Of a stretch of 64,000 nt of DNA, positions 1 through 64,000 are shown one piece after another. A program made the translations under genes and the position numbers. The DNA lies in contig OX638316.1 in NCBI GenBank assembly GCA_951812525.1, forward strand, positions 4,024,506-4,088,505, written 5' to 3'. This DNA is from an uncultured Poribacteria bacterium (GTDB lineage: Bacteria; Poribacteria; WGA-4E; WGA-3G). How positions within the stretch are numbered: the stretch's first letter is position 1; each line of letters opens with the position of its first letter. The notes below the pieces were generated by a model that saw nothing but the letters and a program-made list of their open reading frames with translations, was not told the origin of the DNA and did not search any database.

Positions 1-1
1 C

Positions 2-958
2 GTCGCGGAGATGCAAGTCCTGATGGATTTGCGAGGTGTGCATTCTCACGCAACACGCGCCGTCCCGCGCTATGTTCGCGGTATCATAAACGGCGATATA
101 AACCCTACGCCGGATCTCAAAATACTTGAAGACAATCCCGCTTCTGCGCTGTTGGATGGTGATCGGGGATTAGGACATCTTGTTGGTGTCCGTGCCATGA
201 ACATCGCTATTGAGAAGGCGAAGTCTGCTTCGATTGGTGTTGCCATCGTCCGGAATAGTAATCACTTTGGGGCTGCCTCGAGCCATGCGATGCGAGCCGC
301 GGAACACGATATGATCGGTTTCGCAACAACGAATGGACTCGGTGTAAATGTCGCTGTTTTCGGTTCAAGGAGCATTTCGATTGGAAACAATGCCTTCTCG
401 TATGCCATTCCAGCGGGTGAAGAGCCACCACTGGTGTTAGATATGGCGTGTGGTGCTGCCGCCGCTGGACGCATCGGTACAGCTAGGCTGTATCAGGAAA
501 AAATACCCTTAGGCTGGGGATTAGACGCTGACGGCAATGAAACCGAGGATCCAAGCAAGGTCGCCGCTATCCTACCCGCTGCAGGTCCCAAAGGCTCGGC
601 ACTTGCGATGGTGATGGATGTTTTATGCGGTCCGTTAAGCGGTGGACTGATGGGTATCAATAAGCACTTCCAGCCTGGAGATACGCCGCCAGAGAAACGC
701 CAATCATCACACTTTTTCTTCGCGATTAACATCGCTAGTTTCACCGCTGTTGGAGAATTTAAGGCTGAAATCGACCGACAGATTCGGATGACACGTCAAG
801 CTACACCGCGCAGTGGCTTTACGCGCGTTACGCTTCCCGGTGAGATTGAGTGGGAGTTGACCCAAGAACGTCGCGCAAATGGGATTCCACTGCATCGCGA
901 ACCTGTGCAGGAGCTTGAAGGGCTTGCCGAGGAATTGGGGATCGAAATTCCGTGGTGA
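2..958 (+). CDS. Ldh-family malate/L-lactate-type dehydrogenase (5' end cut by window)
   Basis: NAD(P)-dependent oxidoreductase of the Ldh_2 (malate/L-lactate/ureidoglycolate dehydrogenase) family, which oxidises 2-hydroxy acids in the cytoplasm. The family signature DLRGVHSHATRAVPRY lies at the visible N-terminus, the nucleotide-site segment IVRNSNHFGAASSHAM near residue 80, and a Gly/Ala-rich segment (MACGAAAAGRI) near residue 145. The reading frame is open to the window edge, and relatives carry about 35-40 residues before DLRG, so the ATG at 11 is internal and the true start lies upstream. The substrate cannot be read from sequence. The next gene is separated by 160 bases with its own promoter, so this gene ends its own transcription unit. 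Confidence 0.88.
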   Translation, partial: VAEMQVLMDLRGVHSHATRAVPRYVRGIINGDINPTPDLKILEDNPASALLDGDRGLGHLVGVRAMNIAIEKAKSASIGVAIVRNSNHFGAASSHAMRAAEHDMIGFATTNGLGVNVAVFGSRSISIGNNAFSYAIPAGEEPPLVLDMACGAAAAGRIGTARLYQEKIPLGWGLDADGNETEDPSKVAAILPAAGPKGSALAMVMDVLCGPLSGGLMGINKHFQPGDTPPEKRQSSHFFFAINIASFTAVGEFKAEIDRQIRMTRQATPRSGFTRVTLPGEIEWELTQERRANGIPLHREPVQELEGLAEELGIEIPW

Positions 959-992
959 CGACCGGGACATCGATTCCAACATACAGAAACAT

Positions 993-1021
993 TTGACATT
1001 TAATTGGAAGTTGTGTATAAT
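993..1021 (+). promoter_or_regulatory. Consensus sigma70-type promoter for the carbamoyltransferase-thrC unit
   Basis: TTGACA (993-998), 17-base spacer, TATAAT (1016-1021). Both hexamers match the consensus perfectly. An untranslated leader of about 90 bases follows before the ATG at 1119; it contains ACCGG/CCGGT arms that could form a weak hairpin. Confidence 0.85.
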
Positions 1022-1118
1022 TAAAGTTTCCTAAATTTTTAACACCGGTAGCGGTCATCCGGTTCGCTGAAAACAGAGATCGCGTGTAGGTTTTTATGAC
1101 CCTACCGTGGAGGTAATT

Positions 1119-2057
1119 ATGCACCTAATTACACTGAAACCTTGGTCAGACACTGATATTCTTGAAACGGTTGAGAACAGCCTGAATATTAAGAACCATC
1201 CCGAAAAATATAGACACGCTGTAGGTGGGAAAAGCCTCTGTCTGCTTTTCCAAAAAACCTCCACACGAACGCGATGTGCGGGTGAAATCGGCATCACACA
1301 ACTCGGTGGACATGCCCACTATCTTGATTGGCGGACTACAAACTTTGCGTTAGCCGATCTTGGCGACGAAATGCGCGTCCTCTCGGCGTATGTTGACATT
1401 ATATTAGCCCGTTTCCTAAAACACTCCGAACTCGTTGAGGCTGCAGCAGCGGCAACTGTACCCGTTATCAACGGATGTTGTGATAGATACCACCCGACAC
1501 AAGCTCTCGGCGACCTGATGACGATACAGGAGCATCTCGGCAGACTGGAAGGCGTTAAGTTGTGTTTCATCGGTGTGCATAATAATGTCTGCAATTCACT
1601 GATTGCTGCTGGTATGAAAGTAGGTGTTGAAGTCACTGTTGTCGCACCAGAGGTGAATCCTGCCGCTGTTGATAAGGAGTTATGGGATCAGGCTTCTCGG
1701 CAAGGTCTCTATAAGCAGATTGACACCGATACCACGAGTCTTGAGAGTTCGCTGGAGAAAGTCATCGCCGAAAGCGATATTGTCTACACCGATACATGGG
1801 TTGATATGGAGTTCTTTACGGATCCGGCTTTTGACAAAGAACGGAAACGTCGATTGGAAAAGATGATGCCGTATCAATTGAATGCTGAACTCTTAAAGGA
1901 ACACGAGTGTCGGATTATGCACTGCCTCCCCGCACATCACGGATATGAGATTTCGGGTGAACTCGTTAACGATGGGCGTTCAATTATATTTGACCAGTCC
2001 GAGAACCGGCTCCATAGTATGAAAGCGATCCTTCTCAAACTGCTTGCGGAATCCTAA
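1119..2057 (+). CDS. Ornithine carbamoyltransferase-family protein
   Basis: Transfers a carbamoyl group from carbamoyl phosphate to an amine, in ornithine carbamoyltransferase the step giving citrulline for arginine synthesis. Carbamoyl-phosphate motif STRTR is near residue 48, HPTQ near 125 and HCLPAH near 265; length 312 aa is normal. The ATG at 1119 is preferred over the in-frame GTG at 1107 because GGAGGT (1109-1114) sits four bases before it. Where classical enzymes have the ornithine-binding SMG loop this protein reads WVDMEFF, and HPTQ replaces the usual HPCQ, so an acylated ornithine or another amine is possible. thrC follows 14 bases downstream. Confidence 0.85.
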   Translation: MHLITLKPWSDTDILETVENSLNIKNHPEKYRHAVGGKSLCLLFQKTSTRTRCAGEIGITQLGGHAHYLDWRTTNFALADLGDEMRVLSAYVDIILARFLKHSELVEAAAAATVPVINGCCDRYHPTQALGDLMTIQEHLGRLEGVKLCFIGVHNNVCNSLIAAGMKVGVEVTVVAPEVNPAAVDKELWDQASRQGLYKQIDTDTTSLESSLEKVIAESDIVYTDTWVDMEFFTDPAFDKERKRRLEKMMPYQLNAELLKEHECRIMHCLPAHHGYEISGELVNDGRSIIFDQSENRLHSMKAILLKLLAES

Positions 2058-2071
2058 TCCATAACCGTATT

Positions 2072-3271
2072 TTGACGACATTAGGAAAATTTATCTTGGA
2101 CCAGCATCACTCTTTCCCGCACGGAGAAACGATAACAGACCTTGAATGCAGCAAGTGTAGCATAACTTACCCGCATACGGTGCCACAGAACGTCTGTGAT
2201 GCCTGTGGAAAGCCTCTACTTGCCCGTTATGACCTTGAACACCTAGCAGGAACGTGGACACGCAATACCCTTGAATCTCGACCTGCTTCACTTTGGCGTT
2301 ATGCGGAACTCCTACCAATATCAAACCCAACAGACATAGTGACATTGGGGGAGACGATGACCCCACTCATCCATACTAAAAGGTTAGGAGCAAGGTTTGG
2401 ACTCACAGAAGTCTGGGTGAAAGATGAATCGCGCTTGCCCACTGGCAGTTTTAAGGCGCGCGGCTTAGCGATGGCGGTATCCAAAGCAAAATCTCTCGGA
2501 CTCTCTGCATTAGCAATCCCTTCCGCTGGTAATGCAGCAACGGCACTCGCTGCTTATGCCGCTGCTGCCGGTATCACTACCCATATCTTTATGCCCCAAG
2601 ATACCCCCGCTTTCAATAAACAGACGTGTCAGCTCGCTGGTGCAAACGTCACCCTGATTGACGGTTTAATCAACGACGCCGGCAGGATTGTGGCGGAACG
2701 GAAGACACAAGAGGGCTGGTTTGATGTGTCAACCCTTAAAGAACCCTACCGTGTAGAAGGTAAAAAGACAATGGGATTTGAACTTGCTGAACAGTGCAAT
2801 TGGGAACTTCCAGATGTCATTATCTATCCCACCGGTGGCGGTACAGGGATCGTAGGGATGTGGAAGGGCTTTGCTGAATTGGAAGCGATCGGTTGGATCG
2901 GTAAGAAGAGACCGCGATTTATCTCGGTGCAATCAACAGGTTGCGCGCCGATAGTCAAGGCGTGGGAAGAAGGTGCCACTGAAGCGACACCATGGCGTGA
3001 TGCACATACCGTTGCAAGCGGCTTGCGCGTGCCACAAGCGATCGGGGACTTTCTCATTTTAGAGGCGATTCGTAAAAGCAAGGGTGCCGCGATTGCCGTC
3101 ACAGACGAAGCCATTCGTGAGGCAATGGCGTTACTCCCCACAACCGAAGGGCTTCTAACATGTCCTGAAGGGGCTGCGACAGTCGCGGCACTCAAACAAC
3201 TCGTTTCAAACGGAATGATCGGAACTTCCGAACGGGTTGTGCTATTTAACACCGGTGGTTACCAGTCATAA
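2072..3271 (+). CDS. thrC: Threonine synthase with N-terminal zinc ribbon
   Basis: PLP enzyme of the threonine synthase family, converting O-phosphohomoserine to threonine in the cytoplasm. An N-terminal zinc ribbon with Cys 26, 29, 42 and 45 is followed by the PLP-lysine motif KDESRLPTGSFKARG (Lys about 128) and the Gly-rich phosphate loop TGGGTGIVGMW. Length 399 aa fits the family. The start appears to be TTG at 2072, 14 bases after the carbamoyltransferase stop, with no convincing Shine-Dalgarno; translational coupling is likely. Threonine dehydratase-like or cysteate synthase-like relatives share the fold, but the zinc ribbon and length favour threonine synthase. Confidence 0.82.
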   Translation: MTTLGKFILDQHHSFPHGETITDLECSKCSITYPHTVPQNVCDACGKPLLARYDLEHLAGTWTRNTLESRPASLWRYAELLPISNPTDIVTLGETMTPLIHTKRLGARFGLTEVWVKDESRLPTGSFKARGLAMAVSKAKSLGLSALAIPSAGNAATALAAYAAAAGITTHIFMPQDTPAFNKQTCQLAGANVTLIDGLINDAGRIVAERKTQEGWFDVSTLKEPYRVEGKKTMGFELAEQCNWELPDVIIYPTGGGTGIVGMWKGFAELEAIGWIGKKRPRFISVQSTGCAPIVKAWEEGATEATPWRDAHTVASGLRVPQAIGDFLILEAIRKSKGAAIAVTDEAIREAMALLPTTEGLLTCPEGAATVAALKQLVSNGMIGTSERVVLFNTGGYQS

Positions 3272-3296
3272 AAGGAAATCAAGACGCAAGGTGTTT

Positions 3297-4025
3297 CTAA
3301 CGTGCTTCGAGATAATCGTAAGTTGGTGTCCCCGCTGTTTCCCTTTCTGCTCCCGCTCCTCTAAGGTGATAGCCTACCTCATACTTGCGTACCGATACAA
3401 TGGGGTACGGACCATCGAATCCAGTAATTTCGCCGTGTACTTCAACCGGCTTGTCGTTATTGGCTGCATCAATTCGTAGTTGATCGAACTCAGGGTTCGT
3501 GCTGAAAACAAACTTCTGTTCCTCATTACCAGCAGTCATGGCATGATGGATATTAGAGGTATCGGGTCGCCAACGCCGCCACGCCGGAACATTTCGCAGG
3601 TAGCTTCGAGCGAAGCCGGGATGTGCAAATAGGTCGCCACGAATGGTGGCTTCGGTTTTAAGGACACGGGAAAATCCGAGCCCATGTCTGCCCCGGAAAC
3701 GCGTATCGTTGAGCTGACGCATAATGTCATAGACATCAAATGTATGTGTGTCGCTGTATTCAGAAGGACCTTGTCTGGGTTTAATTTTCACCAGTGTACT
3801 GAAGATCCGTTTCTTTCCCTTCTTATCAACCGGTATTTCAAAGGTGATGTCTTTTGAATCAGCCCACGGTTCTAATAGCCGCCGGATTTGACGAGCATCG
3901 TTATTACCGACAACACCGGAAATCTCTATCTGCAAGACAGCCACTTCAGCCATGCTTACTACGCTGATTCCAACAAACAAAAGGACGACTACAAAAGTAA
4001 GGGTGTAGAAATGTGCGCGCTTCAT
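3297..4025 (-). CDS. Secreted protein of unknown function, 242 aa
   Basis: Not recognised. The chosen start (ATG at 4025) has GAGGAAAT just upstream and gives an N-terminal signal peptide (MKRAHFYTLTF then a hydrophobic stretch, cleavage near SMAEV). A longer ORF reaching 4079 lacks a better ribosome site. The mature part begins VLQIEISGVVGNNDARQIRRLL, a beta-alpha pattern vaguely like a heavy-metal-associated domain but with no CxxC. The rest is soluble and rich in charged residues. It is the last gene behind the RND efflux pump, 112 bases after it, so a role in the envelope or in metal handling is possible but unproven. Confidence 0.6.
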   Translation of the reverse strand: MKRAHFYTLTFVVVLLFVGISVVSMAEVAVLQIEISGVVGNNDARQIRRLLEPWADSKDITFEIPVDKKGKKRIFSTLVKIKPRQGPSEYSDTHTFDVYDIMRQLNDTRFRGRHGLGFSRVLKTEATIRGDLFAHPGFARSYLRNVPAWRRWRPDTSNIHHAMTAGNEEQKFVFSTNPEFDQLRIDAANNDKPVEVHGEITGFDGPYPIVSVRKYEVGYHLRGAGAERETAGTPTYDYLEAR

Positions 4026-4137
4026 CTTGATTTCCTCGCTTAATATGTTAAGTTTTACTCTTCTTACCCTATTAGACACCTTTCAACGAAAAAAGTTTCA
4101 AAAAAGTTTACAGACAAGCAATTTAACAACTCCTACC

Positions 4138-7100
4138 CTAAGATTTTGCACTTTGGCGTTGGAAACGCGCCAACCAACTTAATTCGACAATGTAGTACAA
4201 GACCGGTAAAACGAGAAGTGTCAAGAGTGTTGCGGTTATCATTCCACCGCTGATAACGATTGCGAGCGGTTTCTGAAGTTCTGCGCCGGAACCGTGAGCC
4301 AGAGCAAGTGGCAACATCCCTAATCCAGTCGTCAAGGCGGTCATCAGCACCGGACTAATGCGCTCTTCTGCACCCTTCAGCACGGCATCGTAGAGTGACA
4401 TCCCCTCTGAGCGCAGTGCGTTGATATGCGTTACTAAGATAATGCCATTCCGCACGGCGATCCCAAATAGCAGGATAAAACCGACCATTGATGGAATGCT
4501 CAACACGCCGCCGGTAAGAAAAATGCTGATAACACCACCGATGAGTGCTAACGGTAGGTTCAACATCACCAACAGTGAAAGCCGAAATGAACCCATTGCC
4601 AGAAACAACAGCACACAGATACCAACAACAACAAACCCCGTCTGAATCAGTATCCTTCTTTGTGCGGACTGTTGACTTTCAAACTGTCCTCCGTAGGTAA
4701 GAAAATATGCTTCGGGTAGATCGATACGTTCGTTAATCTGTTGTTGTACCTCAGTGATAAAGTTGCCGAGGTCTCGATCCTGGACGTTACACTGGATGAC
4801 AATACGCCGAGATACGTTTTCGCGGTTGATGGTATTCGGTCCGTAGCCAAAGCCGACATCGGCGACCTGCTTTAAGGAGACATAAGACCCGGAAGGCGTT
4901 TGGAGTTTTAGGTTGCCAATAGATTCGTGGGTGTTGACGAGTGTCGGATCCACTCTAACAAGGAGGGTATACTGACGCTGCCCTTGTATTACTTGACTGA
5001 CGGCTTCGCCTTTGAATGCGGTTTCTGCGAAGTGTGTTATGTCTTCGACTCTTAAACCGTAGTATGCCGCTTCAAGCCGTTTAACGTGAATCTGAAGCTG
5101 CTCTACTTGGACCTGTTGTTCTACCTGTAAGTCGGCTACACCCTCAATTTCCGAGATAACCGTCCGAATTTCCTCTGCCTTTTCTCTGAGCGTATCAAGG
5201 TCTGGCCCGAACAACTTTAATGCCACCTGTGCGTTGACCCCTGATAAGAGATGATCGAGTCGATGTTGAATCGGCTGACCAATGGATACAAGCACACCGG
5301 GAAAGTTTTCAGGAGACAACAATGTGCGGACTTCAGAGAGAAGTGTTTCCATGGTTTTTTCACGTTCATCCGGAGGAATGAAGTTCACGAGGATTTCGTG
5401 TGTATTTACATCATGGGCGTGCTCATCGGCTTCTGCCCGTCCCGTGCGGCTACTCACGCTCGTTACCTCTGGAATCGTCAAGAGTCTCGTCTCCATCTCT
5501 CTGCCGATACGCGTTGACTCTCCCAACGATGTGCCTGGCGGTGAAGAGACAGCAATAATGAACGTGGCTTCATCCATGACGGGTAAAAATTCCCGACCCA
5601 AACGAGGAATTGCCGCAACCGTCAATGCTACCAATAACAGTGCTAGTACCACAACTGCCCAACGCAATCGCATAACTAAGACGAGAATGGGTTGGTAAGC
5701 ACGTTTAATCCACACGACCACAGGACTCTCTTTCGGAGGTGGAGGTGCTGATTGTTCTCCTTCAATAGCACGCGATCTTCGGAAACGGGTCAGCAGTAGG
5801 TCGCTCAACACAGGCACTATAGTAAGCGCGACAAGCAGTGATGCTGCCATTGAAATGACAACAGCCCAACCGAGTGGACGAAACATTCTACCTTCCATAC
5901 CACTGAGGCTAAACAGAGGCACGAACACAAGGATGATAATCAACGTCGCAAATACGATTGACCCCCGAATCTCGTCACTGGCGCGTGTCACGACCTCTGT
6001 GGGTGTCTCGTCAGGTTCTTCTCCGCTATAACGGCGGGTAAAGTATTCCTGCAGTCGTCGGAATATGTTTTCGACATAGACAATCGCATCGTCAACCACC
6101 ATTCCGACAGCGATCGCCAAACCGGCGAGCGTCATGATGTTGAGGGTGCCACCTTGGGAAAGGAGCGCGATAACTGCTATGATTAGGGAAAGAGGGATCG
6201 CAGTCAAGGTAATCAGTGCGGTGCGGATATTGAAAAGGAAAATACCAAGAACGATAACGACAAGAATAGCACCATCGCGTAAGGCTTCTTTGACGGTATC
6301 TACTGCTCGACCGATTAGGTCAGCTTGGGCGTACTCAACTTTGATTTTTATACCTTCAGGCATTGACTGTTCCAAGGATTTCAGCACAGCAGTTATTCTG
6401 TCACTAAGATCCATCGTATTGATGCCTGGTTGCTTGACGATTTTTCCAAGGACAGTCTCTTTGCCGTTGTGGCTTCCAGCACCACGCCGAATTTCCGGGA
6501 GCGACCCGATCTTCACTGTCGCAACATCCTTAACGAGGATAGGAGTATGATGTTCCCGCACATCAACAATGACGTTTTCGATATCGGATACCGTAGAAAT
6601 CCGTCCTAAGCCTCGGATCATCAATTCGCGGGCATCCTTGATAAGGAAACCGCCAGCGGAGTTTTCATTGCTCTTCGTGAGTGCCTCGGCGACATCTTCG
6701 AGTGAGAGACCATAACTTATCAAACGCTCAGGGTTGACGAAAACTTGAAATTGCTTTATGTAGCCGCCTATGTTGATAACATTGGCAATCCCGCCTTGCG
6801 ACTGCAGTTGGTAGCGTATGACCCAATCTGCGAGGTCTCGCATCTCCATCTCGTCAAATTCTCCGGTCTCATCAACGAGTGCGTATTCTATAATCTCACC
6901 CAAGAGGGAAGAAGTCGGTAAAATAACCGGAGCATCAACGCCTTCTGGTAAATTCGGAGCAACGAGTTGGAGCCGCTCAGAAACCATCTGCCGAGCAAGG
7001 AACACATCCATACCCCAGTCAAATTCGACAAACACAAGCGACAGGCCGATTGCAGATGATGACCGGACCCGTGCGACGTACGGTGCACCATTCATTGAAC

Positions 7101-7311
7101 TTTCGATAGGCAGTGTAACCAAGGTTTCCATCTCTTCAGGCGACCAGCCGTGTGCCTCCGTTAGAATGGTAATACGAGGTGGGTTGATGTCAGGATAGAC
7201 GTCAATCGGTGCCGATTGAAACATCCTAAACCCGATGATGACTACCACTATCATACAAGCGAGCGTCAGAATTCTATTTTTGAGAGATACTTCAGTGATT
7301 TTTGACCACAT
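4138..7311 (-). CDS. RND efflux permease (CzcA/CusA-like)
   Basis: Inner-membrane proton-driven pump of the resistance-nodulation-division superfamily, 1057 aa, the usual size. Twelve membrane segments are expected; the first follows MWSKITEVSLKNR, and the big periplasmic loops lie after segments 1 and 7. The TM4 proton-relay motif reads AIAVGMVVDDAIVYVENIFRRL. SPPGTSLGES and TGRAEADEHAHDVN lie in the second periplasmic part. GGAGATAAAG precedes the ATG. Adaptor and TolC genes lie directly upstream on the same strand, completing a tripartite exporter. Overall resemblance is to heavy-metal pumps, but the TM4 motif is intermediate with drug pumps, so the substrate is open. Confidence 0.9.
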   Translation of the reverse strand: MWSKITEVSLKNRILTLACMIVVVIIGFRMFQSAPIDVYPDINPPRITILTEAHGWSPEEMETLVTLPIESSMNGAPYVARVRSSSAIGLSLVFVEFDWGMDVFLARQMVSERLQLVAPNLPEGVDAPVILPTSSLLGEIIEYALVDETGEFDEMEMRDLADWVIRYQLQSQGGIANVINIGGYIKQFQVFVNPERLISYGLSLEDVAEALTKSNENSAGGFLIKDARELMIRGLGRISTVSDIENVIVDVREHHTPILVKDVATVKIGSLPEIRRGAGSHNGKETVLGKIVKQPGINTMDLSDRITAVLKSLEQSMPEGIKIKVEYAQADLIGRAVDTVKEALRDGAILVVIVLGIFLFNIRTALITLTAIPLSLIIAVIALLSQGGTLNIMTLAGLAIAVGMVVDDAIVYVENIFRRLQEYFTRRYSGEEPDETPTEVVTRASDEIRGSIVFATLIIILVFVPLFSLSGMEGRMFRPLGWAVVISMAASLLVALTIVPVLSDLLLTRFRRSRAIEGEQSAPPPPKESPVVVWIKRAYQPILVLVMRLRWAVVVLALLLVALTVAAIPRLGREFLPVMDEATFIIAVSSPPGTSLGESTRIGREMETRLLTIPEVTSVSSRTGRAEADEHAHDVNTHEILVNFIPPDEREKTMETLLSEVRTLLSPENFPGVLVSIGQPIQHRLDHLLSGVNAQVALKLFGPDLDTLREKAEEIRTVISEIEGVADLQVEQQVQVEQLQIHVKRLEAAYYGLRVEDITHFAETAFKGEAVSQVIQGQRQYTLLVRVDPTLVNTHESIGNLKLQTPSGSYVSLKQVADVGFGYGPNTINRENVSRRIVIQCNVQDRDLGNFITEVQQQINERIDLPEAYFLTYGGQFESQQSAQRRILIQTGFVVVGICVLLFLAMGSFRLSLLVMLNLPLALIGGVISIFLTGGVLSIPSMVGFILLFGIAVRNGIILVTHINALRSEGMSLYDAVLKGAEERISPVLMTALTTGLGMLPLALAHGSGAELQKPLAIVISGGMITATLLTLLVLPVLYYIVELSWLARFQRQSAKS

Positions 7312-7396
7312 TTTGACTTTATCTCCATTCAGAGTGGGTTTTCTTTAAGGGGTTCCTCTACCGGATCTCATGCGGGATTGGACTAAGCAGAGAATC

Positions 7397-9244
7397 TTAG
7401 TGCGGATGCCCATGCGCACCTGACGCTTCGGGAACGTTTGCTATCGCTCTTAACAGTTGGTGTTGTCCCTGCACGACTACATATTCGCCTTGAAACAGCC
7501 CTTTTCTGATTTCAATAAACCGGTCGTCCTGCGCGCCTACGACAACCTCTTCTTTGGTGTAAGCATCACCGAATTCGACAAAAACGAATCGACTTCCGCC
7601 TTCTTCAAAGACGGCGCGTAACGGAACACTCAGCACCTCGCTTCCTTTTTCAAGGACAAGCGATTGGTCAGCAAACATCCCCGGCTTGAGTTTATGCGCT
7701 GGGTTGTTGACTTCCGCCCAAAAATGGACGATACGTTCTTCTGGATCCATAACACTTGAGATATGAGAGATTTTGCCGGTGAAAACCGTATCCGGGTAAG
7801 CAGAAACACGAATGCGCACCTCATTGCCTGTCTGCCACCTGCTTTGAATACGTGCGAGTGTGTCTTCATGCGCTTCACCTTCAACCCAGACCACATCGGT
7901 GTCCAGTATTGAGAAAAGCACATCACTTTTTTCAACTGTCGCACCCAAAGTTGCATGTTGCTTAATGATTTGTCCAGAAGCAGGTGCTGTAACGTAGAAC
8001 ATTGTAGAAGGCTGTCCCGTCTGAACTACCTTCTCTATATCAGCAGGCTTAAGTCCAGATACATGAAGCTTCTGTTGAACCTTATTCAATGTGATGACGG
8101 CACTGCGAAACGCTTCTTCGAGTTGAAGCACTCCCTCAAGTGCCTCTGAACTTTCTACGAAGGCGAGGTAGTTCTCAATCAGTTCTTCAGTGGATAAATC
8201 GTTGAAAGACACAATTGCTTTGGTCTTAGCCAGATTCTCAAGCAGCGTTTCAGTGAGACCGGCAGCCAAGGCACGTTGCTTATTTGCTGAGACCTTGATT
8301 GCTGCGATTTTGTATGCCGCTTCAGCATCAACTAATTCTGTTCCTTTTCCACTGAGTATTGCGTATTTTTCCAGCACAGTTTCTGCGTCCAGTTCTTCTG
8401 CCCCCAGTAGTGAGAGGATTGGCGTTTCTCCACCATCCTGAAGGATCTTCTCCACGGTCTGTTCGCTGATACCGAGGATTTGGAATCGTCGCTTCGCATC
8501 TATCAGTTCACTTTGACCTTTACTGTGCTCAGTTTGTTGCGTAATTAGCTCCTTATGCGCTGAGATACGCTTTTCTGCGAGTGCTTCAGTTCTCTTGAGC
8601 GTTGCCTCCAACAATCGGAGTTCGATATCGGCTTTAATCAGTCTAAAACGCATCTGCTCCAGAGCCGCTGTAATCGTTGTCACGGCAAGCATCTTCTGTT
8701 TTTTGATGGCTGTTTGTAACTCCTGCAGCTCGGAAACTGATTGCAAATAGTCAATTTGACGCGTTTGCAATTCTCGCCGAATTTGCTTGGCAAAAACCCC
8801 TGTGAGTCTCGCCAATCTGGACGCCAACGATTGCTTTTGCGCAACTGCTTCAATGAGTTCAATTTGCGCCATTTGCAAGTCAATGCTCTCTAATTCAAGC
8901 AATAGATCGCCTTTTTTCACCGATTCACCAATACTGAAATGGATGTGCTTCACAATACCGCCGATCCTGGGTGTGACAATTGCCTTCCGTCCAGGATGAG
9001 GAACGACGTTCCCGTGTGCATGAACAACCGTTTCTATCGCGCGAAGATCCGCTTCAGCAGTTCTCAAACCTATATTGGCTTTTGCTTGACTGGTAAGAGT
9101 AACTACATTTTCTGGATCGTGTGTGTGGTCGGTATTTGCATCCGCTGCCCAAGTCGATGTTGAAGTGAAGTTTAGGGAAACGATGACTGCTGTTATAATA
9201 ACGGAAATTGGAAAAAATGCTGTGAAATGACAGGGACGTGGCAT
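7397..9244 (-). CDS. Periplasmic adaptor (membrane fusion protein) of RND pump, extra long
   Basis: Links the RND pump to the TolC channel. AAGGAGGT sits ahead of the ATG at 9244, giving 615 aa with a signal peptide ending near TWAAD. The mature protein starts with a His/Asp-rich stretch (DANTDHTHDPEN) and ends GAHGHPH, suggesting metal contact. Two lipoyl half-domains (RIGGIVKHIHFSIGESVKKGD and APASGQIIKQHATLGATVEK) flank a coiled-coil hairpin; beta-barrel and membrane-proximal domains follow. Family members are usually 380-500 aa, and the surplus lies in the helical hairpin, about residues 110-400. It sits between tolC and the pump. Confidence 0.88.
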   Translation of the reverse strand: MPRPCHFTAFFPISVIITAVIVSLNFTSTSTWAADANTDHTHDPENVVTLTSQAKANIGLRTAEADLRAIETVVHAHGNVVPHPGRKAIVTPRIGGIVKHIHFSIGESVKKGDLLLELESIDLQMAQIELIEAVAQKQSLASRLARLTGVFAKQIRRELQTRQIDYLQSVSELQELQTAIKKQKMLAVTTITAALEQMRFRLIKADIELRLLEATLKRTEALAEKRISAHKELITQQTEHSKGQSELIDAKRRFQILGISEQTVEKILQDGGETPILSLLGAEELDAETVLEKYAILSGKGTELVDAEAAYKIAAIKVSANKQRALAAGLTETLLENLAKTKAIVSFNDLSTEELIENYLAFVESSEALEGVLQLEEAFRSAVITLNKVQQKLHVSGLKPADIEKVVQTGQPSTMFYVTAPASGQIIKQHATLGATVEKSDVLFSILDTDVVWVEGEAHEDTLARIQSRWQTGNEVRIRVSAYPDTVFTGKISHISSVMDPEERIVHFWAEVNNPAHKLKPGMFADQSLVLEKGSEVLSVPLRAVFEEGGSRFVFVEFGDAYTKEEVVVGAQDDRFIEIRKGLFQGEYVVVQGQHQLLRAIANVPEASGAHGHPH

Positions 9245-9299
9245 TTTTATACCTCCTTGTATTAACGTTCTATATGCTATCACTTGTTATATTGCAGAG

Positions 9300-10562
9300 T
9301 TATGGCACTGCTTCGATAGATGTACCTATAGCGGCTTCAAGTTGAGCCAGTGCCTTGTAGTATGCTGCGAGTGCTTCAAGATAGGCAAATCTGGTCTTAA
9401 TGAATTCGTTCTGCATCAAAATAACCTCTAAGAGTTCTGCTTCTCCCAATTCATAGGCTTCACGCGTCAAACTAAGGTTTTCATTGAGCAGCGTTAGAGA
9501 GTCGCCCTCATAAAAAGCTATCGTTTTTTCAGCAGTGTTCAGAGACAGAAACGCAGACATTACCTCACGGATAATTTGTCGTTCAATATCGCTAATGCGC
9601 ACCGTGTCCACCTGCTGTTGGGCTTCCGCAGCATTAATCTTAGCGCGATTCCGGTCGAACAGTGGCAATGGAAGTATAAACTTCACGCCGAATATGTTCT
9701 CGTCTGTGCTGCGTTGGGCAAGTGCTCCAACACTCAAGTCGGGAATGTTCGCTGCCTTTGCGAGTTGGAGTTCGTTTTCAGTCAATTGTGCGTCTAATTG
9801 GAACGACTTCAGGTCTGTGCGATGTGTAAGTGCATGCGTCTCCAAGGTAGCGAGCGTTAACTTCTCGTGGGCGTTTGCCGAAATTTTTTCAGGTAGACCG
9901 TCGATAGCAATGTATTCCGTTTCAAGTGAGATACCCATCAATCCATTTAACGCAATTTGTGCCAGATGTAATTCACCCGCTAATGTTGAAGCTTCACGCA
10001 GTGCAGATTGCAGCTGAATGTTCGCAAAATTTGCTTGTGTTACCGAAATATCGCCAGCCTCGAACTGGAACTGCGCGATGTTACGCATCTGTTCGGTGTG
10101 TTGGATAATCTCTTTGGCTAACCGAAGTTTCTCTTGGACGAGTGCTAATTCATAAAAAGCGACTTTCACCGATTTTGTGAGTAAGCGGGACGCTTCAGCG
10201 AGTTCGACATTTACCTTTTCAAGGTGGGTCGTCGCAATCCGTCTCTGATGTCCTCGTTGTCCACCAAGTTGAAAAGTTTGGGTTAGTTCAAACCCTTGTT
10301 CAAAACCCGTTCCACCTGCGAATTCAGTTTCCAATCGAGGGTTGTCAAGCAGAGCGATGCCTTCGACGCGAGCACGGGCAACTTTAACTTTCTCTCGGAT
10401 CGCCTTGAGCTTCGGGTTTTCACGCAACGCTGTCTCGATGGCAATCTCAAGCGAAACTCCACTGTCCCCATTTGAAAAGGCGGACGGTATTTGCACTGTG
10501 CTTATTAACAGACAAATTCCGACTATAGTGAAGATGTGGTTGGATGCGAGTTTCGTATGCAA
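9300..10562 (-). CDS. TolC-family outer-membrane efflux channel
   Basis: Outer-membrane factor of the tripartite pump: two OEP repeats forming a beta-barrel plus periplasmic helical tunnel. The start chosen is TTG at 10562, six bases after GGAGGAAA, which yields a normal signal peptide (LHTKLASNHIFTIVGICLLIS, cleavage near AFS). The ORF open to 10688 would put 42 polar residues in front of the signal. Helical repeats include NPKLKAIREKVKVARARVEG and the matching C-terminal half ending YKALAQLEAAIGTSIEAVP. Length 420 aa fits CzcC/CusC-type proteins. The adaptor gene starts 55 bases downstream of its stop. Confidence 0.87.
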   Translation of the reverse strand: MHTKLASNHIFTIVGICLLISTVQIPSAFSNGDSGVSLEIAIETALRENPKLKAIREKVKVARARVEGIALLDNPRLETEFAGGTGFEQGFELTQTFQLGGQRGHQRRIATTHLEKVNVELAEASRLLTKSVKVAFYELALVQEKLRLAKEIIQHTEQMRNIAQFQFEAGDISVTQANFANIQLQSALREASTLAGELHLAQIALNGLMGISLETEYIAIDGLPEKISANAHEKLTLATLETHALTHRTDLKSFQLDAQLTENELQLAKAANIPDLSVGALAQRSTDENIFGVKFILPLPLFDRNRAKINAAEAQQQVDTVRISDIERQIIREVMSAFLSLNTAEKTIAFYEGDSLTLLNENLSLTREAYELGEAELLEVILMQNEFIKTRFAYLEALAAYYKALAQLEAAIGTSIEAVP

Positions 10563-10703
10563 TGCTTTCCTCCATATATAATAAAATATTTCTATAAATA
10601 ACGATAATTCTACACGGTTTTCTTTTTCGTCGAAAACCGACCCATTCTCAACTATGGTAAATTTTAGCATTACGTATACATTAGGCATCTGCGAGAATAC
10701 GTC

Positions 10704-10719
10704 GGGATTCGGAAATCCC
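10704..10719. repeat. Short GGA-loop hairpin (family copy 1)
   Basis: Arms GGGATT and AATCCC around the loop CGGA, followed by TCCTAC. It shares stem-loop geometry and flank with the copies near 16.7, 28.3, 37.7 and 39.0 kb although the stem letters differ. Confidence 0.6.
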
Positions 10720-10813
10720 TCCTACAGAAGAGCCTCGAAATGTATATATGTATTTTCATAATTCATCATTATGTGGCGTGATGAAGACTGCAAGTACTGG
10801 AAAAGGTTTTGGT

Positions 10814-11260
10814 TTAAATGAGGAGCGTGGTAGTCCGAAGGAAAATGAGAGTGGGGTCTACTATTGGTGGAATATCGAGAAGAGAGGCATGTGTGGAAAC
10901 GGTAAAGTCACTTGCTTCGTGTATCATGGGTGAAGCTACGAAAACGGGTGGCATTAGCGTATTTTGGGCAGGAACAAGATAGAGTTCGGTGTTCAACGGA
11001 ACAAAGATAGCGAGGTCGATACATGAACCGCAATGGTCTTCTTCATGGATGTTTCCAGTGATCATGGGCTCTACATTTTCTAAGTCAATAGCATTCGCAT
11101 CGGTGCAGCGTCCATTGGTAGAGACTTCAAATGCGACGTGTCCGTCTGTACCGATGCACAGCACATGGTTGGACAGCTGCATCGGGATGATGGAAAAATA
11201 TATGAGTAGCCAAATCAAAGGAATGGCACGACACTTTTTTTTCGCTAAAATAAATTCCAT
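10814..11260 (-). CDS. Small secreted Cys/His protein beside the efflux genes
   Basis: 148-aa protein of unknown function. AAGGAAA precedes the ATG at 11260, and a signal or anchor segment (IPLIWLLIYFSIIPMQL) follows a basic N-terminus. Just after it comes LCIGTDGHVAFE, then GRC and HEEDHCGSCIDLAIFVPLN, so conserved-looking Cys and His residues are concentrated in about 60 residues. From memory, similar short Cys/His proteins with a GxDGHVxxE segment occur next to metal RND pumps. It is the first gene behind the promoter at 11330-11358, and tolC follows after 250 bases. A periplasmic metal-binding role is an inference. Confidence 0.6.
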   Translation of the reverse strand: MEFILAKKKCRAIPLIWLLIYFSIIPMQLSNHVLCIGTDGHVAFEVSTNGRCTDANAIDLENVEPMITGNIHEEDHCGSCIDLAIFVPLNTELYLVPAQNTLMPPVFVASPMIHEASDFTVSTHASLLDIPPIVDPTLIFLRTTTLLI

Positions 11261-11329
11261 TTTACTTTCCTTAAAGTGGTGTGAGAACACAAGATTTCTG
11301 TCCACTGTAAGCTCACAAACTTCTCATTT

Positions 11330-11358
11330 AGTATACACGATCATTTCAAAAATATCAA
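11330..11358 (-). promoter_or_regulatory. Promoter for the minus-strand efflux cluster
   Basis: On the minus strand TTGATA (11358-11353), 17-base spacer, TATACT (11335-11330), about 70 bases before the ATG at 11260. The divergent promoter of the beta-propeller gene lies about 90 bases away in the same intergenic region (11261-11564), which holds no gene. Confidence 0.65.
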
Positions 11359-11443
11359 GAAGAAAACAACAATAAAACAGACGTATTCGATTTCGCCAAT
11401 AGGTCAAGGTGTGATATTCCATCGTGCGAAGGTACAAAATTCC

Positions 11444-11473
11444 TTGCACAATTAAGAAAAACTATGTTAATAT
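11444..11473 (+). promoter_or_regulatory. Probable promoter of the secreted beta-propeller gene
   Basis: TTGCAC (11444-11449), 18-base spacer, TAATAT (11468-11473), about 90 bases upstream of the ATG at 11565. Confidence 0.5.
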
Positions 11474-11564
11474 TTAGAATAGAAAGCGTCGCTTATAGCG
11501 CGCTCTTACAAATGATTATAAACGGCGCGTTACAAAGCGCACACACGCTAAAGAGGAGATATAA

Positions 11565-12536
11565 ATGATGATGAAATTATGGTGTAAAGCTAAGACAAAT
11601 TGGTCTATTTCTATACCAATTTTGGTAGTGATGTTGTTAGGACTTACGGTTGCTACCAGCTACGGACAATATAACGGTGAATGTTGGGTTGTAAGCGGCG
11701 GAGAAACGATATATAAGTTGTATTCTAATGGGCAGGCTGATCCGACAGTCATCCCTAATTTAACGCAAGCGAGTGCGGCAGAAGTGAACCCAGCAGATGG
11801 TGTTGTCTGGATCGCAGTTTCAGCAGCAAATACGGTCTATCGCTACGATCCGAATAGTGGTGCTTTTAGCGAGATACCGGATATTACACGTCCAAACCAG
11901 ATAGCTATTAACCCCGCAGACGGCTCAGCCTGGATCGCAGGGCTTGACGCTGTTAAGAAAGTATCTGGCGACGGAGCGCAAGTCGTTGCTACTATAGAGG
12001 CACACGAACCGGCTGTAGCAGTGAACCCTAAGGACGGCTCGGCGTGGATAACCAATGCTCGAGGTCCAATTGCACGTTACGATGCCGCAGGAAACAAAAT
12101 AGTTGATGCACCAGCGATGGGTGAACCTAAAGGTGTAAGCGTTGATTACGAAGGTAACGCATGGATCGCCGATAGCCAACACAGTGTGCTCATGCGGGTT
12201 TCACCGAATGGACAGAAACTTGTGGAAATTACGGATATCCCGAACCCCACATCTCCCCGTATCAACCCAATAGATGGAAGTCTCTGGGTAGTGTCTCAAC
12301 AATCTATGTTAATCAACTTGGGCCCCGATGGATCGAAAAAGGCTGAATTTTTAGCTGGAATGGCAATCGTAGCGATAACGCTTTCACCCACAGATGGTGG
12401 TATTTGGATAGCAGACCTCCTCGGTGAGACTTTCCAAGGCGAGATTAGTAAATGGAGTTCTGCGGGTCAACCCTTGTTCAAAAATCCGATTCCACAACCC
12501 TCTTCTGTTTCTGTTGGGTATTGGGCAGGAAACTAA
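11565..12536 (+). CDS. Secreted NHL/Vgb-like beta-propeller protein
   Basis: 323 aa with a signal peptide (hydrophobic stretch ISIPILVVMLLGLTVATS, cleavage after SYGQ) and good ribosome site AAGAGGAGATATAA before ATGATG. About six blades repeat the pattern INPxDGSxWI(A/T), for example VNPADGVVWIAV, INPADGSAWIAG, VNPKDGSAWITN and INPIDGSLWVVS. This resembles NHL or virginiamycin-B-lyase-like propellers. No catalytic residues are recognised; ligand or surface binding is likely. It stands alone between the efflux cluster and the toroid protein. Confidence 0.75.
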   Translation: MMMKLWCKAKTNWSISIPILVVMLLGLTVATSYGQYNGECWVVSGGETIYKLYSNGQADPTVIPNLTQASAAEVNPADGVVWIAVSAANTVYRYDPNSGAFSEIPDITRPNQIAINPADGSAWIAGLDAVKKVSGDGAQVVATIEAHEPAVAVNPKDGSAWITNARGPIARYDAAGNKIVDAPAMGEPKGVSVDYEGNAWIADSQHSVLMRVSPNGQKLVEITDIPNPTSPRINPIDGSLWVVSQQSMLINLGPDGSKKAEFLAGMAIVAITLSPTDGGIWIADLLGETFQGEISKWSSAGQPLFKNPIPQPSSVSVGYWAGN

Positions 12537-12645
12537 ATCGATCAATCGGTCGCTATATTCGCCTCGTTGAGAGATACGCATTAATCTGGTTGCAGCACTC
12601 GCTGACACGATCACAACAACTCTGATAGACAATGTGAGGTGCATT

Positions 12646-15081
12646 ATGCTTAGGTATCCCCTTTTGGCACAGCATGTAGGTTTTCCAAACTTGCTATTAA
12701 AATTGATAGTCGCATTTTTTGTTGCTGGCTTATTCGCCACGAGTGGATTTGCACAACTTCCAGATTTCTACGTTGATGCTGACAGTATCACCTTTTCCAA
12801 TCCCAACCCAGTTGAAGGGGAAGAAATTACAATCTGGGTTGAAGTGAAGAATATCGGTGAAGGAACACCAACAATGAACGAAGATTTGGTTGTTAACCTT
12901 TACGAGGCGGATCCTGCGACACAACCCCTCCAAATTCTTTGCAGCGATGTAATTTTAGAACTCAAATCCGGACGGAGCGATCGCGTACAAGCACAATGGC
13001 AGCCACCAGCTGGTAAGACAGAAATTTACGCTGTCGTCAACCCCGCTGGGGATGAACATATTGAAGAAACAAATGCAGAAAATAATGTCACACACGCCAC
13101 GCTTGTCGCAGAAAGCCTTACATTCCCGCCTGTTACATCGGATCAAATTCAGGGCACAATCACAAAAGGAATCGCTTGGATAAAAGCACAACAGGGAAAA
13201 CATAGCCGTACTTGTTTACAATGTGGCATTGAAAATCAACTCATTTTAATTTGTATCATGTGTGGGGCAAACCTGAAAGGGTTAGCTGAAAATTTTGTCC
13301 CAGGCGCGACTTGGCACTTCGGTGAAGATCAGACACAAGAGACTGCCTTAGCACTGCAAGCCCTATTCGCCACAGGACACACATCCTCGGATCCTGCAGT
13401 CCAGAAAGGCTTAGGATTTCTGCTGGATCAGGACTGGAACGAATTCGCTGTTTATCAATACGCAGTAATTATCCCAGTGTTGGTCGCAACGCAAAACCCT
13501 GCGTATAGAGAACGCGCACAATTTGCTGTCAACCAGTTGGTTAAAAAGCAACTTCCTGTTAGAGGTAGCGAATTTGCGGATGAACGAGATAATGGGGGTT
13601 GGGGATACGGCTTCTCAGCTGATGGCGCACACATGAATATGGTTATCTATGCGCTTTATGCTGCGAAACAGTGGGGACTTGATATTCCGACAGACACATG
13701 GGTACGCGCTGAGCGATGGATCCGCCGGAACCAAACTGAAACAGGCGGTTGGCTCTATAATTTGGTCGATGAAGGATCACCTTGGGCTATAGGCGTCTAT
13801 GGTAGTATGACCGCGACCGGTATGTGGGCACTCCGTGCTTGTGGTGTTCCTGTCGGTGACTCGCAGATTCAGAAAGGTGCCGCATGGGTGAAAAAGTATT
13901 GGACACTGACTCGGAATCCGGGATCAAATTCATGGCTTTATTATTATCTACTCTCATTGCAACGGTTCTGTGACATCCCGCCTACTTTAGACATACTTGC
14001 TGGTTACAACTGGTACGATGAGTTCTCACAGATGATGGTTTCCCAACAAGAGTCTGACGGGAGATGGCTCGGATCAGAGAGCGACTTTTTGGCGACATGT
14101 TTCGCCGTTATGTCCTTGAGCCACGCCTTAGTCGGTCCAACAGCACCAAACATCGGGATTGTACCGCAGAGCCTTCGGTTTTCTCCGCCCTCTCCGCGCG
14201 TTGGTGAACCCGTTCGCCTGAATGCAACACTTCGGAATACAGGTACTCCTTTTAACGAAATTTTGAACGTAGATTTCTACGTTAGTGATGAAAAGGTTTC
14301 AACAACCGAAGTCCTGTGGACACCGAAACTCGGAGAGACGGTCGTTTCAGCAGACTGGGTACCTAAAACGGAAGGCGAAATAGAGCTTGTAGCACGCATA
14401 AACCTCGCCGATGCTAATGAAAAGGACAATACTGCTACCGAAAAACTCACCATCTATCCACAGTCCACGGCGGCGACGGATGCGCAATTGATAAAACCTC
14501 AGAAAATTAACGAAACCACTTATCAACTCGGCAATGTGGTTTTTGACATCAACAAACGTGAGGTAACGATCCCCGGGGAAATCAACATCGTTGGACCTAA
14601 TGTCAATATCGAATTCTTTGCGTGTGGTAAACTTGGTAAGACCCATGAGAGCATTCTGATCATTGATGCAGAACCATTTCATATATTTGCAGCACTCGGA
14701 GTTCTCGATTTTGAACCGGGTATGAATCTCGCGGTGGAAGGTGATCCGAGAACGCCTACGGGTTCGCCTGCTGAGATCTGGGTGGAATGGGATCGTGACG
14801 GCGAAGTTATCTCGCGCCGAGCGAGAGAGTTGATATGGAACGCCTTCACAGAGCAACCGATGCAAGAAACATCGTGGATCTTCACCGGTGGACGGCAGAT
14901 TAACAACCAATTCACCCCCCAACTCTTCCATAACATGATTGCTGTCTACCGCGACCCTGACTCACTTTTTAATCATCCATTACCGACTGGTACGGATGAC
15001 CGGACGTATCGCGTCAATACCGACGTTATTCCACCTAAAGGGACGAAGGTCAAAATCATTATCCGTCCCGTTGTGGCTTAA
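12646..15081 (+). CDS. Secreted CARDB / terpenoid-cyclase-toroid protein with internal CxxC pairs
   Basis: 811 aa. The ATG at 12646 has GAGG six bases upstream and is preferred over an in-frame GTG at 12634. The signal peptide ends near SGFAQ. An N-terminal CARDB-type Ig domain (about 40-155) is followed by an alpha-alpha toroid of the prenyltransferase/squalene-cyclase repeat type (about 170-490; repeats such as DNGGWGYGFSADG and TETGGWLYN). A second CARDB domain (about 500-615) and a C-terminal beta domain complete it. At about 190-206 two CxxC pairs (CLQC, CIMC) interrupt the toroid like a zinc ribbon, odd for an exported protein. No squalene-cyclase DxDD motif was seen, so a binding rather than cyclase role is likely. 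Confidence 0.72.
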   Translation: MLRYPLLAQHVGFPNLLLKLIVAFFVAGLFATSGFAQLPDFYVDADSITFSNPNPVEGEEITIWVEVKNIGEGTPTMNEDLVVNLYEADPATQPLQILCSDVILELKSGRSDRVQAQWQPPAGKTEIYAVVNPAGDEHIEETNAENNVTHATLVAESLTFPPVTSDQIQGTITKGIAWIKAQQGKHSRTCLQCGIENQLILICIMCGANLKGLAENFVPGATWHFGEDQTQETALALQALFATGHTSSDPAVQKGLGFLLDQDWNEFAVYQYAVIIPVLVATQNPAYRERAQFAVNQLVKKQLPVRGSEFADERDNGGWGYGFSADGAHMNMVIYALYAAKQWGLDIPTDTWVRAERWIRRNQTETGGWLYNLVDEGSPWAIGVYGSMTATGMWALRACGVPVGDSQIQKGAAWVKKYWTLTRNPGSNSWLYYYLLSLQRFCDIPPTLDILAGYNWYDEFSQMMVSQQESDGRWLGSESDFLATCFAVMSLSHALVGPTAPNIGIVPQSLRFSPPSPRVGEPVRLNATLRNTGTPFNEILNVDFYVSDEKVSTTEVLWTPKLGETVVSADWVPKTEGEIELVARINLADANEKDNTATEKLTIYPQSTAATDAQLIKPQKINETTYQLGNVVFDINKREVTIPGEINIVGPNVNIEFFACGKLGKTHESILIIDAEPFHIFAALGVLDFEPGMNLAVEGDPRTPTGSPAEIWVEWDRDGEVISRRARELIWNAFTEQPMQETSWIFTGGRQINNQFTPQLFHNMIAVYRDPDSLFNHPLPTGTDDRTYRVNTDVIPPKGTKVKIIIRPVVA

Positions 15082-15091
15082 AGGAAAAACA

Positions 15092-15274
15092 ATGCCAATT
15101 TTTGAATATCGGTGCAACGATTGCACAACTGACTTTGAGGTGCTTCAACGCACGAGTGATGTTGACACATCTACGAAATGCCCACGTTGTGGGGCAGAGA
15201 ACGCTATAAAACGCTTCTCGACGTTTGCTACTTCGGGAAACCAAAAGGAGACTGCTGGCGACAACGCTACCTGA
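15092..15274 (+). CDS. FmdB-type zinc ribbon protein
   Basis: 60-aa protein of the FmdB/CxxC_CxxC_SSSS regulatory family. It starts MPIFEYRCNDCTTDFEVL and has CxxC pairs at YRCNDC and KCPRCG, the standard zinc-ribbon spacing. AAGGAAAA lies just before the ATG at 15092. It sits 10 bases after the toroid gene stop and 29 bases before holA. Function in these short proteins is generally unknown; a nucleic-acid or regulatory role is assumed. Confidence 0.8.
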   Translation: MPIFEYRCNDCTTDFEVLQRTSDVDTSTKCPRCGAENAIKRFSTFATSGNQKETAGDNAT

Positions 15275-15303
15275 GCAATCCCAGTTGGCGGCAGTTAGCC
15301 TCT

Positions 15304-16698
15304 ATGAGACAACAACAGAGAAAAAAAACACCTCCTAACATCCTCCGTGAAATCCAATCGAATAAAGTCCTACCCGTGTACCTGCTCTGTGGCGAGGAGA
15401 GTTTCTTAGTTGAAGGTACTCTCAAACAGATGCTTGAGCATCTCCTTACGCCTGAGACACGGGACTTCAACCTCTCCTTTCTTGAAGGGGCGGATGTTAC
15501 CACCCAAGAGATCCTCAGCCAAGTGGATACCTACCCCGTCATGTCAGAATGGCGAGTCGTTGTCGTCCGTGATTCCGGTCTGTTTAAAACCCAGCAACGC
15601 CAAACACCGATAACAATTCTTCGAAACGCGTTCAAAATTGAAGCCACAGACCCTCAAAAATCTATCTCTACAATGGCAAAGCTTTTGGAGGTTGAACCGC
15701 AAAATATTGCCAATCAGCACTTTGAGTTCACAATTGCGGTTGATGTGCTCCTTAATGAGTTGGGATCGAGATTAACTAACGAAGAGCGCGGCTTCTTAGA
15801 ACGTTTGCCACAAATTGCCCGACAATTGGACTTACATTCGACAGCAATCAGCACTGCCGATGATGTCGAATTGATGCTTGAATGGCTTCAAGGCGATCTA
15901 CCGAAGAATAGTGTGTTGATATTTACAGTTAGAGGCACCGTGAGTGAACGGAACAGACTTGTTAGAACCATTGAGAGTGTAGGACGCTATAGGTCTTTTG
16001 CGCCAATAGAAGCAGGAACGTCAGTGAATCGAGATCCACTTTATATAAAGGTATCAGAAAAATTTGCTGAATATGATAAACAGATATCACCACGAGTTTT
16101 CTCACAACTCCGAATCCGTACCGGCGGCGATATGCACACTATCGCTGAAGCCATCAACAAGATAGTCAATTTTGTTGGGGACAAACGGCAAGTAGATGAA
16201 CAAGACATCCGAAACGTTGTGAGCCAAAATACATTTGATAATATTTTTGATTTGACCGACGCGATTGGCAGGCGTTCAACTGGACAGGCATTGAAAAGCC
16301 TCCACAACGTATTAGCAGATGGTCAAGAACCTATTCCGGTTAATGCGACGATAGCACGCCACTTCCGATTTGCGCTTCAAGCCAAGTTAATCGCTCAAAA
16401 GAGAGGGCTTCGACCGTTCCGTGGCAGAATGCCACTTCAGGATTTTATAAAAAACATCTTCCAACCGATTACTGAAGAGATAGGAAGTTTCTTACCTAAA
16501 TCTGCTACCCATAACATCCTGAAGCAAAACCCTTATGTCGCCTACAAGATTTTTCAGACGCTTCACGCCTTCACAACTGAAGAACTTGCCGCTGGTCTTG
16601 AGAAAACCTTAGAAGTAGACACTGAATTGAAGACGAGCCAGACAGATGCCATATCTACATTGGAACAATTGGTGTACGAGCTGTGCGACAATTCCTAA
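15304..16698 (+). CDS. holA: DNA polymerase III subunit delta
   Basis: Clamp-loader delta subunit that opens the beta clamp. The N-terminal nucleotide-fold signature is NKVLPVYLLCGEESFLVEGTLKQM; LPKNSVLIFTVRGTVSERNRLVRTI and RTGGDMHTIAEAINKIVNF are characteristic, followed by the helical collar domain with the DLTDAIGRRSTGQALKSL segment. The ATG at 15304 is chosen because longer forms overlap the zinc-ribbon gene; its ribosome site is weak. At 464 aa it is about 120 residues longer than usual. Part of the surplus is an insert between VVVRDSGLFK and the LPKNS strand, about residues 90-190. Confidence 0.85.
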   Translation: MRQQQRKKTPPNILREIQSNKVLPVYLLCGEESFLVEGTLKQMLEHLLTPETRDFNLSFLEGADVTTQEILSQVDTYPVMSEWRVVVVRDSGLFKTQQRQTPITILRNAFKIEATDPQKSISTMAKLLEVEPQNIANQHFEFTIAVDVLLNELGSRLTNEERGFLERLPQIARQLDLHSTAISTADDVELMLEWLQGDLPKNSVLIFTVRGTVSERNRLVRTIESVGRYRSFAPIEAGTSVNRDPLYIKVSEKFAEYDKQISPRVFSQLRIRTGGDMHTIAEAINKIVNFVGDKRQVDEQDIRNVVSQNTFDNIFDLTDAIGRRSTGQALKSLHNVLADGQEPIPVNATIARHFRFALQAKLIAQKRGLRPFRGRMPLQDFIKNIFQPITEEIGSFLPKSATHNILKQNPYVAYKIFQTLHAFTTEELAAGLEKTLEVDTELKTSQTDAISTLEQLVYELCDNS

Positions 16699-16721
16699 AG
16701 AAGCGCGCTTTGATACTTCTT

Positions 16722-16740
16722 GGCGGGTTAGGAAACCTAT
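16722..16740. repeat. Short GGA-loop hairpin (family copy 2, degenerate)
   Basis: GGCGGGTTAGGAAACCTA: arms GGTT and AACC around AGGA, in the gap between holA and the recombinase gene. The outer stem has decayed. Confidence 0.45.
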
Positions 16741-16796
16741 AAAGTCCTTACTCCGTTTTAAATGCTATATATCAATGATAAACAGGAGTTTATTGC

Positions 16797-17564
16797 ATGA
16801 AAGGCACAAGACCCTTAGATAACGCTGAAATCCGAAAAGTATTGGAATCCTTTGAAGGCGTGTTTGCTGTTCGGAATCGAAGTCTATTTATGTTAGGCGT
16901 ATCCGTCGGAGGACGTATTAGCGAGCTGCTCGCGCTGAATGTGAACGATGTATGGCAGAATAACAAGCCCGTCAAAGATTTGTTGTTTGATCGGAATATC
17001 GTGAAAGGTGGTGAGGTATCAAGAGCCGTGCCTGTAAATACTGATGGCAGGCAGGCGATTGAAAACCTTATTGCATGGCATGCAAAGATGTTTGGAGACA
17101 TCAATCCGCCTCGTCCGCTGTTTCCGTCGCGGAAAGGACAAGGTTTAAAAGCGATGACAAGAATCGCGGCACATGATGCTCTAAAGATCGCATTTGAAGC
17201 AGCAGGCTTAAATGGAAAACTCGGTACGCACTCCCTGCGGAAGTCTTATGCTCAGCGTCTATACGAACAGACGAACGATATTTATGCTGTGCAAGAGATG
17301 TTGGGGCATAAAAGCGTCGTAACAACACAGCGGTATCTGGGTGTTAACTACGCCAGTGTCCGGGATGCCTCGGAAGCGATGTCGATTCATGCCGAATCTA
17401 ACGTAAGGACGAAAACGTTAAGTTCGGTATATGATGCCTCGGATGACGAACTTTTAATCGAATTGCTCCGTAGAGGGTATGATGTCGCGCGTTTACTGGA
17501 TAAGAACGATACAGAACAACCTCTTCAGCCATCAAATGAAGAAATTACACCAAAGTTTGTTTAA
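16797..17564 (+). CDS. Tyrosine recombinase, catalytic domain only
   Basis: Site-specific recombinase/integrase fold, 255 aa. The catalytic set is complete: Arg in SVGGRISELLALN, Lys in VKGGEVSR, HSLRKS (H-x-x-R), His in LGHKSVVTT and Tyr in TTQRYL. The N-terminal SAM-like core-binding domain of ordinary integrases is missing; the protein begins only about 35 residues before the catalytic Arg, yet has a good start (CAGGAG upstream of ATG 16797). No phage genes, tRNA or visible att repeats are nearby. A C-terminal tail of about 50 residues is acidic. Confidence 0.85.
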   Translation: MKGTRPLDNAEIRKVLESFEGVFAVRNRSLFMLGVSVGGRISELLALNVNDVWQNNKPVKDLLFDRNIVKGGEVSRAVPVNTDGRQAIENLIAWHAKMFGDINPPRPLFPSRKGQGLKAMTRIAAHDALKIAFEAAGLNGKLGTHSLRKSYAQRLYEQTNDIYAVQEMLGHKSVVTTQRYLGVNYASVRDASEAMSIHAESNVRTKTLSSVYDASDDELLIELLRRGYDVARLLDKNDTEQPLQPSNEEITPKFV

Positions 17565-17613
17565 AAATAAATCTGACGACCATTTTTTACTATCTTTTAC
17601 TGTTCTCCCGACT

Positions 17614-17641
17614 CTAATAAAATAAGACTATATTTTATTAG
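17614..17641. promoter_or_regulatory. Perfect AT-rich palindrome before the small membrane genes
   Basis: CTAATAAAATA (17614-17624) and its exact inverse TATTTTATTAG (17631-17641) around six bases, ending a few bases before the Shine-Dalgarno of the 78-aa gene. It could be an operator or a weak terminator for the recombinase gene. Confidence 0.5.
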
Positions 17642-17659
17642 AAAGTTGGAGGAAAGAAA

Positions 17660-17896
17660 ATGGAACAAATCGTTCTGATTGTCGCTATTATCTTTGGAAG
17701 TATCACGGTAACAACGATCGTGACTGTCTGGATAGGTACTTCCTATTCGGCAAAGAAAAAGGGATTGACGAAAGGTGCGTCACAACGCGAGATAGAAACA
17801 CTGCAACAGAAAGTAAATGACGTTCAACAAGAAATAGAGGTACTTAAAGGGGAAGTGAAACGACTCATCCAAATCGCCAAGGGTGTGGGTGAGTAA
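17660..17896 (+). CDS. Small membrane protein with coiled coil (paralogue 1)
   Basis: 78 aa, unknown function. One N-terminal membrane helix (IVLIVAIIFGSITVTTIVTVW) ends in the motif VWIGTSYSAKKKG, then a predicted coiled coil (about residues 43-72) rich in Gln, Glu and Lys. GGAGGAAAG precedes the ATG. The next gene, 14 bases on, has the same helix-VWxGTSY-charged-coil plan, so this is a tandem duplication. The size and layout recall PspB-like proteins but no sequence match is claimed. Confidence 0.75.
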   Translation: MEQIVLIVAIIFGSITVTTIVTVWIGTSYSAKKKGLTKGASQREIETLQQKVNDVQQEIEVLKGEVKRLIQIAKGVGE

Positions 17897-17910
17897 AGGA
17901 GGAGACAAGC

Positions 17911-18240
17911 ATGTCAATGGCACTACTGATTTTCCTCGTACTGGTATTCTTCCTTATTTTCAAGTTTACCGCTGCGTTTACCGCTATTGTGGCAATAATT
18001 GCTGGGACTACTACACTTTCTATACTTGTATCTGTCTGGTTGGGAACTTCGTATCATCTGCGGAGATCAGGATATAATCCTAAAAGTGCCGAAGAAACCT
18101 ACCGTCAGGTGGATTCTGATTTAAATCAGATCGTTGGGGATTTGCAAGAGATCCGTTCTGGATTAGAGGCGGCGGAATCGTATTTACGGGATGTGGAATT
18201 TTTAAGGTATGCCCGCCAGAACAGCAAAACAGAGAATTAA
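17911..18240 (+). CDS. Small membrane protein with coiled coil (paralogue 2)
   Basis: 109 aa, unknown function. Two hydrophobic segments (residues 3-19 and 22-44) precede VWLGTSYHLRRSGYN, matching VWIGTSYSAKKKGLT of the preceding protein. A helical cytoplasmic tail follows (VDSDLNQIVGDLQEIRSGLEAAESYL). AAAGGAGGAGA precedes the ATG. The pair is evidently co-transcribed and probably forms a hetero-oligomer; the partner process is unknown. Confidence 0.75.
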   Translation: MSMALLIFLVLVFFLIFKFTAAFTAIVAIIAGTTTLSILVSVWLGTSYHLRRSGYNPKSAEETYRQVDSDLNQIVGDLQEIRSGLEAAESYLRDVEFLRYARQNSKTEN

Positions 18241-18265
18241 CATCGTAAAGCATAAAAAGACGAAC

Positions 18266-18295
18266 ATAGGCAGGACAAAGATATGTCCTGCCTAT
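18266..18295 (+). terminator. Strong hairpin after the small membrane genes
   Basis: Arms ATAGGCAGGACA and TGTCCTGCCTAT form a perfect 12-bp stem with a six-base loop, 25 bases after the stop codon. The trailing T-tract is poor (TGTATGTAC), so termination strength is uncertain. The remaining gap to 18472 holds GGCTTGTAG/CTACAAGCC arms but no gene. Confidence 0.55.
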
Positions 18296-18472
18296 TGTAT
18301 GTACAAAAGGTATATTTTCAGGAGCTTAAACTGTAAATTATAGCCCCGCTACAAGCCTTGTGTATTTTTTCGGTAGGGTTACCATAGAGGAGCGTCTTTT
18401 TCAAGGGGCTTGTAGGGCATTCTCGAAAGCCTTTTTTTAACCGTGATTTATGAATAAAACACACATGAATGA

Positions 18473-19660
18473 CTAACGGATCAACCATTGGTGAAATAGC
18501 ACATCTCTCCTCTCAGGTTCGACCACCCGCAGCAAAACTTTCCCGTCGATAAAAAAATCGACTGCCATGAAACCTGCATGCTGATGCGCGAATAGAGTAT
18601 TCTCCCCAGACATAACTTCCGTCACTTTCCGGCTCGCAGCAGCCCCGCTGACAAGAAAATAGTCTACAATATCGTCTTTCAAAACTTGCAGAGAATGTTC
18701 GTGTCCAGAGGCATAGATTAAAAGTGGCGTGTTTTGGTCAGCGGGATTCCGTGCCGAAAATGCTCGGTTCAGCTCCGCTACCATATTTTTATTACGTTCC
18801 CCACTTATATCTTGATCGGATTTGTACAGATGCTCCCGAAAATAAGGACCTATCGACCCGACTACAGGTACTGGAACCCAGAGCCATCTTTTTAGAAACT
18901 TAGCAGGAAAAAGGTGATATTTCCAATCAAAGTAACCACCGTGCGGTCCATAAGTTTCCAGCGGATGGTGTCCTACAACAATAACCGGCAATTCTGTGTC
19001 TAACAGTCCAATGAGTTCCTCGATAACCAATTCGGGTGATTTTTGCGGTTTTTCATGTCGGTGGAGCCACCACTGCGTGTTCAGAACAATGAGCCGGACT
19101 GCGGGGTTGCCTTTCGGAAGTTCAAGTGCAACTGGACCGGGTGTACCTCCAGATGGTAGGAAATTCAATTCGCCAGCCAGTGCCTTGTTGATATATTTTT
19201 CTTGTGCGACAACTGCGCTGAGTCCTTCCGTCTTCCCACCAGCCCAATCATGATTTCCTGGGATGAACAATCCATGAGCACCAGAGGCTTTGACAACAGC
19301 GAGTTGTGGTGTGAGGCGTTTTTCGGCTTCATGTTTTTTGCGTTCTGTCATTCCCTCTGGATACATGTTGTCCCCTAAAAAGACGATACTCGTTTTCGCA
19401 GCGTCTTTTCTCGCCCATTCACTGAGGGTTTTTAGGACCGGTTCATCTCGTCTTGGTTCCCCACCATCGCCGAGGAGTAACAGGCGATAATGAAGTGTGC
19501 CTTCTACTTCAGTATCACGTTTCCCAATTTCGGGGACATCGGAACGGTAATACGGTTTGCTATGGCTACACCCTGCGCTTGTCAGTTGCACCACTTGAAT
19601 AATGCAAAAGAGTAAGAGAATACAGCGAGTGAAATAGGGATGTTGATAAAATCGGTTCAT
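18473..19660 (-). CDS. Calcineurin-like metallophosphoesterase lipoprotein
   Basis: 395 aa. An N-terminal hydrophobic segment followed by TSAGC (Cys 31) looks like a lipobox, so the protein is probably anchored in the envelope. Metal-site motifs of the calcineurin-like fold occur in order: LLLGDGGEP, VFLGDNMYPEG, GNHDW, VGHHPLETYGPHGG and GHEHSLQVL. Di-metal phosphoesterase activity is likely; the substrate is unknown. It lies downstream of hisS on the same strand but 47 bases away, possibly transcribed with the his genes. Confidence 0.8.
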   Translation of the reverse strand: MNRFYQHPYFTRCILLLFCIIQVVQLTSAGCSHSKPYYRSDVPEIGKRDTEVEGTLHYRLLLLGDGGEPRRDEPVLKTLSEWARKDAAKTSIVFLGDNMYPEGMTERKKHEAEKRLTPQLAVVKASGAHGLFIPGNHDWAGGKTEGLSAVVAQEKYINKALAGELNFLPSGGTPGPVALELPKGNPAVRLIVLNTQWWLHRHEKPQKSPELVIEELIGLLDTELPVIVVGHHPLETYGPHGGYFDWKYHLFPAKFLKRWLWVPVPVVGSIGPYFREHLYKSDQDISGERNKNMVAELNRAFSARNPADQNTPLLIYASGHEHSLQVLKDDIVDYFLVSGAAASRKVTEVMSGENTLFAHQHAGFMAVDFFIDGKVLLRVVEPERRDVLFHQWLIR

Positions 19661-19707
19661 TATTCTATAGTGGTCGTATCATTTGACATACCAAAAGGGA
19701 AAACATT

Positions 19708-21039
19708 TTACGTTTTTGCTAATTCTTGAATGTGTTCAATAAGTTTTTCCCGAGGGACAACTTGCTGTTCTCTGCTGGCGAGGTCCCGAACAGCGACTGT
19801 GCCTGCTTCTACTTCATCAGAGCCGAGGATGACCGCATAGGGAATACCTTTGCTATCGGCATATTTCATCTGTGCGCTAATGCGCGTCGGGCGACAATAG
19901 ACTTCGGTACGGATACCGCTGTTACGCAGAAGCATCGCCACTTTCAGAGATTCTTGGGCGAGATCTGCGTCGAAAACGGTTACTAACACTTGCGTTACCG
20001 TTTTGCCTACAGCCGGTGGGAACATATCAAATTCTTCCATCACGTCAATAATACGTTCAATACCAAAACTAGTGCCTGTTGCAGGATGACCCTGTTTGCT
20101 GAAACTGCCGATGAGTTCATCGTACCTGCCACCACCAGTAATGCTCCCAATTTTTGGTTCTTCGACAACGGTTTCGTAAATCGGACCCGTGTAGTATTCC
20201 AATCCACGTACCATCGAAACGTTCACCTTGTAGAACTCATCTGGTACGCCAAGAGTTGTGAGATAACTGTTCAGTTCTTCTAATTCCACAATACCCTCTC
20301 TTGCCACTTCGGAATCGCCGAGTTGTTCAGCGAGTGCGTTCAAGACTGTCGCTGGATCACCTTCAATTTGGAGCAGTGCGAGTAGATTCTCAATAACAGA
20401 CTCAGGAATCTGATTTTCTACCAATTCCGATCTAACTCCATCCAGACCAATTTTATCTAATTTATCGATGGAGCGATATAGCCCACCGAGCTGCTCAGTA
20501 GGTACACCGGTGGATTGCCCGATCCCAGTAATTAATTTTCGGTCGTTGATGTTAATCTGGAATTGTTTGAAACCGAGTCTAGTCAGCACCTGATAAATAA
20601 GGTTGACGTTTTCAGCATCAGCCAGCATGCTATCGGTTCCGACCGTATCTGCGTCACACTGGAAGAATTGACGGTAGCGTCCCTTTTGTGGACGTTCCGC
20701 TCGCCAGACAGGATCAATCTGGTAGCGCTTAAACGGTTTGGGCAGTTGCGGATACATGGCAATAACGCGGCATAGCGGGACCGAAAGATCATAGCGGAGA
20801 GAAATGTCTTCTTTTCCACCTACATGACCTGCTTGATAGATGAGTTTCTCAGCATCCGGTCCGTACTTACCAGTGAGCACTTCAGATAATTCAAGAGCGG
20901 GTGTTTGTAAAGGTTCAAATCCAAATTCCTCAAACACGTCGCGAACAATATCTATAACATATTGCCTGCGAATCATCTGCTCAGGTAATATGTCTCGCAT
21001 CCCCCGCGGGACACGCGGTTTAATAAATGGGGCTGCCAT
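19708..21039 (-). CDS. hisS: Histidyl-tRNA synthetase
   Basis: Class II aminoacyl-tRNA synthetase charging tRNA-His. Start ATG 21039 follows GAGGAGAAA and gives MAAPFIKPRVPRGMRDILPE. Motif 2 is FKRYQIDPVWRAERPQKGRYRQFFQCDAD, the histidine-binding segment is VRGLEYYTGPIYE, and motif 3 includes GGGRYDELIGSF; a C-terminal anticodon-binding domain begins near VTQVLVTVFD. Full length (443 aa). It is the third gene of hisZ-hisG-hisS, so both histidine synthesis and its tRNA charging lie behind one leader. Confidence 0.93.
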   Translation of the reverse strand: MAAPFIKPRVPRGMRDILPEQMIRRQYVIDIVRDVFEEFGFEPLQTPALELSEVLTGKYGPDAEKLIYQAGHVGGKEDISLRYDLSVPLCRVIAMYPQLPKPFKRYQIDPVWRAERPQKGRYRQFFQCDADTVGTDSMLADAENVNLIYQVLTRLGFKQFQININDRKLITGIGQSTGVPTEQLGGLYRSIDKLDKIGLDGVRSELVENQIPESVIENLLALLQIEGDPATVLNALAEQLGDSEVAREGIVELEELNSYLTTLGVPDEFYKVNVSMVRGLEYYTGPIYETVVEEPKIGSITGGGRYDELIGSFSKQGHPATGTSFGIERIIDVMEEFDMFPPAVGKTVTQVLVTVFDADLAQESLKVAMLLRNSGIRTEVYCRPTRISAQMKYADSKGIPYAVILGSDEVEAGTVAVRDLASREQQVVPREKLIEHIQELAKT

Positions 21040-21155
21040 AAATTTTCTCCTCATAATTTTAAGAAACCTCGGTTACATGCCAGAATGCACCGACTGCATC
21101 CGAATCCAACGATCTGACAACGGAAGATAGTGCGAAGTTCGAGAGATACAAGACC

Positions 21156-21935
21156 TTAAATGTGTCCGGGGAGTGCCTGACTCCGCCGTCTCCGTAAACC
21201 TTTCTGTAGCGTCTGCTTGAGTTCTTCAATTTTCTCCTGCTTCCACGGATCTCTGAGTGCCTTCGGATTAGCAATGAGAGTAGATTCAGATTCGCGCAAC
21301 AGTTCAATGACTTTAAGTGCATTTGCTCTGAGTGTACGCCGCGATGCAGTCGAATTGTCGATGATAGCATCGGCTTCTTCAGGTGGTTTCCCCTCGGTCG
21401 CTCCGAAAGACAACATAAGCGTGATAGGGGATTGGTAAGAACCACGCGTGTTAAGCCGTTTCCAAGGCGTTAAAATTGCAGGTGCGATCCTATTCTCCGT
21501 CTTTTCAAGGATAAATTTTTCGGCGAGGTTCAAATATTCGGTAGAAATACGGATGTCCCTATCTGCGAGATTCACCAAATCAGCAAATGTATTGATGTCA
21601 TCTTGTTCTTCGCGAACAGCAAGAATAATATCAATGTGTCCATATTCCAACGGTAAGATTTCTTCAACATCTGCATCAGTCTCTTCAACCCAATCTTGAC
21701 CTGTGATACCTACGTCGTAGAAATCATCCATACCGACATAGACAGGGATCTCTTGCGGACGCGAAATTTTGATTTGAAAATCGCTATCATTCTGAAAAGT
21801 CGCGCGATAGGATCTATCAGTTGCTGTATAACCGTTGAGTTCATAACCAGCACGCTGAAACATTTCAAGGGTATCTGCCTGCAGGCTGCCCTTCGGCAAT
21901 AGTAGATTCAGCGTCCGTTGTGATTCCGTTTGCAT
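21156..21935 (-). CDS. hisG: ATP phosphoribosyltransferase catalytic subunit (short form)
   Basis: First enzyme of histidine biosynthesis, joining ATP and PRPP. Signatures: LLLPKGSL at the N-terminus, VYVGMDDFYDVGITGQDWVEE, and the PRPP loop IIDNSTASRRTLRANAL. It lacks the C-terminal ACT-like domain of long HisG (259 aa; the chain ends soon after LIANPKALRDPWKQEKIEELKQ), which matches its neighbour being the regulatory subunit HisZ. AGAAGGAGAAT precedes the ATG. It is 47 bases after hisZ and 116 bases before hisS. Confidence 0.92.
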   Translation of the reverse strand: MQTESQRTLNLLLPKGSLQADTLEMFQRAGYELNGYTATDRSYRATFQNDSDFQIKISRPQEIPVYVGMDDFYDVGITGQDWVEETDADVEEILPLEYGHIDIILAVREEQDDINTFADLVNLADRDIRISTEYLNLAEKFILEKTENRIAPAILTPWKRLNTRGSYQSPITLMLSFGATEGKPPEEADAIIDNSTASRRTLRANALKVIELLRESESTLIANPKALRDPWKQEKIEELKQTLQKGLRRRRSQALPGHI

Positions 21936-21982
21936 TTAGATTCTCCTTCTAAGGATGTGGACTTGTAGCTATTGATCTTGCG

Positions 21983-23419
21983 CTATAAAAGATCAGCAAC
22001 AGTGACGACTTGTGTGTCACCGGTTGTGATTTGAATTCGGCAGATCGACCCATCAGGGACTAAACGGATTAGATAATCGTAGTTTGCTTGATTGGCGTAG
22101 TCCTGTTGTGCTTGCAGGTCGCGTTCCATCAAATCAACTTCCACATTCCTGCCATTTCTGCGAAGCGTTTCAGCAAGCCGCTGGGCATCTGCAACGCCTT
22201 CTGGTGTTTCTGCTGCGATGAAATAATCTTTTCTGCCGTTAACAGTTATCTTTCCTGTATCAGCAAATGTCTCGACAAGCACATCAAATTGGAACGCAAA
22301 TCCTGCCCCAGGTGTTGATGGACCGCCGAAAGATTCAATCAGCCTGTCGTATCTGCCACCACCACAGAGAGGTCGGTGTTTCTCAGGCAATTCAATCTGA
22401 AAGACCGTGCCAGTATAGAAATCGAACCCGCGCGTAATACCCAAATTGATTTCAAAATCTGTAATGTCATAGTTTTCCAAACAATCGCAGAGCATGAGCA
22501 GTTCTTGCCGTGCTACTTGTGCCGTATCACCGAGGTATTTTTCCCATGCCGACATGACAGTATCTCTGTCGCCAGAAATTTTTGAGACATCTATACAGCG
22601 CTGTGCGGTCTCCTCAGAAATATTAAAATAGCGATGCCAGCTTGCTTTATAAGTTTCCTCAGCGATGATCGGCAATTTCTCTGCATAAGCGGCAACATTA
22701 CTCTCAGTTAATTTCTGAATTGTGGAAACTTCAATTTTGTAGTCCCCTTGGTAGTCAGTTCCCTGCGAGCGTCTCAACATATTAAACGCATCTCGGAGGG
22801 TCTCAATATCCCAAAGTTTCGCTTCGGCGCGCAGACGCGCGAGATAATCGATGTCCCATATAATTTCGCCGTGATCCTTGGTATCAAGCGAGACCTGTTT
22901 GAAAATCTCTCGAAAGATACCCGTGTTTCCGATCTTTAGCTTTGTGTTTGAAATGTTGAGTTTTTCGAGGATACGTACAGGAATCGCGATAATTTCCGCG
23001 TCGGCGTGGGCGGAAGCGGGTCCGATGAGTTCAACACCAGCCTGTCGGAATTCTATTTTCACCTCAGCACTATCTGCTGTCGGCTCTAGTCGGACACATT
23101 GCCCGATGTAGTAGAGTTTATACGGATAAGGTAGGTGTCCCAGTTCTTCGTTAGCAATGAGACGACAGACAGGTGCTGTCATTTCGGGTCTCAAGGCGTA
23201 ATCGACGCGATCAGAACCGACGAAGGTAAACATTTTATGCCGGATTTCCTCACCAGACTGGGCAGATAAAAGGGCAAAGGATTCAAACAGGGGGGTCTGA
23301 ATTTGGGCATATCCATAGGTTTCAAAGGTTTCACGAACGACCTTTTCGACGAAATTTCGCTGAACCATCTGTTCAGGTAAAAAATCGCTCGTTCCAGTAG
23401 GTTTATCAAACTTTTCCAT
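21983..23419 (-). CDS. hisZ: ATP phosphoribosyltransferase regulatory subunit
   Basis: HisS-like paralogue that activates short-form HisG and carries its histidine feedback. It shows the synthetase fold (PTGTSDFLPEQMVQRNFVEKVV, LRPEMTAPVCRLI, RGFDFYTGTVFQIELP, CGGGRYDRLIESFGG) but with diverged motifs compared with the true HisS at 19708-21039. The start is uncertain: ATG 23419 matches the family N-terminus (MEKFDKPTGT), ATG 23446 is also possible, and the ORF is open to 23524. It is first in the operon behind the leader peptide and attenuator. Confidence 0.88.
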   Translation of the reverse strand: MEKFDKPTGTSDFLPEQMVQRNFVEKVVRETFETYGYAQIQTPLFESFALLSAQSGEEIRHKMFTFVGSDRVDYALRPEMTAPVCRLIANEELGHLPYPYKLYYIGQCVRLEPTADSAEVKIEFRQAGVELIGPASAHADAEIIAIPVRILEKLNISNTKLKIGNTGIFREIFKQVSLDTKDHGEIIWDIDYLARLRAEAKLWDIETLRDAFNMLRRSQGTDYQGDYKIEVSTIQKLTESNVAAYAEKLPIIAEETYKASWHRYFNISEETAQRCIDVSKISGDRDTVMSAWEKYLGDTAQVARQELLMLCDCLENYDITDFEINLGITRGFDFYTGTVFQIELPEKHRPLCGGGRYDRLIESFGGPSTPGAGFAFQFDVLVETFADTGKITVNGRKDYFIAAETPEGVADAQRLAETLRRNGRNVEVDLMERDLQAQQDYANQANYDYLIRLVPDGSICRIQITTGDTQVVTVADLL

Positions 23420-23572
23420 TTTTTTTACGATTCGATTTCGCTCCATCTTTTCCGTTGTCAGAAATGGGTTCTGCCAAATCTCGACAACGTTAATAATGAT
23501 TGATGGTGAGGATGTATATCTCACCGGCGTACAAAGTATGTTTTAACAACAATTTGAGGGACTAAAAAAGTC

Positions 23573-23599
23573 AAAAAAAAACCCAGCAAACAGTTTGCT
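23573..23599 (-). terminator. Intrinsic terminator (attenuator) upstream of hisZ
   Basis: On the minus strand AGCAAA-CTG-TTTGCT followed by GGG and nine T. It lies between the leader peptide and hisZ with no other gene to terminate. The 3' arm plus GGG (23582-23591) can instead pair over 10 bp (three G-U) with CCTGGTAAAC (23646-23655), an antiterminator that excludes the terminator. Confidence 0.75.
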
Positions 23600-23636
23600 C
23601 CTTTTCTGAGACGCGTTGACAGGACAGCGCGTGAGA

Positions 23637-23716
23637 GAGCGGCTTGTTTACCAGGGTCCGGGCAAGTTAGACTTGCTTCGTATCAATAATGTCTATACAT
23701 ATTCCCTCATCCGCTC
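23637..23716 (-). promoter_or_regulatory. Leader RNA stems between his leader peptide and attenuator
   Basis: GAGCGG, just after the leader stop (23716-23711), can pair with CCGCTC (23642-23637), enclosing a perfect GCAAGT-CTA-ACTTGC hairpin (23676-23662). The outer stem encloses the CCTGGTAAAC strand (23655-23646) used by the antiterminator, so the two foldings may compete. Confidence 0.55.
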
Positions 23717-23719
23717 AAC

Positions 23720-23773
23720 TCAGAAGTGGACCGAATGATGGTGATGTATATTAAATGCAATAATATTAATCAT
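23720..23773 (-). CDS. Histidine operon leader peptide
   Basis: 17-codon ORF reading MINIIAFNIHHHHSVHF: four consecutive His codons plus a fifth, then a stop. It begins about 60 bases after a perfect promoter and is followed by alternative stems, a terminator and hisZ-hisG-hisS. In enteric his operons a leader of the same logic (a run of His codons) senses charged tRNA-His through ribosome stalling. A Shine-Dalgarno is not obvious (the upstream sequence is GCGATACGAAAAA), the main weakness. The His run, the position and the downstream gene identities together make chance unlikely. Confidence 0.82.
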   Translation of the reverse strand: MINIIAFNIHHHHSVHF

Positions 23774-23840
23774 TTTTTCGTATCGCTTGCAAGCAGAAGC
23801 TCGCTGTTAAAAATCGATGATTTTAATTAACTTTAATGAT

Positions 23841-23869
23841 ATTATACCCTACCACGAAGCAAATGTCAA
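23841..23869 (-). promoter_or_regulatory. Perfect sigma70-type promoter of the his operon
   Basis: Minus strand TTGACA (23869-23864), 17-base spacer, TATAAT (23846-23841). Transcription would start near 23834 and read through the leader peptide. The whole gap 23525-23896 is accounted for by promoter, leader ORF, stems and terminator. Confidence 0.85.
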
Positions 23870-23896
23870 ATTTTTTCTAGACTGTTAGGCGACTTA

Positions 23897-25528
23897 ATGA
23901 AAATTAAACCAATTTACATCATTTCTATACTAGGTGTGCTGCTATCGGTGCTCTTGTGTGGTATCTACTTCCAGTTCTCCTACTTTGAACCAGATACCGT
24001 CTCCTACCTATTCCAAGCGAAATTGTTCTCCGAGGGCAAACTCTCGGTTCCCGCGCCTCCAGAACACGGACTCTCCTCTTCACCACATATTAATGTCCTA
24101 AACGGCAAATGGTATTCAAAATACCCCTTCGGAAACGCCTTGATGCTAATGTTCGGGGTATTTATTAACGCGCCGTGGCTAATTCCTGCGCTTGCAACGG
24201 GTGGTGCGCTCCTGTTTCTCTATCTGTTCGTAAAAGAGATATATGGCGAAATCCACAACGGTATCGCGCTTACCACCGCGGTGCTTGCGCTCGTTTCACC
24301 AGCAACGCTCGGCATGGGGTCCACATGGTTCAGTGAACCGGTTAGCCGTTTTTACTTATCGCTCTACTTATTTGCGCTTCTTAAGACATTAAATTACAAG
24401 AACGATGCCTCTCTGCTTACTCGGATTGGTTACCCGCTTCTCTCAGGTTTTGCATTAGGATATGCGTTCAATACGCGACCACTCTCCGCCGTGGTATTTG
24501 GCGTTGTTGGTGCAGGTTTGGCAATTTATCACCTCATTACCCAATGGCAGCAGAGACACGACGCAACAGGTGCACTATTAATTACAGTGAAACGGTTAGG
24601 GTTTTTCTTTATACCGTTTGTTGTTATGCTTGGCGTATGTATGGCGTGGAACTCGCATTTCACTGAAGATCCGTTCCTGTTTACGCATACGGTTGCACAA
24701 CCGTATGACAAGATTGGATTCGGTCCTCGAATGGAAGGCTACGAACCTGATATCGAACAAGCGCGCATCTTTACACCGGCATGGGCAATCGAAAGGACAT
24801 GGCGACACATTCTCCCATCCATTAGTTTCAATGCCTTAGGATGGGGGAGTTACCATCATAATTTGTTGATAGAAGTCGAACTATCACTGATGTGGTTCGT
24901 TGCCTTTGTACCGTTAATTTTGCCGTGGGTTCTTGCGCTATTGCCGTTTTTCCACGCTTCTCGGAACAAATATGATATATTCTGTCTTTCCCTACTCATA
25001 ACTAATCTATTACTTTATTCTGTCTTCTACTTTGAGGGTTCAACGTGGGGATTTACACCCGTAAATGCGCGCTATTATACGGAATCGACGTTCCTCGGTT
25101 TTATACCGTTGGTAGCACGTGGGATGTTTATTCTATATGAGCGGTTTAAAGTGTCTGAGAGACGCGGGCTTGCGATTGGTGTAGGGGTATGCTTCTTGTT
25201 ACTCAGTGTTAATATTGTATGGAGTTATATCCGTATTGGAGAGGTGTATCAGAATTGGAGTCCTGTCTATCAGAAACTACCGCCTATGGTAGCGGAACGT
25301 AATATTCACAACGCCGTTATTTTCGTATCTCAACACCGAGGCGCGCCGATTGGAGACTACCCGTTCCAGAGTCTTGAAGAAGCAGATATCGTCTATTTTA
25401 AACTCGGTCCCGCGCCACGGTGGAAACTGACAAATAGTGATTGGGAGAGTGTATACGCGCAATACTTTACGGGTAGGAATGCCTATCTGTATGTGCCACG
25501 TGAAAATAGCCTTACACAACTAAAGTAA
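23897..25528 (+). CDS. GT-C-like polytopic membrane protein
   Basis: 543 aa with about ten to twelve membrane segments. The first extracytoplasmic loop begins FEPDTVSYLFQAKLFSEG, the acidic loop expected for GT-C glycosyltransferases (ArnT/PMT/DPM-sugar users) that transfer sugars from lipid carriers outside the inner membrane. Family assignment rests on topology and this loop; sugar and acceptor are unknown. Start ATG 23897 has AGGCGA upstream. It diverges from the his operon and stands alone. Confidence 0.6.
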   Translation: MKIKPIYIISILGVLLSVLLCGIYFQFSYFEPDTVSYLFQAKLFSEGKLSVPAPPEHGLSSSPHINVLNGKWYSKYPFGNALMLMFGVFINAPWLIPALATGGALLFLYLFVKEIYGEIHNGIALTTAVLALVSPATLGMGSTWFSEPVSRFYLSLYLFALLKTLNYKNDASLLTRIGYPLLSGFALGYAFNTRPLSAVVFGVVGAGLAIYHLITQWQQRHDATGALLITVKRLGFFFIPFVVMLGVCMAWNSHFTEDPFLFTHTVAQPYDKIGFGPRMEGYEPDIEQARIFTPAWAIERTWRHILPSISFNALGWGSYHHNLLIEVELSLMWFVAFVPLILPWVLALLPFFHASRNKYDIFCLSLLITNLLLYSVFYFEGSTWGFTPVNARYYTESTFLGFIPLVARGMFILYERFKVSERRGLAIGVGVCFLLLSVNIVWSYIRIGEVYQNWSPVYQKLPPMVAERNIHNAVIFVSQHRGAPIGDYPFQSLEEADIVYFKLGPAPRWKLTNSDWESVYAQYFTGRNAYLYVPRENSLTQLK

Positions 25529-25562
25529 TGTGAGTTCGACACAAGTTGGATGTTTGCTACAG

Positions 25563-26672
25563 TTACATCACTTGCTCCAAAATGATGATGTCTCCCGGAT
25601 TCCAAGATTGCGCGATGATGTAAAATTTACCGTCAATTTTGCGAATGACTGCGCCGTGCAGATGCTGGAAAGTCTCGATACCCAGTTCTTCCTTCAGCAT
25701 AACAGTTGAAACGAGATTGTTCCCTTCCAGAATATAGAGCGGAGCACCTTTCTTTTGATCGGGTCCGAAAAGACACGCAACGACGGCATATCCCGCTTCG
25801 TAATCAATGCTACAGGGGAATGAACCTTTGATAAGTGGGAGGGTTTCCAAATAGGTGCCATCCGGTGAATAGCGTTCAATTTCTGCATTTGCCCGATCGG
25901 AAGCATCCAACCGATTTGTCCCGTAAGGCACTGTAATGTGGTGTCCTGTCCCGAATTGTCCAGGTTCATCGCCCTTGCCACCAAATGCCAACGGATACCA
26001 GCTCGCCTCAAGTGGTTCGAGGCTCGTGAGTTTTACCCCCAGAATGTAGTCTAAATCAGAGTAACCCGTGGTAACGTAAAGCATACCATCAACGTGTGTC
26101 ACACCAGTTGGCACGAACTTCCCACCCTCACTGAAATAGGTGTTAACTGCCTGATGTTTGAAATCTGTCATTGCGTCTGGAGCATCCAGTGTATGCACGA
26201 GTTTGCCATCTAAAGTCGTCGTGAAGATTCTCCCGACATCGTTAGCAGGAAAAGAGAGGTAAGGGGTGCCAGCAGTTGTTGACCAGACTGTTACGTAGTG
26301 CGCATTGGCTTCTTTCAAAGCAGTCGGAGTCTCAATCAGCTGAGTTGTTTTCAGGTCTGCACTGATTTGGATGATACCGACACCGGGTAGTGCGAAGTAG
26401 GTTTCGCCTTTTCCGTCCCGTCGATCCACATCAAAACCACCGTGCGCTTTGTCGATTGCAGCTACGACTTCTGCAGGGAAATGATCGCGTGTATAGAGGA
26501 CTTTGAACTTAAGCGCGCCCTGTCCGCTAGTGAGTTGTGTATCGGGAGTTTTCTCGTGATTAGCTACGAACTGCCAGCCTTTCGTTTCAGATGACGGATG
26601 TTCTATTATATGGGCATAAGCGTGTCCAATTATAAGGGTTACGGCGAAAATTAAAAAGACAATCTGTCTCAT
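25563..26672 (-). CDS. Secreted propeller-like protein of unknown function
   Basis: 369 aa with a signal peptide (MRQIVFLIFAVTLIIGHAYA, cleavage before HIIEH) and GAGGAG ahead of the ATG. The body repeats strand-rich units with Asp/Gly turns (GGFDVDRRDGKGETYFALPG, VTHVDGMLYVTTGYSDLD, RYSPDGTYLETLPL), suggesting a six- or seven-bladed beta-propeller. No active-site motif is recognised. It is the last gene after the sugar-isomerase-like gene with a 15-base gap, so probably co-transcribed. Confidence 0.6.
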   Translation of the reverse strand: MRQIVFLIFAVTLIIGHAYAHIIEHPSSETKGWQFVANHEKTPDTQLTSGQGALKFKVLYTRDHFPAEVVAAIDKAHGGFDVDRRDGKGETYFALPGVGIIQISADLKTTQLIETPTALKEANAHYVTVWSTTAGTPYLSFPANDVGRIFTTTLDGKLVHTLDAPDAMTDFKHQAVNTYFSEGGKFVPTGVTHVDGMLYVTTGYSDLDYILGVKLTSLEPLEASWYPLAFGGKGDEPGQFGTGHHITVPYGTNRLDASDRANAEIERYSPDGTYLETLPLIKGSFPCSIDYEAGYAVVACLFGPDQKKGAPLYILEGNNLVSTVMLKEELGIETFQHLHGAVIRKIDGKFYIIAQSWNPGDIIILEQVM

Positions 26673-26687
26673 TCTGAAATCTCCTCT

Positions 26688-27461
26688 CTATTCCTGTATC
26701 ATCGCTCTAAATTTTTTCGTAAATTCGCAGCTGCGTTTGATGCTTGCTACATCTTCCATCTTATATTGGACGACCAGAGGACCAGAAAAACCGACTTCCT
26801 TCAAACCTTGCGCAAACCTCTCAAAATCGAAAACACCGCCACCGGGTTCACCACGATTGCTACCTGATACGTGTACATCACCTAAGCAGGCCTTCATTGC
26901 GTGTGCTGCTGTATGCGGTTCCGCGCCGTCATTGAAAAGGTGATATGTATCGCAGGTCAAGTATACAGACAACCCTGTGTCCTCAACAAACGCAACGCCT
27001 TCTCGATAGTTATCAAGCGGACATCCCTTCTCGAACTCAAGCGCAATCTTCATTCCATTTTCATTACAAGCGGGTATCATCTGAGACAGATTGTCAGCGA
27101 GTGCATCCAGAGATTCCTGCCGTGATACGCCTTCTGACGGGTTTACCCATACACCAATAACCTCGGCACTAAATCGGCGCGCTACCTCAAGGACAATCTC
27201 AAAGTGCTGTAATGCTTCAGTTTTTCGAGCAGGGGTTGTCAAGATGTGATTGCCAAAACCGATTGTTGGGGCAACGAGATTATGTTTCTCGGCAAGGTTA
27301 ATTGCGTCATCTATCTCAGCGGTTGAGAGTTCACCGAGGAAACCAGAATTTACGGGAATGTTGATACCCTCGTAGCCTGCCTCGGCGACAAGGTCAAAAA
27401 TCTCTGCACGTTCAAATCTGCCTAATGTGCCAGAATACGGATCATAACAGATAGTTAACAT
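26688..27461 (-). CDS. Sugar phosphate isomerase/epimerase-family TIM barrel
   Basis: 257 aa of the AP-endonuclease-2-like TIM-barrel family that contains xylose isomerase-like and hydroxypyruvate isomerase-like enzymes. Likely metal ligands are Glu in MKIALEFEKG, Asp/His in LTCDTYHLF and His in GDVHVSGSNRGEPGGG. AAGAGGAAAA precedes the ATG, which overlaps the end of the 82-aa gene. Such genes are usually intracellular sugar or inositol enzymes; the specific substrate is unknown. Confidence 0.75.
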   Translation of the reverse strand: MLTICYDPYSGTLGRFERAEIFDLVAEAGYEGINIPVNSGFLGELSTAEIDDAINLAEKHNLVAPTIGFGNHILTTPARKTEALQHFEIVLEVARRFSAEVIGVWVNPSEGVSRQESLDALADNLSQMIPACNENGMKIALEFEKGCPLDNYREGVAFVEDTGLSVYLTCDTYHLFNDGAEPHTAAHAMKACLGDVHVSGSNRGEPGGGVFDFERFAQGLKEVGFSGPLVVQYKMEDVASIKRSCEFTKKFRAMIQE

Positions 27462-27703
27462 TTTTCCTCTTTTCTTACATGAGCTTTGCGATCCAGAGAT
27501 GGTGTCTGCGAATCCGCATACGGATCTTCTTTGGTCAGTTCTCCATTCGGGAGTTCATAGTAGAGGTGTCCATTAAAATCATAGACGTTCGGAATCCCTT
27601 TTTTGCGGTTCTCTTCCTGTGCTCTTTTAGCGGCACGATTGGCAACCTGCAGCATTTCATGTGCCCATTCATAAGTTTCAAGATTTAATTTGTCGTGGCG
27701 CAC
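27455..27703 (-). CDS. 82-aa partner of the zeta-like kinase
   Basis: Small basic/acidic protein (HEMLQVANRAAKRAQEENRKKGIPNVYDFNGHLYYELPNG). The start is a GTG sharing one base with the TAG stop of the preceding kinase gene, with GGAGGTGC just upstream, so translation is coupled. From memory, small proteins with a similar IPNVYxxNGxLYYELPNG segment accompany zeta/AAA kinases in many bacteria. An antitoxin-like role is an inference from this arrangement; order is kinase first, partner second. It also overlaps the next gene by seven bases. Confidence 0.65.
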   Translation of the reverse strand: MRHDKLNLETYEWAHEMLQVANRAAKRAQEENRKKGIPNVYDFNGHLYYELPNGELTKEDPYADSQTPSLDRKAHVRKEEKC

Positions 27704-28290
27704 TATGCACCTCCATCGCTAATATCATGGATAAAAAGTTCAAGAAAATCTGCATTTCTTACAGTAAAATGGTTACCTTCACCAAAAGCAACTTCCTGAG
27801 GGTGTTCCCCAGAATTGTAAAACAGGCTCCATTTATCAACCTGATGTCTGTAGATATGCCAAAAGTTATGCTTGCTCCGATGGAACCGACGTATAATGTC
27901 TTCCGTTGGCACATGGTGTCCGCCCGATCTGACCCGATTTCGCACGCGAGCAACACACGTTTCAGCGGATTTAAGAAAAATGAAGACAATTGCGACTGTA
28001 TATCCAGCACGCTTCAGTCGAGAGATTATCCGCGTAAACCCTTTTCCTGAAAGCGTTACCTCTACAACGAAATCTTTTTCTGTTTCAATGAGACGATGTA
28101 TTTCCTGAAAAAAGAGTCGTCCGGCTTGAAGTTTAACGCTATCCAAGTCCTCTGGTCTGGAGACCAATTTCTCAGCAATAGCGTCGGCACTAATGTATTC
28201 AGTAGTTTCTGAATCACGGAGATACTCAGAGGCGAAGGTTGTTTTTCCCGAACCGTTTGGACCGCCAACAATTATCACATTCTTTGACAA
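27703..28290 (-). CDS. Zeta-toxin-like P-loop kinase
   Basis: 195-aa nucleotide kinase of the zeta toxin/AAA_33 group. Walker A is GGPNGSGKTTFASEYL near the N-terminus, FVVEVTLSGKG is the typical second strand, and a basic segment RVRNRVRSGGHHVPTEDIIRRF is typical of the family. True zeta toxins phosphorylate UDP-N-acetylglucosamine; chromosomal relatives often have other or unknown roles. The coupled 82-aa gene follows immediately. Confidence 0.78.
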   Translation of the reverse strand: MSKNVIIVGGPNGSGKTTFASEYLRDSETTEYISADAIAEKLVSRPEDLDSVKLQAGRLFFQEIHRLIETEKDFVVEVTLSGKGFTRIISRLKRAGYTVAIVFIFLKSAETCVARVRNRVRSGGHHVPTEDIIRRFHRSKHNFWHIYRHQVDKWSLFYNSGEHPQEVAFGEGNHFTVRNADFLELFIHDISDGGA

Positions 28291-28313
28291 AGGATTGTTT
28301 TCCTAAATTCAGT

Positions 28314-28329
28314 GCGGTTAGGAAACCGC
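28314..28329. repeat. Short GGA-loop hairpin (family copy 3)
   Basis: GCGGTT-AGGA-AACCGC followed by GCCTACC; a second small hairpin CTACC-GCG-GGTAG directly follows. It lies between the kinase gene and the maturase stop. Confidence 0.6.
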
Positions 28330-28346
28330 GCCTACCGCGGGTAGGG

Positions 28347-29636
28347 TTACTTCTTGTTCAGACAACACTGCTTATATTTCCGTCCACTGCCGCATGGACA
28401 CGGAGAATTACGCCCGATTTTTTGTGAGGTAGTGGAGAGAGCAGGACGTATCTTCTCCTGTTGACGCTGGCGCATGAGCGGCATAATGCTATTCGCAGGT
28501 CGTCCCGTCTGTAGGGCGGAAGCCATCATCTTCATCGGTTCGTCAATGTGATTGAAGAACTGTTTATAACCCGCACAGAGATAGTTCAAGCCGTCTTCAC
28601 CGGTAGGAGTCTTGATAAAACGGTTCTTGGGACAGCCGCCATTGCAGGCAAACCTCACCTCACAGGATCGACAGTATTCAGGGAGTGTGTCCCGCTTATC
28701 AGTTCCAAATTTACGTTGGAACGTCGAATCCACCATCTCAGCGATGGTGTTATCTGCGATGTTGCCTACATGGTAGTCGGGTGTAACGAAGTGGTCACAG
28801 GAGTAGAGATCGCCGTTATGCTCAATTGCGAGAGCATCGCCACAAGTTTCGTTGAAAACACAAAGACTGGGATTGTAACCCAACCACGCTTCAAGCGCAA
28901 CATCGAAAATCTGGACGAAGATTTTCCCGATGTCGCTCACTACCCACTCATCGAAAATCGCGCAAAGAAATTTGCCGTATTGACGCGCTGTCACGGAGCG
29001 CGGGGATACATTCTTCCCGCCGAAATTTTCAACGGCAGGTATAAACTGCATGAACTCCGCACCGAGTCCTTTGAAGTAGTTGTAGATCTCTTTAGGATAT
29101 TCAGCGTTGTGATTATTGACGACACAAAGGATATTATAATCCACCTTGTGCTTTTGCAAGATACGCAATCCTTGAATTACCTGTTCGGAAGAAGATCTGC
29201 CGCGTTTGTCGTAGCGATATTTATCGTGGAGTTCTGGAGGTCCGTCAATGCTAACACCAATCAAGAACTTGTTTCTCTTGAAAAACTCACCCCATTCATC
29301 ATCAAGGAGTGTCGCATTGGTCTGAAACGAGTTCTGAATCTGCATGCCGGGACGTCTGTATTTCTGCTGATACCGAATTGCCTTTCGGAAGAAGTCCACA
29401 CCCATTAATGTGGGTTCACCACCTTGCCATGCGAACGTGACTTCGTTGACCTCCTGTGCTTCGATGTATTGCTTGACGTAATTCTCCAAAATTGCGTCAG
29501 TCATGCGGAAGGATCGTGTTTCAGGATAAAGCTTCTCTTTATCGAGATAGAAGCAGTACTCGCAATCCAAGTTGCATATTGGCCCGATAGGCTTTGTCAT
29601 CACATGAAATACGCGCGGTGTGTTGGGTTGAACCAT
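28347..29636 (-). CDS. Anaerobic sulfatase-maturating radical SAM enzyme with SEC-C tail
   Basis: Converts an active-site Cys or Ser of sulfatases to formylglycine in the cytoplasm. The radical SAM motif CNLDCEYCFY is at residues 21-30, SAM-binding AWQGGEPTLMG follows, and a SPASM region carries CVFNETCGD and YCRSCEVRFACNGGCPKNRF for auxiliary clusters. The C-terminus adds a SEC-C zinc motif (RNSPCPCGSGRKYKQCC), unusual for this family as far as I know. Start ATG 29636 has GAGAGGAC upstream; a longer ORF to 29669 lacks support. No sulfatase lies in the window. Confidence 0.85.
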   Translation of the reverse strand: MVQPNTPRVFHVMTKPIGPICNLDCEYCFYLDKEKLYPETRSFRMTDAILENYVKQYIEAQEVNEVTFAWQGGEPTLMGVDFFRKAIRYQQKYRRPGMQIQNSFQTNATLLDDEWGEFFKRNKFLIGVSIDGPPELHDKYRYDKRGRSSSEQVIQGLRILQKHKVDYNILCVVNNHNAEYPKEIYNYFKGLGAEFMQFIPAVENFGGKNVSPRSVTARQYGKFLCAIFDEWVVSDIGKIFVQIFDVALEAWLGYNPSLCVFNETCGDALAIEHNGDLYSCDHFVTPDYHVGNIADNTIAEMVDSTFQRKFGTDKRDTLPEYCRSCEVRFACNGGCPKNRFIKTPTGEDGLNYLCAGYKQFFNHIDEPMKMMASALQTGRPANSIMPLMRQRQQEKIRPALSTTSQKIGRNSPCPCGSGRKYKQCCLNKK

Positions 29637-29708
29637 CTGATTGTCCTCTCGACAATGTGAACTGCACAAATTATTTGCTTTAATAGTATATAATCCGACT
29701 GTGCGTTA

Positions 29709-29737
29709 AGTGTAGCACACTACGGATAAATCGGCAA
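29709..29737 (-). promoter_or_regulatory. Probable promoter of the sulfatase-maturase gene
   Basis: Minus strand TTGCCG (29737-29732), 17-base spacer, TACACT (29714-29709), about 70 bases before the start codon and just after the TPR gene stop. Confidence 0.5.
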
Positions 29738-29755
29738 GAAAAAACTGGAGTGCTT

Positions 29756-32053
29756 TTATCTCTTCTGTTGAAGTTTGGTGATCTCGTCGAGTTGTTGGCG
29801 GGCATGGACTACAATCACATTCTCAGGATAGTCTGCAATCAGTGTCGCATAGGTAGCAGTCGCGTTAGCAAGATCATCTTGCTGTCGATAGATGTCGGCA
29901 ATGCTTACGAGTGCTTTTGCGGAGATTGGACTTTCCTGTGCAACCACTTGCTGATAGGCGTTAATTGCTTCGTCAGTTTTCGTCTCTCGACGGTAGATAT
30001 TGCCTATGAGAAACCAAATATCATCAACAATAGTGGCTTGAGGATAGAGTTCAAGTGTCCGTTCGCACTGCTGGAGAGCGGCATCTGTTTTGCCACTAAG
30101 GTAGAGTTGCAGGGCAGTCGCATAATCTGTAAGCGGGATTTTGAGATAGTCGGGATGATCTTGAACAAGGACAACACGTTCGAGCGCATCGTTCGTAAGT
30201 TCGTCAGATTTTGATATTTGGATGACTTGATTGTATTCCTTGACGGCTTGCTCGAAGTCTGCTGCGAAGAAATAGGAATCACCCATCAATTTCCGAGCAG
30301 CAGCGCGGAAACGGTTCGTTCTGTTGGCGATCGGTTCAAGCATTTCTCTGGAAAGAGTATAACGTTTTAGTAAAATATGGCACTCTGCCAAACCTAACTG
30401 CGTTTCTCTCAATTGGCGCGTAACCAAACGCTGCGTAAGTAAAGGTTGAAAGGTCATCTGCGCCGATTTAGGTTCACGGAGCCCTTGCAATTGGATCTGT
30501 CCGAGCAGGATCCTGTTTTGAATAGAAGCCTGACGATTTTTGACGAGTTCCTTAAGAAGCGCGACGGCATCTTCCCATCTCTCCATTTTCTGGTAGAGTT
30601 CTGCCAGTTTAGAACGTGCGTTTATGACACGCACCCTATTTGGGGAACCCTTTATGAGTCCTTGATAGAAATCAACAGCATGTGGGTTCTCATTACGCGC
30701 TAACATCAGCGCGTATCTTTCCAGTGTCGTGTCGATGTAGTTTGGATGACTTCGATAGAGTTGCCTAAACGTCTCAAGCGATTGTGATGCGCTCCCAGCA
30801 TGAAAAAAAAGCTCTCCTAAAGTCATCGTTATCCTCGGATTCTGTGATTCACGTAGCCGTTGTTTTTGAAGTTGCGCGATAAGTTTTTCCTGAAGTGATT
30901 TATTATGTGTTCCCTCATAAATGTCAATCATTGCGTCCCAGATAGGCTCGCGTTGATTAGGTGAAAATCCAACGTTTTGCAAAGCATCAATATAGACTTC
31001 AGCAGCTTTTTCGTTTTGCCCCTGAATTTTGTATGCTGCTGCCAATTGCGTATAGAGATAACCGTCCTGGGGTTTCAAACGGATAGCTTGACGATACGCC
31101 GCGATTGCCTCCGGATACATTTTATGAGAGAGATAAATTGCTCCGAGTCGTTGATGCCGATCAACCTGACTCGTTTCACCTACTACTATTTTCTCCCATT
31201 CGCTCACGGCTTGGGCCGTGTTGCCGACTTCAGCGTAGAGGTCTCCTAGTTTTCTGCGGAGACTCGTATTGCTCGGATCTTGTTTAATCGCTCGACGATA
31301 GAGTTCAATTGCCTTTGGATGCTCACCTTGTTGCTGATAGAGTTCAGCCAACTGATCTAACAGGTTAATATCTCCTGGAGAGCTTTGCATCCGCTTTTGG
31401 ATAAGTTCTTCGGCTTCTGTGTAGCGAGCATTGGCGATATATAGTCGGACGAGGCTATTCACTGCACTCACGCGGTAGGGAGAACCGGGAAAATTGTCGA
31501 GGAAGTACTTATAACTCTCCATCGCTTCCTCAGTTTTACCGTCTGTCTGTTGGTATTGCCCAATGAGATACGCAGCAGTAGCAGCAGCAGTCGTGTTGGG
31601 ATGCAGCCTTAAGATCTGCTTGCATTGAAGAATTGCCTGTCTGAACTGATAACGTTGCCAGTGTAGGTTCCCCAAGCGATGGACCGCCTGCATAGAATAA
31701 GAGCCGTTAGGGTTTTCGTCAATGATCTCTATAAAGACGCGTTGTGCTGCCGGATCTTCACCGATTTTAGCGTAACTTTGTCCGAGCATCAATCGGATAG
31801 AATCCTTTTGGCTCTGCCGAAGCGGTGTATACGTATCATTCGGGTTTGGAATACCTTTTTCAAGCAATTCTTCATACGCCTTGATTGCTTCTGCGTATCG
31901 CCGTTCGTGGAAATGATCATGCGCGGCTTCAACGGGCTCTAATACAGGATTGATTGGGGTCGGTCGGACCTGTGCAAAAGTATGTGGACTATATGTAGCA
32001 AAAATAGCAAGAAATAGGGTTAGGGTAGAAAAGAAATTGATCAGTCGTTGCAT
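29756..32053 (-). CDS. Secreted TPR-repeat protein
   Basis: 765 aa; a signal peptide (MQRLINFFSTLTLFLAIFATYSPHTFA) and a dozen or more tetratricopeptide repeats through most of the chain (for example HPKAIELYRRAIKQDPSNTSLRRKLGDLYAEVGN and YPEAIAAYRQAIRLKPQDGYLYTQLAAAYKIQGQ). GGAGATAA precedes ATG 32053. Such periplasmic TPR proteins scaffold envelope complexes; no partner can be named. It starts 22 bases after the M20 gene and probably shares its operon. Confidence 0.82.
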   Translation of the reverse strand: MQRLINFFSTLTLFLAIFATYSPHTFAQVRPTPINPVLEPVEAAHDHFHERRYAEAIKAYEELLEKGIPNPNDTYTPLRQSQKDSIRLMLGQSYAKIGEDPAAQRVFIEIIDENPNGSYSMQAVHRLGNLHWQRYQFRQAILQCKQILRLHPNTTAAATAAYLIGQYQQTDGKTEEAMESYKYFLDNFPGSPYRVSAVNSLVRLYIANARYTEAEELIQKRMQSSPGDINLLDQLAELYQQQGEHPKAIELYRRAIKQDPSNTSLRRKLGDLYAEVGNTAQAVSEWEKIVVGETSQVDRHQRLGAIYLSHKMYPEAIAAYRQAIRLKPQDGYLYTQLAAAYKIQGQNEKAAEVYIDALQNVGFSPNQREPIWDAMIDIYEGTHNKSLQEKLIAQLQKQRLRESQNPRITMTLGELFFHAGSASQSLETFRQLYRSHPNYIDTTLERYALMLARNENPHAVDFYQGLIKGSPNRVRVINARSKLAELYQKMERWEDAVALLKELVKNRQASIQNRILLGQIQLQGLREPKSAQMTFQPLLTQRLVTRQLRETQLGLAECHILLKRYTLSREMLEPIANRTNRFRAAARKLMGDSYFFAADFEQAVKEYNQVIQISKSDELTNDALERVVLVQDHPDYLKIPLTDYATALQLYLSGKTDAALQQCERTLELYPQATIVDDIWFLIGNIYRRETKTDEAINAYQQVVAQESPISAKALVSIADIYRQQDDLANATATYATLIADYPENVIVVHARQQLDEITKLQQKR

Positions 32054-32075
32054 TGTTATCTCCACTTGAGAGTGT

Positions 32076-33272
32076 TTAGTCCGCCACGAGACTCGCGAGT
32101 AGTGCCATGCCGTAAATCATGCAGTTTTCGTCAATATCAAACTGCGGATGATGGCACATATTTACAATACCCCTCGCTTCATTCCCCGCGCCTACCATCA
32201 CGAAGCAGGCTGGGATTTTCTGTGAGTAGTAACTGAAATCCTCGCCACCTAATGCCGGAGTCATTGGGAATACGAGATTATCCGCACCAACTAACCCCTT
32301 CGCTGCAGATAAGACTGTATTAACGCAAGGCTCGTGGTTGTACGTGACTGGATAGCCTTCTTGATAGTCAAATGTATAGGCCGCATTGTGTGCATTTGCT
32401 ATGCCAGCGAGGAGGCGTTCCAATTGCGAGCGAACGTTTTTCTGCACTGATGATTGGAGTGTGCGTACTGTGCCACCTATGAGGACTTTAGGCGGGATGA
32501 CATTAAGAGCAGCACCCGTGAGTCCATTTTGCAAGTCGGCATCCCCGCCGTGCAACTGTGTTACACTAACGACAGCGGAGTCCAGCGGATTAACATTTCT
32601 GGCGATAATCGACTGTGCGGCTGTCACGAACTGCGCACCGATAACAATTGGATCAACAGTAATGTGTGGAAATGCGGCGTGTCCACCTCTGCCAGTGATC
32701 GTAATTTGGAAAGTGTCCGATTGCGCCAGCATAGGACCGATACAAGTTGCGTATTCCCCAACGGCGAAAAGTGGAAAGACATGTATCCCATAAATCTCGT
32801 CCACATCCTCTAACGCCCCATCCGCTATCATAGCCGGCGCACCGCCAGGCCACACCTCTTCACTGGGTTGGAAGATAAACCTAACGTGCATTTTAAGGTC
32901 GGCTCGAAGATGCGAAAGGATTCGCGCAGCGCCGATGAGCATAGCCGTATGCGCATCATGTCCACACAGATGTGCTTTGCCATCAATCTTTGACTTAAAA
33001 GGAACGTCGGTGAGTTCCTGAATCGGGAGGGCATCCATGTCCGCCCGAAGCGCGATACGTTTTGATGCGCCTGGTACTTCCAAATCTCCGACAACACCCG
33101 TTCTACCGATACCGGTCCTAACGGGAATATCAAGTGCACGAAGTGCGTCAGCAGCAATACCTGCTGTGCGATGTACATCAAACCCTATTTCAGGATATTG
33201 GTGAATATCCCGTCGAATAGCAACGATGTCGTCAAAATGACGATGGCACTGTTCAAAAATCAAGTTTTTCAT
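32076..33272 (-). CDS. M20-family amidohydrolase (hippurate/N-acyl amino acid hydrolase type)
   Basis: 398 aa. The N-terminal RRDIHQYPEIGFDVHRTAG, metal-binding AHLCGHDAHTAMLIGAA, FIFQPSEEVWPGGAPAMI and late PALGGEDFSYYSQKIPACFVMVG are signatures of the M20 carboxypeptidase Ss1-like amidohydrolases (hippurate hydrolase, IAA-amino acid hydrolase, N-acetyl-diaminopimelate deacetylase-like). It cleaves an acyl group from an amino acid in the cytoplasm; the exact substrate is unknown. No clear Shine-Dalgarno. It lies between the TonB/VWA gene and the TPR gene. Confidence 0.85.
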   Translation of the reverse strand: MKNLIFEQCHRHFDDIVAIRRDIHQYPEIGFDVHRTAGIAADALRALDIPVRTGIGRTGVVGDLEVPGASKRIALRADMDALPIQELTDVPFKSKIDGKAHLCGHDAHTAMLIGAARILSHLRADLKMHVRFIFQPSEEVWPGGAPAMIADGALEDVDEIYGIHVFPLFAVGEYATCIGPMLAQSDTFQITITGRGGHAAFPHITVDPIVIGAQFVTAAQSIIARNVNPLDSAVVSVTQLHGGDADLQNGLTGAALNVIPPKVLIGGTVRTLQSSVQKNVRSQLERLLAGIANAHNAAYTFDYQEGYPVTYNHEPCVNTVLSAAKGLVGADNLVFPMTPALGGEDFSYYSQKIPACFVMVGAGNEARGIVNMCHHPQFDIDENCMIYGMALLASLVAD

Positions 33273-33332
33273 TTTTTAAGTATAGTGTGAAAAAAATACG
33301 CGTTATGGCTTAATAGTCAACTTAGATACAAG

Positions 33333-34904
33333 CTAGAATGTCAGTGTGCGCCGCAAGATGCTTTGATGCCCGTGTTCATTTTCGAGCCGATAGATGATAG
33401 TATAAACTCCCCGCACCGTTTGAAACAGTTTAGCATCAATTACAGGGGTCAATTCTATTTCGGCTGAGCCATCATCTGGGATTATTTTGGTTTCTGAGAA
33501 GGGTCCGTACACCCTTTCTCCCAAAGGATTGAGTACTTTCCATGTCAGAGTGAGTTGCTTAGGACGTGGTGGATTATTGATGTAAACCGTAATCTTATCG
33601 TCAATTTGCTCGCTTTCAAGCCTAAGCGTTCCTAATTTGGAAAACAACTTAACAGTTAGCGTGAGCGGCGGCACATATTCAAGATATCCCCTACCCGGGA
33701 TAGCGCGCCATGTTCCGCCCGTCGCCAATCCTATCTGTTGGATCGGAAGGTAGTCGAGTCCAATAACATCAACGCGAATCTGCGCATTCTGTAGTGCTTC
33801 AATAACCTCATCCAAACTATAGACTGATCTTCCGTCGTAATCAGCGTCATGGAAAGCGGCATCGCTTGCGAGAACGACAAAGCGTTGCGCGTCTTTTCGG
33901 AATCTCATCTCCGTTACTACAGTCATAAGCGCATCTAAACCTGCTTCGGGGAGGTCGCCTCCGCCATCAACACCCGCCTTAGAAAGCCAGTTTTTGAGGG
34001 TGCCGAGATCATCGGTCTGTCCATAGTTTCTCGTCTTATCTGTGAATGTTACCAATCCGAAAGAAGGATTACGTCCTTCTCGTTCCAACGCATCAGAAAG
34101 AAAGTCGACATAAGCTCGGATACCTCGGATGTTATCGTCCATACTTGCGGTTTCATCAATCACAAAAACGACATCGACTTTTTCCGTCGTAGTTGCATCA
34201 GCGAGTGTTCGGGCAATGTCTTTCATCATGTAAACGAAAACACCTCCGACATTACCACCTCCGGTACTGCCGCCGCCTCCCCAAGAATTGCCGACTCCTG
34301 TGGCTCGGAGGGCGTCACCACGGCGGCTGCCGTAGTGAATGTTAGGTGCATCAACAGTCGGCGATCCACTACTTAAGGCGTCATCAGCCCCTAAAGCAAC
34401 AGGTTTCGTCTCCCCTTGCGGTGCCACATAGTCGGACTCTGGTGTTAGCGGTGTAACTATCGGCTGATTGGGTGTATTCACGGCTATACGATTCTCAGCC
34501 GTGTAATTGGCAGGGCTCCCGACTACTGGATTAGACGCTAAGAGACCGTTCTCGATAGCATCGCGTGAGCGATTCAGCCCTTCTTGTCTGCGTGCTTCAG
34601 GTTTGGGCAGGTCCGCTACGCTTTGATTTTCCGTTTGCCACGCTGTATTTAATCCGGCTTTGGGTTTCGGTGGTGCAGGCGGTTTAGTCTCTTTTACTAC
34701 AACAGGTACTTCGGGTTCAACAACGGGAAGTATTTTAACAGGTAGTGGTGGGCGTTCAACGTGTGTTATGGTAGCCTCTATTTCGTCATGAAAAGGTAGA
34801 AGTGAATCCGGCTTGGGAACTATCCACCACATCGCCGACAAGAGTATGCCGTGGATGCAGAGGGAAAATATGAAATAGGGAGATGCCGATTTCCGTTTCA
34901 ACAT
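33333..34904 (-). CDS. TonB-like N-terminus fused to von Willebrand factor A domain
   Basis: 523 aa. An N-terminal membrane anchor (IFSLCIHGILLSAMWWIV) and a Pro/Val/Lys-rich spacer (residues 50-85) resemble TonB. A low-complexity linker (to about 220, ending in a Gly-rich patch) leads into a VWA domain with MIDAS sequence DETAS (Asp 250, Thr 252, Ser 254) and later GLVTFTDK and VLASDAAFHD; a C-terminal beta domain follows. It probably spans the periplasm and binds a protein through the metal site. The TonB C-terminal domain itself was not seen. The upstream gene is a TGS GTPase. Confidence 0.7.
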   Translation of the reverse strand: MLKRKSASPYFIFSLCIHGILLSAMWWIVPKPDSLLPFHDEIEATITHVERPPLPVKILPVVEPEVPVVVKETKPPAPPKPKAGLNTAWQTENQSVADLPKPEARRQEGLNRSRDAIENGLLASNPVVGSPANYTAENRIAVNTPNQPIVTPLTPESDYVAPQGETKPVALGADDALSSGSPTVDAPNIHYGSRRGDALRATGVGNSWGGGGSTGGGNVGGVFVYMMKDIARTLADATTTEKVDVVFVIDETASMDDNIRGIRAYVDFLSDALEREGRNPSFGLVTFTDKTRNYGQTDDLGTLKNWLSKAGVDGGGDLPEAGLDALMTVVTEMRFRKDAQRFVVLASDAAFHDADYDGRSVYSLDEVIEALQNAQIRVDVIGLDYLPIQQIGLATGGTWRAIPGRGYLEYVPPLTLTVKLFSKLGTLRLESEQIDDKITVYINNPPRPKQLTLTWKVLNPLGERVYGPFSETKIIPDDGSAEIELTPVIDAKLFQTVRGVYTIIYRLENEHGHQSILRRTLTF

Positions 34905-34931
34905 TATGTTCTACCTTTTCCGAGAGAACAC

Positions 34932-35885
34932 CTACAAATGAAATTCAACAACATCCCCATCATAAACCACATCATTGCGACTGACCGATTGTCCATCGTG
35001 CCATTCGGGTCCCCATATTCGTGCGAACTTGAATTCGGCAAAATCTTTGTGTAAACTCATTGCGGCGTCAAGGACAGTTGCCCCTGTAGGAAGAACAATC
35101 GGGTCATCCTGCTCTATCGGTTTCCCCGGTGCCTTCGGGTATACGCGTAAGATGTCCAATTCCGCATAGATTTCTTGCATTAGGGTATCTTTGCCTTCAC
35201 GGGTTTCGGCAGAAATTGGACAAATCCGAAATATGTCCCCGTAGAACTCTTTGAGAATATCCAGCCTTTCTGATGCACCTGCTGCGTCAAGTTGGTTTGC
35301 CACAATAAGAGTACCGTTTTCTGGCGTTTCACGGTTTGCTTCTTCAAGGAGCGCAGTTACTACATCGAGATCGTCCAATAGATTATCGCTGGCGAGACTT
35401 ACAACTGGCAAAGGAATATCGGCGTTGCGGGTGAGCGTCAATACAGTTGGCAAAACGAAGTCAGGATTAATTGACGGTGTATCAATGATCTGGAATTGTA
35501 TATTTTCATAAGGCAGCATCCCGACCATCGGCATTGTCGTTGTATAAGGGGTCAGTGATACCTCTGGTTTGGCGTTTGTGAAGTTGGCGAGTATTTGCGA
35601 TTTACCTCCATTCGGAGGTCCAAGTAGAACGATTTGTCCTGCTCCTTGCTTCGGAATGTGTTCACTATAGCTTCTCTTACTCGCTCCCTTGCTACCTGCA
35701 CTCGCTGGTTCCCTTTTATGTTTAGCGATACGGCGACGCAGATCAGAAACCACCTTTTCCGTGCCTTTGTGCTTAGGAATGATGCGTAACATCTCCTCTA
35801 ACAAGCTGAGTCGTTCTTCGTCCGTTTTGGCGGCTTCATGTTGGTGCTTGAGTTTATAGTAGGTTGGGGGTAGATTTGCTGGCAT
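34932..35885 (-). CDS. TGS-domain GTPase, Obg/DRG-like
   Basis: 317 aa. Helical N-terminus (about 1-70), then a GTPase with G1 LGPPNGGKSQIL, a Thr-rich switch I (SLTPYTTTMPMVGM) and G3 QIIDTPSIN. G4 reads NQLD in place of NKxD, and a C-terminal TGS domain (about 250-317, ending VVYDGDVVEFHL) completes it. This is the architecture of the DRG/Obg-like translation-associated GTPases. The Ser after DTP and the Gln in G4 are departures from consensus that may affect GTP hydrolysis or specificity. GGAGATGG precedes the ATG; the VWA gene follows after 27 bases. Confidence 0.78.
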   Translation of the reverse strand: MPANLPPTYYKLKHQHEAAKTDEERLSLLEEMLRIIPKHKGTEKVVSDLRRRIAKHKREPASAGSKGASKRSYSEHIPKQGAGQIVLLGPPNGGKSQILANFTNAKPEVSLTPYTTTMPMVGMLPYENIQFQIIDTPSINPDFVLPTVLTLTRNADIPLPVVSLASDNLLDDLDVVTALLEEANRETPENGTLIVANQLDAAGASERLDILKEFYGDIFRICPISAETREGKDTLMQEIYAELDILRVYPKAPGKPIEQDDPIVLPTGATVLDAAMSLHKDFAEFKFARIWGPEWHDGQSVSRNDVVYDGDVVEFHL

Positions 35886-35959
35886 CTTTCGTCCATCTCC
35901 ATCGTCAGGCAGATTGGCTTAGCACGCCTCGATTTGGCAATAATGAAACGTTATCCCTG

Positions 35960-35988
35960 TTTACAATCGGGATAAAATCTGTTAAGAT
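35960..35988 (+). promoter_or_regulatory. Probable promoter of the M28 peptidase gene
   Basis: TTTACA (35960-35965), 17-base spacer, TAAGAT (35983-35988). An inverted repeat TTATCCC/GGGATAA overlaps it and could be an operator. Confidence 0.55.
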
Positions 35989-36011
35989 GTAAGAAACTAT
36001 TAATAGGGTAC

Positions 36012-37640
36012 ATGATTTTTATTCCTATGTCAAGTCAATTAAGACACCGTTTTCATGCCCAGATAAGCGTATACGCCACTTTTCTTTCTCTTCTATGTAT
36101 CCCTTTCTCTATTACAACAGCAGCGGACGATAATCTTTTATCTCGCGGCGATGAACTCCTGACGCTGGTGCAATCTGAGGAACTTGAAGCACGAGTGATA
36201 GCCTTGCAGGAGAACATCGCATCAGGGCATAATTTTCGACCACTCCGAACGCGTAGTGCACACCATCGCGAGGCAACAGACAACGTAGTCCGTTACATTA
36301 CAAATGAGTTCCGCCGTTCCCCACGTATGGAAGTCAGCGAACACGTTTTTGGCGGTATTAGAAACGTAGTCGCTGTCCTACCGCCGCACCCAGTTTCGTC
36401 CAGCAATCGTATCTTTATCATCTGTGCTCATTACGATACACAAGCGATCCGTGAACCGAATTGGAATCCATTAGCCTCCACCGCACCCGGTGCTAACGAT
36501 AACGGCACAGGCGTTGCGGCGATGCTGGAAATCGCTTATCTCCTAAGTCGATATGAATACGAACACGAGATAAGATTTATTGCATTAGGCGGCGAGGAGC
36601 TCGGTTTTCTTGGCAGTCGGCACTATATCCAAGAAGCATCTACTATAGATGAAGGCACTGACATCCATACTGTTCGTCAACGTGAAAATATTGTTGGTGT
36701 TTTTAACTTGGACATGTTGGGTTTCAACTGGAAAACCGATCTGGTTGAAATTATAACTAACAACGATTCTGCGTGGATCGCTCGCTCGCTCACCATCGCA
36801 AACAGATGGTACGACGTTGGTTTGAAGATTCGCCGGACCCAAGATGAGTTCGTTGATATTTCTTCCCACAAACCGTTCTGGGATAACGGTTACAATGCTG
36901 TTACCTTAACCGAGAGTTCCACACCGTGGCGGGATTCGCAAAATTACGATGCGAATCCTTTCTATCACACATCTGCCGATACTGCTGATAAGGTGAACTT
37001 TAACTTAGTACGAAAGGTGACCCAACTTGTGCTTGTTACAGTGGATAATCTTCTCACGGATATATTTCAACCGACGCGTCAGATACCACAGATAACGTTG
37101 CAACTGCCACCAACGACGCAAGAGAGCGAATTAGAGGTTACCGGGACGTTTCGTTCGGATTTCCCAATTGACATCGTCATCCATCCGCACCGAGCGGAGG
37201 CATCACTGGATCGAGAAACACGAACTTACACTGCAACAGTTGCGCTGCAACCAGGTGTGAATGTTCTTCGGGCAACGGCACGCTATCCGCTGGGTGCTGT
37301 TTCAGTGGCGCAATCCGTTGTCTTAACGCAGGCATTTGCTTGGAAAGAGATAATAGTGTTTCCGAACCCGGCACGTTCAGACGGTTTAACCGAATTCCGA
37401 GTTGAGGCAAACGTGGATATAACAGACCTGCAGGTAGTGATTTACGATTCGGGCGGTAATTTGATAAAACGGATTGATGGTGTCTCCGACCGATTAGATC
37501 AGCGGGTTTGGCGGACGTGGTGGAACCAGCAGACCTCTTACGGATTAGCAGTATCGCCGGGTATCTATATGTGCCACATCACGGCTACATCAAAAGGAGA
37601 AAACTACACTTATTTGGAGAAGTTGGCGATTCTGCGGTAG
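36012..37640 (+). CDS. Secreted M28 metallopeptidase with FlgD/T9SS-like C-terminus
   Basis: 542 aa, signal peptide ending near ITTAADD. Zinc ligands of the M28 aminopeptidase family are visible: His/Asp in IICAHYDTQ, Asp in PGANDNGTGVAAM, Glu-Glu in ALGGEELGFLGSRHY, Asp in NLDMLGFN and His in FYHTSADTADKVN. A beta domain follows, and the last 90 residues (VFPNPARSDG...GIYMCHITA...LEKLAILR) resemble FlgD-Ig or type IX sorting domains. Cleaves N-terminal residues of peptides outside the cytoplasm. Start may be ATG 36012 or 36027. Alone on this strand with its own promoter. Confidence 0.83.
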   Translation: MIFIPMSSQLRHRFHAQISVYATFLSLLCIPFSITTAADDNLLSRGDELLTLVQSEELEARVIALQENIASGHNFRPLRTRSAHHREATDNVVRYITNEFRRSPRMEVSEHVFGGIRNVVAVLPPHPVSSSNRIFIICAHYDTQAIREPNWNPLASTAPGANDNGTGVAAMLEIAYLLSRYEYEHEIRFIALGGEELGFLGSRHYIQEASTIDEGTDIHTVRQRENIVGVFNLDMLGFNWKTDLVEIITNNDSAWIARSLTIANRWYDVGLKIRRTQDEFVDISSHKPFWDNGYNAVTLTESSTPWRDSQNYDANPFYHTSADTADKVNFNLVRKVTQLVLVTVDNLLTDIFQPTRQIPQITLQLPPTTQESELEVTGTFRSDFPIDIVIHPHRAEASLDRETRTYTATVALQPGVNVLRATARYPLGAVSVAQSVVLTQAFAWKEIIVFPNPARSDGLTEFRVEANVDITDLQVVIYDSGGNLIKRIDGVSDRLDQRVWRTWWNQQTSYGLAVSPGIYMCHITATSKGENYTYLEKLAILR

Positions 37641-37699
37641 TTAGGGTTGTTTAGTTTTAACTTTTTCTCTTATAACTACATCTCATACCTGTTCGGTAG

Positions 37700-37719
37700 G
37701 CGAGGTTTCCTAACCTCGC
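37700..37719. repeat. Short GGA-loop hairpin (family copy 4, inverted)
   Basis: GCGAGGTT-TCCT-AACCTCGC preceded by GGTAG; the reverse complement is GCGAGGTT-AGGA-AACCTCGC-CTACC, matching copies 3 and 5. GTTC/GAAC pair further out. Confidence 0.65.
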
Positions 37720-37742
37720 TGAACTTGGACAACAATATCAAC

Positions 37743-37778
37743 ATCTTATACTGCATCTTATACTGCATCTTATACTGC
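37743..37778. repeat. Tandem 12-bp repeat
   Basis: Three exact copies of ATCTTATACTGC in a row. The last overlaps the stop codon of the remnant gene on the minus strand. Confidence 0.85.
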
Positions 37779-38171
37779 ATCTCCCGATTTCAGATTCTCA
37801 AGTTGAGTCCTTCCCTTGTCTGTTAACCGGTACTGCTGCCGTCGACTCCTGAGTTTATCTGGCAGCGTGTATTCGATCATCTGATCATCCAGAAGATCTC
37901 GAATAACGTTGTAGAGTTGACCGGATGCCCTCTTCTGTCCTAATTTCTTGGACAATTCGGATCTTGACATTGGACCATCGGCAAGTAAATTTATCACTTT
38001 CGATTTAAGATCTCCATGGAGGAACTCTGGCTGCACCTTAACCTGCTCTGGAGGTGTCTCACGCCAAATTGTCGCCTTGAATCCACTGCTGTCGGTGAAT
38101 TCCGGTGCAGGTAAGCAGGCATCACTGCAACGGCGGATCATGTCTAATGTTCCCGTCCCCATCCGCAACAA
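37770..38171 (-). pseudogene. C-terminal remnant of an AlbA/RecG-like ATP-binding regulator
   Basis: Residues LLRMGTGTLDMIRRCSDACLPAPEF match the end of the HATPase_c_4 domain of AlbA_2/RecG-like regulators (typical MGTGTxRMIxxCxxAGLPxPEF), followed by a winged-helix domain (LSKKLGQKRASGQLYNVIRDLLDDQMIEY and a YRLTDKG end). The first 350 or so residues of such a protein are absent, the only starts are TTG/ATT-like, and a stop lies just upstream in frame. It is therefore a decayed or truncated gene, though the short winged-helix part could still be expressed. Confidence 0.65.
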
Positions 38172-38259
38172 TCTAACAACAATTATCTAAATGTTAAATT
38201 TTTTCGACTGTCCAATGTTCTTATTTTTCATTCATAAAATCTGGTGATTTTTTGAAAAT

Positions 38260-38643
38260 TTCATGAACATTCCCTAAAATTTCATGAACATTCATGAACA
38301 ATTGTCGGGCACTCATTTTCTCGATTTACACTGTGAGAGACTCTGAACCGAGGTGTATATTGTGTTTGTTCTGGTAATTGCCCTTGCTATCGTGGCACCG
38401 AACTGAATAATGTTCATAATTGTTCATGAAATTGTTCACGATCCGCTTTTATGATTTTGAGAGGCTTTCACGCTATTGGTTACCGAGGTTTGTAGAGCTT
38501 AGCAATTTTGGATTTTCAGAATTTTCATGAACAATTAGGTGATTTTATTTTCAGCGAGTCTCACTTCAAAGTGCTATCAACTCAATAAATACGTAGGATG
38601 ATGGCACTCGATGAAGTTGGATCATTTTCAAAGTGTTCATGAA
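38260..38643. repeat. Cluster of TTCATGAACA sites
   Basis: Six copies of TTCATGAACA in either orientation: 38260, 38281, 38291, 38421 (inverted), 38524 and 38634 (inverted), with a core TTCATGAA palindrome; the first three are spaced 21 and 10 bases, near helical phasing. This density is far above chance for a 10-mer and suggests an operator array. Confidence 0.75.
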
Positions 38644-38996
38644 ATGCGATTTTTCATCTTTTTTACGTGTTAACTTTTCGTTAATTCCAAGGCAGATTTT
38701 GCCTGTCCCAGTTTTTTTGAAAAAGTTGTTACTATGACATATACGATAACATTTGCTACGATATATATGATAACATGTTTAATAAAAAAAATCAATTATA
38801 TTTTTCTTTTTAAATGCGAGTTTATTCGGTAAAGTGTTGGGTTTCGCTGAGATTTCGGAACGTGCACGCCTATTGGAAATATGCAGCCTCTTGTGCCAAA
38901 TGCGTGTGATTTTTTTACCCCGCTCAACCCATCCTACATACCTGACGGAAAACCGAGAACTATGTCAGATTTTAGAGTCATCTGGAACCATGAAGA

Positions 38997-39018
38997 GGCG
39001 AGGTTAGGAAACCTCGCC
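38997..39018. repeat. Short GGA-loop hairpin (family copy 5)
   Basis: GGCGAGGTT-AGGA-AACCTCGCC followed by TACC: nine-bp perfect stem, upstream of the Rieske gene promoter. Confidence 0.7.
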
Positions 39019-39068
39019 TACCGAGAGCAGGGAAAACTGAATGACCCTATACGGTAGTGAAAAAGGAT

Positions 39069-39097
39069 TGACAATTCCCCGAAACTGTGCTAAAATA
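39069..39097 (+). promoter_or_regulatory. Promoter of the Rieske fusion gene
   Basis: TTGACA (39069-39074), 17-base spacer, TAAAAT (39092-39097), about 40 bases before the ATG at 39137. Confidence 0.75.
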
Positions 39098-39136
39098 GGC
39101 TACACGGAAACAAAGATAATGTAGGAGGACGGAACA

Positions 39137-40936
39137 ATGGCTGAACATTCAGGGCAGAACTTGAGAGCCGATGATAGCAGGGCTGAGTTTATTGAGTGTG
39201 CGAAAGTTACAGAGATTCCTGACGACGGAATTATTGCTGTAAACGTTTCGGGGCAGTCCATTGCGCTGGCGAAAAGTGATGGCAAAATTTTCGCAGTGGA
39301 CAATCGTTGTCCGCACATGGGGTATCCACTCAACCGCGGCAGCGTTCACGACGGTATCCTGATTTGCCATTGGCATCATGCCATGTTCGACTTGGCGAGT
39401 GGTTGTACCTTTCACCCGTTCGCAGACGATGTGGAGCCTTATCCCATCGAAGTCCGGGACGGCAAAGTCTACGTTGCTGTAAGTGCCAATGGTGCGAATG
39501 CTATCGATCGATGGAAAGAACGACTTGGCGAAGGTCTTGAGCAGAGCATTAACCTTATCCTCGCGAAATCCGTTATTGCGCTCCGTTCACTCGGCACCGC
39601 GCCTGATGCTATTGTCGAAGTCGGAGCACTTTATGGCGCACGGGGTAGGCGCGCTGGCTGGGGACCGGCGATGACCATCCTCACTTGCATGGCGAACGTC
39701 GCCGGGAAACTATCCGATGCCGATAAGGTACTCGCCCTTTATCAAGGTTTGCTCCATGTATCGGATGAAACTTCAGCATCGGCACCGCGGATTGCCCTTT
39801 CACAACTCGAAACGGATACCCACACGCTACCACAATTGAAGACATGGTTCCGTTATTTCATTGAGGTACGGAATGCAGATGGTGCTGAACGTACGATTCT
39901 AACAGCGATTGCCAACGGAGCGACGGAAACACAGGTTTGCGATATGATGGTAGCAGCAGCGACAGATCACTTTTATCGAGATGGTGGTCATACCCTTGAT
40001 TTCATCAATAAAGCCTTTGAACTCCTCGAACGCATCGGTTGGGAGAAAGCCGACGAAGTTATACCGACGCTCGTGGGGATGTTAGCCGGTTCATCACGTG
40101 CTGAAGAAGAGAACCGATGGCGTAGTCCGATCGACTTCGTCCCAGTGCTAAGAGATACATTTGACGAGCTTGAAGTACTTGTAGCAGAAGGTAAGAGCAA
40201 GACATGGACAGGCAGCGATGCTTTGGTCGAGATTCTGCTTGCTGATGCTCCACTTGAAACAATAGATGCCCTCAAATCAGCTATTCAAGAGGGTGCGACA
40301 TTAACGGAGTTGACACAGACACTCACTTACGCAGCAGCACTGCGTATCGCACAATTCCATACAAAAAACGAATTTGGGGACTGGATTGCGGTTTTGCATA
40401 CTTACACCTACTGTAATGCGCTCCATCAGTGTGCCAAGCGCGCACCTTCAGTAGAGATTATTCGAGGTATTTTCCACGGTGCAATAGCCATCTACTTTGA
40501 TCGCTGGTTTAACATGCCAGCGGCGCGTCTCCCACAATACCGTCGGGAAACGGAGACGCTTCCGACGGATGCTGATGCGCTTTTGGAAGCGTTTGTCAGT
40601 CTTCTTGACACACAGGCACAAGCAGATAGGGCAGGAATGTATATCTATAGGTACCTGTCACTTGGACATCCGCGCGAAGCATTGTTGGAAAAACTGGGAC
40701 ATATTCTTCTACGAGAAGATGCAGAATTCCATTCTTTCCAGATGTTAGAAGCAGCTTTCCAGCAAGCGGACGAGTTAGACGAAGCTCGCGCGCAGATGAC
40801 CCTAGTAGCGGCATCACGTTATCTTGCCGCGCACGCCCCAACAGCACGAGCACGTCGGCAGACAGCGAATCTTGCGCTACGTTTACATCGTGGTGAGGAT
40901 CTTTCCGCTGATAATCCAGACGAAGCAGTGGACTAA
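39137..40936 (+). CDS. Rieske [2Fe-2S] domain fused to a large helical domain
   Basis: 599 aa. An N-terminal Rieske ferredoxin-like domain (residues 18-115) carries the full ligand set CPH (58-60) and CHWHH (77-81). The remaining 480 residues are helical and unlike ring-hydroxylating oxygenases; they contain conserved-looking His-rich segments (DHFYRDGGHTLDFINKAFELL, HTYTYCNALHQCAKRAPSVEIIRGIFHGA). AGGAGGAC precedes the ATG. It probably supplies electrons to, or is fused with, an oxidase-like helical module; the function is unknown. It lies alone between the gene-free region and htrA. Confidence 0.75.
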   Translation: MAEHSGQNLRADDSRAEFIECAKVTEIPDDGIIAVNVSGQSIALAKSDGKIFAVDNRCPHMGYPLNRGSVHDGILICHWHHAMFDLASGCTFHPFADDVEPYPIEVRDGKVYVAVSANGANAIDRWKERLGEGLEQSINLILAKSVIALRSLGTAPDAIVEVGALYGARGRRAGWGPAMTILTCMANVAGKLSDADKVLALYQGLLHVSDETSASAPRIALSQLETDTHTLPQLKTWFRYFIEVRNADGAERTILTAIANGATETQVCDMMVAAATDHFYRDGGHTLDFINKAFELLERIGWEKADEVIPTLVGMLAGSSRAEEENRWRSPIDFVPVLRDTFDELEVLVAEGKSKTWTGSDALVEILLADAPLETIDALKSAIQEGATLTELTQTLTYAAALRIAQFHTKNEFGDWIAVLHTYTYCNALHQCAKRAPSVEIIRGIFHGAIAIYFDRWFNMPAARLPQYRRETETLPTDADALLEAFVSLLDTQAQADRAGMYIYRYLSLGHPREALLEKLGHILLREDAEFHSFQMLEAAFQQADELDEARAQMTLVAASRYLAAHAPTARARRQTANLALRLHRGEDLSADNPDEAVD

Positions 40937-40965
40937 ATGCCCCAAAGTATAACTTATCATTCACA

Positions 40966-40986
40966 GGCGCGGTTTCCAACCGCGCC
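40966..40986. repeat. Short GGA-loop hairpin (family copy 6)
   Basis: GGCGCGGTT-TCC-AACCGCGCC, nine-bp perfect stem; on the other strand the loop reads GGA. It lies 30 bases after the Rieske gene and may also act as its terminator. Confidence 0.6.
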
Positions 40987-41063
40987 ATATCAAGATGTCG
41001 CGGAACTAAAAAGAAACACGATAGGTCACTCTATATTGCTATCTACACGCAAAGGAAAACCTG

Positions 41064-42404
41064 ATGAAAAAAAATATCTATGTCTGCTCTCGTTTGATAA
41101 TTTTTCTTGTTAGTGTGAGTGTTATTTTCTCTTCGTGTGGTTTCAAAAACACTCAATCGACGGATGTCGAACTGTTGGGTTCGATCGAAAACGCGTTTGT
41201 AAACGTTGCCAAACGGAGCACACCGGCTATCGTTGGTGTGAGTGCTGTACGCTGGAGCGAAGGAAAGCCAACTCAACAAGAAGGTTCCGGATTTATCTTT
41301 CACAAAGATGGCTATATTTTCACGAATGACCACGTCGTGAAGGGGGCATCAGCAATCAAGGTGCAATTATTAGGCGGACGCGAATTTGAAGCAAAGTTAG
41401 TTGGGACAGATCCACCTACAGATATTGCTGTTTTAAATATTAATACAAAAGAAGAACTTCCCGTTCTGAGGTTAGCAGATTCAGAACAGGTTCAGGTTGG
41501 ACAATTCGCTATTGCTATTGGAAATCCGTTTCAACTTAATCACACGGTGACGACCGGTATTGTGAGCGGGAAAGGACGCACACTCCTTCCAGATGCAGGT
41601 ATTATTCGGTATCAAGATTTCATTCAAACAGATGCTTGGATTAACACCGGAAACAGTGGTGGTCCACTGTTGAACATCCATGGTGAAGTGATTGGGATCA
41701 ACGCCTTAATACGACGAGCCGACAATACACCGGCAACGCAGGCGGTTAGAGCAGGTGCCGGTTTTGCCATTGCCAGCAACCTTGTTGCAAAGATTGGCAC
41801 ACAACTGCTCGCGCACGGAAAAATCATACGCGGTTTTCTTGGAATACGTATGGAAGAAATAACACAAGGAATACGGGTTCGAAGTGTTTTAAAAAATATG
41901 CCTGCACACCTCGGCGGACTGCAGAGAGACGACATCATCGTTAAATACAATGGACAGAAAGTAAACGATGTCAACCAATTCAAAATGTGGATTGCCGACT
42001 CTCAAGTCGGTAAGGACTCACTGATTACAGTTCTCCGCAACGGTCATGAACGGACTTTTACTGTAAAAATAGCTGAAATGCCTTCGTTACAAGCAGGCAG
42101 ATCGGTTGAAAACAACTCAGTGGCGTGGAGGCGGCTTGGATTAACAGTTCGGAGGTTGGAAAAGGGCGACGCCGAAAGATACACATACTTGACCGACGAG
42201 GATCGTGGGGTCATTGTTGACATGGTCGCTGAAAAGAGCCCAATTCCGCGTGGTGCCCTCATTATTGCAGTTAACGGGAAAAGTGTTAGGAGTGCTCAGG
42301 ATTTTGATGCGCTTCTGCAGATGGGGCAGGATCTTGGAGAGATCATTCTTGATGTGAAAAGTAGCCACGGCACAGAAAAGATAACTGTTCAACTAAATGA
42401 TTAA
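41064..42404 (+). CDS. HtrA/DegP-type serine protease lipoprotein
   Basis: Envelope quality-control protease, 446 aa. Lipobox SSCG (Cys 25) after a hydrophobic segment; trypsin-like domain with His 90 (FTNDHVV), Asp 120 (PPTDIAVL) and Ser 198 (TGNSGGPLLN). Two PDZ domains follow (about 265-350 and 370-446; HLGGLQRDDIIVKYNGQ and PIPRGALIIAVNGKSV). AAAGGAAA precedes the ATG. dinG starts 17 bases downstream, an unusual operon partner. Confidence 0.9.
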   Translation: MKKNIYVCSRLIIFLVSVSVIFSSCGFKNTQSTDVELLGSIENAFVNVAKRSTPAIVGVSAVRWSEGKPTQQEGSGFIFHKDGYIFTNDHVVKGASAIKVQLLGGREFEAKLVGTDPPTDIAVLNINTKEELPVLRLADSEQVQVGQFAIAIGNPFQLNHTVTTGIVSGKGRTLLPDAGIIRYQDFIQTDAWINTGNSGGPLLNIHGEVIGINALIRRADNTPATQAVRAGAGFAIASNLVAKIGTQLLAHGKIIRGFLGIRMEEITQGIRVRSVLKNMPAHLGGLQRDDIIVKYNGQKVNDVNQFKMWIADSQVGKDSLITVLRNGHERTFTVKIAEMPSLQAGRSVENNSVAWRRLGLTVRRLEKGDAERYTYLTDEDRGVIVDMVAEKSPIPRGALIIAVNGKSVRSAQDFDALLQMGQDLGEIILDVKSSHGTEKITVQLND

Positions 42405-42421
42405 ACGGCAAAAGATAATAT

Positions 42422-44386
42422 ATGACATCATCACCTTCCCTTACACTCAGAGAAATCTTTAGTCATGGCGGTCTTATATCGCAACATCTTGATGGATATG
42501 AGTTCCGCCAAGAACAATTACAGATGGCACACGAAGTAGCGCGTGCGATGATAGACGCTGAACACCTGATTGTTGAGGCAGGGACGGGTGTTGGTAAAAG
42601 CTTCGCGTATCTAATTCCCGCTATTTCCGTCGCCCTTAAAGCAGAGCAGAAAGTCGTCATTTCAACGAATACTATCAGTCTGCAAGAGCAGCTTGTCACC
42701 AAGGATATTCCGTTTCTGCAGCGTATACTCCCTCGCGATTTCAACGTAGTGCTGGCAAAGGGACGACGCAACTACCTCTCGCGAAGGCGGCTCAAAAATT
42801 TGCTCAATTATGAGCGAGGTCTGTTTGATACGTTAGAAGAGGTTGAAGAGGTCGCCGAAATTGAGGAATGGGTAAACCTGACAGCAGACGGTAGCACTGC
42901 TGATCTGTCGTGGCAGCCTAGTCCTCAAGTTTGGGATAAAGTTGTATCTGACAGAGATAATTGTCTCGGACGCCAGTGTGACACCTACGATACATGTTTC
43001 TACTTTAATGTCCGCAGAGAGATGCAGGATGCGGATCTGCTCATCGTGAACCACCACCTTCTCTTCAGTGACCTCGCCATCCGAAAAGACAGTGAGGAAG
43101 CACTCGGTGTCTTACCCGATTATGATTACCTGATTATTGATGAAGCCCATCATTTAGAAGCAACAGCAACCAATCATGCAAGTATCGACTTTAGTAATAC
43201 TCGCGTCAAATGGCTTCTTGACTCGCTTTCCAATTTGGCGAAAATATTTGAATCGCGGCAATTGACGACGGAGGTAGACGAAGCACGTGAGCAAGCAAAC
43301 ACCCTTTTTCGCACGATTATCGAAGCCATAGACGAAGTCGATGACAGAGGACACGGTCCTACCCTTACACAGCGCATTCACACAAGAAATTTCGTTAGGA
43401 ATGTATTAGACACACCGCTTGGGAACATCGCACAAACCTTGAAACAACTTCGTGATGCCACCACCACAGAGGACGAAGAACAAGAACTTACCGCACATCA
43501 CCGCTATTGCGAACGCCTCCGTGATGAATTAGATATGATTATTGAGCAGAGTGATTCAGATTACGTCTATTGGGCAGAGATATCGACGCGAGGACGGACA
43601 CCACGCATCCTTCTAAACGCTACTCCGTCAAACGTGAACCAGGTGTTAGAAGACCACCTCTTTTCAGTGAAAAATAGCGTTGTGATGACGAGTGCTACGC
43701 TTTCTACCAACCGCAACTTTGCTTACTTTAAAAAACGGATCGGCATCGATGAATGTCGTGAGTTACTTGTGCATTCGCCGTTTGATTTCAAGAAACAGGT
43801 AGAAATCCACATACCGCGGTATATGCCAGATCCGAACAGCAGTGAATTTGTTCCAGCAGTGACCGAAAAAATCAAGCACTACTTGAAATTAACCCATGGC
43901 AAAGCATTCGTCCTATTCACCAGTTACAAGATGATGGATGAGGTGTACGATGCCGTCGCCTTGGAGCTTGAATCAACCGGGCTTGAGACCTTTAAACAGG
44001 GTGGAGAACTCTCGCGGACAGATATGCTTCAAGCGTTTCGGGAGGATACCGATTCAGTTTTGTTTGGGACATCCAGTTTCTGGGAAGGGGTTGATGTTCG
44101 TGGCGAGGCACTCAGTAATGTTATTATCACAAGGCTTCCGTTTGAGGTGCCGACACATCCAGTAATGGAGGCACGCGTAAAACAGATAAAAGAGAGCGGT
44201 GGGAACGAGTTTTTTGAGTTCAGTTTACCGGAAGCGATACTACGACTGAAGCAGGGATTTGGCAGGCTCATCCGCACGCAAACAGACAACGGGATTGTTG
44301 TTATACTCGATCCACGGATCAGAACGCGAAATTACGGCAAGCAGTTTTTAGGGTCGCTGCCAGACTGCGAGATTGTGGAAAAATAA
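42422..44386 (+). CDS. dinG: DinG-family ATP-dependent helicase
   Basis: Superfamily 2 helicase of the XPD/DinG group, unwinding DNA or R-loops 5' to 3'. Walker A EAGTGVGKS (52-60), DEAH-type box IIDEAHH, and late motifs LFGTSSFWEGVDVRGEAL and GFGRLIRTQTDNGIVVILDPR. Three of the four iron-sulfur cysteines are present with DinG spacing (Cys 181, 186, 192). The first ligand position, normally NYLC, reads NYLS (Ser 120), so the cluster may be lost or altered. 654 aa; no clear Shine-Dalgarno, perhaps coupled to htrA. Confidence 0.87.
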   Translation: MTSSPSLTLREIFSHGGLISQHLDGYEFRQEQLQMAHEVARAMIDAEHLIVEAGTGVGKSFAYLIPAISVALKAEQKVVISTNTISLQEQLVTKDIPFLQRILPRDFNVVLAKGRRNYLSRRRLKNLLNYERGLFDTLEEVEEVAEIEEWVNLTADGSTADLSWQPSPQVWDKVVSDRDNCLGRQCDTYDTCFYFNVRREMQDADLLIVNHHLLFSDLAIRKDSEEALGVLPDYDYLIIDEAHHLEATATNHASIDFSNTRVKWLLDSLSNLAKIFESRQLTTEVDEAREQANTLFRTIIEAIDEVDDRGHGPTLTQRIHTRNFVRNVLDTPLGNIAQTLKQLRDATTTEDEEQELTAHHRYCERLRDELDMIIEQSDSDYVYWAEISTRGRTPRILLNATPSNVNQVLEDHLFSVKNSVVMTSATLSTNRNFAYFKKRIGIDECRELLVHSPFDFKKQVEIHIPRYMPDPNSSEFVPAVTEKIKHYLKLTHGKAFVLFTSYKMMDEVYDAVALELESTGLETFKQGGELSRTDMLQAFREDTDSVLFGTSSFWEGVDVRGEALSNVIITRLPFEVPTHPVMEARVKQIKESGGNEFFEFSLPEAILRLKQGFGRLIRTQTDNGIVVILDPRIRTRNYGKQFLGSLPDCEIVEK

Positions 44387-44391
44387 ACAAA

Positions 44392-44426
44392 AAAATGCTC
44401 GCGGCACAGAATGCAACGAGCATTTT
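44392..44426. terminator. Bidirectional terminator between dinG and the lipoprotein gene
   Basis: Arms AAAATGCTCG (44392-44401) and CGAGCATTTT (44417-44426), a perfect 10-bp inverted repeat with a 15-base loop, between two converging genes. A or T tracts flank both sides, suiting termination in both directions. Confidence 0.7.
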
Positions 44427-44464
44427 AAAGCGTCGGCATAACGCATAGCACAACGGATCCAGCA

Positions 44465-45517
44465 TTAATAACGCTTAGGTGATGGCTGTGAATTGCGAAT
44501 ACCTCTGTCATGCGTGAAAGGGAACTCGAATTCAATCGTTTGATAACGCTGTGCAGCTCCCGGAGGCGGTGCCTTCTCGATAGGTAGGATAACCTTTAAT
44601 TCAAGAGCATTCAACTTTGTTTGCGTGAATGGCACGAAACCCTCAGCACTTTCACCTGGAGGCACACCAGTCCGGCGTGTACCAACCTGTTTTTCAACAA
44701 CAGGCATCCGTTTCTCGATTAGAATTCGCCGCGCAATTTCCAGTCCATTCTTTACATAGAGTCCTGTTGCGCGTGCCATGTATGTAAAACGTTCCTCTAA
44801 ATCATCATAATCCATACCGTTATAGACATTCTCGCCTTGGTCGACAATACTGCACTTTTTGACATTAAAGATGATGTTATGTTCCCGATTGTTAGTAATC
44901 TTCACATAAAATACGTCAGTTTTGTCGCCTTGGTGGAGTGCCTCAGTCTCATAAAAAGGTGAGAAGGCATTACCACGATTATATTTCCGGTCGAGGTCCG
45001 CCCGCCGCCAGTAGGCGATAGAAACGGTAATTCCGTCTCGGGTCTTGGTCAGGATCGGTTGTCGTGACTGGACATCAAACAATTTAGGATTGTCAGACAT
45101 CATGACGACATCAACGATTTTCCTATCCTCACCGCTCCCTGTTTCAATTTGGACTTGAGTTTCCGTCCATTCATTGAGAAAACTATTCCATTGCTCGACA
45201 GCGTGTGCGTATTCGTCAAATGCGAAAACGTAGGTTATCGCTTCCATATTGGCATTCTGCGCTTTTCCAACACGGAATCCGACAGTCTCCATACCGTACT
45301 TATCCAACACAGGGTTAGCAAGGTCCTCAGCAGGAACAGCAGGAACGACCACCTCTTCATCCGGATTTGCGGCTTGCTCTGCCAACGCGTCTGCTATATT
45401 ATGCACGGGTTGGATCGGGGACAGGTTGTAGAGAGATGTTCCACAACCTGTCACGCTAAAAGCGAGTGCAAATAGCAAGACGAGATTGAGTGTTGTGAAT
45501 TTATTCAACCATTTCAT
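44465..45517 (-). CDS. Lipoprotein of unknown function
   Basis: 350 aa; N-terminus MKWLNKF, hydrophobic helix, lipobox VTGC (Cys 25), then a soluble domain. Start ATG 45517 has AAGGAGGC upstream; the longer ORF to 45544 would bury the signal. The C-terminal half contains strands such as VFYVKITNNREHNIIFNVKKCSIVDQGE that look Ig-like. No known family recognised. Transcribed from the promoter at 45679-45707 and facing dinG. Confidence 0.7.
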   Translation of the reverse strand: MKWLNKFTTLNLVLLFALAFSVTGCGTSLYNLSPIQPVHNIADALAEQAANPDEEVVVPAVPAEDLANPVLDKYGMETVGFRVGKAQNANMEAITYVFAFDEYAHAVEQWNSFLNEWTETQVQIETGSGEDRKIVDVVMMSDNPKLFDVQSRQPILTKTRDGITVSIAYWRRADLDRKYNRGNAFSPFYETEALHQGDKTDVFYVKITNNREHNIIFNVKKCSIVDQGENVYNGMDYDDLEERFTYMARATGLYVKNGLEIARRILIEKRMPVVEKQVGTRRTGVPPGESAEGFVPFTQTKLNALELKVILPIEKAPPPGAAQRYQTIEFEFPFTHDRGIRNSQPSPKRY

Positions 45518-45678
45518 TGATAATGTTGCCTCCTTGGCTGCCATTCGTAGAATGGCAAGTTCATTTTTCGTTTCCTATCCTGCAGGGCGTTCAAAATATC
45601 ATCGCGCGAAACATCTACGGCTGATTGTAGAACACCGGGGTAGATAAAACGATGACCCTAAAACCGATTTTATTTACT

Positions 45679-45707
45679 AAATTAACATAACTACAATTTT
45701 TAGTCAA
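45679..45707 (-). promoter_or_regulatory. Probable promoter of the lipoprotein gene
   Basis: Minus strand TTGACT (45707-45702), 17-base spacer, TAATTT (45684-45679), in the 190-base gap after the M6 protease gene. Confidence 0.55.
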
Positions 45708-45733
45708 GAAATATCTATAAAGAATTTGTGAGG

Positions 45734-47836
45734 TTACCTGACAACACTTAACTTTCCGATTTCTTGAACAAGCACATCCGCTTGTTTTGCAGAGACCCGA
45801 TAAATATAGATACCTGATGCGACAGGTGTACCGTTATAGGTTTCGGCGCGCCACTCGAACTTTCCCTGTGGTGATACATTCTCGCGCGTTTCGCTATAAA
45901 TAAGATCGCCTGCTGGGACATATACCTCAAGATTGATGTTATCAGCAACTTGGGAAGCGGAGAGACGATAGGCAAACGTCACTACGTTTTCACCTGAGTA
46001 GAATGGATTAGGATAGACTCGCATATCCTTAAAGGCAAACGCCTCCGCCTGGAGTTGTTCTACACGGAGTCGGTAGGAATCGACACTGCTAAAACCACCG
46101 TCAGATTCCACAACCAGATATAAGACACCTGTTGTATCAGGCTGATAAAGGAGTCTCAATCCAGCGATGTCAGTGGCATTTTCCGCTGTAGCGAGCGTCT
46201 CACCCGATTCTGTCTGAACAGATAAACGGTAATTCTGGTCTGGCGGAATGTCAGCGAGCGTTAGCAAAATAGTAATACCTCGAACCGCCTCCAGCTTGTA
46301 CACATCGCGGGTATCCGTTAGACTGAAAAGGAAAGATTCATAGGTTTCTCCATACATGATCGGAAAGGCAGTCGCAAGCATATCATTGGGTTCGTAAGTG
46401 TCACCAAATGAAACCAAAATCGGAATTGCCAATCCCTCAGCCCCAATGTTCGTGATTGAGATACCTGTAATTGTGCCATCGTTGGCACTGCTATTCGGGA
46501 CAGTACCCGGCGTAAAGGCTGTCTGTCCATCATCTGCGGAGTAAGCAGCACCCTCGGTAATCAGTTGTATATCTATAAATCCATCACCATCTTGCTGAAA
46601 GATGCCGAGGTGCTCAGGATCTGTTGGATCTTCAAGCCATATCTGTTGTGAGGCATCAATACTTCCAAGTGGGTACGGATCTGTCTCATCAATGTGCCAT
46701 ATAAGTATGCCAGATTCAGGTAAATGCGTATCGAAAGTCGCGCCAGAATCTTTGTTCCGATTTTCGATCAGAAAGAATTCTGTGGCTTCACCACTAAAAA
46801 GGTCAGCTGATGAATGAACATCAATTTTATAAAGTTTATCGGTTTCAGGGGCGAGTTCAAAACTTGGCACATCAATTTTCTGATTTTCGGTTATCTGCAC
46901 GGGTTGAATCCAGCCGAGTCGTCCGTTTTGAGGTCTGGCATCGAAATCCCATTTGAGGTATCCTATGATATGGCTTGGTCTAATCCCTAAACCATCTGGA
47001 CCTTGATAAGGACCGAAAGCACCCATCAATCCCCATTTGTGGTCGCGAGCATCTGTGAAGCCGAATCCGTACACATCGGGTGCCCCAAAATCATGGAAAA
47101 ACTCGTGAAAGTAGATTCCCAAGTGTGGGTGCTCAAGATCTGGTTCCTCTGCAACAACTGCGGCTGTATCTACGCGGACCCCATCGTAAACACCGTTAAC
47201 GGCTTTTGTTAAAATTGACCAGATGTCGTCAACGACACCGGACGCTGCTTGATTATTGCCCGCATGAATTAGGATGACATGGTCGACAACGCCATCAGCG
47301 TCCCTGTCATATCGCGAAAAATCGACAATTGAATCTATTGCTTCGCACGCTTCCCGTACCAGTTCACGGTAGCGTTCCTGAATTCTGGCACCTTCACCGT
47401 AATAGGTCATCGGTTTTTTGGCGCGGATCCATGTGTTGCCAGCGGGAAGAACGCCTCCCATAGGACCCGGCTGGACATCCATCTGTCCGTAAGAGTTTTC
47501 GAGATAGTATGTTTTGAGGGAAACGCCTTCTGTGGCAAAGAGATACGTATTAAACGCCGCACCTTCTCTGCGTCCGGGCATATCATCAAAATCCACCTTT
47601 AATGCGAGGACATATTCTATACCATCGGATTGTAAGACCCCTTGTTCCCTGACGAGGCAACATCCGTCGAGTGCATCAAGAAATTCTGCTCTACTTTGAG
47701 GTGTTTTGGGTATCAATTGACCGCTTGTGGAACCTTCATCGAAAAAGAGGTAAGGGTTCGGTGGTGCTGCGAGAGACACTGTAGAAAACAGAACAATAGC
47801 AACAAAACTAACGATTAGGGTTTGCAAAGTTTTCAT
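45734..47836 (-). CDS. Secreted M6-family metalloprotease with PPC and sorting-like domains
   Basis: 700 aa from ATG 47836 (signal peptide MKTLQTLIVSFVAIVLFSTVSLAA). The M6 (immune inhibitor A-like) domain carries the zinc motif HEFFHDFGAPDVYG and a preceding GVVDHVILIHAGNNQ. A PPC domain follows (EPNDMLATAFPI...VYKLEA...YRLRVEQ). The C-terminal domain starts RVYPNPFYSGENVV and ends GIYIYRVSAKQADVLVQEIGKLSVVR, like FlgD-Ig or type IX sorting domains. The ORF is open to 47944 but that would overlap the upstream gene more; no strong ribosome site was found. Degrades extracellular proteins. Confidence 0.82.
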   Translation of the reverse strand: MKTLQTLIVSFVAIVLFSTVSLAAPPNPYLFFDEGSTSGQLIPKTPQSRAEFLDALDGCCLVREQGVLQSDGIEYVLALKVDFDDMPGRREGAAFNTYLFATEGVSLKTYYLENSYGQMDVQPGPMGGVLPAGNTWIRAKKPMTYYGEGARIQERYRELVREACEAIDSIVDFSRYDRDADGVVDHVILIHAGNNQAASGVVDDIWSILTKAVNGVYDGVRVDTAAVVAEEPDLEHPHLGIYFHEFFHDFGAPDVYGFGFTDARDHKWGLMGAFGPYQGPDGLGIRPSHIIGYLKWDFDARPQNGRLGWIQPVQITENQKIDVPSFELAPETDKLYKIDVHSSADLFSGEATEFFLIENRNKDSGATFDTHLPESGILIWHIDETDPYPLGSIDASQQIWLEDPTDPEHLGIFQQDGDGFIDIQLITEGAAYSADDGQTAFTPGTVPNSSANDGTITGISITNIGAEGLAIPILVSFGDTYEPNDMLATAFPIMYGETYESFLFSLTDTRDVYKLEAVRGITILLTLADIPPDQNYRLSVQTESGETLATAENATDIAGLRLLYQPDTTGVLYLVVESDGGFSSVDSYRLRVEQLQAEAFAFKDMRVYPNPFYSGENVVTFAYRLSASQVADNINLEVYVPAGDLIYSETRENVSPQGKFEWRAETYNGTPVASGIYIYRVSAKQADVLVQEIGKLSVVR

Positions 47837-47879
47837 TGGTGTGATTTGGATGGAGCCGGAAGCGGACAACCAAGAAGGT

Positions 47880-49178
47880 TTAATCAAACTCTCCTCCGCA
47901 CTTCCGACATAGGATATAGAACTGGATGTCATCGGATTGGGCATGTTGTATCATGAGATCGACCGCCTGCTGTGGCAAATCTGCTTCGCATTTCGGACAT
48001 TTGTAGAGCGATCCTTCTGTCTCAGGAAATTCAGTAATGTCGCCCCAAACATCGTGGAGTGCATATTTAAATTCCCAAGGTAATTCGGTCTTAACGGCAG
48101 TTGCGATTTGCGCAGCATGGCGAATTAATTTCTGACAATACCGAAGAGAAACCGGTTCGTAAAGTTGCTGTGAATGCCGAACCCGGAGCAGACTTCCATT
48201 AGTCTCAACTTCAGGGTCAAAATTATGGTCTCGAGTGAGCAAAATCTGGTCAAGACGTGAACCCGGTTCTCTCCCTTTCGACCAGAGGTGATGGTAGCCT
48301 GGACGTTTAACTTGGAAAAAAGCTGGAGCTGTCCCCGATCGGTTACTTACCACGCTCACAAGACCGGTATGCCAGAGCCAGCGTCCCCATTTGGTAGCGT
48401 CATCTGGTTCCGGACAAACTCTGATTGCGCCTGGACCACCATCTCGATCCCAAGGATACGGAGAGGCATCGTCCATACCTATCCAGTAGGAATCATCACC
48501 TCTTCCGAAGAAAACGCGAAGCCAGACGTACCATTTTCCAGTTTTTGGTATGTAAATTTCATGAATTGCCCGTGCGCCGTACTGACTGTCGATTGCGCGT
48601 CCTCTCGAAGCTTCTTCATGCTCCACAATTTCCACACCCGTATCCAAATGGATGGCAGCATCTGCCTCAACAACAAGTGTATCTTTTGGCAAGCGCACCA
48701 ATTCTTCGGGCTCGTCTGTATCTTCAGGATCGGTGGGTTCTAAGAGGCTATAGTGCTTAGCGATTTTCTGTGAGATTCGTTCAAACTGTTTCTCGGATAG
48801 GTTAGCGTCAAAAAAGCAGTCTCGAATGCCTTTCTTCCATAAATCCAAGAGGACAAACATTGCCTTCAGATTTCCATCTGGACGTTTTCGAGTGCCGACC
48901 ACTATTAACATTCCAGTGTCCTTAGACCGGCTTACAAAACAGCGATGGACTGGAAAATCGGGAGGTGGATGGGTCTGGCTGGATACAATAAGAGGCGAAT
49001 AATATTGGCATCTCTCATCGCATCCTGGAATCTTTGCTCTCTTGGCTCTACAGCACTCTGGACAAATCAACATACCGTTGAGTGCCGGACATATCCGTTT
49101 TCCATTATCGGATCGGCAGGTGCGACATCGCTGACGTCTGGGTCGCCTTTTTGAGGTCTGCTGTTTCTGATGGCGCAT
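47880..49178 (-). CDS. Zinc-cluster / CBM-like / zinc-ribbon protein
   Basis: 432 aa with no signal peptide. The N-terminus holds a dense Cys cluster (CRTCRSDNGKRICP, LICPECCRAKR, GCDERCQYY). The middle (about 180-340) has a jelly-roll-like segment with YVWLRVFFGRGDDSYWIGMD, WGRWLWHT and a RPGYHHLWSKGREPGSRLDQILLTRD end, which resembles malectin/CBM-like sugar-binding domains. The C-terminus has a zinc ribbon (YKCPKCEADLP, LCRKCGGEF). This combination in a cytoplasmic protein is unusual. TAGGAAAAAG precedes the ATG; the M6 protease gene starts 43 bases beyond its stop. Confidence 0.62.
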   Translation of the reverse strand: MRHQKQQTSKRRPRRQRCRTCRSDNGKRICPALNGMLICPECCRAKRAKIPGCDERCQYYSPLIVSSQTHPPPDFPVHRCFVSRSKDTGMLIVVGTRKRPDGNLKAMFVLLDLWKKGIRDCFFDANLSEKQFERISQKIAKHYSLLEPTDPEDTDEPEELVRLPKDTLVVEADAAIHLDTGVEIVEHEEASRGRAIDSQYGARAIHEIYIPKTGKWYVWLRVFFGRGDDSYWIGMDDASPYPWDRDGGPGAIRVCPEPDDATKWGRWLWHTGLVSVVSNRSGTAPAFFQVKRPGYHHLWSKGREPGSRLDQILLTRDHNFDPEVETNGSLLRVRHSQQLYEPVSLRYCQKLIRHAAQIATAVKTELPWEFKYALHDVWGDITEFPETEGSLYKCPKCEADLPQQAVDLMIQHAQSDDIQFYILCRKCGGEFD

Positions 49179-49262
49179 GTCTTTTTCCTAAGAAAGTGCC
49201 GAGACTGGAAATCATATCAAAGGGATTTCATACAGGTTAGCACCACCGGCATGAACAGAAAA

Positions 49263-51563
49263 TTAGCTGGGACGATTAACAAGGTCAGCCAAATACTCGG
49301 CAATTTTATCGGTAATCTGCTGTGCATCAACATCGGCAAAATTAAAGAGTTCTTTCAGCATCGGCGAAATAGCACCTGTATCGAGTAAGGCATTTGCGAG
49401 CTTGCCCATATTGCTTCGATTGATACCGCCTTGTCCATCGTTGTTCCCCATATCCAAAATTTTGATACTATCAATTTTCTCAACAGGTCTCATCAATTGT
49501 TCGACAATATCTGGGAATTCGTCGATGAGTTCCATAATTGCCTCTTGGACAAGAACTCGCTGTTCAGCGACATTTCGGGCTTCATATTCAGCCATCTCGC
49601 CCTGCGCTTTCGCGCGTGCCTCGGCGAGCACAGCATCAGCAAGCCGTTCAATGGGTTGTGCTTGTGCTTCAGCACCGATAATAGCAACCTCACGCTGCCA
49701 TTCAGCTTCTTTCACCTGTTCCGTGGCGGTTACATTTACTTCCGCTCCCATGCGTTCAGCTTCGGCAACCAACTGCTCCTTCTCGGCGAGCGCGGTTACT
49801 TGCTGTTTATTGGCAATACCAATCTTCCGATCTTCATCACTCAAGGCAACAGCTAATTCCTGACCAATACGGGATTGTTCCACATTCAAGGTTCTAGCAA
49901 TCTCAGCGAGTTCGACCTGCCGCATCTGATCAATCTGTGCGCTTTCTACGACGAGATTCTTCTCAATCTCACGTTGTTGCACCTGTTGTTCTTGACTGAA
50001 GCGCGTTGTCTGTACCGAGAGTTGGCGCTCAATATCCCGTAAAGACACACCCTCTTCTTGCGCAATGCGTGCCTTCTCTACCATGAGATCCCTTTCGATA
50101 CCGCGGATTTGCTCCTGTTGATCTCTTGAAATGTGAGTCAACTCTACTGCTAATGTTTTAGCGATTTCAGCGAGTTCAATCTGCCGCATCTGATCAATCT
50201 GCGCGCTTTCTACGACGAGATTCTTCTCAATCTCACGTTGTTGCACCTGTTGTTCTTGACTGAAGCGTGCCGTCTGCACCGAGAGTTGACGCTCGATATC
50301 TCGTAAAGACACACCCTCTTCTTGCGCAATGCGTGCCTTCTCTATTGTCAATTCCTTCTCTATTTCACGAACGGCAATTGTCTGTTCTTGCGCGATTCTC
50401 TGCATCTGAACGGTGAGGTATTGCTGTATTTCTGCAAGCTGGACGACCCTGGACTGTTCGATTTGTTGGGTTTCTACGATGAGGTTTTTCTCTATTTCAC
50501 GTTCAGCAACAACCTGTTCTTGCTGGACCCGAGCGATTTGTATATCGCGCCCCATTTCGATCTCGCGTTCTTGAACGATCTGTTCTTGTGCGATACGGGC
50601 GCGCTCGACCTCTTGCTTCATCTCGTATTCGCGTTCTTGGACCCCTTGTTCCATTTCAAACTGGAATTTAAGGGTCTCTGCTTCTCGTTCAGCGGCGTAG
50701 ATCGCGATATTTTTCTGTTGGTCGGACTCAGCCCATGCCTGCTGTTGTTCTGCTTCGAGTTTCTGGATACGTGCATCTACCTCAATCTGAACGATAGCAA
50801 CTTCTTTTTCCTGAACGATGCGTTCCTTTTCCCGTTCTTGCTCTGCCGTGATTTCAGTGATTTCACGAATACCGACAGCATCAAAACGGTTTTCAGCATC
50901 AAGCGTTTCAACAGGTGTCTGGTCCACTCGGATAATTGAGACTGTCTCAAGTGTCAGTCCATTTTGGATTTCCAAGTCCTCTCCGCATGCCAATAGGACT
51001 TTATCGGCAAACTCTTGGCGTTTCTGTAGAAGGTCTTGGATCTCACTTTCGGCTGCGACGCTACGCAACGCACCTTCAAGCTTAGGTTCAATCAGTTCCC
51101 GCACAGTTTCGGGTGTCATAGATTTGTCACCGAGTGCCTGTGCGCCGCGCAAAATATCGGTTTGGTTAGGCTCAACTTTAAGGTAGAAAACAACTTCGAC
51201 ATCACCACGGTTAAAATCGTAGGTAATTAACGCCTCCGGTCCCTCACGGATTACCTCAATCCGCATGGTGTTAAGAGAGATTTCCTTAATTTCATGGATG
51301 ATTGTGTTAACCCAGAGCCCGCCAGTGATACTGATTTTCTCTCTGGAACCACCAGTTCGGATGAGTGCGACATCGGCTTTAGGTATCCGGTATCGGATTA
51401 CCATAGCGACGAAAGCTGCCAAAATAGCGAGTAGGACGAGTACAACAAACGATAGTACTCGCATCACACCGCTTTGACCAAAACTGTCAATATTTTGGAA
51501 GGCAAACCAACCAACAGCAATGGCTACGGCAATCAAGAAGACGATAACAGCAATAAAACGCAT
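49263..51563 (-). CDS. Flotillin-like SPFH protein with extended coiled coil
   Basis: 766 aa. Two N-terminal membrane helices (4-22, 33-56), an SPFH/band-7 domain (about 60-235, with GLWVNTIIHEIKEISLNTMRIEV and the GLTLETVSIIRVDQTPVETLDAENRFDAVG end), a very long Gln/Glu-rich coiled coil (about 235-640) and a C-terminal oligomerisation region. Flotillins organise membrane microdomains. Typical bacterial flotillins are about 500 aa; the surplus is in the coiled coil, which contains a near-identical 88-residue-period duplication. AGGAGAG precedes the ATG. It is followed on the same strand by the zinc/CBM-like gene. Confidence 0.8.
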   Translation of the reverse strand: MRFIAVIVFLIAVAIAVGWFAFQNIDSFGQSGVMRVLSFVVLVLLAILAAFVAMVIRYRIPKADVALIRTGGSREKISITGGLWVNTIIHEIKEISLNTMRIEVIREGPEALITYDFNRGDVEVVFYLKVEPNQTDILRGAQALGDKSMTPETVRELIEPKLEGALRSVAAESEIQDLLQKRQEFADKVLLACGEDLEIQNGLTLETVSIIRVDQTPVETLDAENRFDAVGIREITEITAEQEREKERIVQEKEVAIVQIEVDARIQKLEAEQQQAWAESDQQKNIAIYAAEREAETLKFQFEMEQGVQEREYEMKQEVERARIAQEQIVQEREIEMGRDIQIARVQQEQVVAEREIEKNLIVETQQIEQSRVVQLAEIQQYLTVQMQRIAQEQTIAVREIEKELTIEKARIAQEEGVSLRDIERQLSVQTARFSQEQQVQQREIEKNLVVESAQIDQMRQIELAEIAKTLAVELTHISRDQQEQIRGIERDLMVEKARIAQEEGVSLRDIERQLSVQTTRFSQEQQVQQREIEKNLVVESAQIDQMRQVELAEIARTLNVEQSRIGQELAVALSDEDRKIGIANKQQVTALAEKEQLVAEAERMGAEVNVTATEQVKEAEWQREVAIIGAEAQAQPIERLADAVLAEARAKAQGEMAEYEARNVAEQRVLVQEAIMELIDEFPDIVEQLMRPVEKIDSIKILDMGNNDGQGGINRSNMGKLANALLDTGAISPMLKELFNFADVDAQQITDKIAEYLADLVNRPS
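49897..50350. repeat. Internal 264-bp-period duplication in the flotillin-like gene
   Basis: Segments starting at 49897 and 50161 (offset 264 bp, 88 codons) match nearly base for base over about 180 bp, with around ten differences. At the protein level both copies read ARIAQEEGVSLRDIERQLSV and QQREIEKNLVVESAQIDQMR. Near identity of the DNA suggests a recent duplication or gene conversion. Confidence 0.85.
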
Positions 51564-51634
51564 TCAACTCTCCTATAAGATATGGAATATAACGGAGGCA
51601 CCGGTGCGCCTTGTGCAAACACTCCTACGAAATT

Positions 51635-53050
51635 TCACCGGAAAATAGTATCGCCGTTGCGGTGCGACCGGTATCGCCCTTTGAGCGGTTGACGCGGCGA
51701 AGTTTGCCATGCGAGGTTCGCTAAATAACACAGCGCATTCTCAATAAGCGGTCTGGCTATGGTTGTACGATGGGAATCGCGAGTATCGACAGCAAAAGTG
51801 ACATAATAGCCGTCACCCCACTGTAACTGGAGACTAACAGCATCACCGTTATCCTCTCTGACAGCTAATTTTCGGTAGGTTTTGTCATTTGTAACCCAAT
51901 GGTCATCGGTTACCAACGTATCAACACTAACTCTATGTGGCCAGGTAAACAATCCAGTTTTCTGTCCGTCATCTGTAACCCTGACGTTCCCATCGTTGGA
52001 GTTAATAACACGTGCAGGATGGCGATTAACAGGCATCCAGTCTCCGCGCCACTGCGGCTCGGTGGTGTGTACGCCATCGGGCGGTGTAATATTGTTGTCC
52101 ATTGCGGAAGCCCAGACGACACCGCCCTCGTGTACAAAGTCTCGAATTGCGCGATCGGCATCTTCAAGAAAATATGCGCCATCATGTCCCGGTGCGTTCC
52201 ATGTAAACCAGATGATGTCATAGTCAGAAAGTTCGATACTTGACAGCCTAATGGCATTATTGGCATCACCACGATTGTCAGGATTATCGTTGATATGTAC
52301 CGTAGTGAATTGAAATTCTAATCCTTCAATTTTGGTGAGCGACTCTAATATTGCCGGTTCTCCAGACCTATTATCACCAACAACAATCAAAACTCGAAAT
52401 ATCCCTAAGGGCACAATTTTTATAGAAGAAATAATGTCCGAAAATGATTGCGAGTGTGGAAGTGCCCTAAGATTGCGGAGTGATAATTGGAATTCTCGAG
52501 AACTTAAACTCAGTTCCAACCGGCGCCCTTCAAAATTTACGTGTTCGTAGAAAATAACGTGACATCCGCTGAATGGAAAGCTCGGTCCGCGCTGGATGCG
52601 AATGGATGAAACCGCATCGTTCATACCAATGTCAAACATTGAACTGACATCACGCATGATAACACTTCTCAGTCCACTATAATCTACATTCTGAAACACC
52701 TCAATGATAACAGGCACCGCTCCATATTCAGGAGGTGTCGGATGTGCCGATGGGCTGAAACTTATAGCCGTAATTGCGTCCCCAAAATTGTAGGGTATAT
52801 CATGAATATTCGGATAGAACCCAGGGGAAAGGACCAGCCGGCGTCCTCTATAGTTCTCATGCTCATGAAATATGGCCTTATAGTTAGGTGACGCGTTGAA
52901 TCCGGGACCTTTGTAAATCTTAATCGAGGAGATAATGTCTTGTGCCCCGATTTCGCTCGTATTCGGTATTGATTCAATGAGCGTCACTTTGCGTCCTTGA
53001 AAATTTACATGTTCGTAAACTTCAACGACGAGCCTCGGCATGTTAGTCAT
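51635..53050 (-). CDS. Double beta/gamma-crystallin protein fused to amidotransferase-like domain
   Basis: 471 aa, no signal peptide. Four crystallin motifs are visible: VYEHVNFQGRKVTL, FHEHENYRGRRLVL, VFQNVDYSGLRSVI and FYEHVNFEGRRLEL. They make two beta/gamma-crystallin domains (about 5-95 and 112-212). Ca-site-like D/N-x-x-S/T-S segments follow (QDIISSIKI, NDAVSSIRI, SDIISSIKI). The C-terminal half (about 217-450) looks like a class I amidotransferase/ThuA-like fold (VLIVVGDNRSG, IIWFTWNAPGHDG, FVHEGGVVWAS). The combination is not one I know. Start could be residue 4. Function unknown. Confidence 0.7.
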   Translation of the reverse strand: MTNMPRLVVEVYEHVNFQGRKVTLIESIPNTSEIGAQDIISSIKIYKGPGFNASPNYKAIFHEHENYRGRRLVLSPGFYPNIHDIPYNFGDAITAISFSPSAHPTPPEYGAVPVIIEVFQNVDYSGLRSVIMRDVSSMFDIGMNDAVSSIRIQRGPSFPFSGCHVIFYEHVNFEGRRLELSLSSREFQLSLRNLRALPHSQSFSDIISSIKIVPLGIFRVLIVVGDNRSGEPAILESLTKIEGLEFQFTTVHINDNPDNRGDANNAIRLSSIELSDYDIIWFTWNAPGHDGAYFLEDADRAIRDFVHEGGVVWASAMDNNITPPDGVHTTEPQWRGDWMPVNRHPARVINSNDGNVRVTDDGQKTGLFTWPHRVSVDTLVTDDHWVTNDKTYRKLAVREDNGDAVSLQLQWGDGYYVTFAVDTRDSHRTTIARPLIENALCYLANLAWQTSPRQPLKGRYRSHRNGDTIFR

Positions 53051-53277
53051 AACCGATCCTTGTCTGTGGTATCACCCATACGCTAAAACATATAGGTCGA
53101 TCTCACAAGTGCTATTAGAATGCGCTTATATCCCGAACTGAAACAGTATCCGCTAACGCATCGTTTATGAACCAAATTTCAAGTTAAAATAAGATACAAT
53201 TAGCATAGGCAGTTTGTCAAGCAAAAACCACTGATATGATTCTGAGAGAAAATATATCTCTCCTCCGTCGTTTTTCG

Positions 53278-53307
53278 TTGATTAATAACATGACATTATG
53301 ATATAAT
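53278..53307 (+). promoter_or_regulatory. Upstream promoter-like site before the SdiA-regulated-type gene
   Basis: TTGATT (53278-53283), 18-base spacer, TATAAT (53302-53307). About 210 bases before the gene, so a long leader or a small RNA would be produced. Confidence 0.5.
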
Positions 53308-53469
53308 ACCACAAAACCTGTAAAAAATGCTTTTATAGTAAAGTTTACCATTAACGATACATTTGACGACGTGGTTAAGAAACCTTGTCAGCGGGATTCA
53401 AGAATTTCATAGAAAATTTGCTGTGTCTTTGCCCACGACTCCTTTTTACAAATAGTATTGCGAGATAGG

Positions 53470-53498
53470 TTGTATATTTTTCGGTAGTTCACTATAAA
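53470..53498 (+). promoter_or_regulatory. Proximal promoter of the SdiA-regulated-type gene
   Basis: TTGTAT (53470-53475), 17-base spacer, TATAAA (53493-53498), about 20 bases before the ATG. Confidence 0.5.
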
Positions 53499-53518
53499 TA
53501 GAACATAGGGGAACCCGA

Positions 53519-54391
53519 ATGTCCTATAAAAAATTACTCCTAATCATTTTTATTACAGGTATCGGTGCTGCACTCGTCTACTTTCTTCTCCAGATGGAAC
53601 GATCTGCCATGGAAGTGGAAGCAGGATCACGCCCCGTAGCACTTCCCTATAAGTGGATCGGTAATATTGCAAAATCCAGAATCGCAGAGCCTTCTGGTAT
53701 TGCCTATGACTCGGCACGGCGAAGTCTATTCGTCGTCGACGACTCAGGTAGTATCTATGAAGTTCAATTAGATGGAACAGTCGTTCGATCAAGAATGCTA
53801 AATGAACTTGATATTGAAGGCATTACAGTAAACCCAGAGACAGGTTTTTTGTATGTTGCTGTAGAAGGCGATGAAACAATCTTAGAACTAGATCCGAAGA
53901 CCTTTGCTATTCAGAGAGAATTCAAGATTGAAAGGGATTTTGAAGGCGAACAAATCTTGAAAAAGGGTGGTATGGGGATTGAAGCGATTGCCTTTGTCCC
54001 TGATGCTACGCATCCGGAAGGTGGTACCTTTTGGGTTGGCAACCAATCTTTTAGTCTGAAAAAAAAGGATGAACCTTCAGTGGTGTGTGAAGTGTCTGTG
54101 CCACTCCGCTCCAGCACGACCCGTAAGACATCAGCTACTATTATTCAGGCTTATCGAATGAATTTCATCGATATCTCCGGGTTAGCCTACGATGCACAAG
54201 GCGATGTTCTGGTCTTGATTAGCGATATGAGCAATTTACTGGTTGAACTTAAGCGTGAAGGAACAATCTTGGGTCAGTATCTTTTACCGGGTGATGAACA
54301 GGAAGGCGTTGTGTTAGATGGATTGGGCTACATGTACATCGCGCAAGAGAGTGGAGAAATTATCAAATTAGCGGATCGAAGGCTGCGTTAG
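53519..54391 (+). CDS. SdiA-regulated-type propeller protein (YjiK-like)
   Basis: 290 aa. N-terminal anchor (LLLIIFITGIGAALVYFLL), then a beta-propeller with the typical segments AEPSGIAYDSARRSLFVVDDSGSIYEV, NELDIEGITVNPETGFLYVAVEG and DISGLAYDAQGDVLVLISDMSNLLVEL, ending LDGLGYMYIAQESGEIIKL. The SdiA-regulated family is probably periplasmic, with phytase-like or ligand-binding roles suspected. It is alone on this strand, converging with the 68-aa gene. Confidence 0.75.
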   Translation: MSYKKLLLIIFITGIGAALVYFLLQMERSAMEVEAGSRPVALPYKWIGNIAKSRIAEPSGIAYDSARRSLFVVDDSGSIYEVQLDGTVVRSRMLNELDIEGITVNPETGFLYVAVEGDETILELDPKTFAIQREFKIERDFEGEQILKKGGMGIEAIAFVPDATHPEGGTFWVGNQSFSLKKKDEPSVVCEVSVPLRSSTTRKTSATIIQAYRMNFIDISGLAYDAQGDVLVLISDMSNLLVELKREGTILGQYLLPGDEQEGVVLDGLGYMYIAQESGEIIKLADRRLR

Positions 54392-54433
54392 AACGCTTGC
54401 TCCTATTTCTACCATACGCCTGTTTTCTAATTT

Positions 54434-54640
54434 CTATTCGTCACTATCTTCAAAACGAAGAAGCGCAATGTTCGGCATCAGACCCAAGACAGGTGTGAGG
54501 GACGAATACTGCTCTGCGGCATAGCCGTGGTCGGCTCGCCATAAGACTTGTACATTTCCCTCATTATAGAGAACCCCATAGGCAAGTCTTTCACCTTCAG
54601 TATTTTCCAAGTGGAAATATCTGCGGCGTTTTGCATCCAT
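54434..54640 (-). CDS. Small hypothetical protein, 68 aa
   Basis: Charged cytoplasmic protein (MDAKRRRYFHLENTEGERLAYG...LLRFEDSDE). GGAAGAGAAAG precedes the ATG. It lies downstream of mqnD with the 22-bp palindrome between them. No family recognised. Confidence 0.5.
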   Translation of the reverse strand: MDAKRRRYFHLENTEGERLAYGVLYNEGNVQVLWRADHGYAAEQYSSLTPVLGLMPNIALLRFEDSDE

Positions 54641-54665
54641 ATCTTTCTCTTCCGCGGACGAAAGT

Positions 54666-54687
54666 GGCGAGGTATATATACCTCGCC
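54666..54687. repeat. 22-bp perfect palindrome
   Basis: GGCGAGGTATA followed immediately by TATACCTCGCC. The outer half matches the GGA-loop hairpin family (GGCGAGG/CCTCGCC), but the loop is replaced by alternating TA. Confidence 0.65.
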
Positions 54688-54708
54688 TGACGAATAATAA
54701 GGTAAATA

Positions 54709-55548
54709 CTATTCAAGCGTGACAAAGTCTGCATCTACACGATGTGGGATGATGCCTGCAGCATTACCGCGGTGAAGTAATTCGCGGACGCCAGCTCTAC
54801 CCTTCTCACCATAATCGAGGGTGTAGTCATTCACATACATCCCAACGAATTTATCGGCGAGTGCGGTCTCCATGTCGCGAGCGTATGTCATGGCGTACTC
54901 CAATCCACCCGTCCGATGTTCAAGCGAGTATTGGATACTGCCTTTGAGTAATGCCGTTATTTTCTGAATCTTTTCGGTGCCGAGATCACGACGTATAACA
55001 TTAGCACCGAGCGGTAGTGGCAGTCCCGTTTCCTCGTACCACCACTCCCCTAAATCAATGACTTTGTGAAGTCCTTCACGGGCATAGGTCAATTGCCCCT
55101 CATGAATAATAAGCCCAGCGTCTACTTCCCCGTCATGAACGGCATCTAATATTTTATCAAAAGGACGAGTTTCTGCCTCGAAATTTGGCTGAAAGAGACT
55201 TAATGTAAGATAGGCAGTTGTCATCTTGCCGGGGATAGCGATGCGTTTTCCCTCAAGAGTATCCATGGGTGCTTTGGAAACAACAAGCGGTCCGTAGCGG
55301 TCTCCGATACTCGCTCCGCAAGGCATGAGGGCATAATCTTTGGCGACATAAGCGTAAGCATGCACCGAAATCGCTGTAACTTCAAGCTCGGCAGCGAGTG
55401 CCCGTTGATTCAAGGTCTCAATATCCTCAATAACATGAACGATTTCAAAGGGTCCGGTTGAAATTAACCCTTTTGCCAAGGCATAAAACATAAACGCATC
55501 GTCAGAATCTGGACTGTGCCCGATCCGAATCTTTTCTGTTTGTGACAT
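54709..55548 (-). CDS. mqnD: MqnD-type 1,4-dihydroxy-6-naphthoate synthase
   Basis: Enzyme of the futalosine route to menaquinone, releasing 1,4-dihydroxy-6-naphthoate. It starts MSQTEKIRIGHSPDSDDAFMFYALAKG, with VIEDIETLNQRALAAELEVTAISVHAYAYV and ASIGDRYGPLVV, all typical of the MqnA/MqnD periplasmic-binding-like fold; His in LIIHEGQLTY is in the family active-site region. 279 aa; AAGGAGTG precedes ATG 55548. No other mqn gene is in the window. MqnA is the alternative, but the N-terminus resembles MqnD. Confidence 0.8.
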   Translation of the reverse strand: MSQTEKIRIGHSPDSDDAFMFYALAKGLISTGPFEIVHVIEDIETLNQRALAAELEVTAISVHAYAYVAKDYALMPCGASIGDRYGPLVVSKAPMDTLEGKRIAIPGKMTTAYLTLSLFQPNFEAETRPFDKILDAVHDGEVDAGLIIHEGQLTYAREGLHKVIDLGEWWYEETGLPLPLGANVIRRDLGTEKIQKITALLKGSIQYSLEHRTGGLEYAMTYARDMETALADKFVGMYVNDYTLDYGEKGRAGVRELLHRGNAAGIIPHRVDADFVTLE

Positions 55549-55624
55549 AGCACTCCTTCTCAAGATTTAATCGCAAGTTTTCTTCAAACATTAAAAAGTT
55601 TGCATTGATAAGACAATTCTGGAT

Positions 55625-56065
55625 TTAATAATCCTCACTGTCTTCGTAAAAATCAGTTTCTGGTAGATACTCCTCTTCATTGAGTTCTTCCTCTTCATAC
55701 GCCTCATATTCAGGCAATGTGAGGAGTGCTTCTATCTCGCTGGGGTTCTCAATGCGGAGTTTGCAAATCCAACCGTCGCCTTCTGGAAATCGGTTAAGAA
55801 GATCAATATCATCCTCAAGCGCAGTATTGACTTCATAGACCTCTCCGCTTATAGGAGCGTGAATATAGAAATTTCTGCCATCAGAGGTTTCAAGACGTCC
55901 CATAATTTCGTCTTGCTCAAACTCACCAAGAGATGGTAATTCGATAAAAATAACGTTACTATACATTTCTTGGGCGCGCTCGGTGATTCCGACGCTACAC
56001 TCTTGTGAACCAAGGATCTCAGCCCACTCATGTGTTATTGTATATTTTATTTCAATGTCACTCAT
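55625..56065 (-). CDS. GcvH-like protein lacking the lipoyl lysine
   Basis: 146 aa with the H-protein fold: YTITHEWAEILGSQECSVGITERAQEMYSNVIFIELPSLGE and APISGEVYEVNTALEDDIDLLNRFPEGDGWICKLRI align along GcvH. At the lipoylation site ESVKAASDIYAP of GcvH this protein reads ETSDGRNFYIHAP: Lys is replaced by Asp and no Lys is nearby. It also carries a strongly acidic C-terminal tail of about 30 residues. It therefore cannot be lipoylated as GcvH is, and may be a carrier of another kind. ATG 56065 after GGAGAG; GTG 56068 is less likely. Confidence 0.72.
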   Translation of the reverse strand: MSDIEIKYTITHEWAEILGSQECSVGITERAQEMYSNVIFIELPSLGEFEQDEIMGRLETSDGRNFYIHAPISGEVYEVNTALEDDIDLLNRFPEGDGWICKLRIENPSEIEALLTLPEYEAYEEEELNEEEYLPETDFYEDSEDY

Positions 56066-56113
56066 CACGAATCTCTCCGATAAGTTCAGACTTGAATCCG
56101 AACATAATAGGGG

Positions 56114-56707
56114 CTATTTCGTTACGATTCCAATACCTTGGAGTCGCGACTGGAAAGTTTCAAGAGCATTTTCCCGAATCTGAATCTCAATAATTGGATC
56201 CGGGTTATATTTGATGTCAATTACCTTTCCACCTGATCGTTTGCACAGTGTAACAACAGTGCCAATCTCTGAATAATCAACTTTCAAGTACAAATTTTGA
56301 TAAAAAACCTGCATCTCGATTGTGGCGTTTTTGAGGGATTCCCTTGCACACCGTCCATAAGCGCGAATTAATCCACCCACGCCAAGGTTAATGCCACCAT
56401 AATACCGAACAACAACACAGATCGTATTACACAAGTCGAAAGCGCGAATAGCAGCAAGAATAGGGGGTCCGGCGGAATGCGTTGGTTCTCCTGCGTCCGT
56501 AGCGTATTCGCGTAGGGTTGCGTCCCTACCTATGCTGTAGGCGTAACAGTAGTGCGAAGCACGAGGTTTACGCGCTTGGACATCAGCGAGAAAGTCCTTT
56601 ACTGCTGCCTGTGTATGGACAGCAGATACTTCACCAAAAAATCTCGATTTTTTCACTACATGATGCGCCTCGGCAATTCCGGTTACTGTTCTATATTGGT
56701 CAGACAT
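56114..56707 (-). CDS. YigZ/IMPACT-family protein
   Basis: 197 aa of the UPF0029 family. Characteristic core: KPRASHYCYAYSIGRD, ATDAGEPTHSAGPPILAAI and VVVRYYGGINLGVGGLIRAYGRCARESL, plus the C-terminal ferredoxin-like DUF1949 region (about 130-197). Family members associate with translation or nucleic acids; the exact function is not settled. It is in a same-strand run with the GcvH-like and PorV-like genes, with gaps of 24-50 bases. Confidence 0.85.
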   Translation of the reverse strand: MSDQYRTVTGIAEAHHVVKKSRFFGEVSAVHTQAAVKDFLADVQARKPRASHYCYAYSIGRDATLREYATDAGEPTHSAGPPILAAIRAFDLCNTICVVVRYYGGINLGVGGLIRAYGRCARESLKNATIEMQVFYQNLYLKVDYSEIGTVVTLCKRSGGKVIDIKYNPDPIIEIQIRENALETFQSRLQGIGIVTK

Positions 56708-56731
56708 AGGTCAGCATCGCATCCTCACGTT

Positions 56732-57829
56732 CTAAAAAGCTTGTCCGATTGAAAAGGTGTAAACGGCTTCTCCTTGGGCCACATGAAGTCGGTCGGTTTC
56801 TTCCACTGTAGGTTTAAATTGTGGGGTATATGCCCCGTTTAGGGTTATACTTCCGAATCGAAAACCGAGTCCAAAGGACAACCCCTCTGCCTTCCAGAGC
56901 CGCTCATCCATTTCAAACGCGGCATCCTGGAGCACAAAAACTGACCCATACCGTTTTTCTGTGTGTCTGAGATATCCAATTCTACCACCAATCCGATTTC
57001 GATACCATACTTCAGCTCCAACGTTTGCCCGCACTCCATTTTGGAAGGGTGGATGTGCATCTAAACCGATACGCAACGTAAGGTCTGATACCTCGCGTTG
57101 ATAGGCAATACCAGCAACATAGGTGGATTCTATTCTATCTGGAATTGAAACATTAGAAAAGGAAAGTCCATTACTTAAGTTTCGCGCCGCAATACCGATC
57201 TGAACCCCGTTACCAAATCGCTGAATAATGCCAACATTATAGGCATAGCCGTGTCCAAAGTGTTCTTTAGCATCCGTATCCGTGACTTTTGAACGGAGCC
57301 ATCTAGCATCAAACCCGATAACGGTGTTGTGCTGGAGAGTTATCCCATAGCCGAAACCGACGGCGAGATTATTTTCGGGGAAACTATTTACCGCTTTTCC
57401 GAGGTAGTCTACGCGGCGAAAGGAGCCTTCCTGTCCAAAAGCGATTGCCAATCCAAATGTGCCAAATTTACCTATTGGAAACGCCCAATTCAATATTTCA
57501 ATGCCAGATGCCTGCTGTTCAAACCGACTATAGTCTTCGTAATTTGTATCGAGATTCGGCTTGGAGAGGAAAGCAACAGTCCGTGGCAATCGGATTGTGT
57601 GAACAACAAATCTGTTTCCACCAGCTGCGCCGATACCGGCGGGGTTGCTACCAAGGGCATCTGCTCCACGGGTCACCCCAACAAAACTACCTCCCATCCC
57701 GTGATACTCGGCACCTATTAGTTGTTTGAGAAACCCGTCTGCGGATGCTGTTGTGTTTACTGCCGACGCATTACCACTCCACACCAAAAAACAGAATACC
57801 AGGAGAATCGAATTGTAAACGTACTTCAT
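56732..57829 (-). CDS. PorV/UPF0164-like outer-membrane beta-barrel
   Basis: 365 aa with a signal peptide (cleavage near NASAV). It begins FLKQLIGAEYHGMGGSFVGVTRGADALGSNPAGIG, the family hallmark (GARxxGMGxAFxAxADDAxAxxxNPAGLA). Strands alternate throughout and the chain ends in an aromatic residue (VYTFSIGQAF). Such proteins (PorV, PorQ) belong to type IX secretion or FadL-like barrels. Two secreted proteases in the window carry sorting-like C-termini, which gives it a possible job. GTGAGGTAAA precedes the ATG. Confidence 0.75.
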   Translation of the reverse strand: MKYVYNSILLVFCFLVWSGNASAVNTTASADGFLKQLIGAEYHGMGGSFVGVTRGADALGSNPAGIGAAGGNRFVVHTIRLPRTVAFLSKPNLDTNYEDYSRFEQQASGIEILNWAFPIGKFGTFGLAIAFGQEGSFRRVDYLGKAVNSFPENNLAVGFGYGITLQHNTVIGFDARWLRSKVTDTDAKEHFGHGYAYNVGIIQRFGNGVQIGIAARNLSNGLSFSNVSIPDRIESTYVAGIAYQREVSDLTLRIGLDAHPPFQNGVRANVGAEVWYRNRIGGRIGYLRHTEKRYGSVFVLQDAAFEMDERLWKAEGLSFGLGFRFGSITLNGAYTPQFKPTVEETDRLHVAQGEAVYTFSIGQAF

Positions 57830-57893
57830 TTTACCTCACACAAAACATCACTTTGTAAAAATATGGGAGTTGGAAATAGGAATGCATACCGTA

Positions 57894-58307
57894 TCAAGCA
57901 GAACAGAGGGTTACCTGTGCTACAGCATAGTCATTTGTATGGGACATAGAGACGAATATCGAGCTGATATTACATTTATTGGCGTAACGCCTAACTTCAC
58001 CGTGTAAGACGAGTTCAGGTTTTCCGACAGCATTTGGCTGAACTTCCACGTCCTGCCAGCGCATACCTGTGATTAATCCTGTGCCGAGGGCTTTGAGTGC
58101 TGCTTCTTTAGCGGCAAAACGGGCAGCGAGCCGCCAATATCGCGCCGGAGCATCCCCGCAATACGCGAGCTCCTGTTGTGTGTAGACCCGCTGTTCAAAA
58201 CGCGCACCCCATCGACGGGATGCCTCTCGAATCCGTTCAACTTCAACAATATCAATACCGATTCCCTGAATTTTTTGGTGGAGCATTGATTTATCTATAA
58301 AGGGCAT
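57894..58307 (-). CDS. acpS: Holo-[acyl-carrier-protein] synthase
   Basis: 137 aa; transfers phosphopantetheine from CoA to acyl carrier protein. The hallmark motifs are GIGIDIVEVERI and RLAARFAAKEAALKALGTGL, followed by MSHTNDYAVAQVTL. It overlaps the end of folP by 17 bases if the first ATG (58307) is used; ATG 58286 (residue 8) would avoid this. Translation is likely coupled to folP. Confidence 0.92.
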   Translation of the reverse strand: MPFIDKSMLHQKIQGIGIDIVEVERIREASRRWGARFEQRVYTQQELAYCGDAPARYWRLAARFAAKEAALKALGTGLITGMRWQDVEVQPNAVGKPELVLHGEVRRYANKCNISSIFVSMSHTNDYAVAQVTLCSA

Positions 58308-59115
58308 CCGTCATCTGTGCAGCACGGACATTTGCCTTGACATCATGAACACGCACAATATCCGCGCCGTGCGCAATCGCCCAACACACTGTAGCAGCGG
58401 TGCCTTCAACACGCTCCGTTACAGGTACCTCTAAAACATTTCCGATAAATGATTTACGAGAAGTCCCCACGAGCAGAGGTTTGTCCAGCTCTCGAAATTC
58501 CGAAAGACGTTTCAAGATCTCAAGGTTATGTTTCGTGGTTTTACCAAATCCGATGCCGGGGTCAACGATAATACGTTCAGCAGCGATACCTCGTGCTTCA
58601 GCATTCTGCGCCTTTTCCTTGAGCCACGAGCAGACCTCGTTAACGACATCGCCGTATTGTGGTGCCTTCTGCATCGTCCGCGGTGTCCCCCGCATGTGCA
58701 TCAGAACAACTCCAGCTTCCATCTCAGCAACAACCCGTGCCATTGCTGGATCGCCACACAGTGCTGTGATGTCATTAACAATATGTGCGCCAGCTTCCAG
58801 TGCGTGGTGTGCCACCTCTGGTTTGGATGTATCAACAGAAATAAGAACATCAACGGCATTAGAAAGCGCACGAACAACCGGAACCACCCGTTCGAGTTCC
58901 TCATCGATCGAGACAGGCGACGCTCCAGGACGTGAAGACTCGCCACCGATATCGATGAGCGTAGCACCTTCAGCAACCATCATTTCAGCGTGCATGAGTG
59001 CCTGTTGGACATCCAGATAGCGTCCACCATCAGAAAAGGAATCTGGCGTAACGTTCAAGATGCCCATCACATGTGTTTGTATGCCTAAAGTAAGTGTTTT
59101 CCCGCGACAATTCAT
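58291..59115 (-). CDS. folP: Dihydropteroate synthase
   Basis: 274-aa TIM-barrel enzyme of folate synthesis joining para-aminobenzoate to the pterin. Signatures: GILNVTPDSFSDGG, LIDIGGESSRPGA, VDPGIGFGKTTKHN, GTSRKSFIG and the final VRVHDVKA. Its ATG overlaps the ftsH stop by four bases (ATGA), so the two are translationally coupled. acpS follows with an overlap. The folP-after-ftsH order is common in bacteria. Confidence 0.94.
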   Translation of the reverse strand: MNCRGKTLTLGIQTHVMGILNVTPDSFSDGGRYLDVQQALMHAEMMVAEGATLIDIGGESSRPGASPVSIDEELERVVPVVRALSNAVDVLISVDTSKPEVAHHALEAGAHIVNDITALCGDPAMARVVAEMEAGVVLMHMRGTPRTMQKAPQYGDVVNEVCSWLKEKAQNAEARGIAAERIIVDPGIGFGKTTKHNLEILKRLSEFRELDKPLLVGTSRKSFIGNVLEVPVTERVEGTAATVCWAIAHGADIVRVHDVKANVRAAQMTDALYR

Positions 59116-61028
59116 ACGATATGTTTTGCGGGCAGTTGGGGTCGGGGTCCGAGGATTTCGTCAATCTCTTCGGTAACAAGGGTTTCGCGTTCTAACAATG
59201 CGTCCGCCAGCAATTTCAAACCATCTAAGTTGGTTTCCAAAATACCGCGTGCCTTTTTATAGCACTGCATGACGATATCGTGGACGGCCTGATCGATTTC
59301 AATGGCAGTTTTTTCGCTATAGTCCTGATGCACAGCCAATTCTTTGCCGAGGAAGACCTGTTCGTCCCGTCTCCCAAAGGTGAGGGGTCCCATGTGGCTC
59401 ATGCCCCACTGGGTAACCATTCGGCGTGCAAGGCTTGTAGCCTGCTCAAAGTCGTTTTGTGCGCCCGTTGTTTGCTCGCCAAATATGATTTCCTCAGCGA
59501 CACGACCGCCGAGTGCGAAAATAATGTGAGCAAGTAACCGATCTTTGCTCATATTATGGCGTTCTTCAAGCGGAAGTTTCGCTGTGACACCGAGTGCTCT
59601 ACCGCGTGGGACAATTGTACACTTGTAATTAGGATCGCTTTCCGGCACAAAGTGTAACATCAGGGCATGTCCTGCTTCGTGATAGGCGGTAACACGCCTT
59701 TCTTCATCGCTAATAACGAGGCTTCGTCGTTCGGGTCCCATCAGAACTCGGTCTTTTGCCTCGTCAAAGCAGAGCATGTCAATATTTTCTTTGTTGGTCC
59801 TTGCGGCAAGAAGTGCGGCTTCGTTTGCCATATTCTCAAGATCAGCACCGGAGAACCCCGGGGTTGCCTTTGCCAAGATTCCTAAATTGACATCTTCAGC
59901 AAGTTTATAAGGCTCCTTTGTATGGACCACGAGTATCGCTTCTCTTCCGCGCACATCAGGCAGATCGACGACGATTTGCCGATCAAATCTGCCGGGACGG
60001 AGAAGTGCTGGGTCGAGGACATCCGGACGGTTTGTTGCAGCAATAAGAATTACACCTTCAGAGGCATCAAACCCTTGCATTTCAACGAGGAGTTGGTTTA
60101 GCGTCTGCTCACGTTCATCGTGTCCGCCGCCGATACCCGCACCGCGGTGTCTACCCACAGCATCCAATTCATCAATAAAGATAATACAGGGAGCGTTTTT
60201 CTTTCCAGTTTCAAAGAGATCGCGGACACGAGATGCGCCTACACCGACAAACATTTCGACGAAATCAGAACCGCTAATGCTATAAAATGGAACATCTGCT
60301 TCACCAGCGACAGCTTGGGCAAGCATTGTTTTACCAGTGCCTGGAGGTCCCATCAGTAGGACACCTTTAGGGATCCTACCACCGAGCCGTTCAAACTTTT
60401 TTGGTGCTTTGAGGAACTCGATAACTTCCTCAAGTGCCTCTTTGGCTTCATCAACACCAGCAACATCTTCAAATGTTATATTGTTTTGATTTTCGGAATG
60501 GAGACGTGCACGGCTTTTACCAAAAGAGAGGGCTCGATTCCCACTTCCCTGCATTTGACGCGAGAGGAAGATCATCAGTCCTAAAAAGATGAGAAGCGGG
60601 ACGACAGTTGTCCCGAAAATGAGTAGTCCTTGCGGAAATTTAGATGGTGGTTTGACGTTATAGTCAATACCTGTTTCATCGAGTTTTGCCTGAATGTCGT
60701 AGTCATCGATTGTATCGCGGCTTGCTCTAAATTCGCCTTCCCATTTGGGAGGAAGATGGGTTTCCTGCTCCTGAGGGGGTACACTTTTCAAGATTTCAGA
60801 GCGTATTTGGTTCAGACTTTCTGCGTGAAACCGTCCCTCAACCCATTCCTCATCTAAAACCAGATACCCATCAAACAGGTCTGGTCCAAGCTTTATGTAT
60901 TGGTGAAAATCAGAGGTTGCCAGTTGATAAACCGGGTCTCTGCGGTTGAATAACTGATAGATGCCGAAGACAACAATTCCGGCAATAATCATCCACCAAA
61001 TCACCATGCTTCTTGTATTTTTATTCAC
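59112..61028 (-). CDS. ftsH: ATP-dependent zinc metalloprotease FtsH
   Basis: Membrane-anchored AAA protease (quality control of membrane proteins). Two N-terminal membrane helices (about 10-28 and 138-157) flank a small periplasmic domain; Walker A GPPGTGKT is near 229, [15 protein letters not shown] near 285, the second region of homology [11 protein letters not shown] near 347, and zinc site HEAGH near 452. 638 aa from GTG 61028, nine bases after GAGAGG; the ORF also allows TTG 61034. First in the ftsH-folP-acpS unit behind the promoter at 61214-61243. Confidence 0.95.
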
Positions 61029-61034
61029 AACCAA

Positions 61035-61442
61035 TTGCCTCTCTATAAAATCTTATTTAGCCAAAAATGGATTTTAAAATCTGCGCGTTAAAACCTGTTT
61101 AAAAGTATAACAAATTTTTTTCCAAATTTCAACCGAATTCAAAAAAATCGGCTAATTCATAAATCATACATCCACCATTATGTAATTTTAACTGGATCAA
61201 TAATCCTTTTTAGAGTATACTTTTATAATGAAGCAATTGTAAATAACGAAGCAATTGTAAAATAGATGCAACAGAGTTTTTAATCGCCATTAAAATAGAC
61301 ACTTACAGTAAACATCGACAGTATAAAATAATACAAATTTAAATCTATTGAATCCTGAAAAAAAGAGGGATAGAAAATGAAGGATACGGATCCCATCTTA
61401 AAGAAGTCCGATCCTACGAGTTATCCTATAAAGGAGGAACTC
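61035..61442. other. Intergenic region between ftsH and the CBM9-like gene
   Basis: AT-rich, no gene. It holds the ftsH promoter, two direct copies of GAAGCAATTGTAAA (61230-61243 and 61248-61261, period 18 bases) and no clear plus-strand promoter. Confidence 0.6.
61214..61243 (-). promoter_or_regulatory. Probable ftsH promoter
   Basis: Minus strand TTTACA (61243-61238), 18-base spacer, TATACT (61219-61214). The -35 hexamer lies in one of two direct repeats, so a second -35 exists 18 bases upstream. Confidence 0.5.
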
Positions 61443-62153
61443 ATGAACCTTAACAGATATGTATTTGTAACAATGAGCCTTCTACTAACCGTCGTGCATT
61501 ATGCATTAGGGCATGTTACGGGATCAAATCTTCAAAATTTTCAATATAACGCAGATCTCGTTGCAGTCGCTCCTATCGTAGATGGTTATCTCGATGATCC
61601 AGTTTGGGAAAAAGTGATCCCTGGAAAAATGGATCAAGATTTAATCAATGGGAAACACGTGCCTGAATCCCCTGATTTCAGCGGTTCGTTCGCAGCGGTT
61701 TGGCGTAACGGATTCCTTTATGTAGCGATTAAAATAACAGACGATCAACTCGAAACGCGTCAAGCAAAATTGCTGCGTGAAGACCACATCATTCTCTACA
61801 TAGACCCACACCACTCTGGACGCATGGAAGACATTTACCGTTACGAAATTCCGATTCATAAGGAGATGGATACTTTAAAATATCCACTGACACGAGTGGC
61901 ATGGGGAAATGATGGACAGACGTGCGAGTTAAGTTTCCGACTTGACAATCTCGCGAGAAAAGGGAATAGTATCGGATTCTGGATCGCTTACCATGATGTT
62001 GATAGTGGACACTTGCAAAATAAAATCGGTTGGGTTCCAGAAGGTTACACGGAGGAAAATGATTATCTCCCCGATCTCATTTTCACAGCAAAAATTGAGC
62101 CGAGTAGACAACAAAAATTGATTCAGTGGGGACACATCAAAGGTCTCTATTAA
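61443..62153 (+). CDS. Secreted CBM9/DOMON-like protein
   Basis: 236 aa. AAGGAGGA at 61431-61438 sets the ATG at 61443 (an ORF from 61377 lacks a ribosome site), giving a signal peptide (LLLTVVHYALGH). The domain starts VAPIVDGYLDDPVWEKVIPG, the hallmark of CBM9-like carbohydrate-binding folds, with WRNGFLYVAIKITDDQL and a GWVPEGYTEEND region. It probably binds a sugar or ligand outside the cytoplasm. No catalytic domain is attached. Confidence 0.75.
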   Translation: MNLNRYVFVTMSLLLTVVHYALGHVTGSNLQNFQYNADLVAVAPIVDGYLDDPVWEKVIPGKMDQDLINGKHVPESPDFSGSFAAVWRNGFLYVAIKITDDQLETRQAKLLREDHIILYIDPHHSGRMEDIYRYEIPIHKEMDTLKYPLTRVAWGNDGQTCELSFRLDNLARKGNSIGFWIAYHDVDSGHLQNKIGWVPEGYTEENDYLPDLIFTAKIEPSRQQKLIQWGHIKGLY

Positions 62154-62230
62154 TGTATTGCTGTAGGATGGGGAGAACACCTCACCCTACGCTCAAGTAG
62201 CGCGACGAAATAGATAGCATCGGAGAATTT

Positions 62231-62413
62231 GTGTATTATATCGGAAAGACTTTGGAACTGATGGGGATAGCTTGCTTAGGCGCGGGACTCTACTTAGGTT
62301 GCCTTAATCCCTTCGATTACAGTGAATCCAAAGCAATGGGCGTTGAAATGGGCTTCCTGACACTAGGTGTTTTGATTTTCTTTGTCGGAAGACTCATTGA
62401 GAAACGTCAATAG
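62231..62413 (+). CDS. Small membrane protein, 60 aa
   Basis: Start GTG 62231 with GGAG six bases upstream. Two hydrophobic helices (about 6-26 and 36-54) with a short charged loop NPFDYSESKAMG and tail GRLIEKRQ. No family recognised. It lies between the CBM9-like gene and the convergent GH43-like gene. Confidence 0.55.
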   Translation: MYYIGKTLELMGIACLGAGLYLGCLNPFDYSESKAMGVEMGFLTLGVLIFFVGRLIEKRQ

Positions 62414-62454
62414 GGTTGCAGGTTGCGCAGACGCGTTGAATCTCTGACCTGTCC

Positions 62455-63345
62455 CTATGATGTAGGTATAATCGCAATCCCTTGTTCCCCGGCAGTAGAA
62501 TAAAGTAGCCACGTTTTCCCATCCTCACAATAGATAGCCGGATCACGGAGCTCATGCACACGCTCCCGATCTAATCCTCCCGTTGACCGCTTAATCGGCA
62601 GGTCCACACCCTCAAAATCGTATTTCGGCGCGATAACCTCTATCGGGTCAGATGGATGCCAGTCATTCCAATCGTCTGTTAACTGGACAGTGCTTTTTCG
62701 GATACGTTCTGGACTATCCCCATACAGTGAATAATAGACCGTTAAAGTATCGCCTTCCAAGAGATTCGCTGTGTGGCGCGGGAAGCCGGTATTGTTTGTA
62801 GGCGACTTACGGTGAAAGAGGGGTGTGTCTCGCTCAATGAACGACGCTGTCCACTCTGGCGTTTCGGCACGACTGACCCACCCGTGATATGTCGCATAGG
62901 GGTGTCCTTGCCACCAAAAGACGCGAAAATAGGCACCATTTCGTTTATCCAGCACATCGGAAGCCGTGTAATTCACACCATCGGTAGAGGTAGCCCAACA
63001 GGATGCCTGTCCTCCACCGTAATTTCCGTGGAAATACATAAAGAAACGGCGGTTCTCTTCATCTATGTGTACGTCCGGCGAGGCAATGTGGTCGCACCCT
63101 CGAAAGACAGTATTGTCCCGATGCAATGCGCCCGGACGATGCACGGTGTAAGGACCCTCAATCGCATCCGCATAAGCCAGTCGGATATAGGCACCGCGGT
63201 GATGTGCGAAGTAGAGATAATATTTCCCTAAGGGATTATCGACCCATTCTGGCACCCGAATAAGTGAAGGTCCGTTGATATTGGAAAATCCGTGCTCTCT
63301 GTCAAGTTCAGGCATTTCTGGATGAATCAACAATGTACGTTCCAT
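62455..63345 (-). CDS. GH43-like five-bladed propeller glycosidase-type protein
   Basis: 296 aa from ATG 63345 (AAGAGGAGAAAT upstream). Propeller segments: NINGPSLIRVPEWV, GKYYLYFAHHRGAYIRLAYADAIEGPYTV, HIASPDVHIDEENRRFFMYFHG and ELRDPAIYCEDGKTWLLYSTAGEQG. These fit the GH43/GH32-like fold, in which DP and ASPD-type acids can serve as base and acid. No signal peptide, so an intracellular or non-enzymatic role is possible. It follows the PhyH-type gene by 20 bases on the same strand. Confidence 0.65.
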   Translation of the reverse strand: MERTLLIHPEMPELDREHGFSNINGPSLIRVPEWVDNPLGKYYLYFAHHRGAYIRLAYADAIEGPYTVHRPGALHRDNTVFRGCDHIASPDVHIDEENRRFFMYFHGNYGGGQASCWATSTDGVNYTASDVLDKRNGAYFRVFWWQGHPYATYHGWVSRAETPEWTASFIERDTPLFHRKSPTNNTGFPRHTANLLEGDTLTVYYSLYGDSPERIRKSTVQLTDDWNDWHPSDPIEVIAPKYDFEGVDLPIKRSTGGLDRERVHELRDPAIYCEDGKTWLLYSTAGEQGIAIIPTS

Positions 63346-63365
63346 ATTTCTCCTCTTGCCGTTTC

Positions 63366-64000
63366 TTAGTCGTGGGTCTGGAACCGATATACCTCTTGTG
63401 TCTCTTCGGACATGTTCGCCCATATCTCTTCTGGGATCCGACGCGTAAAGATTCCTGGCGCATCAGGGGAATGATGAAACCGTCGGAAATAGACTAACGC
63501 AAGCATAGGTCTAACAATTTGTGTCCGATTCGGCATTGCCCGGTGCCAGCACCGCATATCGCGAACGACGACTGAACCTGCCGGCATTTCTAATTGAAAA
63601 GAGGGTAGGAGTGCTGCGCGTTCCTCCTTGCAAACGTTATATGGGGAATTCCGGACTGCTGGATCATCAATAATGAGATGCGAACCTGGCCATACCTCTG
63701 TTGCACCATTCTCCACTGTAAAATCGACGAGCGGAATATTAACAACAATCGTTGATACAGGTAACGCAAACGGCAATTCAGGGAAGAGTTGACCGGAATC
63801 ACGATGAATCCACTGGGTATCAGAACCGGGAACAGTGGCATTGCATCCATAAGGTAGATATGCGAAAATCTTTTCGCCCATCGCTGCTTTCATAATCGGC
63901 ATTGCGAAGGGACTGTCAATGATGCGCGGATCCATGAAAGGCATTTTTAGCATCGGGTGTTCGCCATTTTGGCTATCCTCTTCATTTTCATTATCAAGTA
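63366..64000 (-). CDS. Phytanoyl-CoA dioxygenase-family protein (5' end cut by window)
   Basis: Fe(II)/2-oxoglutarate oxygenase of the PhyH family. The iron ligands are visible as H-x-D in DTQWIHRDSGQLFPE and the distal His in VVRDMRCWHRAMPNRT, the latter followed by the Arg that binds 2-oxoglutarate. The frame stays open to the window edge (reading ...DSQNGEHPMLKMP), so the ATG at 63953 is probably internal and the N-terminus lies outside. The substrate is unknown. Confidence 0.82.
   Translation of the reverse strand, partial: LDNENEEDSQNGEHPMLKMPFMDPRIIDSPFAMPIMKAAMGEKIFAYLPYGCNATVPGSDTQWIHRDSGQLFPELPFALPVSTIVVNIPLVDFTVENGATEVWPGSHLIIDDPAVRNSPYNVCKEERAALLPSFQLEMPAGSVVVRDMRCWHRAMPNRTQIVRPMLALVYFRRFHHSPDAPGIFTRRIPEEIWANMSEETQEVYRFQTHD

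Follow-up and report, generated by a model that had tools for sequence, protein, structure and literature searches.

The his locus and its leader

The window, a stretch of 64,000 nucleotides, is part of the 5.06-Mb single-contig genome of a Candidatus Poribacteria sponge symbiont. On its minus strand, hisZ, hisG and hisS lie downstream of a promoter, a His-rich leader ORF and a U-tract. Read along this strand, the promoter (23869-23841) is followed by the ORF (23773-23720), by some 147 untranslated bases that end in nine U residues, and then by the three genes.

23841-23869, minus strand: sigma-70-type promoter, TTGACA (23864-23869), 17 bases, TATAAT (23841-23846), 12/12 match
23720-23773, minus strand: leader ORF MINIIAFNIHHHHSVHF, 17 codons with TGA stop
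23735-23746, minus strand: proposed sensor, a run of four His codons (CAT CAC CAT CAT); a fifth His codon follows further on
21983-23419, minus strand: hisZ, ATP phosphoribosyltransferase regulatory subunit; among solved structures it matches 3od1 (a HisZ) best; additional in-frame ATG at 23446
21156-21935, minus strand: hisG without a HisG_C domain
19708-21054, minus strand: hisS, histidyl-tRNA synthetase; TIGR00442 at 396 bits, above the cut-off

The product of hisZ scored 225 bits against TIGR00443 (HisZ), under the curated cut-off of 271.65, and 272.6 bits against the hisS profile, under the cut-off of 286.75. Its synthetase signature is not intact (GFAFQFDVL versus GFALSIERL in HisRS 1qe0). 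A HisRS-like protein of this kind, encoded beside a HisG lacking HisG_C and with a separate full hisS in the operon, fits HisZ and is predicted to work like one. In most of the family, the HisG profile aligns as two segments with a break near position 130, suggestive of an insertion at that site. The arrangement of the genes and the small gaps between them point to hisG and hisS as members of the same operon. The gene hisD (G000:C1:3814161-3815345) lies about 0.23 Mb off, behind a murA-like gene and without a copy of the hisZ leader; control by the leader thus appears to be limited to the first step of the pathway and to hisS. The segment 23413-23470, which spans the hisZ start and the bases just upstream, is similar to a short sequence dispersed at unrelated sites in many relatives (about 74-90% identity), with one further copy in the same genome (80% identity).

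A preliminary description of this DNA had reported a perfect promoter and a 17-codon ORF with four tandem His codons plus a fifth, and both were confirmed. The promoter is the sole 12/12 match within 17000-26000, and at least 11 of the 12 positions match in 49/50 family leaders. The transcript is expected to start near 23834. No second promoter-like site was found on the minus strand from the terminator to hisZ, and no clear Shine-Dalgarno sequence was seen upstream of the leader ORF. Because CAYCAYCAYCAY is present 48 times in the same genome, the four-His run alone is weak evidence. In folding, the leader RNA was more stable than shuffled sequences (z -3.5).

Conservation across the poribacterial family

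When a genome collection was scanned with the hisZ locus, the named relatives were all Candidatus Poribacteria; these and the other genomes compared are metagenome assemblies. We took the regions upstream of hisZ from 56 genomes, built a covariance model from 52 leaders, and scanned 59 family genomes and 26 genomes of other families with it. The model matched the leader RNA in 56/59 family genomes with E-values from 3e-20 to 9e-56 (all at or below 3.4e-20), which restate conservation, as it was trained on most of the matched sequences. What stands independently of this is that a strong match occurs once per genome and not elsewhere. The three family genomes without a match are not assembled across the region: in two of them hisZ, hisG and hisS were all not found, and in the third a contig end cuts hisZ. 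A second copy in genome G024 (L155, G024:C200), at a contig end, is probably due to a contaminating strain and not a second locus.

The leader lies ahead of hisZ in every case where the contig permits a view. A run of three to four tandem His codons is present in 54/54 complete leaders, a set that includes one leader divided between contigs and another that lacks its stop codon. The run is of the HHHHSVHF type in the genus of the window, and of the HHHSxHS type or HHHPxHA in the three other genera. The fifth His is dispensable, being replaced by Asp in two genomes and by Tyr in one. In G033 (L042), the stop codon reads TGG, so that the ORF is nine codons longer and runs through the antiterminator strand described below. 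A search of relatives for a His-rich ORF with covarying stems had been proposed in the preliminary description; both turned out to be conserved, and the lack of conservation named there as the refuting outcome did not occur.

No convincing model matches were obtained in the 26 genomes of other families. Matches in G041, G053 and G060 (E 0.02-0.2) were dismissed as chance; the G060 stretch was inspected and is without the leader arrangement. Likewise, no His-rich ORF with adjacent His codons was found upstream of hisG in 20 sister-family genomes (one of these regions has only 116 bases). HisZ and a downstream hisS occur in nearly all of the 59 family genomes, and the other families of the phylum gave only weak matches, fitting HisS. 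HisG in other families is the long form with HisG_C (one was checked, and the ORF lengths of most others agree). At the level of sequence searches, neither HisZ nor the leader was found in the sister families, which makes the leader a usable case for studying the origin or transfer of a regulator along with the replacement of an enzyme.

The predicted terminator

Helix pairing was scored as the percentage of paired cells in an alignment of 52 genomes, with slid-partner and shuffle controls.

23646-23655, minus strand: predicted terminator stem, 5' arm CCUGGUAAAC; covariation score matched by 0/500 shuffles
23573-23591, minus strand: predicted terminator 3' arm GUUUGCUGGG (23582-23591) and U-tract of nine (23573-23581)
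23612-23631, minus strand: hairpin nested within the terminator loop, CGCG...CGCG; 89.9% of cells paired, both-side changes in 4/4 counted pairs
23662-23676, minus strand: conserved small hairpin GCAAG...CUUGC; 99.6% of cells paired

The helix CCUGGUAAAC:GUUUGCUGGG reaches 98.8% paired cells, compared with 20-49% when the partner is slid. Its variable positions show the pair types UG, CG, UA and GU, AU, GC; the covariation is modest because many of the sequences are close. These 10 bp end exactly at the U-tract, and we therefore assign the helix to the terminator. In the preliminary description it was a competing helix: its existence is confirmed, but the competing role does not hold, since it is the stem that abuts the U-tract. 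Together, the conserved covarying stem and the U-tract between the leader ORF and hisZ constitute a predicted intrinsic terminator. Its loop is unusually long (54 nt in the window). The GCAAG...CUUGC hairpin is possibly a pause hairpin.

The proposed antiterminator and hairpin 1:2

23711-23716, minus strand: proposed antiterminator 5' strand GAGCGG, three bases past the leader stop codon
23637-23642, minus strand: proposed antiterminator 3' strand CCGCUC, which pairs with GAGCGG
23707-23738, minus strand: hairpin 1:2, UCAUUCG (23732-23738) paired to CGGAUGA (23707-23713); surrounds the stop codon and occupies GAGCGG; predicted in all species checked

The most likely antiterminator is the pairing of GAGCGG with CCGCUC, which is kept in 99.7% of cells. 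As both strands are nearly invariant, covariation speaks neither for nor against this helix. In the terminator state, GCUC(U) of the 3' strand is able to pair with GGAGC (23597-23601), a nested pairing found in most, not all, genomes. The antiterminator and the main stem of the terminator share no bases, and their coexistence would need a pseudoknot. How GAGCGG:CCGCUC excludes the terminator is the least certain part of the model.

The last His codons pair with bases downstream of the stop codon to give hairpin 1:2, which competes for the GAGCGG region. The counterpart of this hairpin in the other genera, CAUCAUUCAAUCC:GGAUU-A-GAAUGAUG, is paired in 95.9% of cells and shows compensatory changes, one of them via a synonymous His codon change from CAU to CAC. 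Another pairing between the leader ORF and the 5' side of the terminator, GGUCC:GGACC, was not adopted (75% of cells, mainly one genus). Genus g20 (e.g., leader L071) has an extra alternative that was not seen in the genus of the window: UCCAUU of the ORF may also pair with a downstream AGUGGA.

Folding with a mock ribosome and the proposed mechanism

Comparing the two states of the folded leader, as the preliminary description had suggested, gave a clear result for the free RNA and a nearly balanced one for the stalled complex. The bases covered by a ribosome were blocked and either helix was forced in an equilibrium model of 52 leaders. Without a ribosome, the terminator was favoured in 52/52, by a mean of 10.5 kcal/mol. 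With a ribosome on the last His of the run, the mean difference was about 0.3 kcal/mol, and the antiterminator was lower in 23-25/52, including the window (-39.4 versus -35.5 kcal/mol); about half of the genomes were still slightly terminator-favouring. With the ribosome on the stop codon, the antiterminator strand was masked in 51/52, the exception being G033, in which the stop is lost. Across ribosome positions, the modelled order agrees with classical attenuation. In addition, the antiterminator would be the earlier of the two helices to form as the RNA is transcribed, a factor that lies outside an equilibrium calculation.

Sequence and comparison together show a conserved promoter, a His-rich ORF, a conserved terminator stem with U-tract and a conserved competing pairing. 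Taken with the folding, they make it very probable that transcription of hisZ-hisG-hisS is controlled by ribosome-mediated attenuation in the leader, with charged tRNA-His as the signal sensed. Attenuation by His codons ahead of these genes was already the claim of the preliminary description and is strongly supported by conservation; terminator and antiterminator had been misassigned there, and the likely antiterminator (23711-23716/23637-23642) had been missed.

In the proposed mechanism, scarcity of charged His-tRNA would stall the ribosome on the His run and open hairpin 1:2, leaving GAGCGG free to pair with CCGCUC. This pairing would enclose the 5' arm of the terminator in a loop and withdraw GCUC from the nested supporting pairing, leading to read-through. 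When charged His-tRNA is plentiful, the ribosome would reach the stop codon and cover GAGCGG, or depart and let hairpin 1:2 reform. With GAGCGG unavailable, CCUGGUAAAC would pair with GUUUGCUGGG and transcription would end in the U-tract.

A further idea we put forward only tentatively, as it is somewhat less likely to be right than wrong. The antiterminator, which pairs with neither arm of the terminator, would act as a topological switch that traps the 5' arm in its loop by a pseudoknot-type exclusion. This switch would have arisen or arrived with the exchange of a long HisG for HisZ and a short HisG at the base of the family, placing histidine synthesis and tRNA charging under one sensor.

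Alternative explanations

The preliminary description had placed the intrinsic terminator hairpin within 23573-23599, where a local hairpin of six mostly A-U pairs can be drawn, with GGG separating its stem from the U-tract. In a first alternative, attenuation would operate with the helices swapped: this hairpin (23585-23599) would be the terminator, and the antiterminator would be the long-range 10-bp helix. The window sequence accommodates both pairings, and the U-tract comes within three bases after the local hairpin. However, the hairpin is broken in many relatives, with standard pairs in 71.7% of cells and covariation not above that of shuffles, whereas the long-range helix persists in nearly all of them and lies immediately next to the U-tract. 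The local hairpin was rejected as terminator, and we regard the swapped arrangement as improbable.

Two other explanations dispense with attenuation at the His codons, and each seems to us more improbable still. One is a T-box or another tRNA- or ligand-binding riboswitch, with the His-rich ORF being incidental. The leader RNA is indeed highly conserved, and in some Firmicutes, T-boxes act on hisS and on his operons (PMC9413887, PMC2965389). Yet there was no Rfam match at the gathering threshold and no T-box or riboswitch match at E up to 5, the tandem His codons recur in every complete leader, and hairpin 1:2 is made of His codons and the bases after the stop. The other is that the short ORF encodes a functional His-rich peptide (e.g., a metal-binding one) and that the operon arrangement is coincidental. 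The conservation of HHHHSVHF or HHHSxH, a motif extending past the His run, would fit such a peptide, but the N-terminal half is variable and has little excess of third-codon-position changes, and conservation reaches far past the ORF into paired RNA. The constant position ahead of hisZ, where the contig allows a view, also argues against coincidence. Ribosome-mediated attenuation is thus our preferred reading.

Comparison with known systems

An Rfam scan of the leader at gathering and permissive thresholds (E up to 5) gave nothing relevant; both RF00514 (His_leader) and the T-box were unmatched. The earlier statement that nothing had been described in this lineage holds for Poribacteria in the literature searched for attenuation or leader peptides (subscription journals being mostly outside coverage), but the association with hisZ is known from bacilli, where His leader peptides occur ahead of hisZ and, separately, of a hisS paralogue (Naville and Gautheret 2010, PMC2965389). 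Likened by description, the bacillar hisZ leaders share the His-codon leader peptide and the terminator ahead of hisZ; they belong to another phylum, and in Poribacteria hisZ, hisG and hisS stand together behind one leader.

In the enteric his leader, tandem His codons, hairpins and a terminator with U-tract are combined such that the ribosome position decides (PMC9413887), and the poribacterial leader has the same elements. Unlike the enteric leader (RF00514), which governs the whole his operon, it would control hisZ-hisG-hisS, and its proposed antiterminator pairs inside the terminator loop and not with the 5' arm of the terminator. His attenuators have also been predicted in the Bacillus cereus group, Peptostreptococcaceae and Erysipelotrichales (PMC9413887). 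These resemble the poribacterial leader in their run of three to five His codons, followed by a predicted terminator and antiterminator, and in being comparative predictions; they differ in lineage (Firmicutes) and in operon arrangement. In Actinobacteria, too, aminoacyl-tRNA synthetase genes are predicted to be under leader-peptide control (PMC1262725).

His attenuation and its link to hisZ are therefore already known. What is new, as judged from the sequences, is the phylum, the RNA itself and the predicted joint control of hisZ, hisG and hisS; the geometry of the modelled antiterminator is possibly new, too. Histidine leader-peptide attenuation would thereby extend to an uncultivated phylum of sponge symbionts, with comparative evidence from more than 50 genomes for each helix, and a single His-tRNA sensor would stand ahead of both histidyl-tRNA synthetase and the initial step of histidine synthesis.
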